Assembly: GCA_003150225.1 (NCBI GenBank)
Contig: QAND01000035.1
Coordinates: 1-40,319 of the forward strand
Source: Bacillota bacterium
Lineage (GTDB): Bacteria > Bacillota > Clostridia > Christensenellales > QAND01
DNA: 40,319 nt
Direction: 5' to 3'
The position numbers were made by a program, and so were the translations under genes. Below the pieces are notes generated by a model that saw nothing but the letters and a program-made list of their open reading frames with translations, was not told the origin of the DNA and did not search any database. This document shows positions 1 through 40,319 of this stretch, piece after piece (the first letter of the stretch is position 1; every line of letters begins with the position of its first letter).

Positions 1-26
1 CTATTATTCAGAGAGGGGGAATTTCC

Positions 27-107
27 ATGACAGACCAGAAAGCCTATCAAGAATATATCCAGCGCAGGTACAACGCCTCTTGCAAGGCTGTTATCCGCTG
101 TGCCTGA
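27..107 (+). pseudogene. Truncated N-terminus resembling a conjugative-element sigma-70-like factor
   Basis: A 26-codon frame starts at an ATG preceded by a purine-rich ribosome binding site (GAGAGGGGGA) and ends at a TGA. The peptide begins MTDQKAYQEYIQRRYNASCK. From memory this resembles the N-terminus of small sigma-70-like proteins of Tn916/Tn1549-type conjugative elements, where an EYI..RYNAFCKVVIR pattern is common. Those proteins are well over 100 residues, so this copy is cut short and the downstream sequence gives no continuation in that frame. The surrounding 300 bases are much more AT-rich than the rest of the window. I read it as a decayed or truncated remnant at the edge of an integrated element. 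It could instead be an unrelated short frame. Confidence 0.4.
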
Positions 108-125
108 CAGCGTCCGTCCGTGCCG

Positions 126-151
126 GAATTATGTAGAGCTCCACATAATTC
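126..151. repeat. Perfect 9-bp inverted repeat in AT-rich edge region
   Basis: GAATTATGT (126-134) and ACATAATTC (143-151) are perfect inverted repeats around an 8-base centre. Just downstream TGATACTA occurs twice with an 11-base period (about 166-185). Short repeats like these occur at recombinase-binding ends of integrated elements, but nothing here proves that role. No gene is visible between 108 and 375. Confidence 0.35.
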
Positions 152-323
152 TGTTGTATTTCCCAGCCTTTTGTGATACTATTTTGATACTAATAAACTT
201 TACAGCCGAAAATAGCAGGTGGAATATTAACATATTTGCGAAAGTTTTTCCTGCGAAATCACCTCAAATACACCCTACTATATCTGAATTTGCCGAGTGG
301 GAGTAAACGAAATCATACTCAAT

Positions 324-365
324 AAAAGCACCCTTGGATTGAGAAATCATGCAAGGGTGCTTTTT
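324..365. terminator. Bidirectional intrinsic terminator
   Basis: GCACCCTTG (328-336) pairs with CAAGGGTGC (352-360). T's follow on the plus strand (361-365) and A's precede on the left (324-327), so it can work in both directions. It separates the AT-rich edge from the minus-strand PHP gene, whose stop lies at 376. Confidence 0.75.
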
Positions 366-375
366 ATATATTCTC

Positions 376-1269
376 TTATATCAACCCGAACCGACGCAAT
401 TCCTCTTCCATCTCAATAGGGGACAAGGTGCAGCCCATCTCGCCCAGGTGGACGCTGGGCTTGGTCTTGCCATGGTAATCACTGCCGCAGGTGATGAGTA
501 GCCCATGGCGGCGTCCCGCACCCAGGAAGTGACGGGCGGTGGCTGCATCGTGATAGCTAGAAAAGGCCTCCACTCCCTCAACGCCCGCCGCGATTATGCT
601 GTCAAACAGCTCATACCGTTCCCTAAGGTTGTTGCCTGGATGTGCCAGTACCGGGATCCCACCGGTTTCCTTGATGACCCGTGCCGCATCGGCAAGGGAA
701 GGGAAATCAATTTCGATGTAGCAGGGCTTTCCCTGGGCGTAGTAATCCCAGTAAAAGTTCACGTAGGGATTATCGCTCCGCGGCCCCCCTGGACGATAGG
801 GGGCTAGCAGCGGGTGCTCCTGATATCGGGGATCATGGAGCAGGGCTTCGGCGATGAGCTCTCCGCTGTAAAGACCATCCTGGCCGCCATAGGGAATTAG
901 ATCTTGATGGGAGAGATGAAATCCAAGGGCATTGGTAAGGGCCAGCTTCTGTTCCGACGACGTTTTTTCTTGGGAAAGGATGTGTTCCTCTAAGACGCGA
1001 AAGATGTCAGCTCCATGCCGGATCCCATATCCCAGCAGGTGAAGATCAATGCCCTGGAACCGACAGTCCAGTTCTACTCCGCTGATACACTGAATGCCCA
1101 GCGTTTGGGCAGCCTCTTGAGTCTCATCCACGGCCCGAGTGCTGTTATGATCGGTGACGGCCATTAGGGTGATGCCTGCCGCTTGGCATTGTTCCGCCAG
1201 TTGGGCGGGGGAGAATTCTCCATCATCGCTGTACTGGCTGTGCATGTGAAGATCCAAAGGATAGGGCAT
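376..1269 (-). CDS. PHP domain phosphoesterase
   Basis: A 297-residue protein of the PHP (polymerase and histidinol phosphatase) superfamily, metal-dependent phosphoesterases. The metal-binding motifs appear in the usual order: HMHSQYSDDG near the N-terminus, TDHNS around residue 40, GVELD, VLAHPG in the second half and GSDYHG near the C-terminus. Length and layout fit the stand-alone YciV/TrpH-like group, known to include 3',5'-nucleotide phosphatases and 5'-3' exoribonucleases; the substrate here cannot be read from sequence. I chose the start giving MPYPLDLHMHS because GAGGTG lies six bases upstream; an in-frame ATG 18 codons earlier has no good ribosome binding site. It is a single-gene unit pointing toward the edge, divergent from the CarD gene. 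Confidence 0.9.
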   Translation of the reverse strand: MPYPLDLHMHSQYSDDGEFSPAQLAEQCQAAGITLMAVTDHNSTRAVDETQEAAQTLGIQCISGVELDCRFQGIDLHLLGYGIRHGADIFRVLEEHILSQEKTSSEQKLALTNALGFHLSHQDLIPYGGQDGLYSGELIAEALLHDPRYQEHPLLAPYRPGGPRSDNPYVNFYWDYYAQGKPCYIEIDFPSLADAARVIKETGGIPVLAHPGNNLRERYELFDSIIAAGVEGVEAFSSYHDAATARHFLGAGRRHGLLITCGSDYHGKTKPSVHLGEMGCTLSPIEMEEELRRFGLI

Positions 1270-1350
1270 GGGAACACCTCGCTTTTTCTTCATTATATCC
1301 ATATAAAGGGATAAAGGGAACAACTGGAAAAGGTATGGGGGCGCATCCTA

Positions 1351-1377
1351 TCATTTTTGTGAAAAATCTGCTATACT
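1351..1377 (+). promoter_or_regulatory. Probable promoter of the carD-like gene
   Basis: A good -10 box TATACT sits at 1372-1377. The -35 region is weak (around 1349-1356). Transcription would start near 1384, six bases before a strong terminator-like hairpin, so the leader of the CarD mRNA would begin with that hairpin. Confidence 0.5.
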
Positions 1378-1389
1378 AAATACAACAAC

Positions 1390-1440
1390 GTGCAGTTTGC
1401 AGTATGGAACGTAAGTCCAGTTGCGAACTGCGCTTTTTTT
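1390..1440 (+). terminator. Leader hairpin with U-tract upstream of carD (possible attenuator)
   Basis: GTGCAGTTTGCA (1390-1401) pairs with TGCGAACTGCGC (1422-1433), with two G-U pairs, and a small TGGA/TCCA helix (1405-1408/1416-1419) closes the loop. Seven T's follow (1434-1440). A competing local hairpin CAGTT-GCG-AACTG shares the 3' arm. It is placed in the 5' leader of the CarD gene, so it may set its expression level by premature termination. Confidence 0.65.
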
Positions 1441-1483
1441 CCACGGTGCCGTTTTGCCGGTGGAATCAAAAGAGGTGAAGGTA

Positions 1484-2002
1484 GTGTATGCGGTAAACGA
1501 CGTGGTGCTGTATGGTGGAGAAGGGGTCTGCAAAATAGCGGATATCGAGAAGCGGAACTTCCATGGAAAAGAGGTGGAATACTATGTGCTAAAGCCTCTC
1601 TATGGCAGCAGCTCTACGGTATATGTACCCACGCAGAATACAACGCTGACCGACCGAATCCGCCGTATTCTTTCCCCGGAGGAAATCTTTCAGTTGATCC
1701 AAACCATGCCGGATGAGAAATCCATTTGGATTGAGAACGAAAACCATCGGAAGGAACGCTATCAGCAGATTCTAAAAAAAGGGGATCGGGAGGAGCTGGT
1801 GCGGCTCATTAAAACCCTGTACCTTCATCGGGAAGCCCAGGCGGAGAAAGGGAAAAAACTGCATATTGCCGATGAGCAGTTTTTTCGGGAGGCAGAACAT
1901 ATTTTGTACGAGGAGTTTGCCCATGTGCTGAAGATCAGCCAGGATCAGGTGCTGCCCTATATCATGGAGCAAATTGGAACCCCTTTAGAAGAAGAGGGTT
2001 GA
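1484..2002 (+). CDS. CarD family transcriptional regulator
   Basis: A 172-residue CarD/CdnL-type protein. The N-terminal part (YAVNDVVLYGGEGVCKI onward, about residues 1-60) matches the Tudor-like RNA-polymerase-interacting domain shared with Mfd, and the rest is mainly helical and charged as in CarD-family C-terminal domains. Family members bind the RNA polymerase beta subunit and modulate initiation; clostridial genomes often carry several shorter paralogues, so the specific targets are unknown. I prefer the GTG start at 1484, with AGAGGTG six bases upstream; an upstream ATG at 1421 would add 21 residues but lies inside the leader hairpin. No terminator is visible between its stop and the car leader. 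Confidence 0.85.
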   Translation: MYAVNDVVLYGGEGVCKIADIEKRNFHGKEVEYYVLKPLYGSSSTVYVPTQNTTLTDRIRRILSPEEIFQLIQTMPDEKSIWIENENHRKERYQQILKKGDREELVRLIKTLYLHREAQAEKGKKLHIADEQFFREAEHILYEEFAHVLKISQDQVLPYIMEQIGTPLEEEG

Positions 2003-2026
2003 TTGAAACGGTATCTTCCCAAAAAA

Positions 2027-2058
2027 TTGTTGTAATCCATCTGATTCCGTGATAATAT
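2027..2058 (+). promoter_or_regulatory. Probable promoter of the carAB-hisHF leader
   Basis: Two overlapping readings are possible: TTGTAA (2030-2035), 17-base spacer, TAATAT (2053-2058); or TTGTTG (2027-2032), 18-base spacer, GATAAT (2051-2056). Either would start a leader of roughly 510 bases before carA. Confidence 0.5.
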
Positions 2059-2061
2059 ACA

Positions 2062-2242
2062 TGATTAGAAATACAAAAAACGTGTGGGGCTAATGGCCTT
2101 ACCGGATGGGATGATCATGGAAAAAGAGTGCGTTACCGTGGAAAAATCCGGTCCCTTTCGGACGGTATATGAGGGGAAAATGCGATAGCGCGTCAGTGGC
2201 TCTGTGGGTTTGGTGTTTCCGAAACCCGCGGGGCTATTTTTT
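2062..2242 (+). ncRNA. Structured leader RNA or small RNA upstream of carA
   Basis: This roughly 180-base segment has its own promoter and ends in an intrinsic terminator. ACCGGAT (2101-2107) pairs with ATCCGGT (2146-2152), and GTCC-CTTTC-GGAC forms a second small hairpin directly after. No open reading frame of note is present and I see no PyrR-type binding loop or T-box. It could be an attenuating leader of the carbamoyl-phosphate operon or an independent small RNA. I do not recognise the class. Confidence 0.4.
2199..2242 (+). terminator. Terminator in the car operon leader (possible attenuator)
   Basis: GTGGGTTT (2204-2211) pairs with AAACCCGC (2222-2229), extended after a 1x1 mismatch by GCTC (2199-2202) with GGGC (2231-2234). 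TATTTTTT follows (2235-2242). It lies between the leader promoter and carA, 335 bases before the start codon. Confidence 0.7.
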
Positions 2243-2309
2243 CGCCCGGAGGGATCCGGCGCCGTGTGGTTGTGGATGCAGTTTGCTAGAGTAGTGTGTG
2301 AGATTTTCT

Positions 2310-2558
2310 TATTGTGGGGATGAAAGAGGGTAAGAGCGCCAATGCCAAAGGGGAATAGGCCCAGCCTGCCGGACGCGGTAGGAAAGTTGCTTTTGCCCAT
2401 TGCGGGGAAAAAATAAAATAGGAGCACCAATATCATAGCGACAAGGGTGCAGGCCCAGCCTGCCGGACGCGGTAGGAAAGTCGCTTTTGCCCATTGCGGG
2501 GAAAAAACAAAATAGGAGTACCAATATCATAGCGACAAGGGTGCAGGCTCAGCCTGCC
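2310..2558 (+). repeat. Tandem 94-bp direct repeats before carA
   Basis: Two full copies lie head to tail at 2358-2451 and 2452-2545 and differ at only three positions, all T/C changes. A third copy starts at 2546 but continues only about 13 bases before the carA ribosome binding site. A degenerate partial copy is readable just upstream (about 2310-2357). Each junction forms GCAGGC-YCA-GCCTGC, and each unit also forms CCTGCCG-GACG-CGGTAGG; the two hairpins share bases and exclude each other. There are no spacers, so it is not a CRISPR array. Function unknown. Confidence 0.85.
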
Positions 2559-2576
2559 CGGGAAGGAGAGACAGAG

Positions 2577-3638
2577 ATGAGAAAGAAAGCAACCTTATGC
2601 TTGGCGGACGGGTCCCAGTACAGCGGGACCATGTTCGGCGCCTGTCAGGATGTGATCGGAGAGCTGGTGTTTAACACCGGTATGACGGGCTATCAGGAGG
2701 TGGTAACGGATCCCTCCTATAAAGGCCAGATGGTGATGCTGACCTACCCCTTGGTGGGCAACTACGGGGTAAACGGTATGGCCAATGAGTCCATGAACAG
2801 CCACCCAAATGCCCTCATTATCCAGGAACTATGCGACCTTCCCGTTGACCGAAAAAACGAAATTTCCCTGGAGGAGTTTCTTCAGAGGAACGATATGACG
2901 GGCCTGTGCGATGTGGATACCCGGGCCGTTACCCGGAAGATACGGGAAGCGGGAGTGATGAACGCCGCTATCACCAGCGGTCCGGTGTCGGAGGATTTGT
3001 TGAGCCGGATTCGCAGCTATGAAATCTCCCATCCGGTGGATACCACCACCTGTACCTCTCCCTACTTCATTCCCGGCGGCGACTTCTGCGTGGCGGTGCT
3101 GGATATGGGGGCAAAGCAGAGCATCGTCCGCGCTCTGATGGCGCTGGGCGTATCCCTTAAGATCTATCCCGCCCGGACACCGGCCTACGCTATTCTAAAG
3201 GCGGGCTGCGATGGAGTGGTAATTACCAATGGTCCGGGGGACCCCAAGGATAACGACTACGCTTACAGCACCATCCGGGAGCTCATGGCGAAAAAGCCCA
3301 CCATGGGCATTTGTCTGGGGCACCAGCTCATGGCTTTAAGCCATGGAGGGGACACCTACAAGATGGCCTTTGGCCATCGGGGCGCCAACCACCCTGTAAA
3401 GGATATGACCACCGGACGGATCTATATCACCAGTCAAAACCACGGCTACGCGGTAGATGGAAAGAAGCTACCGGAGGGGGCGGAACTCTATTTTACCAGC
3501 GTCAACGACGGCACCGTGGAAGGACTACGATATGAAAACGGCTTCTCGGTACAGTTTCATCCGGAGGCTGCTCCTGGCCCTCGGGATAGCCGTTATCTGT
3601 TCCAGGAGTTTTTGTCCATGATCGAGAGGAGGAAATAG
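2577..3638 (+). CDS. carA: Carbamoyl-phosphate synthase small (glutaminase) subunit
   Basis: A 353-residue protein that hydrolyses glutamine and passes ammonia to CarB for carbamoyl phosphate, the precursor of pyrimidines and arginine. The N-terminal CarA domain (LADGSQYSGTMFG, TGMTGYQEVVTDPSY) is followed by a class I glutamine amidotransferase domain with the nucleophile in GICLGHQ and the partner His-Glu in VQFHPEAAPGP. The start has GGAAGGAGAG seven bases upstream; a longer frame reaches back to 2487 through the 94-bp repeats and is not needed. The gene is separated from carB by two bases, so the subunits are translationally coupled. The length is normal for the family. Confidence 0.97.
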   Translation: MRKKATLCLADGSQYSGTMFGACQDVIGELVFNTGMTGYQEVVTDPSYKGQMVMLTYPLVGNYGVNGMANESMNSHPNALIIQELCDLPVDRKNEISLEEFLQRNDMTGLCDVDTRAVTRKIREAGVMNAAITSGPVSEDLLSRIRSYEISHPVDTTTCTSPYFIPGGDFCVAVLDMGAKQSIVRALMALGVSLKIYPARTPAYAILKAGCDGVVITNGPGDPKDNDYAYSTIRELMAKKPTMGICLGHQLMALSHGGDTYKMAFGHRGANHPVKDMTTGRIYITSQNHGYAVDGKKLPEGAELYFTSVNDGTVEGLRYENGFSVQFHPEAAPGPRDSRYLFQEFLSMIERRK

Positions 3639-3640
3639 CC

Positions 3641-6600
3641 ATGCCGAAGCGTCAGGATATTCATAAAGTATTGGTCATTGGGTCGGGGCCCATCGTCATC
3701 GGCCAGGCGGCGGAGTTCGATTACGCCGGCACCCAGGCCTGCCGGGTACTCCGGGAGGAAGGCCTTACGGTGGTGTTGGTGAACAGCAACCCCGCCACCA
3801 TCATGACGGATCAGGACATTGCGGACCGGGTGTACCTGGAACCTCTTACCGTGGATTCCATCGAAAAGATCATCGACCGGGAACGGCCGGATTCCCTTCT
3901 GGCTACCCTGGGAGGACAGACCGGCCTTAACCTGGCTATGGAGCTCTATGAAAGCGGCGTGCTGGATCGCTACGGCGTTAAGCTGTTGGGTACCAATGTG
4001 GAGAGCATCAAAAAGAGCGAGGATCGGGAAGCCTTTAAGGAGGCGATGATCGCCATCGGGGAGCCTATCATCGATAGTACAGTGGTGGAGAGCCTGCCCG
4101 AGGCCATGGCCTACGCGCGGGAAGTGGGATTTCCCCTTATCGTTCGTCCAGCCTATACCTTGGGAGGGACCGGCGGGGGATTCGCCTTTAACGCAGAGGA
4201 TCTGGCGCAGATTGCCACCACCGGCATGCGGGCCAGCCGTACCGGCCAGGTGCTCATCGAAAAGAGCGTCTTTGGCTGGAAGGAGATCGAGTACGAGGTG
4301 ATGCGGGATTCCCAGGGGAATTGCATCACGGTCTGCAACATGGAAAACTTCGATCCCGTAGGCATCCATACCGGGGACTCCATCGTGGTGGCCCCCACCC
4401 AAACCCTTTCGGATAACGAGCATCAGATGCTCCGGTCCTCGGCCATTAACATTGTGGATGCCCTCAATATCCAGGGCGGATGCAACGTTCAGTATGCCCT
4501 TGAGCCCGGCAGCAACCGCTATTATGTCATCGAGGTAAACCCCCGGGTATCCCGATCCTCAGCTCTGGCCAGCAAGGCCACTGGATATCCCATCGCCAAG
4601 GTGGCCACCCGGGTGGCAATCGGCTATACGTTGGATGAGATTGTAAACGGTGTTACCGGAGAAACCACCGCCTGTTTTGAGCCTACCCTGGACTATGTGG
4701 TGGTGAAATACCCCCGGTGGCCCTTCGATAAGTTCCCCCACGCTGATACCCGCATCGGCACTCAGATGAAGGCCACCGGCGAGGTGATGTCCATCGGCAG
4801 CAACTTCCAGTCTGCCCTGTTGAAGGCGGTGCGGAGTCTGGAATTGGGGCAATTTTCCTTGGAGATGCCCTCCCTGCGCCAGTATGGAGAGAATCAGCTT
4901 ATGGAGATGGTGCGCCATGCCGACCACCAGCGCCTGTTTGTGGTGGCGGAGCTATTCCGCCGGGGGGTGAGCGTGGACGCCGTCTTCGAGGCTACCCAGA
5001 TCGACCGGTGGTTCTTGGGGCATGTGTCTGGGATGGTGGAGTTGGAGGAGCGGGCCAAGCATATGCCTCTTTCCATGTATGATCACGACACCATGCTGGA
5101 GATGAAGCGGTACGGCGTAGCCGATGCCGCCCTGGCCCAATGGAACAACGTGACCGAGGACGAGGTCCGGGCCAAGCGGAAGGAGCTTTCCGTTCTGCCC
5201 GCCTATCGGATGGTGGATACCTGCGGCGGTGAATTTGCGGCTGTGAGCCCCTACTACTATTCCTGCTACGGCGCGGAGAACGAGTACGAGGACAACGGCC
5301 GGGATCGGGTCTGCGTTCTGGGGTCCGGGCCCATCCGTATCGGACAGGGCATTGAGTTTGACTACTGCTCCGTCCATTGCGTCTTCTCCCTGGAGCGCAT
5401 GGGCTATGATACCGTCATCATCAACAACAACCCCGAGACGGTATCCACGGATTTTGATATCTCTACCAGGCTGTATTTCGAGCCCTTAGCCCGGGAGGAT
5501 GTGCTGAACGTCTTGGAGATGGAGCAGCCCAAGGGAGTTGTGGCTCAGTTTGGCGGCCAGACCGCCATCAAGCTGTCGGGCGCGGTGGAGCGAGCCGGAT
5601 TCCCCATCCTAGGTACGGGGTTTGACGCCATCGATCGTGCGGAGGACCGGGAGCGGTTTGATGAGATGATGAACGCGCTTTCCATCGACCGGCCCCAGGG
5701 GGACACCGTTTTCACCAGCGAGGAGGCGGTAGCTGCCGCCAATCGGCTGGGCTACCCCGTTCTGGTGCGGCCCAGCTATGTGCTGGGAGGCCAGGGGATG
5801 GAGATCGCCTACGAGGATCGGGACGTCCGGGAGTTTATGGCCATCATCGGCAACGCCCAGGAGCATCCCATCCTGGTGGATAAATACATCCGGGGTACGG
5901 AGATGGAGGTGGACGCCATCTGCGACGGGGAGGACGTCCTGATCCCCGGTCTTATGGAGCATATCGAAAAGGCTGGCGTTCATAGCGGAGACAGCATCAG
6001 CGTGTACCCCGCCACCGATACCAACGACGCCGAGGAAGCCCGGATCGTGGACATCACTCGCCGTATCGCAAACGAGCTGGGGGTTCGCGGCCTTATGAAC
6101 ATCCAGTTTATCCGCATGGACGGCAAGCTTTATGTCATCGAGGTGAACCCTCGGAGCAGCCGTACCGTGCCCTATATCAGCAAGGTAACGGGTATCCCCA
6201 TGGTGGAGCTGGGGGTTCGGGCCAGCTTTGGCGAGCGGGTAGCGGACATGGGCTTTGGCACCGGGATGTACCCCAAGGCCGATGTGTTTGCCATTAAGCA
6301 GCCGGTATTTAGCAGCGAAAAGCTGCCCGATGTTGGCGTAACCCTTGGGCCCGAGATGAAGTCCACCGGCGAAGTACTGGGCCTGTCTCGCTCCTATGAC
6401 GAGGCTCTGTTGAAGGCCATGATCTCCTCCAAGACCCGGATCCCCAAGGAGGGAGGCGTGCTCATCACCGTAAAGGACAGCGATAAACCCGAGGCGGTTG
6501 AGGTGGCTCGAGGATTCAGCGACCGGGGCTTTACGGTCTATTCCACCGCGGGTACTGCCCGGCTGCTTCGGGAAAAAGGGGTCCCGGTGGAGCAAGTGGA

Positions 6601-6859
6601 CGAGAGCCAGGGCCGTCTGGGTACCCTACTGACCCAGATTGCCATGGGAAACTTTGGCCTCATCATCAACACGCCTACCAACGGGCGGATGCCCCATAGC
6701 GACGGTTTCCAGATTCGCCGCCGGGCGGTGGAATGTGGGATTCCCTGTCTCACCAGCCTGGATACCGCCCGGGTCATGCTGGGTTGCATCGATCTCATCC
6801 GGAGCGGCAAGGGTATTACGCCTTTGGGGCTCCATGACATCAAGAGAGGGGAAAAGTAG
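3641..6859 (+). CDS. carB: Carbamoyl-phosphate synthase large subunit
   Basis: A 1072-residue synthetase that makes carbamoyl phosphate from bicarbonate, two ATP and ammonia delivered by CarA. It shows the duplicated ATP-grasp organisation: the N-terminal half opens VLVIGSGPIVIGQAAEFDY and the second half repeats it (VCVLGSGPIRIGQGIEFDY, around residue 560). Each half has its GGQT and NPRxSR segments. The last 140 residues are the MGS-like regulatory domain (GGVLITVKDSDKPEAVEVA, VYSTAGTARLL), which binds nucleotide and ornithine effectors in relatives. The length matches the family. The hisH start codon follows only three bases after the stop. Confidence 0.98.
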   Translation: MPKRQDIHKVLVIGSGPIVIGQAAEFDYAGTQACRVLREEGLTVVLVNSNPATIMTDQDIADRVYLEPLTVDSIEKIIDRERPDSLLATLGGQTGLNLAMELYESGVLDRYGVKLLGTNVESIKKSEDREAFKEAMIAIGEPIIDSTVVESLPEAMAYAREVGFPLIVRPAYTLGGTGGGFAFNAEDLAQIATTGMRASRTGQVLIEKSVFGWKEIEYEVMRDSQGNCITVCNMENFDPVGIHTGDSIVVAPTQTLSDNEHQMLRSSAINIVDALNIQGGCNVQYALEPGSNRYYVIEVNPRVSRSSALASKATGYPIAKVATRVAIGYTLDEIVNGVTGETTACFEPTLDYVVVKYPRWPFDKFPHADTRIGTQMKATGEVMSIGSNFQSALLKAVRSLELGQFSLEMPSLRQYGENQLMEMVRHADHQRLFVVAELFRRGVSVDAVFEATQIDRWFLGHVSGMVELEERAKHMPLSMYDHDTMLEMKRYGVADAALAQWNNVTEDEVRAKRKELSVLPAYRMVDTCGGEFAAVSPYYYSCYGAENEYEDNGRDRVCVLGSGPIRIGQGIEFDYCSVHCVFSLERMGYDTVIINNNPETVSTDFDISTRLYFEPLAREDVLNVLEMEQPKGVVAQFGGQTAIKLSGAVERAGFPILGTGFDAIDRAEDRERFDEMMNALSIDRPQGDTVFTSEEAVAAANRLGYPVLVRPSYVLGGQGMEIAYEDRDVREFMAIIGNAQEHPILVDKYIRGTEMEVDAICDGEDVLIPGLMEHIEKAGVHSGDSISVYPATDTNDAEEARIVDITRRIANELGVRGLMNIQFIRMDGKLYVIEVNPRSSRTVPYISKVTGIPMVELGVRASFGERVADMGFGTGMYPKADVFAIKQPVFSSEKLPDVGVTLGPEMKSTGEVLGLSRSYDEALLKAMISSKTRIPKEGGVLITVKDSDKPEAVEVARGFSDRGFTVYSTAGTARLLREKGVPVEQVDESQGRLGTLLTQIAMGNFGLIINTPTNGRMPHSDGFQIRRRAVECGIPCLTSLDTARVMLGCIDLIRSGKGITPLGLHDIKRGEK

Positions 6860-6862
6860 CCC

Positions 6863-7465
6863 ATGGTTGTGATATTGGACTATGGGGTAGGCAATCTCCA
6901 CAGCGTAAAAAAAGCCTTTGCCTACATCGGTCAGGAGGCGGTAATCTCCTCCGATTTAGCCGTCATCCGCCGGGCGGATCATCTGATCCTTCCCGGGGTA
7001 GGGGCGTTTCACGACGCCAGGCTGCGGCTTCGGGAATCCGGAATGGAGGATGCCGCGCGGGAGGCCATAAAGGCCGGTAAGCCGGTGCTGGGTGTGTGTC
7101 TGGGGATGCAGCTTTTGTATGAAAGCAGCCTGGAAAATGGGGAACACCCCGGTATGGGGATTCTGCCCGGCCGGGTGGTACCCTTTACCGGGCCCTTGAA
7201 GGTGCCCCATATGGGTTGGAACGCCCTTGCTTTCCATGGAGACAGCCCCCTGTTCCGGGGGATTTCCCAGGGGAGCTACGTGTATTTCGTCCATTCCTAT
7301 TATGTGCCCTATGGGGGGGATCCCGGCTTTCAGGGAGCTACGGCGGAGTATGGCGTATCCTTTACCGCCGCCGTTCAGAAGGACAACCTCTTCGCTACCC
7401 AGTTCCATCCTGAGAAAAGCGGAGAAGTGGGCCTGCAGATGCTCCGCAACTTTGCGGCCATCTAG
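6863..7465 (+). CDS. hisH: Imidazole glycerol phosphate synthase, glutaminase subunit
   Basis: A 200-residue class I glutamine amidotransferase that supplies ammonia to HisF in histidine biosynthesis. The N-terminus MVVILDYGVGNLHSVKKAF is typical of HisH. The nucleophile lies in GVCLGMQLLYE and the His-Glu pair in ATQFHPEKSG. The start lies three bases after carB, with AGAGGGGAAAAG as ribosome binding site inside the end of carB. No other histidine genes are in the window, so linkage to carAB rather than to a his operon is unusual. Paralogues acting in cell-surface sugar synthesis exist (WbuY type), but the accompanying HisF looks canonical. Confidence 0.93.
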   Translation: MVVILDYGVGNLHSVKKAFAYIGQEAVISSDLAVIRRADHLILPGVGAFHDARLRLRESGMEDAAREAIKAGKPVLGVCLGMQLLYESSLENGEHPGMGILPGRVVPFTGPLKVPHMGWNALAFHGDSPLFRGISQGSYVYFVHSYYVPYGGDPGFQGATAEYGVSFTAAVQKDNLFATQFHPEKSGEVGLQMLRNFAAI

Positions 7466-7477
7466 AAGGGAGATCAT

Positions 7478-8239
7478 ATGCTGACAAAGAGAATCATCCC
7501 CTGTCTGGACGTCCGGGACGGAAGGGTGGTCAAAGGGGTCAATTTTGTGGATATCATCGATGCCGGGGATCCGGTAGAGGCGGCGAAAGTCTATGATGCC
7601 GCCGGCGCCGACGAATTGGTGTTCCTGGACATCATGGCCTCCGCCGACGGGAGAAAGACCATGCTGGATGTGGTGGAGCAGGTGGCTAGCCAGGTGTTTA
7701 TCCCCTTTACTGTGGGGGGCGGTATTCGCACCATCGAGGCCATCCGAGAGACCCTCTTGGCAGGAGCCGATAAGGTCTCCCTCAATTCCCCAGCGGTGCG
7801 TGAGCCCCAGCTCATTGCCCGGGCGGCGGACCGGTTCGGGAGCCAGTGCGTGGTGGTGGCGGTGGACGCCCGGCGAAATGAGGAGAGAAAGAGCTGGGAT
7901 GTGTACATCAACGGTGGACGGATCAACACCGGCCTGGACGCCATTGAATGGATCCGTGAGGCCGCTCGGCTGGGGGCGGGGGAAATCCTCCTCACCAGCA
8001 TGGATGGGGACGGTACCCAAGCGGGCTATGATCTCGCTTTAAACCGCGCGGCATCCCAAGCGGTGAGCATTCCCATCATTGCCTCTGGCGGGGCGGGAAA
8101 GCTGGAGGATTTCTATGAGGTATTCACGGAGGGAGGCGCGGACGCGGCCCTGGCCGCCTCGCTGTTTCACTTCGGAGAGCTGGAGATCAAAGAGGTCAAG
8201 GAATATTTGGCTAGCCGCGGGATTTCCATTCGTTTGTAA
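7478..8239 (+). CDS. hisF: Imidazole glycerol phosphate synthase, cyclase subunit
   Basis: A 253-residue TIM-barrel cyclase that joins ammonia from HisH with PRFAR to give imidazole glycerol phosphate and AICAR. The canonical opening [17 protein letters not shown] includes the catalytic Asp near residue 11; [18 protein letters not shown] and LTSMDGDGT with the second catalytic Asp (near 130 in homologues) are also seen, as is the phosphate-binding IIASGGAG. The ribosome binding site AAGGGAGATCAT lies just upstream. It is the last gene of the car-his unit; a strong terminator follows immediately. Confidence 0.95.
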
Positions 8240-8240
8240 G

Positions 8241-8266
8241 AAAAAAGAGCCTTTCGGCTCTTTTTT
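8241..8266. terminator. Terminator after hisF
   Basis: AAAAAAGAGCC (8241-8251), loop TTTC, GGCTCTTTTTT (8256-8266). A perfect stem beginning one base after the hisF stop; the A-rich left arm makes it potentially bidirectional. Confidence 0.9.
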
Positions 8267-8549
8267 CTATCCAATTATTCTTTTCAAAACTGAAGAGAAA
8301 AGCACATCAAGAAATCATGATTGTTTAATTAGATGAGGGAAAGAGGCGTTCCGTTAAAAAGGGAAATCGTTTGTTGCGCATACCCATCTATACCGAATTT
8401 TTGCATAGTATGCCCCTCTTATCGAATACATTGCCTGGAAGGAGATAATCCGGCATAAGGAGGAGAACGATCCCATGTTCCAAGCCTGCGGCGGCCTTTA
8501 TCTGGAGGAATCCTCTTTCGCTGTGCTTGTCGAAGAAACCCGCAAAAAA

Positions 8550-8572
8550 CCCTGGAAAACCGGGGCTTTTTT
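8550..8572 (+). terminator. Terminator upstream of the sulfhydrylase promoter
   Basis: CCCTGG (8550-8555), loop AAAA, CCGGGG (8560-8565), flanked by A6 on the left (8544-8549) and T6 on the right (8567-8572). It would end any transcript arriving from 8270-8540. Confidence 0.75.
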
Positions 8573-8573
8573 C

Positions 8574-8601
8574 TTGCACACCATGAATTTTCGTGTACAA
8601 T
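8574..8601 (+). promoter_or_regulatory. Promoter of the metY-cysK-metA genes
   Basis: TTGCAC (8574-8579), 16-base spacer, TACAAT (8596-8601). The predicted start near 8608 leaves a 48-base leader before the gene at 8656. Confidence 0.6.
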
Positions 8602-8655
8602 GAAAAGAAAACAAAATCCATGGGAACACTTCCCTGGAGAAAGGATGGGAGCGCC

Positions 8656-9942
8656 ATGGCGAAAACCCCCGGATTCGATACTCTGATGATACATGGAGGC
8701 CAGGAGCCCGACCCAACCACTGGGTCCCGCGCCGTGCCCATCTACCAGACCACATCCTATGTTTACCAGAGCGCCCAACACGCCGCGGACATCTTCAATC
8801 TTGCGGCTCCCGGCCATATCTATAGCCGTATTGACAACCCAACCGTGGATGTTCTGGAAAAACGAGTGGCCGCTCTAGAGGGCGGCACTGGCGCCCTGGC
8901 CACCGCCTCTGGCATGAGCGCCATTCTGTATTCCATCCTCAATATCTGCGGAGTGGGAGACGAGGTGGTGGCGGCTGTGACCCTTTACGGCGGCACCCAT
9001 ACCTTGTTTGCTGACCGGATGGAAAAACAATACGGCATCAAAGTCCATTTGGTGGATCCCGACGATCCCGCGGCCTTTGTGGAAAAATTCAACGAGAGAA
9101 CCCGGGCGGTCTATTTTGAAAGCCTGGGCAATCCCGGTATCAATATTCCCGACATCCAGGGAATCGCCAAGGCGGCCCATGCCCAGGGCGTCCCCGTTAT
9201 CTGCGACAATACCTTTGGGACCCCGTATCTTACCAAGTTAAAGGACTGGGGAGTGGATATCATCGTCCATTCCCTCACAAAATATTTGGGAGGGCACGGC
9301 ACCAGCATGGGCGGCATGGTGGTGGACCTGGGCGTGTTCGACTGGGCCAACGGCAAGTTCCCCATGTTCACCCAGCCCGACGAGACCTATCATGGGGTGG
9401 TCTATGGGGACAACATGCCCCTGGCCTACATCACCAAGATGCGGACCCAGCTTTTGCGGGATACCGGCGCTTGCCTATCCCCGTTTAACGCCTTTTTGAT
9501 TTTGCAGGGGATCGAGACCCTAAGCCTTCGGATGGACCGCCACTGCCAGAACGCCCAGACGATCGCGGAGCGGCTGGCAGCCCATCCTATGGTGGAGCAT
9601 GTGAGCTATCCCGGCCTTGTGGGAGACCGCTATTATGACCGGGCGCAGACCTATTTTCAAAAGGGGTGCGGCGCCATCCTCACCTTTACCATTCGGGGAG
9701 GGCTTGCCGCCGGCAGAAAGTTTATCGATTCCCTAAATCTGTTCTCGCTGCTGGCCAACGTGGCGGATGCTAAGAGCTTGGTGATCCATCCAGCCAGCAC
9801 CACCCATGGACAGATGAGCGAGCAGGCGCTTCGGGAGGCGGGCATCGAGCCCGGAATGATCCGGCTGTCCATCGGCCTGGAAGATGTGGAGGATATTTGG
9901 GAGGATCTTGCCGCGGGATTGGCTGCGGCCCAGGAGGGATAA
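8656..9942 (+). CDS. metY: O-acetylhomoserine sulfhydrylase (PLP-dependent)
   Basis: A 428-residue Cys/Met-metabolism PLP enzyme, most likely condensing O-acetylhomoserine with sulfide to homocysteine. Family features include SRIDNPTVDVLEKRVAALEGG, ATASGMSA, VICDNTFGTP and the PLP lysine in HSLTKYLGGHG. The length of about 430 and the VIHPASTTHGQ segment favour the O-acetylhomoserine/O-acetylserine sulfhydrylase branch over the shorter cystathionine gamma-synthases. I chose the ATG at 8656 (MAKTPGFDTLMIHGG), which matches family N-termini; a GTG at 8593 lies within the promoter. cysK follows after four bases and metA downstream would supply the O-acetylhomoserine. Confidence 0.9.
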   Translation: MAKTPGFDTLMIHGGQEPDPTTGSRAVPIYQTTSYVYQSAQHAADIFNLAAPGHIYSRIDNPTVDVLEKRVAALEGGTGALATASGMSAILYSILNICGVGDEVVAAVTLYGGTHTLFADRMEKQYGIKVHLVDPDDPAAFVEKFNERTRAVYFESLGNPGINIPDIQGIAKAAHAQGVPVICDNTFGTPYLTKLKDWGVDIIVHSLTKYLGGHGTSMGGMVVDLGVFDWANGKFPMFTQPDETYHGVVYGDNMPLAYITKMRTQLLRDTGACLSPFNAFLILQGIETLSLRMDRHCQNAQTIAERLAAHPMVEHVSYPGLVGDRYYDRAQTYFQKGCGAILTFTIRGGLAAGRKFIDSLNLFSLLANVADAKSLVIHPASTTHGQMSEQALREAGIEPGMIRLSIGLEDVEDIWEDLAAGLAAAQEG

Positions 9943-9946
9943 ACCT

Positions 9947-10864
9947 ATGGTAACCAGAATCGACCGACTCATCGGCAACACGCCCATGCTGCAGCTATTG
10001 GCCTTTCCCAAGGCCATGGGGGCGGAAGCCAACCTCTTTGTAAAGCTGGAGAGCAGAAATCCCGGCGGCAGCGTCAAAGACCGCGCCGCCCTCTATATGA
10101 TCAATCAGGCGGAGGCTACCGGCCTGTTAAAGCCCGGTGGAACCATCGTGGAGCCAACCAGCGGCAATACCGGCATCGGTCTTGCCATGATCGGCACCGC
10201 CCGAGGCTACAAGACCATCCTCACTATGCCGGATACCATGAGCGCCGAACGCATGAGCATCCTCCGGGCCTATGGCGCTCAGCTGGAACTGACCCCCGGC
10301 GCTTCCGGGATGCCGGGAGCCATCAAACGAGCGCAGGAGATCGTGGATTTAACCCCCGGCGCCGTGATGTTGGGGCAGTTTGAGAATCCTGCCAATGCCG
10401 CCGCCCATGAGATGACCACCGCTCCCGAGATCCATGTGCAGATGGAGGGTAAGCTGGATGCCTTCATTGCGGGAATCGGGACCGGCGGTACCGTTACCGG
10501 CACCGCTCGAGGCCTAAAGCGCTTGGGGTGCGAGGCCAAGATCATCGGTGTGGAGCCCTATGAATCCCCCTATCTCACCCTGGGCCGGTCTGGCCCCCAT
10601 GGGATACAGGGGATCGGCGCGGGATTTTGCCCGACCATCTTCGACCATCGATTGGTGGATGAGATTCTGACCGTCAAGACCGACGACGCCAAGGCCGCCA
10701 TGAAGGCCCTGTCCCAGACTGAGGCGGTGCTCTGCGGCATCTCGGGTGGCGCCGCCCTATCCGCCGCCGTAGCCCTGTCCCACCGGCCGGAGTTCCAGGG
10801 GAAAAACCTGGTGGTGCTGCTGCCGGATTCCGGAGAGCGCTACCTATCCATGGGCATCTTCTAA
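9947..10864 (+). CDS. cysK: Cysteine synthase (O-acetylserine sulfhydrylase)
   Basis: A 305-residue PLP fold-type II enzyme forming cysteine from O-acetylserine and sulfide. The PLP lysine is in NPGGSVKDRAA, the substrate loop is PTSGNTGIGLA and the phosphate-binding loop is GIGTGGTVTGTARGLK. The C-terminal part contains AVLCGISGGAALSAA. The length matches CysK/CysM. The ribosome binding site CAGGAGGG overlaps the end of the upstream sulfhydrylase gene, indicating one transcript. CysM-type or O-phosphoserine-using variants cannot be excluded by eye. Confidence 0.93.
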   Translation: MVTRIDRLIGNTPMLQLLAFPKAMGAEANLFVKLESRNPGGSVKDRAALYMINQAEATGLLKPGGTIVEPTSGNTGIGLAMIGTARGYKTILTMPDTMSAERMSILRAYGAQLELTPGASGMPGAIKRAQEIVDLTPGAVMLGQFENPANAAAHEMTTAPEIHVQMEGKLDAFIAGIGTGGTVTGTARGLKRLGCEAKIIGVEPYESPYLTLGRSGPHGIQGIGAGFCPTIFDHRLVDEILTVKTDDAKAAMKALSQTEAVLCGISGGAALSAAVALSHRPEFQGKNLVVLLPDSGERYLSMGIF

Positions 10865-10952
10865 CGAGAGAAGCCCATGGGCGCCCAGTTTGGCGTGAGC
10901 TCATCAATGATTCCATCGTCCTGCGGGCGGTGGTTTTTCCTAGGAGGTTTTT

Positions 10953-11867
10953 ATGCCCGTTAAAATTCCCGACGCGCTGCCAGCCGCCCGCGTACTGGCG
11001 GAGGAGAATATCTTTGTAATGACGGAGAAGCGCGCCGTCACCCAGGACATCCGGCCCCTTCGGATTGCCATCGTTAACCTGATGCCCACAAAAGAGGTAA
11101 CCGAAACCCAGCTTTTGCGGCTCATCGGCAACAGCCCCCTTCAGGTGGAGGTGGTGCTGCTGACCACTGCTACTTATGCTGGAACGCACACCTCTCCCGC
11201 CCATCTCAAGGATTTTTACCGTACCTTTGACGAGGTGAAGCACCAGCGCTTCGACGGCCTGATCATCACCGGCGCCCCGGTGGAGCATCTGGAGTTTGAA
11301 GATGTAAAGTATTGGGACGAGCTTCGGACCATCATGGACTGGAGCAACGAGAACGTGTTTTCCACCCTTTATATCTGCTGGGCCGCACAGGCGGGATTGT
11401 ACTTTAACTACGGTATTCCAAAACACGATCTTCCCCAAAAGTGCTTCGGCGTATTTCCCCATCGGGTGATGGAGCCCAAAAGTCAGCTCCTTCGGGGCTT
11501 TGACGATATTTTCTACGCGCCCCATAGCCGTCATACCGAGGTGCTCCGAGAGGATATCGAGAAGGTGCCGGAGCTCCGTATTCTGGCGGAATCCCCTTTG
11601 GCAGGAGTATATGCCATTGAGAGCCGGGACGGCCGCCAGGTATTTATCACCGGCCATGCGGAGTACGATGTGGATACCCTTTACAAGGAGTATAAACGGG
11701 ATAAGGATAAGGGTTTGCCCATCCAGATCCCTTACCATTATTTCCCCAACGATGACGATACCCAGCGCCCTATGGTAACGTGGCGAGGCCATGCGAATTT
11801 GCTGTTTAACAACTGGCTAAACTACTACGTCTACCAGGAGACGCCCTTCGATCTTACGATGCTGTAA
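10953..11867 (+). CDS. metA: Homoserine O-acetyltransferase (MetA family)
   Basis: A 304-residue MetA protein that acylates homoserine for methionine synthesis. Counting from the start, the catalytic residues fall at the expected numbers: Lys47 (LMPTKEV), Cys142 (YICWAAQ), His235 and Glu237 (TGHAEYD). Residue 111 is Glu ([10 protein letters not shown]); in characterised MetA proteins Glu at this place goes with acetyl-CoA use and Gly with succinyl-CoA, so acetylation is inferred despite the common succinyltransferase name. This fits the upstream O-acetylhomoserine sulfhydrylase. TAGGAGG lies seven bases before the ATG. The 88-base gap after cysK has no clear terminator. Confidence 0.93.
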
Positions 11868-11875
11868 GCCCTCGG

Positions 11876-11904
11876 TTGAAAAAAACCGGGGAGAGCCATA
11901 TAAT
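11876..11904 (+). promoter_or_regulatory. Promoter of icd
   Basis: TTGAAA (11876-11881), 17-base spacer, TATAAT (11899-11904). A hairpin CCTCGGTT/AACCGGGG just after metA overlaps the spacer but lacks a U-tract. The leader to the icd start is about 55 bases. Confidence 0.75.
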
Positions 11905-11964
11905 AAATTAATTGGGCGTTGGCCCTTTACGCATGAAATGCGCCTGCGCGCTTAGGAGGTTATT

Positions 11965-13167
11965 ATGGTCAAGATTCCCATGACGACTCCCATCGTGGAG
12001 ATGGACGGCGATGAGATGACCCGGATCATCTGGAAGATGATCAAGGACGAGCTGCTTCTTCCCTACGTGGATCTGAAAACCGAGTATTACGACCTGGGCC
12101 TGCCCCATCGAGACGAGACGGATGACGCCGTGACCCATGAGGCTGCCGCCGCCAACCGCCGGCTGGGGGTGGGGGTAAAATGCGCTACCATCACCGCCAA
12201 CGCCCAGCGGGTGGAGGAGTACCATCTCAAGCGGATGTACCCCAGCCCCAATGCCACCATCCGGGCGGCCTTGGACGGCACCGTGTTCCGGGCGCCCATC
12301 ATCGTCAAGGGAATCGAGCCCCTGGTGCCTTCTTGGAAAGCGCCCATTACCGTAGCCCGCCATGCCTATGGTGATATTTACAAAGGGGTGGAGTTCCGGG
12401 TACCTGGCCCTGGCAAGGTGACCATGACCATGGAAACCGCCGATGGCGCCACCACTTCCCTAGTTCATGAATATCAGGGCCCCGGCATTGCCCTTGCCAC
12501 CCATAATACCGTTGCCAGCATCCAGAGCTTTGCCCGGTCCTGCTTTGAATATGCCCTCAGCACCCATCAGGATCTCTGGTTCGCCGCCAAGGACACCATC
12601 CTGAAGGTATACGACGGGGAGTTCAAGGAGATATTCCAAAGCATTTTTGACGCCGATTACAAGGATCGGTTTGCCGCGGCGGGCATCGGCTATGAGTACA
12701 CCCTCATCGACGACGCCATCGCCCGAGTGATGCGGAGCCAGGGTGGGTTTATCTGGGCCTGCAAGAACTATGATGGCGATGTGATGAGCGATATGATCGC
12801 CACAGCTTTTGGCAGTCTTGCTATGATGACCAGCGTCTTGGTGTCCCCCGAGGGCAATTACGAGTTTGAAGCGGCTCATGGCACGGTGACCCGGCATTAT
12901 TACCGGCACCTTAGGGGAGAGGCCACCAGCACCAATGCCGTGGCCACCATCTTTGCCTGGACCGGGGCGCTACACAAGCGGGGAGAATTGGACGGCAACC
13001 AAGCGCTTTGCGATTTTGCCAAAAAGCTGGAGCGCGCTACCATTGCTACCATTGAGAGCGGTAGGATGACGGGAGACCTGGCAGCCAGCAGTACGCTGCC
13101 CGGCAAAACGGTGTTGAATACCCAAGAATTCATCAAGGCCATCAAAGAAACCTTAGAAACCATGTGA
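11965..13167 (+). CDS. icd: NADP-dependent isocitrate dehydrogenase (eukaryote-like type)
   Basis: A 400-residue enzyme that oxidatively decarboxylates isocitrate to 2-oxoglutarate, giving NADPH and the glutamate skeleton. [15 protein letters not shown] near the N-terminus, [19 protein letters not shown] around residue 95, [10 protein letters not shown] around residue 133 and [17 protein letters not shown] in the cofactor region are typical of the homodimeric subfamily related to eukaryotic cytosolic and mitochondrial NADP enzymes, not the E. coli type. TTAGGAGG lies upstream of the ATG. It has its own promoter and is followed after 16 bases by the SEC-C gene. Confidence 0.95.
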
Positions 13168-13183
13168 GAAAGGGAGAACGACC

Positions 13184-13681
13184 GTGGCGATTTATAACGA
13201 CTGGCAAAACCTTGTAGAGAACCTTACCGAGGAACAGAGCGACTATTTCCGCAGAGAGTATTATGATAAGGAGGAAGCCCTTTATAAGGTGGTTCTTGGG
13301 ATGTACCCCAAACCCTTGGAGGGCCGGTTCGACCAGCTTTGTGACGAGTACGATTTTGAGCCCGTGATGTTCTGTGGCTTCATCGATGGAATCAATAGCA
13401 GTCTCAAGACCCCCTATGAGATGAAGAAGATCCGGATCAACTCCCGGCTGAAGTTTGAGTTGGATTACGAGGCCCTTTATTACAACATGCTGGAGGCTAA
13501 GGCCGATTGGCTGTATAATCTTCCCGAGTGGGACGCTATCCTGAGCTCGGAGCAGCGCCGGGCCATCGTCCGGAAGCGGAACGAGGAAAAACGGGCGGTT
13601 AGCACTAAGATCGACCGCAATGCGCCCTGTCCATGTGGCAGCGGAAAAAAATACAAAAAATGCTGCGGCGCCAACGTATAA
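13184..13681 (+). CDS. SEC-C motif protein of unknown function
   Basis: A 165-residue protein with an acidic helical body and a C-terminal SEC-C zinc-binding motif ([18 protein letters not shown]; CxCx8CC) like the SecA tail. In SecA this motif binds zinc and contacts SecB and ribosomes; many small stand-alone proteins carry it without known function. The GTG start has AAAGGGAGAACGACC in front of it. Placed 16 bases after icd, it is probably cotranscribed, but a functional link is not evident. Confidence 0.75.
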
Positions 13682-13698
13682 AGGATTGAATCAAAATG

Positions 13699-13722
13699 GC
13701 CGGTTCCCATGGGAACCGGCCG
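13699..13722. terminator. Perfect palindrome after the SEC-C gene (weak terminator)
   Basis: GGCCGGTTCCC (13699-13709) and its exact complement (13712-13722) form an almost loopless hairpin centred on CCATGG. No T-run follows (GTTGCATAA), so intrinsic termination is uncertain; it may be an mRNA end-stabilising structure or a protein-binding site. Confidence 0.45.
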
Positions 13723-13788
13723 TTGCATAACCCGGGGAAAAAGGGGCGATACTAAAGCTGTCTCATTCTAGAAGCGAGGTGTGCCATC

Positions 13789-14088
13789 GTGAAAAAAACG
13801 TGCTGTATCATTGCGACCCTATTGTTGATGTCGGCCCTGGTGGTGGGATGTGGCGGTGAGGACACCCCTCAGACCAGCCCCAATCCCACGGCGGTAACAA
13901 CGCCGCTGCCCTCTCCTAGTCTGCCTCCCGACGCCATTCCGGACGGAGGGCCGGTGGACCAGGATCCCGGCACCAAGGTGAATCCACCCGAAGGCCCCCA
14001 GGGCACGCAAATGCCCGAGGACTACACCAATGGGACCTCTCCGGTGGAGGGAAACGACGTTCCCAGCAGCCCCACCCCCAACCCGTAA
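13789..14088 (+). CDS. Small proline-rich lipoprotein
   Basis: A 99-residue predicted lipoprotein. The signal peptide MKKTCCIIATLLLMSALVVGC ends in a lipobox with Cys21. The mature part is short, low in complexity and rich in Pro, Thr, Ser, Gly and Asp, with no recognisable domain, so it is probably a surface-anchored extended peptide. The GTG start has GCGAGGTG upstream. A bidirectional terminator isolates it from the convergent membrane protein gene. Function unknown. Confidence 0.7.
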   Translation: MKKTCCIIATLLLMSALVVGCGGEDTPQTSPNPTAVTTPLPSPSLPPDAIPDGGPVDQDPGTKVNPPEGPQGTQMPEDYTNGTSPVEGNDVPSSPTPNP

Positions 14089-14094
14089 AGGGCG

Positions 14095-14140
14095 AAACAA
14101 AATCCCGGCAAGAAGAAGCGCTTCTGCCGGGGTTTTGTTT
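14095..14140. terminator. Bidirectional terminator between convergent genes
   Basis: AAACAAAATCCCGGCA (14095-14110) pairs with TGCCGGGGTTTTGTTT (14125-14140), with an inner AGAAG/CTTCT helix. T-runs on both strands fit termination of the lipoprotein gene (plus) and the AI-2E gene (minus). Confidence 0.85.
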
Positions 14141-14145
14141 ATCTT

Positions 14146-15261
14146 TTAAAATCCATCGTGAGGGGTAATGCCATCCACCTTCTCCCGATAGGTTTGGCCA
14201 TCCAGGTAGATGGTCGCTACGCTCTTGAGCATGATCACGAAGAAGGGGGCGTAGACCAGGCCAAAGATGCCAAAGAGTTTCAAGCCAACGTACATGGACA
14301 GCATGGTAATGACGGGATTGATGCCGATCTGTTGTCCTACGATCCGCGGCTCCAGGGACTGGCGCATCAGGGCTTGGAGCAGGTAGATGATACCCAGTCC
14401 GATGGCGGTTGGGTAACTGCCGGTGAGGGCGGCGATGAGCCCCCAGGGTATGAGAAATACCCCGGCGCCAATGGCGGGAAGCGCGTCCATAAAAGCGATG
14501 ATGGCCGCCAGCAGGATGGCGTAGGAGAACCCCATCACATGGAAGGATAGGAGAAACATCACAAAGGAGATCACCATCAGAATTCCCTGAGCCTTGATAT
14601 ATCCCAATAGGGCTTTAAGGGTGGTACTGTAAAGCCGTTTGGAGACCCGGGTTACCCGCAGGGGCAGGGAGTTTCGAAAGAAAGCCTTATACCGGGGTTT
14701 ATCCTTGGCAATGAAGAAGGCGGAAAGGATGGTAAGGAAGAAGAAAACCAGGGCGTTGGGCAGATTCATAGCGTAGTTTAGCACCGCCCGGCCAGCTGTG
14801 GATACCACCCCCTCCAATAAAACGCCTAGTTGGCTAGAGAGGTAGTCAAAGGCGGCCCAAAACCGGTCGGGCTGCATCCCCATGCCGGCAAATAACCTTT
14901 GGACGGAATCCCGCACTTGGGCCAAAAGGTCGGGCCATAGGGTGGGAAAGCTGTTGGCCAGGGCGACGATCTGGCCGATGAGGCCGGAGATGAGATAGAA
15001 TAGAGCGGTACCCAGCACCGCTAGAAACAGCACCAGACAGATGAGAGTGGCGGGGGTCCGGGGGATGTGGAGCCCCCTCCGGCGTTTGCCCAGAAAACGG
15101 ATGATGGGTTCCATCATGGCGGATAGAATTACGCCCAGCACGATGGGAGCCACATAGGGCAGCGCCATCAGCAACAGGAGGAGTACGGCGCCGGTAGCCA
15201 TGAGCAGGAGGGGCAGCTCCCAAAACCGCCCTTGGTTCATGGAGTTGTTGCGGATATTCAT
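14146..15261 (-). CDS. AI-2E family (YtvI-like) integral membrane protein
   Basis: A 371-residue polytopic membrane protein. The N-terminal hydrophobic pair (about residues 14-60), a central amphipathic stretch (SFPTLWPDLLAQVRDSVQRL) and several C-terminal helices match the AI-2E transporter family. The C-terminal block SLEPRIVGQQIGINPVITM is characteristic; members include exporters and the sporulation protein YtvI. The substrate cannot be inferred. GGGGGACGTCCC precedes the ATG. It is a monocistronic minus-strand gene. Confidence 0.85.
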   Translation of the reverse strand: MNIRNNSMNQGRFWELPLLLMATGAVLLLLLMALPYVAPIVLGVILSAMMEPIIRFLGKRRRGLHIPRTPATLICLVLFLAVLGTALFYLISGLIGQIVALANSFPTLWPDLLAQVRDSVQRLFAGMGMQPDRFWAAFDYLSSQLGVLLEGVVSTAGRAVLNYAMNLPNALVFFFLTILSAFFIAKDKPRYKAFFRNSLPLRVTRVSKRLYSTTLKALLGYIKAQGILMVISFVMFLLSFHVMGFSYAILLAAIIAFMDALPAIGAGVFLIPWGLIAALTGSYPTAIGLGIIYLLQALMRQSLEPRIVGQQIGINPVITMLSMYVGLKLFGIFGLVYAPFFVIMLKSVATIYLDGQTYREKVDGITPHDGF

Positions 15262-15407
15262 GGGACGTCCCCCTTTCCCTGGCCATTTTTGGCCGGATTT
15301 GGCCTAAAAAGGCCGGATTTATCCGGGAAAGAACGCAAATTGCCCGCCCTGGGCGGATTTGGTTCATTGTAATAGTATGCCCAAAGGATCCGGATCATTT
15401 GACCCTC
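15262..15407. promoter_or_regulatory. Divergent upstream region with short inverted repeats
   Basis: Between the divergent AI-2E and DUF3798 genes. On the minus strand CCGGAT-AA-ATCCGG is followed by CCTTTTT, and GGCC-TAAAAA-GGCC lies beside it, so a leader hairpin or attenuator for the AI-2E gene is possible. GGCCGGATTT occurs twice on the plus strand (around 15292 and 15311). Confidence 0.4.
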
Positions 15408-15436
15408 TTGTCAAAAAAGTGGGGAACGCGTATAAT
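15408..15436 (+). promoter_or_regulatory. Promoter of the first DUF3798 lipoprotein gene
   Basis: TTGTCA (15408-15413), 17-base spacer, TATAAT (15431-15436). The leader before the GTG at 15565 is about 120 bases. Confidence 0.75.
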
Positions 15437-15564
15437 AAACAAAAATTTGCATGATTGGAAAACAATTCTTGCAAAATATGTGCGAGTTGTCTTTGGCGTA
15501 CGCCCGGGGACAAAGCTTCGAAAACACTGGGGATTTCCAGGAAAGCGGATGGGGGAAGGATGCT

Positions 15565-16725
15565 GTGAAACGGAGAATAGCGTGCCTATTTTTGGCTGTG
15601 GTTTTGGCGGCTGCTTTATTGGGAGGCTGCACGGATACCGGGGAACCGGCGGTAACCCAGATGGGGGAAGGCACGTATAAAATCGCCATCATTACGGGAA
15701 CCACCTCTCAGGGGGAGGAGGAATACCGGGCGGCCGAGGGGATGAAGCAGATGTATGGGGATCGGATCGTTACCTCGGTATACCCCGATAACGCGGCCCA
15801 GGAGACGGAGGTCACCATGCAGCGGGTTCAGGAGCTCATCGCGGACCCAGATGTGAAGGTGTTGATTTTTTGCCAAGCGGTGGTGGGCGCCAAGGCGGCG
15901 GTGGAAAAGGCCCGGGAGACTCGGGACGATATCCTTTACCTCTGCGGGATTCCGGGGGAGGACCCGGAGCAGATTGCCTCGGCTGCGGATGTGGTTCTGG
16001 CCATGGACGTCATCGGCGTGGGCAACGTGCTGATTCAGCAGGTCAAAGCCATGGGGGCGAAAACCTTTGTCCACGTCTCCTTTCCCCGGCACATGGCGGC
16101 GGATATGGGAATCCGGCGTCATGACTTGCTGAAGGAGAACGCGGAGCGAGAGGGCTTGGTCTTTGTGGACGTGGAGGTGCCCGATCCCATGGGGGAGGGA
16201 GGCCCGGCCGCAACCCAGAAGGCGGTGCGGGAGATGATGCCTCTTTGGGTGGAGGAATACGGAAAGGATACCGCCTTTTTTGCTACCAACTGCTCCATTC
16301 AGGAGCCCCTGATTCTGGGAGCGGTGGAGACGGGCGCCATTGTTCCCCTGCAGTGCTGTCCCAGTCCGCTTCACGGATTTCCCGGGGCATTGGGCATTGA
16401 GATCCCTCAGAAGCAGCAGGGAAACATGGAGTATGTGATCCAGGAGATCCGCCAAAAGCTGGCGGAAAAGGGGGCGGATGGCAGCCGCTTTGCCACCTGG
16501 CCGGTGCCCATGGGCATGGGGTTCATCCAAGCGGGGGTGGAATATGGCATCCGCTATATGGAGGGAGAAACGGAGGGGAAGAACGACGAAGCGGTTCTTC
16601 AGCAGTGTCTGGACCGTGGGTTTGGAGCTGGTTCTACCCTTTCCCACTACCCCGCAGCGGATGGATCGGAGCTTCCCAATTTTTATTTGGTGATGTGCGA
16701 TTTCATCACATTTGAAGAGGAGTGA
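15565..16725 (+). CDS. DUF3798 family substrate-binding-like lipoprotein, copy 1
   Basis: A 386-residue predicted lipoprotein: signal peptide, lipobox LLGGC (Cys near residue 22), then a periplasmic-binding-like fold beginning YKIAIITGTTSQGEEEYRAAE. That opening and the overall pattern match the DUF3798 family, which resembles LacI/BMP-type binding proteins. It is clearly paralogous along its whole length to the protein at 17193, sharing DVTMQRV-like, AVVGAKAA, RETRDDIL, FPRHM, WVEEYGKDTAF, QCCPSPLHG and DGSRFATWPVP blocks. Its codon use is less biased than copy 2. GGGGGAAGG precedes the GTG start. Presumed to feed the ABC transporter downstream; the ligand is unknown. Confidence 0.8.
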   Translation: MKRRIACLFLAVVLAAALLGGCTDTGEPAVTQMGEGTYKIAIITGTTSQGEEEYRAAEGMKQMYGDRIVTSVYPDNAAQETEVTMQRVQELIADPDVKVLIFCQAVVGAKAAVEKARETRDDILYLCGIPGEDPEQIASAADVVLAMDVIGVGNVLIQQVKAMGAKTFVHVSFPRHMAADMGIRRHDLLKENAEREGLVFVDVEVPDPMGEGGPAATQKAVREMMPLWVEEYGKDTAFFATNCSIQEPLILGAVETGAIVPLQCCPSPLHGFPGALGIEIPQKQQGNMEYVIQEIRQKLAEKGADGSRFATWPVPMGMGFIQAGVEYGIRYMEGETEGKNDEAVLQQCLDRGFGAGSTLSHYPAADGSELPNFYLVMCDFITFEEE

Positions 16726-16793
16726 CTTGGGGATCGCCTGGGGGAAATATGGCGTCAGCATGGCTTTCATATGTCGGAAATGATAAATTGATA

Positions 16794-16823
16794 TTGAAAC
16801 ACCATGGGCGTGTGTTGTATAAT
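16794..16823 (+). promoter_or_regulatory. Strong promoter in the gap between the two DUF3798 genes
   Basis: TTGAAA (16794-16799), 18-base spacer, TATAAT (16818-16823). Transcription from about 16830 would run into non-coding, hairpin-rich sequence before the second lipoprotein gene. Confidence 0.7.
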
Positions 16824-16829
16824 GGGCAT

Positions 16830-17003
16830 AAATTGCAGGGCCTATGGGGGGAATCCTGCGGAATCCCCTGTATATATGCCGGAAAGGCCGGCGGTTCTGG
16901 AATTTTATGGAGCCGGATAGCAAATTGATTGCTATCATTGCATACCTTTATTATCGTAGCCAACAAATAGAAAAAACCCCAATTAAATTGGAGTTTTCTC
17001 AAA
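16830..17003 (+). ncRNA. Possible small RNA or long leader of DUF3798 copy 2
   Basis: This segment has a near-consensus promoter in front, contains no convincing reading frame and can form several hairpins, e.g. GATAGCAA (16916-16923) with TTGCTATC (16929-16936). It ends at a terminator-like hairpin at 16973-17000. Either it is an independent RNA or an attenuated leader for the highly expressed gene at 17193. I recognise no RNA family. Confidence 0.35.
16973..17000. terminator. Terminator-like hairpin before DUF3798 copy 2
   Basis: AAAACCCCAA (16973-16982) pairs with TTGGAGTTTT (16988-16997) with one mismatch, followed by CTC. The A- and T-flanks make it symmetrical, so direction is unclear. 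The remaining bases to 17192 contain ACCCC/GGGGT and GTCCGGAC-type short palindromes but no clear second promoter. Confidence 0.5.
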
Positions 17004-17192
17004 AAAAGGCCGTCTTTTAATGTGATAAAAAAGGTATAGGTTTATAAACATTAGCTCTCTACATCCACATAAGTCTGGGAGCCGTTTTGTGTAAACTGGA
17101 GTCCGGACGTGTTGCAGAGGGCGGATTGTCCGGCGGTAATCCTGGCGTAACCCCCACGCGGGGTGCGATAAAAAAATTGGAGGGACACATCC

Positions 17193-18356
17193 ATGAAGAA
17201 ACTGCTTTGCATGATCATGGCACTGACCATGGTCCTCGGCCTGGCAGCCTGTGGTGGCAGCGGCGAGCCCGCTGACAATGGTGAAGCCGTCGATTACAAG
17301 ATCGGCATCATCACCGGTACCACGGCCCAGGGCGAAGAGGAGTTCCGCGCTGCTGAGAATCTCAAGAAGAAGTACGGCGACATGGTCGTAACCGCGACCT
17401 ATCCCGACAACTTCGCTTCCGAGACCGATGTTACCATGCAGCGGGTTCTGGAGCTGGCCAATGATCCTGACGTAAAGGCGATCGTCTTTGTGCAGGCCGT
17501 TGTTGGCGCCAAGGCCGCCATCGACAAGGTGAAAGAGACCCGGGACGACATCCTGTTCGTCTGCGGCGTTCCCGCCGAGAATCCCCCGGATATCGCCGCT
17601 TCTGCCGACGTAATCCTGAACAACGACGAGATCGGCATGGGCGACGTGCTGATCCAGCAGGCCAAGAAGATGGGCGCCAAGACCTTCGTGCACATCTCCT
17701 TCCCCCGGCACATGGGCATGGAGAACATCTCCCGCCGTCATGCGCTTCTGAAGGAGAACGCCGAGAAGGAAGGCATCAAGTTTGTTGATGTGGAAGCTCC
17801 CGATCCCACCTCCGAGGCTGGCGCTACCGGCGCTCAGAAGGCCATCCGTGAGAGCATTCCCCGCTGGGTTGAGGAATATGGCAAGGACACCGCCTTCTAT
17901 TCCACCAACTGCGGCATGCAGGAAGCTTTGATTGCTACCGTTCTTGAGACCGGTGCCATCTCCCCCTGCCAGTGCTGCCCCAGCCCCCTGCACGGCTATC
18001 CCGGAGCCCTCGGCCTGGCCATCACCCCCGAGCAGATGGGTGATATCCCCGCCATCTGTGAGCTGATTGCCCAGACCATCAAGGAGAAGGGCGGCGACGG
18101 CAGCCGGTTTGCTACCTGGCCCGTGCCCATCAACATGGTTATGATCCAGGGCGGCTTCGAGTATGCTCGGATGTACATCGAAGGCAAGACCAACGGCAAG
18201 AACGATACCGAGGCTCTGACCAAGTGCCTGGAGGATGCAGCTGCTACTTCCGGCGCTACCATCACCGCCACCAAGTATCAGACCGCCGATGGCCAGACCC
18301 TTGACAACTTCTATATGTTGATGTGCGATTTCATCGACTTCTCCATCGACGAATAA
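17193..18356 (+). CDS. DUF3798 family substrate-binding-like lipoprotein, copy 2
   Basis: A 387-residue lipoprotein with lipobox LAACGG (Cys20), then YKIGIITGTTAQGEEEFRAAE as in copy 1. Family and fold as for copy 1. The codon choice is strongly restricted (frequent AAG, GAG, AAC, ATC, CTG), as in the HPr, enzyme I and dehydrogenase genes of this window, pointing to high expression, as expected for the main solute-binding protein of an importer. TTGGAGGGACACATCC precedes the ATG. The ATPase gene begins 131 bases later. CQCCPSPLHGYPGALG and DGSRFATWPVP are the most conserved blocks between the copies and may line the ligand site (inference). Confidence 0.85.
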   Translation: MKKLLCMIMALTMVLGLAACGGSGEPADNGEAVDYKIGIITGTTAQGEEEFRAAENLKKKYGDMVVTATYPDNFASETDVTMQRVLELANDPDVKAIVFVQAVVGAKAAIDKVKETRDDILFVCGVPAENPPDIAASADVILNNDEIGMGDVLIQQAKKMGAKTFVHISFPRHMGMENISRRHALLKENAEKEGIKFVDVEAPDPTSEAGATGAQKAIRESIPRWVEEYGKDTAFYSTNCGMQEALIATVLETGAISPCQCCPSPLHGYPGALGLAITPEQMGDIPAICELIAQTIKEKGGDGSRFATWPVPINMVMIQGGFEYARMYIEGKTNGKNDTEALTKCLEDAAATSGATITATKYQTADGQTLDNFYMLMCDFIDFSIDE

Positions 18357-18487
18357 GAGGTTAAAAGAAACATCATGGGCGGGGAGGTTCGCCTCCCCAT
18401 TCATGGAGAATTGGGTGGCTTTGGGCTGCTAGCGCGGCCCAAAGCTTTTCCTAATTATTGTGCATTTACTGGTTAGGAGGTATGCCT

Positions 18488-20095
18488 GTGAGTGAATACG
18501 TATTGGAGATGCTGAACATCTCAAAGGAGTATTCGGGAAACCAGGTATTGAAAGACGTTACAATTCGAGTCAAGCCAGGGGAAATTCATGCTCTGCTGGG
18601 AGAGAACGGAGCAGGAAAATCCACGCTGATGAACATCCTCTTTGGCATGCCCGTGATTTCCTCTACCGGCGGGTTTGGCGGCCGGGTTCTCATCGATGGG
18701 GAAGAATCGAAGATCACCTCTCCCAACGATGCCATCCATGCGGGAATCGGCATGGTGCATCAGGAATTTATGCTGATACCGGGATTTACCGTCACCGAAA
18801 ATATCAAACTGAATCGGGAAATTGGCCGGCCCAACCTGGCCAGCCGTGTCTTTGGCAAGAGCATGGAGATCCTCGACTTTGAAGCCATGGCCAAGGACGC
18901 TGAGGCTGCCCTTCGTAAGGTCGGTATGGATATAGATGCGTATACCATGGTAGCCGGGCTGCCGGTTGGCCATATGCAATTCATCGAGATCGCCCGTGAG
19001 GTGGACAAAAAGGGCATCAAGCTCTTGGTGTTCGACGAGCCCACGGCGGTACTAACCGAACAGGAGGCAGCGACCCTTATCAAAGCCATGAAGGAGCTGG
19101 CCGCCTCCGGCATTGCGATTTTGTTCATCACCCACCGGCTGGATGAGGTCATCAACGCCGCGGACCAGATTACCATCCTCCGGGATGGCACCCAGGTTGC
19201 CGATTTGGCCGTGGCCGACGCTACGGTGCCCAAGCTGGCGGAGCTGATGATCGGCCGGGAGATGGATCGTTCCGAGCTGGGAGATCCCCGGGATCTGACC
19301 CAGGAACCGGTGGTGCTCTCGGTGAAAAACCTCACCGTGGACATGCCGGGGGAAACCGTAAAGGGCGTTAACCTGGAGGTCCACAAGGGAGAGATCTTCG
19401 GCATCGGCGGCTTGGCCGGTCAGGGCAAGCTGGGCATCCCCAACGGCATCATGGGCATGTATCCCGCCGAGGGAACGGTTTCCTTTGAAGGGGAGGCCAT
19501 TGAGCTTAACAACACCAAAGAGGCCCTTCATAGGGGCTTGGCCTTTGTATCCGAGGATCGCCGGGGCGTCGGATTGCTTTTGGAGGAATCCATCGAGGAC
19601 AACATCGTGTTTTCCGCCATGCAGTCCAAGGGGGAGTACCTGCATCGGTTTGGACCTTTCTCCCTGAAGAATACCGGTAAGATCCGCCGCCATGCCCAGG
19701 AGATGATCAAGCTGTTGGATATCCGCTGCACCGGCCCTGGCCAGTACACCGGACGCCTTTCGGGCGGTAACCAGCAGAAGGTTTGCGTGGCCAAAGCCAT
19801 CACCCTGGGGCCCAAGCTCTTGTTTGTATCCGAGCCCACCCGGGGTATTGACATCGGCGCCAAAAAGCTGGTGCTGGACTTCCTCTCCAGGCTGAACCGG
19901 GAGGAGGGCGTTACCGTGGTAATGGTTTCCAGTGAGCTGGTGGAATTAAAGAGCATCTGCGACCGGATCGCCATCATCTGCGAGGGCAAGGTGGAGGCCA
20001 TTATGAAGCCCACCGACAGCGATGTGGACTTCGGTCTTGCCATGAGCGGCTATCAAATGAAGGAAAAAGGAGGTGCTGAGGGTGGAGAAAATTAA
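18488..20095 (+). CDS. ABC importer ATP-binding protein (two nucleotide-binding domains)
   Basis: A 535-residue tandem ATPase of the ribose/BMP-nucleoside importer type. NBD1 has Walker A GENGAGKST, VHQEFMLIPG as Q-loop, a signature-like LPVGHMQ and Walker B LLVFDEPTAVL. NBD2 has the modified Walker A GLAGQGKLG (Leu where Ser/Thr is normal), signature LSGGNQQKV and LLFVSEPTRGID. Weakening of the second site is common in this family. I chose the GTG at 18488 because AGGAGG lies seven bases upstream; the ATG at 18482 is too close to it. The 3' end overlaps the permease gene by 14 bases, so the three transporter genes are one unit. Confidence 0.93.
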   Translation: MSEYVLEMLNISKEYSGNQVLKDVTIRVKPGEIHALLGENGAGKSTLMNILFGMPVISSTGGFGGRVLIDGEESKITSPNDAIHAGIGMVHQEFMLIPGFTVTENIKLNREIGRPNLASRVFGKSMEILDFEAMAKDAEAALRKVGMDIDAYTMVAGLPVGHMQFIEIAREVDKKGIKLLVFDEPTAVLTEQEAATLIKAMKELAASGIAILFITHRLDEVINAADQITILRDGTQVADLAVADATVPKLAELMIGREMDRSELGDPRDLTQEPVVLSVKNLTVDMPGETVKGVNLEVHKGEIFGIGGLAGQGKLGIPNGIMGMYPAEGTVSFEGEAIELNNTKEALHRGLAFVSEDRRGVGLLLEESIEDNIVFSAMQSKGEYLHRFGPFSLKNTGKIRRHAQEMIKLLDIRCTGPGQYTGRLSGGNQQKVCVAKAITLGPKLLFVSEPTRGIDIGAKKLVLDFLSRLNREEGVTVVMVSSELVELKSICDRIAIICEGKVEAIMKPTDSDVDFGLAMSGYQMKEKGGAEGGEN

Positions 20096-21128
20096 GCGTG
20101 GGTTAAAGAGCTTTGGTCTGCCCAGGATCATCATCCTTCTGTTCTTCGTGTTCCTGTGCGTGATGGCCATCGTCCGGGACCTGAACTTCCCCTCCCTTTT
20201 GAGCAACGTCATCGCCCGTATGCCCATGGACGGCGTGTTGGTTTTGGCCATGGTGCCCGGCATCCTATGCGGCATCGGCCTGAACTTCGGCGTATCCATC
20301 GGCATCATCGCGGGCCTGCTGGGGATGACCATCTCCATGGAGATGGGCGCCACCGGTCTTGTGGGATTTGCCGTAGCGATCCTGATCAGCACCGTGTTTT
20401 CCAGCCTGTTTGGCTATGGATACGGCGCGGCGCTGAACCGCATGAAGGGCAGCGAGATGACGGTATCCACCTATGTGGGTTTTTCCGTGGTGGCGCTGAT
20501 GTGCATGGGCTGGGCCCTGCTTCCCTTTAAGAACAACAATATGGTGTATGCCATGGGCGCCGGCCTGCGGCCCACCATCGCCCTTGACGGGTACTACAAT
20601 AAAATTTTAGATGATTTCGGCGTTTTTACGGTGGGCGGCATCACCATTCCCACCGGCAGCATCCTGTTCCTCTTGGGCATGTGTTTCCTGGTATGGCTGT
20701 TCCTTCGGAGCAAGACCGGCATCGCCATGCGGGCCGCGGGCCAGAATCCCCTGTTTGCGGAGGCCAGCGGCATCAGCGTCAACAAGATGCGCATCGTAGG
20801 TACCGTTTTGAGCACCGTCATCGGCGGCATCGGCATCATCGTATACTCCCAGAGCTATGGGTTTATGCAGCTTTATAACGCCCCCCGCATGATGGCCTTC
20901 TCCGCTATCGCCGCGGTGCTGATCGGCGGCGCCAGCGCCAACAAGGCGTCCATCAGCAACGTGCTGCTGGGTGTGTTCCTCTTCCAGGGTATCCTGGTGC
21001 TGGGGCTTCCGGTGGTAAACGATGTGTTTCAGGTGCAGAACCTGTCCGAGATCATGCGGATTATCATCACCAACGGCATCATCATCTATGCCCTGACCAG
21101 GGTGAAGGGAGGGACTTCCCGTGGCTAA
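20082..21128 (+). CDS. ABC importer permease subunit 1
   Basis: A 348-residue membrane protein of the branched-chain/ribose permease fold (BPD_transp_2) with about nine hydrophobic segments. The conserved cytoplasmic loop FAEASGISVNKMRIVGTVLSTVIGG is the EAA-like segment that contacts the ATPase. The GTG at 20082 has AAGGAGG eight bases upstream; a GTG at 20073 overlaps that site. It overlaps the ATPase gene by 14 bases and the next permease by eight, indicating translational coupling. Permease 2 shares the loop pattern (SAGINVNKMRIIAIMISTV), so the two likely form a heterodimer. Confidence 0.92.
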   Translation: MEKIKRGLKSFGLPRIIILLFFVFLCVMAIVRDLNFPSLLSNVIARMPMDGVLVLAMVPGILCGIGLNFGVSIGIIAGLLGMTISMEMGATGLVGFAVAILISTVFSSLFGYGYGAALNRMKGSEMTVSTYVGFSVVALMCMGWALLPFKNNNMVYAMGAGLRPTIALDGYYNKILDDFGVFTVGGITIPTGSILFLLGMCFLVWLFLRSKTGIAMRAAGQNPLFAEASGISVNKMRIVGTVLSTVIGGIGIIVYSQSYGFMQLYNAPRMMAFSAIAAVLIGGASANKASISNVLLGVFLFQGILVLGLPVVNDVFQVQNLSEIMRIIITNGIIIYALTRVKGGTSRG

Positions 21129-22446
21129 AAATAGCGAACGTTCGGCTCTGCTGGATTTCTTTTTTCGGAATAAGGTGGCCATCCTGTTTTCCCTGGTGAG
21201 CCTGCTCTGTCTGTGGATCTCGGGGATCCAGGTTTCCTTCCTCATCAAGGAGCTGCTGACCCGCTTGGCCAGGAACAGCTTCCTGGTTCTGGCCCTTATT
21301 ATTCCGGTTATCGCCGGCATGGGCATGAACTTCAGTATCGTCATCGGCGCCATGTCGGCCCAGGCAGCCGTCATTATGGTGACTTACTTCAAACTCAGCG
21401 GTGTGGTTGCCCTTTTGGCCACCTTTGCGCTGTCCCTGCCCATCGCCATCTTCTTTGGATGGCTCACCGGCAAGGTGCTGAACCGTGCCGTGGGCCAGGA
21501 GATGATCACCGGCATGATGCTGGGGTACTTCGCCAACGGCATCTATCAGCTGATCTTCCTGGTACTGGTGGGAAGCGCCCTCATCCCCATTGTGGATCCC
21601 GACCTGCTGCTGTCCAGCGGCGTAGGCGTCCGCAACTCCATCGATCTGACCAACACCATCAAGTACACCATGGACGATATCATCCGGGTGCCCGCCGTGT
21701 GGTTCCTAGTGATCATCGGTGTGGCCGGATGCGTATGGTTCATCGTAAAGGCGGTGAAGGCCAAGAAGAAGGGGGAGCCCATGTCGGTCAACCTTCTGCT
21801 GGCCGTTCTCTGCGCTGCCTTTGTGGGCGTGGTATTGATGCCCGGCGTATACAGCGGCCTGATGACCTCCGGCTCCAACCGGCAGCCTCTGACGGTGCCT
21901 CTGTTCACCTTCTTCATCATCTTCCTGCTGTTCCTCTTTAACGGCGTATTCCTGAAAACCCGTTTGGGCCAGAATCTCCGTACCGTAGGCAACAGCATGA
22001 GCGTGGCCAACTCCGCTGGGATCAACGTCAATAAGATGCGCATCATCGCCATCATGATTTCCACGGTGCTGGCGGCTTGGGGGCAGATCATCTACCTCCA
22101 GAACGTGGGAACCTTGCAGACCATGACCAGCCATGAGAGCGTAGGCCTCTACGCTGTGGCGGCCATCCTGGTAGGCGGCGCTTCCGTGCGGAAGGCCACC
22201 AACGCCCAGGCCATCATCGGCGTGGTGTTGTTCCACACCCTGTTCATCGTATCGCCTCAGGCCGGCCAGGCGTTGTTCAATAACGCGCAGCTGGGCGAGT
22301 TCTTCCGGGTCTTCCTCTCCTATGGCGTTATCGCCCTGGCCCTTGCGCTCCATGCCTGGGAACGGGTCAAGAAGAATAAGGAGGATGTGGAGGAAGCGGG
22401 GCAGCTGCCTCCGGGCGGCGATGCGGAAGCATCGGCGAAATCCTGA
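21121..22446 (+). CDS. ABC importer permease subunit 2
   Basis: A 441-residue membrane protein of the same BPD_transp_2 family as its neighbour, about 90 residues longer. The extra length comes from an inserted loop (about residues 150-190, including VGVRNSIDLTNTIKYTMDD) and a charged C-terminal tail. The conserved ATPase-contact loop is SAGINVNKMRIIAI. The GTG start lies within the end of permease 1. It closes the transporter operon; a terminator follows ten bases downstream. The substrate is unknown: the architecture suits sugars, nucleosides or similar small polar compounds. Confidence 0.92.
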   Translation: MAKNSERSALLDFFFRNKVAILFSLVSLLCLWISGIQVSFLIKELLTRLARNSFLVLALIIPVIAGMGMNFSIVIGAMSAQAAVIMVTYFKLSGVVALLATFALSLPIAIFFGWLTGKVLNRAVGQEMITGMMLGYFANGIYQLIFLVLVGSALIPIVDPDLLLSSGVGVRNSIDLTNTIKYTMDDIIRVPAVWFLVIIGVAGCVWFIVKAVKAKKKGEPMSVNLLLAVLCAAFVGVVLMPGVYSGLMTSGSNRQPLTVPLFTFFIIFLLFLFNGVFLKTRLGQNLRTVGNSMSVANSAGINVNKMRIIAIMISTVLAAWGQIIYLQNVGTLQTMTSHESVGLYAVAAILVGGASVRKATNAQAIIGVVLFHTLFIVSPQAGQALFNNAQLGEFFRVFLSYGVIALALALHAWERVKKNKEDVEEAGQLPPGGDAEASAKS

Positions 22447-22455
22447 CGCAATATC

Positions 22456-22490
22456 GCAAAAAGGGTTCTCCCATGGGGGGACCCTTTTTC
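22456..22490. terminator. Terminator after the ABC transporter operon
   Basis: AAAAAGGGT (about 22458) pairs with ACCCTTTTT (about 22489) around an inner TCCC/GGGG helix. A-rich left flank, T-rich right flank. Confidence 0.85.
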
Positions 22491-22674
22491 CATATATATC
22501 CTATCAATAAAGGCGGATCCTGACGGTTTTTGTTGAAAGGGAACAGGCTAAATGGTAAACTAAAATAAAATGTATTTTGCGGTTGGCGGACGGAAAGCGG
22601 GGAATCCAGGCATGGTTTTTCCCGCGGGCCGCATATAGATGGTACGATACAATACCGGTAAGGGGAAATGAAAG

Positions 22675-23637
22675 ATGAATCGAACAAGACGGATTCTGAT
22701 CCTTGCGGCCTGTTTGTTGCTGGCCCTTATGGCGGTTGCGCCCACCGCCCTGGCGGCGCCGGGAGATTTGCTGAAGCCCGATGTGGGAAACTTCAATGAT
22801 TACGACGGAGGAGGCTCCTCCGGCGACTGGGGCGGCAGTTCTTCCAGCGGCTTTGGCAACCTCATGGGGATGGCGTTTCTCTTTGGGGATGGACCGGTTT
22901 TCTGGATCGTTCTGGTGGTCATTGTGGTGGGGGTAATTCTGAGCAAACGGGGAGGTCACAGCAGGGGAACCGCCGCTCCAAGGGCCGGGGCGCCGACCGG
23001 AGCACCGCCCGTGGTTCCGGATCACACCGAGGAGATTGTGGCGGCGGTGACCCAGATTGATCCGCTGTTTAGCAAGGAAAAATTCCTGGCCTGGAGCAAG
23101 GAGGTCTTTGTCACCCTTCAGCAGGCTTGGAACGACCGGGATTGGTCGCGCATCCGGCCCTTTGAGAAGGAGGAGCTTTATCGCCAGCACGAGCTGCAGC
23201 TTCGGGATTATATCAACAAGGGCCAGATCAACGTGATTGAGCGGGTGAACGTGAACCAAGCCTATCTGCATCAATACGAGCGGGACGCTGAGTATGAATA
23301 TCTGAAGGTTTATATGCGGGTCCGGATGGTAGATTATATCATCGATGAGAGAACCAAAAAGGTGCTGAGGGGGGATCCCAGCGTGGACTGCCATTTGCAG
23401 TACCTCCTGACGTTTATGCGGAAAAAGGGCGTGCTGACCGATCCCGCCGTCAGCAACAACAGCGTTTTGGCCTGTCCCCATTGCGGTGCGCCCGTCCAGG
23501 TGACCAGCGCAGGCAAATGCGAATACTGCGGCTATATGGTGACCACCGGGGAGTGCGACTGGGTGCTGTCCGATATGGAAGGGGTAAAGCCTGGATTCAG
23601 TGTGGATAACAGGGGCGTCATCCTCCGGGACCAGTAG
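22675..23637 (+). CDS. TIM44-like domain membrane protein with zinc ribbon
   Basis: A 320-residue protein. A signal/anchor segment (residues 5-28, LILAACLLLALMAVAPTALA) precedes a Gly/Ser-rich stretch and a second transmembrane helix (about 77-92, FWIVLVVIVVGVIL). The soluble part (about 120-255, IDPLFSKEKFLAWSKEVFVT onward) looks like a TIM44-like domain. Near the C-terminus CPHCGAP...CEYCG forms a zinc ribbon. Such proteins are commonly encoded beside SPFH proteins, as here. Role unknown; membrane quality control or stress response is inference. The ribosome binding site is GGGGAAATGAAAG. Confidence 0.75.
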   Translation: MNRTRRILILAACLLLALMAVAPTALAAPGDLLKPDVGNFNDYDGGGSSGDWGGSSSSGFGNLMGMAFLFGDGPVFWIVLVVIVVGVILSKRGGHSRGTAAPRAGAPTGAPPVVPDHTEEIVAAVTQIDPLFSKEKFLAWSKEVFVTLQQAWNDRDWSRIRPFEKEELYRQHELQLRDYINKGQINVIERVNVNQAYLHQYERDAEYEYLKVYMRVRMVDYIIDERTKKVLRGDPSVDCHLQYLLTFMRKKGVLTDPAVSNNSVLACPHCGAPVQVTSAGKCEYCGYMVTTGECDWVLSDMEGVKPGFSVDNRGVILRDQ

Positions 23638-23714
23638 GGTGACGGAGCGAGGGAGGACGGCTCTAGTCCATCGGATGAAGCGCAATCAACAAATTGAAGA
23701 AAGTGGTGAATGGT

Positions 23715-25022
23715 ATGGGATTGATCAAAGCGATTAGCGGCGGCATTGGGGGAACCCTGGCTGATCAGTGGAAAGAGTTTATCTATTGTGACGCACTGCC
23801 GGCGGATGTGCTGGTCCAGAAGGGCCAGAAGCGGATAACGGGACGCAGTTCCAACACCAAGGGGGAGGAGAACATCATCACCGATGGATCCCGGGTGGCC
23901 GTCAACGAGGGCCAGGTGATGCTCATTGTGGAAAACGGCAAGATCGTGGATTTCTGCGCAGAGGCGGGGGAATACACCTACCGGACCGGCACCGAGCCCT
24001 CCATGTTGGACAGCGGCTGGAAGGGGCTGCGGGAGAGCTTCCGGGAGGTGGGCAAGCGGTTCACCTTCGGCGGCCAGGCGGAGCATGACCAGCGGGTGTA
24101 TTACGTCAACACCAAGGAGATCATGAACAACAAAATTGGTTTTGGCGAGGTGCCCTTCCGGGACAGCGAGTTTGGGTTTACCGTGATGCTGCGGGGGTAC
24201 GGCAACTATTCCTATCGAATTACCAACCCCATCATGTTCTACACCAACGTCTGCGCCAATGTGACCGACCGGTTTACCCGGGGGGAGATTGACGAGCAGC
24301 TCAAGAGCGAGGTGCAGCACAACCTGCAGCCCGCCCTTGGAAGGGTGGCACAGCGGGGAATCGCTTATGACCAAATTACCCTTTATACCGACGACATCGC
24401 CCAGGGGATCAACGCTGGCCTGGGTCAGGAATGGGTGGAGCACCGGGGGATTTCGGTGGTTTCCATCGCGTTTGCTTCCATTACGCCCGACGAGGAAAGC
24501 AGTCAGAAGATCGCCCAGTTCCAGGAGTCCCGGGTGTACAGCAACGCCCAGATGCTGGGGGCCCGGCTGGGGACCGCTCAGGCAACGGCTATGGAACGAG
24601 CGGCGGAGAACGACGCCGGCGCTATGACGGGCTTTATGGGTTTGGGATTTGCCCAGCAGGCGGGGGGCGCCAACGCCGCCAGTCTATTGCAGATGGGGCA
24701 GGAATCCCAGCCTCAGGGGCCTGCCGCCGCGGCAGCCCCCGGCACCTGGAGCTGTTCTGCCTGCGGCGCCACGGGCCAGCACAGCAAGTTCTGTTCCGAG
24801 TGCGGCGCTGCCCGGCCATTGGAGGCTTCTGGCTGGAAGTGCGCCTCCTGCGGCGCGCTGAACAAGGGAAAATTCTGCTCTGAGTGCGGCGCGAAAAAGC
24901 CGGAGGGCGCTTTGCTCTATCGGTGCGATAAGTGCGGATGGGAGCCGGACGATCCCGCGAAGCCCCCGAAATTCTGCCCTGAATGCGGAGATCCCTTTGA
25001 TGAAGGAGACGCACGGAAATAA
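23715..25022 (+). CDS. SPFH domain protein with three C-terminal zinc ribbons
   Basis: A 435-residue protein opening MGLIKAISGGIGGTLADQWK, typical of the YdjI-like SPFH (stomatin/prohibitin) group sometimes annotated as virion core protein. The SPFH core covers about residues 30-260. An Ala/Gly/Gln-rich linker (QGPAAAAAPG) leads to three zinc ribbons: CSAC..CSEC, CASC..CSEC and CDKC..CPEC. I prefer the ATG at 23715; the TTG at 23694 adds seven residues without a better site. It follows the TIM44-like gene by 77 bases, probably one operon. SPFH proteins oligomerise on membranes; in Bacillus YdjI recruits a PspA paralogue. Confidence 0.85.
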   Translation: MGLIKAISGGIGGTLADQWKEFIYCDALPADVLVQKGQKRITGRSSNTKGEENIITDGSRVAVNEGQVMLIVENGKIVDFCAEAGEYTYRTGTEPSMLDSGWKGLRESFREVGKRFTFGGQAEHDQRVYYVNTKEIMNNKIGFGEVPFRDSEFGFTVMLRGYGNYSYRITNPIMFYTNVCANVTDRFTRGEIDEQLKSEVQHNLQPALGRVAQRGIAYDQITLYTDDIAQGINAGLGQEWVEHRGISVVSIAFASITPDEESSQKIAQFQESRVYSNAQMLGARLGTAQATAMERAAENDAGAMTGFMGLGFAQQAGGANAASLLQMGQESQPQGPAAAAAPGTWSCSACGATGQHSKFCSECGAARPLEASGWKCASCGALNKGKFCSECGAKKPEGALLYRCDKCGWEPDDPAKPPKFCPECGDPFDEGDARK

Positions 25023-25031
25023 AGAAGCGCC

Positions 25032-25067
25032 GTGGCCGCGGAATCTCCGCGGCCACGGGTTTTTTCG
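25032..25067 (+). terminator. Terminator after the SPFH gene
   Basis: CCGTGGCCGCGGA pairs perfectly with TCCGCGGCCACGG around ATC, followed by GTTTTTT. Confidence 0.92.
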
Positions 25068-25074
25068 GTCCCTC

Positions 25075-25104
25075 TTGAAAGACGGGGCCATTGGGGTGTA
25101 TAAT
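25075..25104 (+). promoter_or_regulatory. Promoter of MATE gene 1
   Basis: TTGAAA (25075-25080), 18-base spacer, TATAAT (25099-25104). Transcription starts about 85 bases before the MATE start codon and must pass a terminator hairpin. Confidence 0.75.
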
Positions 25105-25138
25105 GGCAGCGTCCAATCGGAGGGTATATGCAAGGTAT

Positions 25139-25177
25139 GCTGGATAAGATGGGGGACCCCATTTATCCAGCTTTTTT
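25139..25177 (+). terminator. Leader terminator (attenuator) of MATE gene 1
   Basis: GCTGGATAA (25139-25147) pairs with TTATCCAGC (25163-25171), and ATGGGG (25149-25154) with CCCCAT (25157-25162), a 15-bp stem with one bulged G, then T6 (25172-25177). It lies between the promoter and the MATE gene. A short-spaced GGAGGG and ATG at 25128 open a reading frame that runs through the hairpin, so ribosome-dependent attenuation is possible. Confidence 0.8.
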
Positions 25178-25194
25178 ATTGAAGGGGGATCGCT

Positions 25195-26538
25195 ATGGCC
25201 GGATATTCGCTGACGGAGGGGAGAATTGGCAGCACGCTGCTGCGGTTTGCCATCCCCTTTCTCATCGCCAACCTGCTCCAATCCCTATATGGAGCGGTGG
25301 ATCTATTTGTGGTGGGGCAATATGCCGACTCCGCCGCGGTATCGGCGGTGGCGGTGGGCAGCCATGTGATGCAAACGGTGACCTGTTTGGTGACGGGCCT
25401 GGCCACCGGGGGAACGGTACTCATCGGCCATCGGGTGGGGGCTAGGGATGAGGAGGGCACCGCCAACGCCATCGGCACGCTGACGGTGCTGTTTCTCATC
25501 ATCGCCGGGATATTGACCCCTGTAATGCTGCTCTCCTCGGGGCCGTGGATCACGCTGATGCAGACTCCCGCTCCGGCTGTCCACTACGCTTGGCAGTATC
25601 TCTTTGCTTGCAGCTGGGGGATGCCCTTTATCATCGGCTACAATGTGGTCAGCGCCATCTACCGGGGGTTGGGGGACAGCCGGACTCCGGTGTATTTCAT
25701 CGCTCTAGCCTGTGTTGTCAACGTGGCTGCCGACTTCCTCCTGGTGGGAGGGTTCCACATGGGGGCTCTGGGCGCCGCCATTGCTACGGTGGCCGCCCAG
25801 GGGATCAGCTTTCTGATGGCCCTCTATTACCTGCGCCGCCGCGGCTTTGCCTTTCCCTTTCACAGGAGCCATATCCGCCTGGATCGCCCCTCGGCCCTCC
25901 GTATTCTGCGGGTGGGAACGCCCTTGGCGCTTCAGGATTTTCTGGTGAACGTATCCTTTTTGGTGATTACCGCCATCGTCAATACCCTGGGGCTCATCGC
26001 ATCCGCCGCCGTGGGCGTGGTGGAAAAGATCTTCATGTTTACCCTGCTTCCGCCCTCGGCCTTTTCGGCGGCGGTGGCTCCCATGACCGCGCAGAATATG
26101 GGAGCGGAGCAGCCGGAACGGGCAAAACAGGCCCTCTGGTACGGGGTGGGATACTCCTTGGCCTTTGGGGCGTTGGTCTGCGCCTGCGCCCAGCTCTTCC
26201 CGGAGCAGCTTGTAGGGATCTTCTCCCGGGATGGGGCGGTCATCGCCGCTGGAGCGGAATATCTTCGGGCCTATTCCCTGGACTGCATTCTGGTGAGCTT
26301 TGTGTTCAATATGAACGCCTATTTCTCGGGCTGTGGCAAATCCATGGTGGCCATGGTTCACAGCCTATTGGCTACCGCTTTGGTGCGGATTCCGGTTTCC
26401 TATTTTTTGAGCCGAGGCGCCCAGGCCTCCCTTTATGGCATCGGCCTTGCCGCACCGGCGGCATCCCTGTTTTCGCTGATCGTTTGCGCGGGATATTTCC
26501 TTTGGCTGCGCCGGCAGCCGGGTGATTCCCTCCGGTAG
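25195..26538 (+). CDS. MATE family efflux transporter 1
   Basis: A 447-residue multidrug and toxic compound extrusion transporter with twelve predicted membrane helices in two homologous halves. The N-terminus LTEGRIGSTLLRFAIPFLIANLLQSLYGAVDLFVVGQ is typical of clostridial MATE proteins. The family exports organic cations or other small molecules using Na+ or H+; the substrate here is unknown. GAAGGGGG lies six bases before the ATG. It is preceded by an attenuator and followed by a terminator, so it is monocistronic and probably inducible. Confidence 0.92.
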   Translation: MAGYSLTEGRIGSTLLRFAIPFLIANLLQSLYGAVDLFVVGQYADSAAVSAVAVGSHVMQTVTCLVTGLATGGTVLIGHRVGARDEEGTANAIGTLTVLFLIIAGILTPVMLLSSGPWITLMQTPAPAVHYAWQYLFACSWGMPFIIGYNVVSAIYRGLGDSRTPVYFIALACVVNVAADFLLVGGFHMGALGAAIATVAAQGISFLMALYYLRRRGFAFPFHRSHIRLDRPSALRILRVGTPLALQDFLVNVSFLVITAIVNTLGLIASAAVGVVEKIFMFTLLPPSAFSAAVAPMTAQNMGAEQPERAKQALWYGVGYSLAFGALVCACAQLFPEQLVGIFSRDGAVIAAGAEYLRAYSLDCILVSFVFNMNAYFSGCGKSMVAMVHSLLATALVRIPVSYFLSRGAQASLYGIGLAAPAASLFSLIVCAGYFLWLRRQPGDSLR

Positions 26539-26566
26539 GGGCGGGGGAGAACCGGCCCTTCTTTTC
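26537..26566 (+). terminator. Terminator after MATE gene 1
   Basis: AGGGGCGG (26537-26544) pairs with CCGGCCCT (26552-26559) with one mismatch, followed by TCTTTTC. It overlaps the stop codon of the MATE gene. Confidence 0.6.
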
Positions 26567-26651
26567 TGCAAAGATACCACATAGAGATAGAGGGAAGAAC
26601 GGGAAAAACATTCAATTTCTGAATCCGTAAAAAAGTGGAAGCAATAAGCCC

Positions 26652-26680
26652 TTGTGTGATTTCTAGAAAAGGGTTAAGAT
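26652..26680 (+). promoter_or_regulatory. Promoter of the zinc alcohol dehydrogenase gene
   Basis: TTGTGT (26652-26657), 17-base spacer, TAAGAT (26675-26680). CCCTT and AAGGG flank the -35 and spacer as an imperfect inverted repeat, a possible operator. Confidence 0.5.
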
Positions 26681-26707
26681 ATGTATGTTACATAGGCCCA
26701 TAAGGGA

Positions 26708-26779
26708 TAGATATCGCCGTCGTTTTTTCGAGAGGCCGGTTTTCGGCCAACGCGAAAAGAGGATGGTCGTATATATCTA
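26708..26779 (+). promoter_or_regulatory. Long hairpin in the 5' leader of the zinc dehydrogenase gene
   Basis: Successive helices can stack into one hairpin: TAGATAT/ATATCTA (26708-26714/26773-26779), GCCGTC with GATGGT, TTTTTTCG with CGAAAAGA, and GGCCG/CGGCC at the tip, together about 26 bp. It has no U-tract, so it is not a terminator. It ends 36 bases before the ATG and may protect the mRNA from 5' decay or bind a regulator. Confidence 0.55.
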
Positions 26780-26815
26780 GGAACAACGTCTACTATTACT
26801 TAGGAGGTAAGACAA

Positions 26816-27877
26816 ATGCCCGATGTATTCCACTTTACGGCAATCATGGAGCCCAAAAGAGCCGAGATGTTCGAGCGGCCTCTCCGGAAGATCACCGACG
26901 ATGAAGTCCTGGTCAAGATGGAAGCCATCAACATCTGCACCACCGATTACCAGCACTGGATGGGTCTGCGGAACCACCAGGGATTCCCCATGGCGGGCGG
27001 CCATGAGTGGTCCGGCTGCATCATCGAGAAGGGCGCCAACGTCCCCGATTACTTCCAGATCGGCGACCGGGTTTGCACCATGCCCCCCTACTGCGGCGTA
27101 TGCCGTGCTTGCCGTAAGGGCTTGACCAGCGATTGCCTCAACCGGCCCAAGCGGGCTGCGCAGGACGATGAGTTCCTGGGCGGCAAGGCTTTTGCCGATT
27201 ATCACATCGCTGACTACCGCTACCTGCTGAAGGTTGGCAAGGATGTTCCCGCTGCTGAGGCTGCTTTCCTGGAGCCCGTTTCCACCGCCGTGCAGTGCGT
27301 GAAGAAAGCCCGCATTAAGCCCCTGGAGACCGTCGTTGTTATCGGCGCCGGCACCATGGGCCTGGTGAACGCTCAGGTTGCCAAAGCTTTTGGCGCCCGG
27401 GTTATCGTCACCGAGGTTGACCCCAAGAAGATCGAGAACGCCAAGAAGATGGGCGGCGTTGAGGTTGTGGACTCCAAGAACAACGATCCCGTTGAGGCCG
27501 TAAAGGCTCTCACCGAGGGCCGCGGCGCCGACGTTGTCATCGCTGCTGTTGGTCTTTCCATCGCTTATAAGCAGGGCATGCAGATGCTGTCCCACTATCG
27601 TGGCCGGTTCGTGGTGTTCCCCGCTGGCTATCCCAAACCCGAGCTGGAGATCGACCCCAACGAGATGCACTATCGGATGCTCGAGGTCATCGGCACCTTT
27701 GCTTCCACCTCCGACGACTGGATGGACGCTGCCGATCTCTTGACCTATGGCATGATCGACATGAAGTACTCTCTGGAGGGCAAGACCTTCCCCCTGTCCA
27801 AGATCCAGGAGGCCTTCGAGGCTGCTTCCACCCCCGGTGCTTACCGGATTACCGTGGATCTGGCCAACATCTATTAA
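26816..27877 (+). CDS. Zinc-binding alcohol/polyol dehydrogenase
   Basis: A 353-residue medium-chain dehydrogenase. Catalytic zinc ligands are suggested by CTTDYQHW (Cys near 38) and GGHEWSG (His-Glu near 61). The structural zinc loop CGVCRACRKGLTSDC is complete. The Rossmann motif is VVIGAGTMGLVNAQVAKAFGARVIVTEVD, where the acidic residue after beta-2 favours NAD over NADP. It is closest in style to sorbitol, threonine and polyol-phosphate dehydrogenases; the substrate is not resolved. Codon use is strongly biased, suggesting high expression in central catabolism. TTAGGAGG precedes the ATG by eight bases. Monocistronic, with its own terminator. Confidence 0.88.
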   Translation: MPDVFHFTAIMEPKRAEMFERPLRKITDDEVLVKMEAINICTTDYQHWMGLRNHQGFPMAGGHEWSGCIIEKGANVPDYFQIGDRVCTMPPYCGVCRACRKGLTSDCLNRPKRAAQDDEFLGGKAFADYHIADYRYLLKVGKDVPAAEAAFLEPVSTAVQCVKKARIKPLETVVVIGAGTMGLVNAQVAKAFGARVIVTEVDPKKIENAKKMGGVEVVDSKNNDPVEAVKALTEGRGADVVIAAVGLSIAYKQGMQMLSHYRGRFVVFPAGYPKPELEIDPNEMHYRMLEVIGTFASTSDDWMDAADLLTYGMIDMKYSLEGKTFPLSKIQEAFEAASTPGAYRITVDLANIY

Positions 27878-27883
27878 TCCTGA

Positions 27884-27913
27884 AAAAAAGGACCGCTTTG
27901 GCGGTCCTTTTTT
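27884..27913. terminator. Terminator after the zinc dehydrogenase gene
   Basis: AAAAAAAGGACCGC pairs with GCGGTCCTTTTTT around TTTG; perfect stem with a T-run. Confidence 0.92.
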
Positions 27914-27977
27914 ATTTGGCGCGGCTGGCCTTCTAACCCCTGCGGTTTGGCAATACAATAGCCAAGAGGTGGTTATG

Positions 27978-29129
27978 ATGAACAAGCGGAGGCTGGGATG
28001 GATTGGAGTGGGGCTGTGCGCCTGCGCGCTATCCTCCTTTCTGGCGGTTTCCCTCTATATGCGGCCTTACCGGAACCTGATCAAGCTGACGGAAGCGGTG
28101 GAGGTTCTGCGGGAGAACTGCATCTATGTGGAGGAGGACTGGGAGCCGGCAGATCTCCTGATGAGCCAGCTCCTGGCCTCGATTGGGGATCGGTACACCT
28201 ACTACCTGAGCCTTCATGACGCGGAGGACTTCAGCGCCCTCTATGAAACCGGGGGCGTTCATGTGGGACTGGGCATGGAGGTGGTGGCCACCCGTGGCGG
28301 CCTCCGGGTTGGAGAGGTGGAGGTGGGATCGCCCGCCATGATGGCGGGGCTGCAGCGGGGGGATATCATCCAGGCTTTGGACGGGAAACAGGTACAGAAT
28401 CTGGACCAGATCCAGGGCTTTGCGCCGGACCAATTGGTGGAGCTGAGGGTCAACCGGGAGGGCCGGCAGGTGGTGCTTCGCGCGCGGGCCCAGGAGGTAT
28501 CCGACCAGAAGGAGTATGTGATCCATGCCCTGCCGGACGGCCTTGTCTATCTGCGCATCCGCAGTTTTATGCAACAGGGGATGGAGCAGGAGATCTTAAC
28601 CCATCTTCGGGCCAAGGAAGGGGAGATCAAGGGTCTGCTCATTGACGTCCGGGCCAATCCCGGAGGGCGCTTGGACGCTGCCGTTGCCATCGCCCAGGCT
28701 TTTTTGCCGGAGGGGTCGGTCATCGTCTACGGGGAGGAGAAGGGCCGAGAGCGGGAGACCATCACGGGGGGAAGCGAAACGCCCCTTGCCATGCCGGTGG
28801 TAATTCTCCAGGACGAGGAGAGCGCATCCGCCGCCGAGGTGCTTTCCGGCGCGCTTCGGTACAACGGGCGGGCTACCATCGTGGGGCAGACCAGCTACGG
28901 AAAGGGCACCATGCAACGGGTGCACCGGCTCTCGGACGGTTCCTCCATCCGCTATACCTGCGGCCGGTACTATCTGCCCGACGGACACAGCATCGATAAG
29001 ACCGGGATTCCTCCCGATGTGCAGGCTCCCCGGGACGCCTCCGCGCCGGGCTGGGCTCTTTCGGAGGAGCGGGATCTACAACAAAAAAAAGCACAGGAGA
29101 CCTTGCGGTCTCTGTGCCGGCTGGACTAG
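27978..29129 (+). CDS. S41 family C-terminal processing peptidase
   Basis: A 383-residue protease of the CtpA/CtpB type acting outside the membrane. An N-terminal membrane anchor (about residues 6-26) is followed by a PDZ domain (VGLGMEVVATRGGLRVGEVE, GSPAMMAGLQRGDIIQALDG). The catalytic Ser is in DEESASAAEVLSGAL and the catalytic Lys in TSYGKGTMQ. Relatives cleave regulatory proteins at their C-termini, e.g. in sporulation signalling; the target here is unknown. Two adjacent ATGs (27975, 27978) are possible; the second is better spaced from AGAGGTGG. The C-terminal tail (after residue 360) is charged and Gln/Lys-rich. Confidence 0.9.
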   Translation: MNKRRLGWIGVGLCACALSSFLAVSLYMRPYRNLIKLTEAVEVLRENCIYVEEDWEPADLLMSQLLASIGDRYTYYLSLHDAEDFSALYETGGVHVGLGMEVVATRGGLRVGEVEVGSPAMMAGLQRGDIIQALDGKQVQNLDQIQGFAPDQLVELRVNREGRQVVLRARAQEVSDQKEYVIHALPDGLVYLRIRSFMQQGMEQEILTHLRAKEGEIKGLLIDVRANPGGRLDAAVAIAQAFLPEGSVIVYGEEKGRERETITGGSETPLAMPVVILQDEESASAAEVLSGALRYNGRATIVGQTSYGKGTMQRVHRLSDGSSIRYTCGRYYLPDGHSIDKTGIPPDVQAPRDASAPGWALSEERDLQQKKAQETLRSLCRLD

Positions 29130-29141
29130 AGCTTTAGGGGA

Positions 29142-29759
29142 TTATCCCGCGCGGGAATCGGGATGGATCTGAAACCGCTCCATCAACTGCCGCTCCAGGA
29201 TCTCGTCCCGTTCCATGTAGAGGAAGGAGCCCTTTAGGAACAGGCTCATTCGGCGGGCTTCCTCATGGGGAAGGCCGGTGCGCTCCGCAATATCGGAGAT
29301 GCGGATGATTCCGGATTCCGCTAGGATCACGGGAGGCGCCAGAAGAAAGCGGGCGAAGAGATTCGCTTCCGATTCAAACAGGCCGTACTGGCTCTCCCGC
29401 AGTACGCCGCTGGAGGAGACCGCATCGGGATAGCGTTCAAAATGACGGAGCACAATGTGGCCGATCTCATGGGCGATGGTCCAGCGAATCTCGGATTTCT
29501 CCAAGACGTCGTTGTATACGATGCAGTATTTATCCCGGTCCCGGAAATGGATGGCCGCGCCATAGTTTGACATCAGCACCCTTTCCAGCATGAATGCAAC
29601 ATCAAAGCCCCTTTTCCGGCAAAACTCTTGGACGGGTAGAACAGCCCATCCGTTGCGGGTACAAAGGGGCTCAAGAGGGAAGTTTAACCCGGAAATCTCT
29701 TGGCGCAGCAGAAATTCCAATACCTCTTGGTAGATGTTACAGGGCGATAGTTTCATCAT
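29142..29759 (-). CDS. ImmA/IrrE family metallopeptidase
   Basis: A 205-residue protein with the zinc-protease signature TIAHEIGHIVLRHFE (HEIGH, around residue 96) and a downstream Glu in ESEANLFARFLL, as in ImmA, IrrE and similar proteins. ImmA of ICEBs1 cleaves its partner repressor, and IrrE/PprI does the same for a stress repressor. The XRE repressor gene lies directly upstream with three bases between, so this pair probably works the same way. The C-terminal third (residues 150-195) contains a helix-turn-helix-like stretch (RISDIAERTGLPHEEARRMS). No phage or element genes flank the pair. Confidence 0.9.
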   Translation of the reverse strand: MMKLSPCNIYQEVLEFLLRQEISGLNFPLEPLCTRNGWAVLPVQEFCRKRGFDVAFMLERVLMSNYGAAIHFRDRDKYCIVYNDVLEKSEIRWTIAHEIGHIVLRHFERYPDAVSSSGVLRESQYGLFESEANLFARFLLAPPVILAESGIIRISDIAERTGLPHEEARRMSLFLKGSFLYMERDEILERQLMERFQIHPDSRAG

Positions 29760-29762
29760 GCA

Positions 29763-30101
29763 TTAAGACGCGCTTCCAAACATTTCCTCGGCGATGGCTT
29801 GGAGAATGGCTGCTTGACGGGGCGTAATCTCCCGCGCCCGGCTGGCAAAGCCAATCATGGTGACGGCAGCGTTGTACTCATGGTACTTTTTTTCGATCTC
29901 ACCATCACCGGTTAAAAGATAATCGGTGGAGGTTCCCAGGGCCCGGGCGATTTTCACGATGATGTCCGACATGGGGGTCCGCTGGTTGTTCTCATAGCGG
30001 GAAAGGGTTGCCACTGTGATGTTGGCCCGATCTGCCAGATTCTTTTGCGTCATGCCTTTTTGTTCCCGCAGGTTTTTGATGCGAATACCTACGTCTTTCA
30101 A
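29763..30101 (-). CDS. XRE family transcriptional repressor
   Basis: A 112-residue protein with an N-terminal XRE/Cro-type helix-turn-helix (IKNLREQKGMTQKNLADRANI...LSRYENNQRTP, about residues 8-45) and a C-terminal helical part. The start is TTG, supported by AGGAGG eight bases upstream; no ATG is available there. It is cotranscribed with the downstream ImmA/IrrE protease, its likely inactivator. It probably represses its own promoter in the AT-rich region to its right and possibly other genes; no targets are identifiable. Confidence 0.9.
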   Translation of the reverse strand: MKDVGIRIKNLREQKGMTQKNLADRANITVATLSRYENNQRTPMSDIIVKIARALGTSTDYLLTGDGEIEKKYHEYNAAVTMIGFASRAREITPRQAAILQAIAEEMFGSAS

Positions 30102-30343
30102 AGCTCACACCTCCTATTGATTGAATCATACATTTGTTTCCAATAAGATAACATAAAATCTGGATTAATACAAATGTTCCTTGTGAATGCAGATTTTTAT
30201 TAACAAATTAAGTACATTATTACCACATGGAATTTTGGGCATTCCATTGCCCTTATGGTAAGCGCGTTCTAGCTCATGGGGGAACGGAAGGGGTTCTGGG
30301 CCCGTAAAAGGGGAGATTTCCCCGATTGGTTTCCGTTTCATCA
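30102..30343. promoter_or_regulatory. AT-rich divergent regulatory region
   Basis: No gene. The left part, next to the XRE gene, is clearly AT-rich (about 30120-30220) with candidate minus-strand -10 sequence TATGAT and TTGGAA nearby, a plausible XRE operator region. A GGGGA-GAT-TTCCCC short hairpin lies near 30310-30325 before the plus-strand PTS promoter. Confidence 0.4.
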
Positions 30344-30373
30344 TTGACAAGCAAAGCGGTCAAAAGCTATAAT
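30344..30373 (+). promoter_or_regulatory. Promoter of the EIIA-ptsH-ptsI genes
   Basis: TTGACA (30344-30349, consensus), 18-base spacer, TATAAT (30368-30373, consensus). One of the strongest promoters in the window. Confidence 0.85.
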
Positions 30374-30433
30374 TTAACCATGCGTATGGGGCAGGCTTAT
30401 TTTGCTCTACGCTGGGCAAAGGGGGAAGCTGTG

Positions 30434-30856
30434 GTGATACATATTTTGGTCGCCGCCCATGCCAAAGTGGGAGTGAATATTCTGCTGGGCGCTGAATTCA
30501 TTTTGGGGCAGCAGGAGCGGACCCACAGCATTGAATACCAGGTAGGGGACAACCTAAACCTGTTGAAGATGCAGTTTCAGGAGGTCTTTGACGGTTTGGG
30601 AGAGGAGGATTCCCTTTTGATCTTTATCGACCTTTATGGCGGGTCCCTTTGCAATGTGGCCGCCTCCTTTATGAGCAAGCTTTCCAAGCGGAACGCCGTC
30701 CGATGCGAATGCATCAGCGGGGTGAACCTGCCGATGGTGCTCTATGCCCTGGAGAACCGGGACCGAGAGGAGTGCGGGCTGGTGGATCTGAAGGAGGAGT
30801 GCCTGAATGTGGGCCTTGGCGGCATTCGGGACATCAAAGCGGAGTTTAGGCTGTAA
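30434..30856 (+). CDS. PTS EIIA component, mannose family-like
   Basis: A 140-residue protein resembling the EIIA domain of mannose/fructose/sorbose-family PTS permeases: MIHILVAAHAKVGVNILLGAE with the phospho-acceptor His in AAHAKVG (residue 9) and LLIFIDLYGGSLCNVAASF, equivalent to DLFGGTPFNAA. No IIB, IIC or IID partners are in the window; instead HPr and enzyme I follow, so it may be a regulatory or shared phosphocarrier. DhaM-type EIIA is an alternative. Two GTG codons (30431, 30434) compete; the second is better spaced from GGGGGAA. The C-terminal CGLVDLKEECLNVGLGG is unlike typical EIIA ends. Confidence 0.75.
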   Translation: MIHILVAAHAKVGVNILLGAEFILGQQERTHSIEYQVGDNLNLLKMQFQEVFDGLGEEDSLLIFIDLYGGSLCNVAASFMSKLSKRNAVRCECISGVNLPMVLYALENRDREECGLVDLKEECLNVGLGGIRDIKAEFRL

Positions 30857-30918
30857 AGCCTTAGCTAAAAAGAAGCGGGGCAACCCGTTAATATGATCGT
30901 AATGGAGGAATTGTCATC

Positions 30919-31179
30919 ATGGTAGAGAAATTGTTCGTGGTCAAGAACGAAACGGGCCTGCATGCTCGTCCTGCTTCCCTGTTTGTACAGAAAGCCGCTA
31001 AGTATAAGAGTACCATTAAGGTGAAGAAGGACGGCAAAGAGGCCAACGCCAAGTCCATCATTTCCGTGCTGAGCCTGGGCGCCAGCTTTGGCAGCGAGAT
31101 CACCATCATCGCCGATGGCCCCGACGCCGAGGAAGCCGTTGCCGGCCTGGTGGAGCTCCTGGATAATCTTGAGGAGTAA
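30919..31179 (+). CDS. ptsH: Phosphocarrier protein HPr
   Basis: An 86-residue HPr. The phosphorylated His15 lies in TGLHARPAS, and Ser46 is present in NAKSIISVLSLG, the site used by HPr kinase in Bacillota for carbon catabolite control. Length and fold are standard. Strong codon bias indicates high expression. AGGAATTGTCATC precedes the ATG. It sits between the EIIA-like gene and enzyme I in one apparent operon. Confidence 0.95.
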   Translation: MVEKLFVVKNETGLHARPASLFVQKAAKYKSTIKVKKDGKEANAKSIISVLSLGASFGSEITIIADGPDAEEAVAGLVELLDNLEE

Positions 31180-31208
31180 CGAATTTTTTTGTTAACCTTT
31201 TTACACAG

Positions 31209-31231
31209 ATCCTTGGCGCTGCGCCAAGGAT
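31209..31231. other. Intercistronic hairpin between ptsH and ptsI
   Basis: ATCCTTGGCG, loop CTG, CGCCAAGGAT: a perfect 10-bp stem with weaker ACAC/GTGT outside it. No strong T-run follows directly, so it is more likely a processing, stability or partial-termination element tuning HPr over enzyme I. Confidence 0.6.
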
Positions 31232-31266
31232 TGCGTGTTATTTAATCTAATTTTGAGGTGCATGAA

Positions 31267-32988
31267 ATGAAAGGGATTATTGCTTCTCCTGGCGTTGCCA
31301 TCGCCAAGGCTTTTGTGCTGGCCCACCCCGAGGTGGTTATCGACGAAAAGCTGGTTGCGGCCCAGGACGTGGAAAAAGAGGTTGAAAAGTTCCGGGAGGC
31401 TGTGGCCAAGACCGAGGATCAGCTCAACGGGATCATTGCCATCACCGAGGAGCGGCTTTCCGCCAAGGAGGCCGACGTATTCCGGGCTCATCTGATGATG
31501 CTGGCCGATCCTATGTTTGAGGAAGCCGTACTGGATAAGATCCAGAACAGCAACTTCAACGCCGGTAAGGCTGTATCCGAGGCTACCGCCGAGGTGGCCG
31601 CCATGCTGGCCAGCCTGGACGACGAGTATCTGAAGGAGCGGGCCGCTGATATCAAAGATGTGGGCGGCCGGGTGCTGGACAACGTGCTGGGCATCGTCCG
31701 CACCAGCCTCAGCGATTTGAATGAGCCCGTGGTGGTCTTCGCCAACGATTTGACCCCCTCGGATACTGCCACCATGAATTTGGACTATGTGAAGGGTTTT
31801 GCTACCGATATTGGCGGCCGGACCTCTCATACCTCGATCCTTGCCCGGATCATCGGTATTCCCGCCATCGTGGGCACCGGGGACATCACCAGCCGGGTGA
31901 ACCACGGGGATCTGGTGGTGCTGGACGCCATCGACTGCGATGTGATCGTGAACCCCACCGAGGATCAGAAGAAGGTTTACGACGGGAAGTACGAAGCCTT
32001 TATGGAGCGGAAGCGGGAGCTGGATAAGATCAAGTTCATGCCCGCCGAGACCCTGGACGGACACCATGTGGAGGTTGTGGCCAACATCGCCTCTCCCAAC
32101 GACGTCAAGGGCGCGCTGGAGAACGGCGCCGAGGGCTGCGGTTTGTTCCGCACCGAGTTCCTGTATATGAACCGCCCCGATCTCCCCTCCGAGGAGGAGC
32201 AGTTTGAGGCCTATAAATCGGTGGTTGCCGGCATGGACGGCAAGCCCGTGGTCATCCGCACCCTGGATATCGGCGGTGACAAGGCGGCCGAGAGCATCCA
32301 GTTCCCCCCGGAGATGAACCCCTTCCTGGGATGGCGCGCCATCCGCATGTATTTTGACCGGCTGGACATCATCAAGCCCCAGATGCGGGCTCTGCTCCGG
32401 GCTGGCGTGTACGGCAAGCTTCATGTGATGTTCCCCATGGTGATTTCCGCTGAGGAGATCTACAAGATGAAGGATATCATCGAGGAGTGCAAGGCCGAGC
32501 TTCGGGCCGAGGGTGTGGAGTTTGACGAGAACCTCTCCATCGGTATCATGGTGGAAACCCCTGCTGCTGCGCTCAACGCCCATCTGCTGGCGGAGATCGT
32601 GGAGTTCTTCAGCATCGGCACCAACGATTTGACCCAGTATGTGCTGGCTGTGGACCGGGGCAACGAGATGATTGCTGACCTGTATCAGCCCCTGCATCCC
32701 GCCGTCATTCGGGCCATGAAGATGGTCATCGACGCCTCCCATGGCGCTGGCAAGTGGTCCGGCGTCTGCGGTGAGACCGCCGGCGATGAGAAGGGCGCCC
32801 TGGTGTTGCTGGGCCTGGGCCTGGATGAGTTCAGCATGAGCGCTGGCTCCATCCCCGCTGTGAAGAACATGATCCGCAAGGCCAACTATGCCGAGGTGAA
32901 GAAGGGCATCGAGGAATGTCTGACCATGTATACCACCGAGGAAGTCAATGCCAAGCTGGATCAGATGCTCAAGGATATTCTGGGCTAA
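31267..32988 (+). CDS. ptsI: PTS enzyme I (phosphoenolpyruvate-protein phosphotransferase)
   Basis: A 573-residue enzyme I that moves phosphate from phosphoenolpyruvate to HPr. The active-site His is in GGRTSHTSILARI (around residue 188). The C-terminal PEP-binding barrel contains GCGLFRTEFLYMNR, GVYGKLHVMFPM, FSIGTNDLTQY and the catalytic Cys in SGVCGETAGD. Length is standard. The ATG at 31267 has TGAGGTG six bases upstream; an upstream GTG is part of that site. Codon use is strongly biased as in ptsH. A very strong terminator ends the operon. Confidence 0.97.
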   Translation: MKGIIASPGVAIAKAFVLAHPEVVIDEKLVAAQDVEKEVEKFREAVAKTEDQLNGIIAITEERLSAKEADVFRAHLMMLADPMFEEAVLDKIQNSNFNAGKAVSEATAEVAAMLASLDDEYLKERAADIKDVGGRVLDNVLGIVRTSLSDLNEPVVVFANDLTPSDTATMNLDYVKGFATDIGGRTSHTSILARIIGIPAIVGTGDITSRVNHGDLVVLDAIDCDVIVNPTEDQKKVYDGKYEAFMERKRELDKIKFMPAETLDGHHVEVVANIASPNDVKGALENGAEGCGLFRTEFLYMNRPDLPSEEEQFEAYKSVVAGMDGKPVVIRTLDIGGDKAAESIQFPPEMNPFLGWRAIRMYFDRLDIIKPQMRALLRAGVYGKLHVMFPMVISAEEIYKMKDIIEECKAELRAEGVEFDENLSIGIMVETPAAALNAHLLAEIVEFFSIGTNDLTQYVLAVDRGNEMIADLYQPLHPAVIRAMKMVIDASHGAGKWSGVCGETAGDEKGALVLLGLGLDEFSMSAGSIPAVKNMIRKANYAEVKKGIEECLTMYTTEEVNAKLDQMLKDILG

Positions 32989-32990
32989 CT

Positions 32991-33042
32991 CCCCATAAAA
33001 AAAGAGAACCGGGTCTCCCGGTTCTCTTTTTTATGGGGAGTT
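32991..33042. terminator. Long perfect terminator after ptsI
   Basis: CTCCCCATAAAAAAAGAG and AACCGGG on the left are complementary to CCCGGTT and CTCTTTTTTATGGGGAG on the right around TCT. The T-run is inside the right arm. It can act in both directions. Confidence 0.92.
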
Positions 33043-33093
33043 GCGCCGGCTGTGCTGTGGAAGCGAGGATAGGGGAGGCCATGAAATTGGGGA

Positions 33094-33123
33094 TTGTCAT
33101 ACGATGGAGTTCCCGTCTATAAT
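33094..33123 (+). promoter_or_regulatory. Promoter of MATE gene 2
   Basis: TTGTCA (33094-33099), 18-base spacer, TATAAT (33118-33123). About 145 bases of leader precede the start codon. Confidence 0.75.
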
Positions 33124-33185
33124 AGAAACGCTATTCTTTTGTCACCCTGCTGAAAAATGCCTTTCATTGGAATAGAGACAAATCC

Positions 33186-33222
33186 AAGAACACCTGCGCC
33201 TTAGCGCTGGGTCTTCTTTTTA
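33186..33222 (+). terminator. Leader terminator-like hairpin of MATE gene 2
   Basis: GCGC (33196-33199) with GCGC (33204-33207) around CTTA, extended by CC/GG and AAGA/TCTT with bulges, then CTTTTTATTT. Less perfect than the MATE 1 attenuator but in the same position between promoter and gene. Confidence 0.5.
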
Positions 33223-33273
33223 TTTGCCCTGGGGCGGAATTCCATGCCCCGGGCCATCGAAGGAGTGAGGCAG

Positions 33274-34623
33274 ATGGAACAGATCAAAGAGAATAAGATG
33301 GGGACCAACCCCGTCTTCCGGCTCATCATATCCATGTCGCTGCCCGCGATTTTTTCCATGCTGATCCAGTCCATGTACAATATCGTGGACAGCATCTTCG
33401 TGGCGAAAATCGGGGAGGACGCATTGGCGGCGGTGTCCCTAGCCAGCCCAGTGCAGTTTCTGTTGATCGCTTTTGGCGTGGGCACCGGTGTGGGCATCAA
33501 CTCCCTTATCAGCCGGCGGCTGGGGGAGAAGAATCGGGAGGCTGCGGACTCCGCCGCCACCCATGGGCTCTTTCTGGCGGTGGTGACCTGGGCGGTATTT
33601 GCCGTCCTTGGATTGGTTGCCGTCCGGCCCTTCTTTGCCCTCTTCCATCCCACGGAGCAGGTTATGGGCTTGGGTATCGCCTATACCCAGATCGTAATGG
33701 TGTTCTCCATGGGGGTGTTTGTCCAGATCATTTGCGAGCGGATGCTCCAGGCCACGGGCAACATGATCTACCCCATGATCTTTCAGCTCATGGGCGCGGT
33801 GATCAATATCATTCTGGATCCAATCCTGATCTTCGGCCTCCTAGGCTTCCCCAAGCTGGGGGTGGCGGGGGCCGCCATCGCCACGGTGCTGGGGCAGATC
33901 ATCGCCTGTATCTTCTCGCTGTACATTGTATTGACCAAGGACCATGAGGTATCCATCCAGCTGCGGGGCTTCCGACCCCAGTGGGAGATCATCAAGCAGA
34001 TCTATGTTGTGGGTGCGCCGTCCATCGTCATGCAATCGGTGGGATCCTTTCTCCTGATGGCCATCAACGGCATCCTAATCGGCTTTAGCCAGGCTGCGGT
34101 ATCGGTGATGGGGGTGTACCAGAAGCTCCAGTCCTTTGTGTTTATGCCGGTATTCGGCTTAAACAACGGGGTTATGCCCATCATGGGCTATAACTTTGGG
34201 GCCAGGAAAAAGGAGCGGCTGCTATCCGCTCTGAAGATTGGCGGATTATTGGCCTTGGGGATCATGTTCCTGGGGCTGTTGATCTTCTGGATTTTCCCCC
34301 GGGAGCTGCTGATGATCTTCAGCGCCACCCTCGAGATGCTGGAGATCGGCATCCCGGCCCTGCGTACCATCAGCCTGTGCTTTGTGCCCGCTGCCCTAGG
34401 CATTATGGTGTCCACCTTCTTCCAGGGGGTGGGAAACGGTAAATACAGCCTATACATCTCCATGCTGCGGCAGGTGGTGATCATCCTGCCGGTGGCGTAT
34501 CTGTTTTCCAAGATCGGGCTGAGCTGGGTTTGGTGGGCTTATCCCATTGCGGAGGGGGTTTCCCTCATCGCCAGCCTGCTGCTCTTCCTCAAGCTGTATC
34601 GGGCGAAAATCGCCGATCTTTAG
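33274..34623 (+). CDS. MATE family efflux transporter 2
   Basis: A 449-residue MATE transporter with twelve membrane helices. NPVFRLIISMSLPAIFSMLIQSMYNIVDSIFVAKIGEDAL and GVGTGVGINSLISRRLGEKN are typical; the second half restarts near VGAPSIVMQSVGSF. It belongs to a different branch from the first MATE protein (MepA/NorM-like opening rather than the TEGRI type). I chose the ATG at 33274, with GAAGGAGTGAGG upstream; an ATG at 33244 adds ten residues with no good site. Substrate unknown. Monocistronic with its own promoter and leader hairpin. Confidence 0.92.
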   Translation: MEQIKENKMGTNPVFRLIISMSLPAIFSMLIQSMYNIVDSIFVAKIGEDALAAVSLASPVQFLLIAFGVGTGVGINSLISRRLGEKNREAADSAATHGLFLAVVTWAVFAVLGLVAVRPFFALFHPTEQVMGLGIAYTQIVMVFSMGVFVQIICERMLQATGNMIYPMIFQLMGAVINIILDPILIFGLLGFPKLGVAGAAIATVLGQIIACIFSLYIVLTKDHEVSIQLRGFRPQWEIIKQIYVVGAPSIVMQSVGSFLLMAINGILIGFSQAAVSVMGVYQKLQSFVFMPVFGLNNGVMPIMGYNFGARKKERLLSALKIGGLLALGIMFLGLLIFWIFPRELLMIFSATLEMLEIGIPALRTISLCFVPAALGIMVSTFFQGVGNGKYSLYISMLRQVVIILPVAYLFSKIGLSWVWWAYPIAEGVSLIASLLLFLKLYRAKIADL

Positions 34624-34658
34624 GCGAAAGAGGCCATATGCCCCGGGAAATGTCCATT

Positions 34659-34706
34659 GTTAGGGAAATCTTATGGGAATCTTAAGAATCCGCGGGATGT
34701 CTTAAC
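34659..34706 (+). promoter_or_regulatory. Tandem 11-bp-spaced boxes upstream of the O-antigen ligase-like gene
   Basis: GTTAGG (34659), CTTATG (34670) and CTTAAG (34681) begin exactly 11 bases apart, with a further CTTAAC at 34701. Direct repeats one helical turn apart are typical of OmpR/PhoB-type response regulators. The same box type and spacing occur at 38285-38312. A possible -10 TACTAT lies at 34720-34725. Confidence 0.5.
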
Positions 34707-34779
34707 GGGGAATTTATGGTACTATTAGGAAGCATACTGGCATGGTATGGCCCCGGGCCGGTTCCGGGGAAATTACCTG

Positions 34780-34796
34780 CCGCCGGACGCCGGCGG
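34780..34796 (+). promoter_or_regulatory. Hairpin at the ribosome binding site of the O-antigen ligase-like gene
   Basis: CCGCCGG (34780-34786), loop ACG, CCGGCGG (34790-34796), immediately before AGGG. It covers part of the GGCGGAGGG site, so it may limit translation. A CCCCGG/CCGGGG hairpin lies just upstream (about 34751-34769). Confidence 0.5.
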
Positions 34797-34812
34797 AGGG
34801 ATGAAGGCGGCT

Positions 34813-36252
34813 ATGATGACGATCGCTGGATGGAAAGCGGCCCTGAACGACATTGGCCTATTCAAAAAATGCTATCTGCTCAACGCGCTGTTTATCACCT
34901 TTTATTTTTATAGCTGGGGGAGGATCAGCACCATTACCTCCGTGACGCTGACCCTATGGGGCGCCTATCTGATGCTCCAGGGTTTTTTGCACCGGCAATT
35001 TGATCTGCGTCAAAAGGGACTCTGGATGCTGGCGGTCTTCTTTGGGGCGCTCTGCATGTCCTCCCTGGTGAATCTGCCCAACGGCTGGATGAAAAATGCA
35101 CAGGCCATCGCCCTGGCGGCGGTGACCTTTCTTGTGGTCTATTATTTGGAGCCCCAGGATTCGGCAAAAGAGAAAAAGGATTTTGAGGGATGCCTGAAAA
35201 TCATCATGGTGTATAGCTGTGTGATGAGCAGCATTTCCCTTTTGATGTATTTTTCCAACATCTGTATCATCAACTATCCCGACCGGTATGCCGGTATCTA
35301 CCTGAACCCGATTCTTTCCGGCTTGGTGGCCAATGGGGGATTGTTCTGCACCGTATACTTTCTGTGGGGCTGGAAACGCCGTCCCTGGCGCATCAAGGCC
35401 CTCTGTATCGCGCAGATGGTGGTACAGACGGTTGTGATGATCATCGGGAACTCACGTTCCGCCTACTGTTGCTTTGTGGCCTTCTTTGTGATCTACATTG
35501 GGATGCAGATCGCCAACGGAAAGCTGCTGCAAAATCCCGTGTGGAACCGTGTTCTAAAGGTGGCCATCGCCCTTGTGACGGTGGCGGTCATCGTGGTGGG
35601 CAGCAATTTCTTGGCCGAGGGGATCAACCGAGGCGTTTATGAGCTGAACAAGGCCATCTTCTCCCTGCGCTATCCCGACTATGATCCCGATTCCCCAAAT
35701 TATGGGGATACCGACAACTGGTTTACGCCTCATCCCCTGGAACGCAGCAATGAGGAGGCGTCCAGCAATATCCGGCTGAACATGATCGCCACTGGCTGGG
35801 ATACCTTTAAGGAGAATCCCATTCTGGGGACCTCTCCCGGGGATTTGATCCGCTCGGTTTTGGATACGTCGGAGCGCCAGGGCCAGCCGGAGGACTCGCT
35901 GCAGGGCATCGAGGGCGGGCGGGTACACAACGCCTACCTGGATGTTTTGGTGAGCATGGGGCTTTTGGGATTGATCCCTATGATACTGTTTGCGGTTTAC
36001 TCGGTGATCAAAGCCTACCAATGCACCTTTGCCTGCCGAAAGGACCGGCCCGCCTATGATCATAACACCTTTGTGGTGAGCGTGATCGGCGCTATGGCCA
36101 CCTTCTTCTTCATGGAATCCGCCATGCTGTTTACCATGTCCTTCGCAGAGGCGTTTTTCTGGCTTTCCCTGGGGCATCTAGCCCAGCGGGCGAAATTTCA
36201 GGGGAAGCGGACCTCCCCTCAGGTTGACAAAAACGGCGTGTGCCATTTATAA
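34813..36252 (+). CDS. O-antigen ligase/polymerase-like membrane protein
   Basis: A 479-residue polytopic membrane protein with about ten hydrophobic segments. A large extracytoplasmic loop (roughly residues 285-385, with PDYDPDSPNYGDTDNW) and the conserved RVHNAYLDVLVSMGLLGLIPM segment match the Wzy_C/O-antigen ligase family. In Gram-positive bacteria such proteins polymerise or attach exopolysaccharide or teichoic-acid-like polymers; the exact role is unknown. The start is uncertain: ATGs at 34801, 34813 and 34816 share one frame; the first touches GGAGGG directly, so I use 34813. The stop codon lies inside the -10 box of the RNA promoter downstream. Confidence 0.8.
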   Translation: MMTIAGWKAALNDIGLFKKCYLLNALFITFYFYSWGRISTITSVTLTLWGAYLMLQGFLHRQFDLRQKGLWMLAVFFGALCMSSLVNLPNGWMKNAQAIALAAVTFLVVYYLEPQDSAKEKKDFEGCLKIIMVYSCVMSSISLLMYFSNICIINYPDRYAGIYLNPILSGLVANGGLFCTVYFLWGWKRRPWRIKALCIAQMVVQTVVMIIGNSRSAYCCFVAFFVIYIGMQIANGKLLQNPVWNRVLKVAIALVTVAVIVVGSNFLAEGINRGVYELNKAIFSLRYPDYDPDSPNYGDTDNWFTPHPLERSNEEASSNIRLNMIATGWDTFKENPILGTSPGDLIRSVLDTSERQGQPEDSLQGIEGGRVHNAYLDVLVSMGLLGLIPMILFAVYSVIKAYQCTFACRKDRPAYDHNTFVVSVIGAMATFFFMESAMLFTMSFAEAFFWLSLGHLAQRAKFQGKRTSPQVDKNGVCHL

Positions 36253-36253
36253 T
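36224..36253 (+). promoter_or_regulatory. Consensus promoter of structured RNA A
   Basis: TTGACA (36224-36229), 18-base spacer, TATAAT (36248-36253). It sits within the last codons of the O-antigen ligase-like gene, whose TAA stop is part of the -10 box. Confidence 0.85.
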
Positions 36254-36259
36254 GTAGAA

Positions 36260-36459
36260 AATATATCCATGGATACCATAGGATGGGGAGTGATCCCCAC
36301 ATTCCGAGCCCCTCTCCCTACGGATGGTTTCTAGGGGAGCCGGGCCAATGGGTCTGGGTGGAAACGCCTTGGCCTCCCGCATTTGGAAAGGAATGAACAT
36401 CGGCGGCTGATCGCCCTTGTTTGTGATGCAATCTAAAAGCGGGAATCCCCGCTTTTTTT
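36260..36459 (+). ncRNA. Structured RNA A: riboswitch-like element, unrecognised class
   Basis: About 200 bases with its own consensus promoter and terminator. An outer helix pairs CATTCC (36300-36305) with GGAATG (36390-36395). Inside are CTAGGGG (36331-36337), ATGGGT, a small hairpin GGGT-GGAA-ACGCC with a bulged G (36356-36368), CCTCCCGC (36373-36380) and TTTGGAAAGGAA (36382-36393). The same blocks in the same order occur in RNA B. GGGAG (36335-36339) can pair with CTCCC (36374-36378); alternatively TCCCGC (36375-36380) can pair with GCGGGA of the terminator (36439-36444). No gene lies between its terminator and the promoter of RNA B, so copy A seems orphan. Confidence 0.6.
36439..36459 (+). 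terminator. Terminator of structured RNA A
   Basis: GCGGG (36439-36443) pairs with CCCGC (36448-36452), followed by T7. Its 5' arm is complementary to the conserved core of RNA A. Confidence 0.85.
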
Positions 36460-36546
36460 GTTTGTTTGGGGGGAAGGATACACCATGCTATCTCTCTCTG
36501 CGAAATTGAGATTCCCCTCCCTTTTTCGCAAGAATTGGATAGGGTA

Positions 36547-36578
36547 GGGCCGTCGCAAGACGGCCCTATCTTTTTTAA
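36547..36578. terminator. Second terminator between RNA A and RNA B
   Basis: GGGCCGTC, loop GCAA, GACGGCCC, then TATCTTTTTT. It isolates RNA B from upstream transcription. The stretch 36461-36546 shows no gene. Confidence 0.9.
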
Positions 36579-36631
36579 AAAGGGAAGAGTATTCCAATTT
36601 TGAAAGACTACATAAGTAGTATAAATTTTCT

Positions 36632-36660
36632 TTGACGAGGATGGAGGCGCCTTTTATAAT
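36632..36660 (+). promoter_or_regulatory. Promoter of structured RNA B and the iron alcohol dehydrogenase
   Basis: TTGACG (36632-36637), 17-base spacer, TATAAT (36655-36660). I see no other good promoter between here and the dehydrogenase gene. Confidence 0.85.
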
Positions 36661-36665
36661 AAGAA

Positions 36666-36873
36666 ATACAAAAAGCATGTGAACGATATCACAATAGGGA
36701 CAGTTCGATTCCGAGTTGATTCGTCTAAGGGCCTGACGCCTAGGGGGAACCAACCGATGGGTGGGGTAGGAAACGCCCCCGCCTCCCGCTTTGGAAAGGA
36801 ACGAATTTCGGCCGCGGCGGCGCGGTGGATTTTGTTTTACCCGGCGGGAGGAGAACTCCCGCCGTTTTCTTTT
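36666..36873 (+). ncRNA. Structured RNA B: riboswitch-like leader of the iron alcohol dehydrogenase
   Basis: A second copy of the RNA A pattern. The outer helix is TTCG-TTCC (36704-36712, one bulged A) with GGAACGAA (36798-36805); this side differs from A yet still pairs. Shared blocks are ATTCCGAG, CTAGGGG (from 36740), ATGGGT (36757-36762), the hairpin GGGGT-AGGAA-ACGCCCC with bulged G (36763-36779), CCTCCCGC (36782-36789) and TTTGGAAAGGAA (36790-36801). CCTCCCGC is perfectly complementary to GCGGGAGG (36844-36851) in the terminator, so core folding and termination exclude each other. GGGGG (36743-36747) can alternatively pair with CCTCC. I could not match it to a class I know. Confidence 0.65.
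36842..36873 (+). terminator. Terminator of structured RNA B (attenuator)
   Basis: CGGCGGGAG (36842-36850), loop GAGAA, CTCCCGCCG (36856-36864), then TTTTCTTTTG. It lies 66 bases before the alcohol dehydrogenase start codon. Confidence 0.88.
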
Positions 36874-36939
36874 GTATCTATAGCTTTCGCTGGTGGAAGA
36901 CTAGCGGAAAATAGAAATATGCCATAGGAGTGAAAACAG

Positions 36940-38142
36940 ATGTTGCAGAATTTTGTACAGCAGATCGGAACGAAGTTCATCTTCGGCAAGGATGCTGAAA
37001 AGCAGGTGGGCACCGAGCTGAAAGCTTTGGGCGCCACCAAGGTTTTGATCCACCATGACAGCGGTCAATTCCTGTATGACAGCGGGCTGCTGGAGGCCGT
37101 AAAGGGGTACCTCACCGATGCTGGCCTTGCCTATGTGGAATTGGGCGGCGTACGGCCCAATCCCCGGCTGAGCAAGGTCCGCGAGGGCATCGAGCTGTGC
37201 CGCAAGGAGGGTGTGGACTTTATTCTGGCCATCGGCGGCGGAAGCGCCACCGATTCCGCCAAGGCCATCGCCCTGGGCACCGCCTATGACGGCGACGTGT
37301 GGGACTTCTATGCGCACACCGTCAGCATGGAGGACGCCATGAAGGTGCAGGCCCTTATGATCGGCTGCCTTCTGACCTATCCCGCTACCGGCACCGAGGT
37401 AAGCGGCGGCGGCGTGATCACCAATGACGAAACCCTGGAGAAGCGGCCCTATGGAAACCCCAACGGCAGCACCCGGAGCAGGGTTTCCTTCATGAACCCG
37501 GAGCTTTCCTACACCCTGCCTCCCTATCTGACCGCCTGCGGCGTGGTGGATATGTACTCCCATATCATGGAGAAATATTTTACCCCCGATACCGATTTCG
37601 GTATTATGGACCGTTTGGCCGAGGCCGGCATGCGGAACATCCTGGTGTATGGTCCCAAAGTGCTGGAGGAGCCCACCAACTACATGTATCGCGCGGAAAT
37701 CATGTGGTCCGGCTGCGTAGGCGCGGACAACTCCCAGGGCCTGGGCCGCGAGCAGGATTGGGCGCATCACTACATCGGCCATGAGATCAGCGCTCTTTAC
37801 GATACCGCTCACGGCGCTACCCTGACCATCATGTGTCCTGCCTGGATGAAGTATGTGTATAAGCACAATCTGCCCCGGTTCGTCCGGTACGCTGTGGAGG
37901 TGTTTGGCGTGGAGAACGATCCCAGCAATCCCGATTGGGTTGCTCAGGAGGGCATCCGCCTGACCACCGATTTCTTCCGCCGCATGGGTCTGCCCACCTC
38001 CTTCGCCGAGGCTGGCCTGCCCACCGACAAGTTTGATCACATCGCCAAGATGGCTCCCATCAGCCAGGGCGATGACCATATCGGCTCCCTGATGCCCCTT
38101 TATGAGAAGGAGTGCCGGGAGATCCTGGAGCTGGCCCGGTAA
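36940..38142 (+). CDS. Iron-containing alcohol dehydrogenase (butanol dehydrogenase-like)
   Basis: A 400-residue group III alcohol dehydrogenase of the BdhA/YqhD type, reducing aldehydes with NAD(P)H. The dinucleotide site is AIGGGSATDSAKAIA with the preceding KVLIHHDSG. The metal ligands are expected in CGVVDMYSHIMEKYF (Asp and His) and in the GHEISALYDTAHGATL block (both His). The opening FVQQIGTKFIFGKDAEKQVG is standard. Strong codon bias suggests high expression in fermentation. TAGGAGTGAAAACAG precedes the ATG. It appears to depend on the promoter upstream of RNA B, so expression would be set by that attenuator. A strong terminator follows. Confidence 0.92.
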   Translation: MLQNFVQQIGTKFIFGKDAEKQVGTELKALGATKVLIHHDSGQFLYDSGLLEAVKGYLTDAGLAYVELGGVRPNPRLSKVREGIELCRKEGVDFILAIGGGSATDSAKAIALGTAYDGDVWDFYAHTVSMEDAMKVQALMIGCLLTYPATGTEVSGGGVITNDETLEKRPYGNPNGSTRSRVSFMNPELSYTLPPYLTACGVVDMYSHIMEKYFTPDTDFGIMDRLAEAGMRNILVYGPKVLEEPTNYMYRAEIMWSGCVGADNSQGLGREQDWAHHYIGHEISALYDTAHGATLTIMCPAWMKYVYKHNLPRFVRYAVEVFGVENDPSNPDWVAQEGIRLTTDFFRRMGLPTSFAEAGLPTDKFDHIAKMAPISQGDDHIGSLMPLYEKECREILELAR

Positions 38143-38168
38143 CGGACCGGCGAGAGGCTTTTGCAAAC

Positions 38169-38206
38169 AAGAGAACGGCATGGATTCCATGCCGTTCTTT
38201 TTTTGT
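38169..38206. terminator. Terminator after the iron alcohol dehydrogenase
   Basis: GAACGGCATGG and CCATGCCGTTC pair around ATT, followed by T7. A clear intrinsic terminator. Confidence 0.92.
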
Positions 38207-38284
38207 TGAAAAGCGAGCTGGGCCTGGCAGGAGAACCATGCCAAAGGTCTGAATCATGGGGGGCGGGCTGCGGCAGATAGGATC

Positions 38285-38339
38285 CTTTAGGAAAACTTAA
38301 GGGTTCCTTTAGATGTTGTGGCGATCACTCGTATATAAT
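38285..38339 (+). promoter_or_regulatory. Three 11-bp-spaced boxes and promoter of the GT2 gene
   Basis: CTTTAG (38285), CTTAAG (38296) and CTTTAG (38307) begin exactly 11 bases apart and end 21 bases before a consensus -10 TATAAT (38334-38339). No -35 box lies at the normal distance, so an activator bound to the boxes is likely. The same arrangement occurs at 34659-34686. Confidence 0.6.
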
Positions 38340-38492
38340 GAGATGGAACCATGGAATGGGAAGAAAACGGTACAAAAGGAAACAATCCCTTGGTTTTTGC
38401 GTCCAATCCAAGAAAGAATGCCCAGAAACGGACGGATGCAAATTCATATGGTTTGTGTTAAGATATGTAGTAACTCAAATAAGCCAAACGAT

Positions 38493-38567
38493 CCTCTCCG
38501 CCTGGACTGGGCGGGGAGCCATGAGCGGCTTCGGCGGATGAGCCGGGCCGCACAAGCGAAAGAGAGG
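38493..38567 (+). promoter_or_regulatory. Leader structure covering the GT2 ribosome binding site
   Basis: CCTCTC (38493-38498) is complementary to GAGAGG (38562-38567), the probable ribosome binding site 11 bases before the start. Between them CCGCC-TGGACT-GGGCGG and CGGCT...AGCCG can form, giving a three-way junction that hides the site. Possible translational switch. The 5' leader from about 38346 to here has no gene. Confidence 0.5.
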
Positions 38568-38578
38568 CAAAAACAGAG

Positions 38579-39847
38579 ATGTCCTTTTTAACGGCTTTGC
38601 GTGGCGTGATCAATACCATCAATGTGATCACCATGCTGATCCTGTTATACCAGTTGGTAATCGCGCTATTCTGTCTGAAGGACCGGCCCAAGCGGCAGAA
38701 CCAGGTGGACCGCAATCATCGGTTTGCGGTGATCATCTCGGCCCGGAACGAGGAAAACGTCATTGGCCATTTGATCGCCAGCCTGATGCGGCAAAACTAT
38801 CCTCGGGAATGCTTTGACGTGTATGTGGTGGCGGACAACTGCACCGACGCCACCGCCCAGACCTCCCGTGACGCTGGCGCCATCGTCTATGAGCGGTTTG
38901 ACGAGGCCCATAAGGGCAAGGGCTTTGCGCTGAAGTGGATTTTTGACATCATCCTGGCCCAGCGGCCCGACGACTACGACGCCTTCTGTATCTTTGACGC
39001 CGATAACCTGGTGGATCCAAACTACCTGGCGGCCATGAACCGGCAGCTGTGCTGCGGACAAGACATGGCCCAGGGCTATCGGGATATCAAAAACCCGGGG
39101 GATACCTGGGTATCGGGCAGCTATGCCATCTACTTCTGGTGTCTATCCCGGTTCTATCTTCGGGCTCGGGATAACGCAGGGCTGTCCTGTTTGGCCAGCG
39201 GCACCGGATTTATGTTCCGTTCCGATTTAATCCGCCAAGAGGGCTGGAATACCTCGACCATCACTGAGGACAGCGAATTCTCCATTCAGCAAATTTTGAA
39301 GGGGAGGAAGATCGTCTTTGCGGAGGACGCCATCTTTTACGATGAGCAGCCCACCAAGTTTAAGCAGTCCATGCGCCAGCGGTATCGCTGGGCGGTGGGG
39401 AACGTCCAGTGTTTGATTCTTTACCTGCCCCAGATCTTTAAAAAGGGACGAACCAACAACGTGGGCCGTTTTGCGCTCACCGATCTGGTGATCTATCTCA
39501 TCGCCATGCCGGGAACCGGTCTAGTGGTCATTAACCTGATTCTAACCCTCCTGATGGGGTGGATGGTGGACAGCAGCTGGGTGGAGATCCTGCTCCAGGC
39601 GGTGGTGCCCATCCTATGCAGCCTGGGGATTATGTTCATCCATGGGATCATCACCGTGCTGATGGAAAAGAAGGATCTGCGTACCGTGGTCAAGGGGCTG
39701 TTTGGATGGCCCATCTTCCTGTACACCTGGATGTACATCAACCTATCCGCCATCTTATACCGGGATACCACCTGGAAGCCCATTGCCCATACCAAGAGCG
39801 TGAGCATCGAGAGCATGGCGGCTGAGAACCAGGGGGAGATCAAATAA
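38579..39847 (+). CDS. Family 2 glycosyltransferase (processive, membrane-bound)
   Basis: A 422-residue membrane glycosyltransferase of the cellulose/hyaluronan/poly-GlcNAc synthase style. One N-terminal helix (about residues 12-33) is followed by the GT-A domain: FAVIISARNEENVIGHLI, the Asp of VADNCTD, DADN (metal binding), TEDSEF (catalytic base) and RQRYRW (acceptor/product site, Q/RxxRW). About four C-terminal helices follow from residue 300. The set of motifs suggests a processive polysaccharide synthase, but the sugar is unknown. It probably acts with a surface-polymer pathway that may include the O-antigen ligase-like protein, with which it shares regulatory boxes. Confidence 0.88.
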   Translation: MSFLTALRGVINTINVITMLILLYQLVIALFCLKDRPKRQNQVDRNHRFAVIISARNEENVIGHLIASLMRQNYPRECFDVYVVADNCTDATAQTSRDAGAIVYERFDEAHKGKGFALKWIFDIILAQRPDDYDAFCIFDADNLVDPNYLAAMNRQLCCGQDMAQGYRDIKNPGDTWVSGSYAIYFWCLSRFYLRARDNAGLSCLASGTGFMFRSDLIRQEGWNTSTITEDSEFSIQQILKGRKIVFAEDAIFYDEQPTKFKQSMRQRYRWAVGNVQCLILYLPQIFKKGRTNNVGRFALTDLVIYLIAMPGTGLVVINLILTLLMGWMVDSSWVEILLQAVVPILCSLGIMFIHGIITVLMEKKDLRTVVKGLFGWPIFLYTWMYINLSAILYRDTTWKPIAHTKSVSIESMAAENQGEIK

Positions 39848-39977
39848 GCTTGAAGGGGTCCTCAGCGCTGCGCGTCTATTGAGCGATTGGATCATGCCGA
39901 CGGTTTGGGCGGAACGCTGCCGGCCAGAAGGCAGATCCTGGGATGGAATTGACGGGAAAGGCCGTATGCGATGGATA

Positions 39978-40002
39978 AAGGGCGGTTCCTATCCGCCTTT
40001 CT
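39978..40002 (+). terminator. Weak terminator downstream of the GT2 gene
   Basis: AAGGGCGG (39978-39985, one G-U pair) with CCGCCTTT (39993-40000), followed only by CTG. Weak U-tract, 130 bases after the gene. Confidence 0.45.
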
Positions 40003-40096
40003 GCGGTATCTTGGTTTGAAAAGGATCCGTCATGGGCGGATGTATTGAAGTAACAAAGTAGGAAAAAAGTAGATCGGTCATACTTTTCAAAAGCTG

Positions 40097-40125
40097 TTGA
40101 TCTATGTTATAAAATATGTTATCAT
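40097..40125 (+). promoter_or_regulatory. Promoter near the right edge
   Basis: TTGATC (40097-40102), 17-base spacer, TATCAT (40120-40125). Any transcript would meet a terminator hairpin almost at once. The region 39848-40319 holds no convincing gene. Confidence 0.55.
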
Positions 40126-40126
40126 A

Positions 40127-40163
40127 CAATCGGTTATAATCACACAACCGATTGTTTTATTTT
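40127..40163 (+). terminator. Hairpin with U-tract directly after the right-edge promoter
   Basis: CAATCGGTT (40127-40135) pairs perfectly with AACCGATTG (40146-40154), followed by TTTTATTTT. It starts two bases after the -10 box, the same arrangement as in the CarD leader. Confidence 0.7.
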
Positions 40164-40210
40164 CTGTTGTTTTGGATGCGTCTCGAGGGATGGTATTGTT
40201 TTGAGATGGT

Positions 40211-40244
40211 TCCTCCTTCGAGTAGAGAAGGAGGGATTTTTGTA
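40211..40244 (+). terminator. Terminator-like hairpin at the right edge
   Basis: CCTCCTTC and GAAGGAGG pair around GAGTAGA, followed by GATTTTTG. It may attenuate a gene lying beyond the window. Confidence 0.65.
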
Positions 40245-40319
40245 CAGAGGGGATTTGAAGCGATTTTATTATCATGGGATATATAATGGCGAAAAATGGC
40301 AGTATGATCCATATGGTAT

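Follow-up and report, generated by a model that had tools for sequence, protein, structure and literature searches.

The Moco/tungsten-cofactor riboswitches of family RF01055 were surveyed by Regulski in 2008 (PMC2408646), and 58 of the 176 RNAs in that survey lacked the P3 stem. The P3-less type was linked there to the tungsten cofactor; 17 of the 19 organisms with such RNAs had genes pointing to metabolism of the tungsten cofactor. Moco and Wco riboswitches are also listed in tandem arrangements, the Wco ones lying before genes unrelated to cofactor synthesis (PMC9481103). Riboswitch control of noncoding RNA is documented for other ligands: vitamin B12 riboswitches control AspocR and Rli55 in Listeria (PMC8079631), and a SAM-II riboswitch is reported to yield an sRNA (PMC9373788). 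MOCO riboswitches predicted to act antisense (PMC9943018) represent a different layout. IsrR is the iron-sparing small RNA of staphylococci (PMC9410917). Among the listed titles and abstract openings on both topics, none concerned a Moco/Wco riboswitch controlling a small RNA, and no paper uniting molybdenum cofactor, riboswitch, sRNA, tungsten and aldehyde was found.

Here we analyse two riboswitch RNAs, A and B, in a 40,319-nucleotide stretch of Bacillota bacterium DNA (contig QAND01000035.1, all of it referred to as the window). With a probability of roughly 0.55, A and B are separately promoted, tungsten-type RF01055 OFF switches, of which B gates an iron-containing alcohol dehydrogenase gene and A gates a small RNA.

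Organisation of the locus

RNAs A and B, the element between them and the dehydrogenase gene were present within positions 36224..38142 of the + strand of the window, as follows:

36224..36253, + strand: promoter A, TTGACA-18-TATAAT, 12 of 12 consensus bases
36290..36409, + strand: aptamer A, RF01055 without the P3 stem, 69.8 bits, model positions 1-135
36373..36380, + strand: conserved core CCTCCCGC of A, from block comparison, motif scan and pairing analysis
36435..36463, + strand: attenuator terminator A, hairpin 36435-36456 followed by a T-rich tail, with 5' arm GCGGGA able to pair with the core
36484..36582, + strand: conserved structured element, from conservation and folding; proposed small RNA gated by A
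36510..36521, + strand: C-rich loop GATTCCCCTCCC of the element, invariant between both species
36543..36576, + strand: terminator of the element, a helix of 12 pairs capped by a GCAA loop and followed by six T
36632..36660, + strand: promoter B, TTGACG-17-TATAAT, 11 of 12 consensus bases
36697..36817, + strand: aptamer B, RF01055 without the P3 stem, 59.9 bits, model positions 1-135
36782..36789, + strand: conserved core CCTCCCGC of B, from block comparison and pairing analysis
36842..36864, + strand: attenuator terminator B, with 5' arm GCGGGAGG able to pair with the core (8 pairs)
36940..38142, + strand: iron-containing alcohol dehydrogenase, the gene behind B (Pfam PF00465, 6.7e-37)

The nearest relative, Clostridiales SIG367 (genome G001, locus L001), was reached through the dehydrogenase, with 82% identity. 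G001 keeps the order of aptamer, terminator, element, promoter, aptamer, terminator and dehydrogenase. The counterparts of promoters A and B were located at 2354-2382 (12/12) and 2750-2778 (11/12) of L001. Polysaccharide genes flank the riboswitch locus in the window on both sides, with a Wzy_C (O-antigen ligase) gene before it (34747-36252) and a glycosyltransferase family 2 gene after it (38579-39847). A plasmid search with window positions 36200-37200 found nothing.

Riboswitch family and ligand subtype

Membership of A and B in RF01055 is near certain. An Rfam scan of the whole window returned two matches, both to this family and both covering the full length of its model, with scores far above the gathering cut-off of 36 bits. 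The initial annotation had described the two RNAs as unrecognised, which these strong, full-length matches refute; the Moco riboswitch was missing from the list of families that it had compared. A novel riboswitch class is likewise ruled out by the Rfam matches. The initial annotation's view of A and B as riboswitches with attenuators is supported.

In the RF01055 alignments of both copies, the GAAA tetraloop on P4 and the UUUGGAAAGG core were present, and the model positions of P3 were gapped. Judged from these sequences, the tungsten cofactor would be the likelier ligand. Three proteins of the AFOR_C family are encoded in G001, which is a sister genome and not the window's own. The same genome encodes one protein of the Molybdopterin family (PF00384), which keeps the molybdenum cofactor among the possible ligands.

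Promoters, terminators and core-arm pairing

The sequence blocks said to be shared by A and B were found by eye at their places. The longest of them, CCTCCCGCNTTTGGAAAGGAA, had a single occurrence with up to three mismatches, in copy A (0 of 100 shuffles); the pattern misses copy B because the block is one base shorter there. A near-consensus promoter and an intrinsic terminator had been proposed for each copy, and the scan recovered both promoters, together with three further, weaker sites (9-10/12; 1.0 site expected in all), as well as the hairpins of A (36435-36456) and B (36842-36864).

The core of A can pair with the 5' arm of its terminator through TCCCGC/GCGGGA (6 pairs), and that of B through CCTCCCGC/GCGGGAGG (8 pairs), and our counts matched the 6 of 6 and 8 of 8 bases given before. 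Watson-Crick pairs between core and arm were possible in all four leaders, with 5 in copy A and 7 in copy B of G001. In the latter, the core CCTCCCGT and the arm ACGGGAG showed a matching change. A fifth leader, L084, had 8 core-arm pairs when G-U was counted and 2 otherwise.

Among 1000 downstream shuffles, the Watson-Crick pairing was equalled 64 times for window A, 9 times for window B, 185 times for G001 A and once for G001 B; with G-U allowed, the counts were 167, 73, 689 and 4, respectively. For L084, 996 of 1000 shuffles equalled the Watson-Crick pairing and 49 of 1000 the pairing with G-U. Given these counts, the pairing in copy A is not clearly above chance in either species. Taken leader by leader, the evidence for core-arm pairing is good in G001 B and fair in window B, whereas in copy A alone it is weak or absent. 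The complementarity that the initial annotation had put forward as riboswitch evidence is thus notable in B, whereas in A taken alone it is not. With the RNA truncated right after the 5' arm, the forced pairing came at no predicted energy cost in A, B or G001 A, and at a cost of 0.2 kcal/mol in G001 B and 0.8 kcal/mol in L084.

In the proposed mechanism, the core CCTCCCGC would pair with the 5' arm of the terminator when the ligand is absent, and RNA polymerase would read on. Bound ligand would make the aptamer hold the core, so that the terminator could form, which would make each copy an OFF switch. Our confidence in such an attenuation model for B is fairly high. Ligand-induced termination, as predicted from the core-terminator pairing, is well supported for B and weakly for A.

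A conserved structured element between A and B

A's attenuator is followed by no gene. Instead, an element of about 95 nt (36484-36582), on which the initial annotation was silent, as it was on the third terminator, lies between A and B and ends before promoter B. The element consists of two stems and a C-rich loop that is invariant between the species, and it ends in a terminator of its own. Stem 1 is formed by CTATC/GATAG, and stem 2 by TGCGAAA/TTTCGCA around the loop. G001 carries the element at the same place.

In pairwise alignments with G001, 49 of 55 positions of the stem region were identical, compared to 96 of 122 (79%) for aptamer A and 90 of 122 (74%) for aptamer B. The two species are well apart, since identity at the fourfold sites of the dehydrogenase was 95 of 161 (59%). 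The stem region also ranked top in identity (51/57) among the 17 stretches compared in a joint MAFFT alignment. Because conservation of the promoters, of the terminator of the element and of aptamer B (62%) comes out too low in that joint alignment, we used the pairwise values for the aptamers and the element.

The whole element folded with z-scores of -6.0 and -5.1 in the two species. The stem region alone, without the terminator, gave -3.9 and -4.8, and 0 of 200 shuffles folded as well in either species. Three pairs of the terminator helix were changed on both sides in L001, which 57 of 500 shuffles equalled in this comparison of two sequences. Stems 1 and 2 showed no variation between the species, so the two-sided changes are confined to the terminator and are what any terminator would show. 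All six changes in the stem region fell at unpaired columns, with a chance of 0.025 for a structure that was picked from the same two sequences.

The promoter and terminator scan of the window missed the element's terminator, and the scan of L001 gave its copy at 2648-2679. In neither the window nor L001 did a promoter-like site separate terminator A from the element; a weak 9/12 site begins within the element in the window (36506-36535). Promoter B starts about 55 bases downstream of the element's T run in the window and about 65 bases downstream in L001. With a terminator at its end, promoter B beyond it and no promoter before it, read-through at A would most simply yield the element RNA. 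We consider the chances about even that the element is a small RNA gated by A.

Alternative readings of the locus

The locus might be an ordinary tandem, pseudo-cooperative Wco riboswitch, in which transcripts from promoter A get past its terminator and the middle hairpin and run through B, both copies control the dehydrogenase, and the element serves as a spacer or a third attenuator. There are descriptions of tandem Moco and Wco riboswitches, one of them a triple with separate terminators (PMC9481103, PMC2408646). However, B has its own 11/12 promoter-like site in both species, and the middle hairpin combines 12 pairs with six T. A single tandem leader for A and B is doubtful because the two copies are promoted separately and a terminator stands between them. 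Moreover, the stem region of the element is more conserved than the aptamers, which would not be expected of a spacer. We regard the tandem arrangement as rather doubtful.

A could also gate a tiny protein, given that an ORF at 36485-36547 (MLSLSAKLRFPSLFRKNWIG) follows the SD-like stretch GGAAGGAT. The frame in G001 gives LLSLSAKLRFPSLFA from TTG; the 13 residues that follow the start are identical, and both base substitutions upstream of a deletion are silent. That one-base deletion, however, shifts the frame, leaving a peptide of 15 residues vs 20 in the window, and the TTG start in G001 has no SD-like stretch before it. A peptide would also leave the strong folding of the stem region unexplained, and we find it unlikely. 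Least probable in our judgement is a DNA operator or insulator for promoter B, made by the inverted repeat TGCGAAA/TTTCGCA in place of a trans-acting RNA. Though this repeat does not differ between the species and promoter B follows it at a distance of about 100 bp, the repeat's spacer and the flanking stem 1 are conserved too, and a terminator with two-sided pair changes directly follows.

Relatives and possible targets of the element

In our preferred reading, A gates no gene. Its output would be the structured RNA of about 95 nt with its C-rich loop and terminator, made as a small RNA when the tungsten cofactor is scarce. We also consider, tentatively, a wider possibility: scarcity of the cofactor may release a trans-acting small RNA with a C-rich seed through A and a tungsten-independent dehydrogenase through B, which would amount to an all-RNA tungsten-sparing response.

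The element as a whole was seen in two species only, those of the window and of G001. DNA searches of 200 genomes from the order and 391 from the class, both being samples of larger groups, turned up no further full relative; the class search gave two short matches, one 23 and the other 26 bases long. When 396 sampled genomes of the order were scanned with a covariance model built from the two element sequences, 50 matches resulted, that in G001 among them. The C-rich loop was absent from all 29 that were inspected of the 49 matches outside G001, and such a two-sequence model picks up mainly GC-rich hairpins. No exact match to the element core was present in the viral contigs searched. Identity with a known small RNA was also rejected, as no Rfam match was credible (RF02590 on the minus strand, 26 vs a cut-off of 208; RF04180, 18 vs 80.4). 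The Rfam scan of the L001 stretch gave five matches, every one below cut-off.

The complement of the loop, GGGAGGGGAAT, occurred with at most one mismatch at 34 sites in G001, including the element's own copy, vs 28 for the reversed pattern, and is thus not clearly enriched. Some of these sites precede gene starts. Those just before start codons include what we take, by eye, to be tilS and the genes of malic enzyme and L-serine dehydratase. No tungsten enzyme was recognised by eye among the gene starts at the 30 sites examined in G001. As the loop complement gave neither clear enrichment nor a recognised tungsten enzyme, the tungsten-sparing idea is a hypothesis without a target.

The dehydrogenase and other probable RF01055 targets

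B would gate an alcohol/aldehyde dehydrogenase of the iron type. Its best solved relatives were NADH-dependent butanol dehydrogenases, with YqhD lower in the list. The enzyme could plausibly provide tungsten-independent aldehyde handling when the cofactor for aldehyde:ferredoxin oxidoreductase is short. Of 80 loci that hold relatives of the dehydrogenase, several of them short upstream, a single one had RF01055 over the cut-off, so this control looks local; as a general theme, RF01055 control of the dehydrogenase was rejected on the same count.

Besides the copies of A and B, G001 contains four other RF01055 elements. They precede a TupA-like gene, two iron/B12-type ABC transporter operons and an MscS-type channel gene; the TupA-like and transporter names rest on NCBIfam scores below the curated cut-offs. 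We assigned the label "BtuF-type" to the iron/B12 transporter protein ourselves. The mechanosensitive channel gene (L166, G001:C49) is an unexpected target. One of the three AFOR_C (aldehyde:ferredoxin oxidoreductase-family) genes of G001 is preceded by an RF01055-like leader (L170, 611-712) scoring 21.9 bits, below cut-off, which is possibly a divergent subtype.

RF01055 was over cut-off in 36 of 396 genomes in the sample of the order. We surveyed 53 elements, namely the 51 over cut-off from this sample and the window's two, for ORFs of at least 100 aa starting within 450 nt downstream. TupA was matched by 18 of the ORFs, AOR by 3, and the BtuF-type protein and the dehydrogenase by 2 each, and 26 had no match to these four references, which were taken from the window and G001. 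The only two elements without such an ORF were A and its copy in G001. Among the 26 unmatched ORFs was an aldehyde dehydrogenase in L099 of genome G107 (by Pfam), with a similar one, recognised by eye, in L156 of the same genome. In L091 (G024:C39), an ORF of 134 residues is preceded by two RF01055 elements with 57 nt between them.

The dehydrogenase side of the locus suggests a rule by which a plentiful tungsten cofactor would hold tungsten-independent aldehyde enzymes off. The aldehyde dehydrogenase-family gene behind RF01055 in G107 is one further hint of this rule.

Comparison with known systems

The riboswitches themselves are known, and what would be new is the wiring of A to a conserved RNA. 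If it is true, the wiring of a riboswitch to a noncoding RNA would recur with another metal cofactor, that of tungsten, and the element would offer a concrete sequence for probing metal sparing in Clostridia.

Compared to the Moco/Tuco riboswitches reported by Regulski (PMC2408646), A and B are alike in sequence and structure across the model, in the P3-less subtype and in the terminator-type expression platform. They differ in the iron-type alcohol dehydrogenase behind B and in copy A, which has no gene. The term "alcohol dehydrogenase" has 0 occurrences in the main text of that paper, and in the literature compared, as far as it was available to us, an iron-type alcohol dehydrogenase is not named as a target of RF01055. 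With the tandem Wco riboswitches (PMC9481103), the locus shares a pair of consecutive Wco-type aptamers upstream of a gene that is not related to the synthesis of the cofactor. Here, however, a separate promoter-like site serves each aptamer, and a conserved, terminator-ending element lies between them.

Rli55 and AspocR (PMC8079631) resemble the arrangement proposed for A, in that the ligand ends transcription early and a longer noncoding RNA is made without it. They differ in the ligand and in the mode of action, Rli55 working via an ANTAR element and AspocR being antisense to pocR. The element also resembles IsrR (PMC9410917), which by its description has stems of low covariation, single-stranded C-rich regions and a poorly conserved terminator, and which ties metal scarcity to a small RNA. 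IsrR, however, is under Fur, whereas the element would be governed by a riboswitch.
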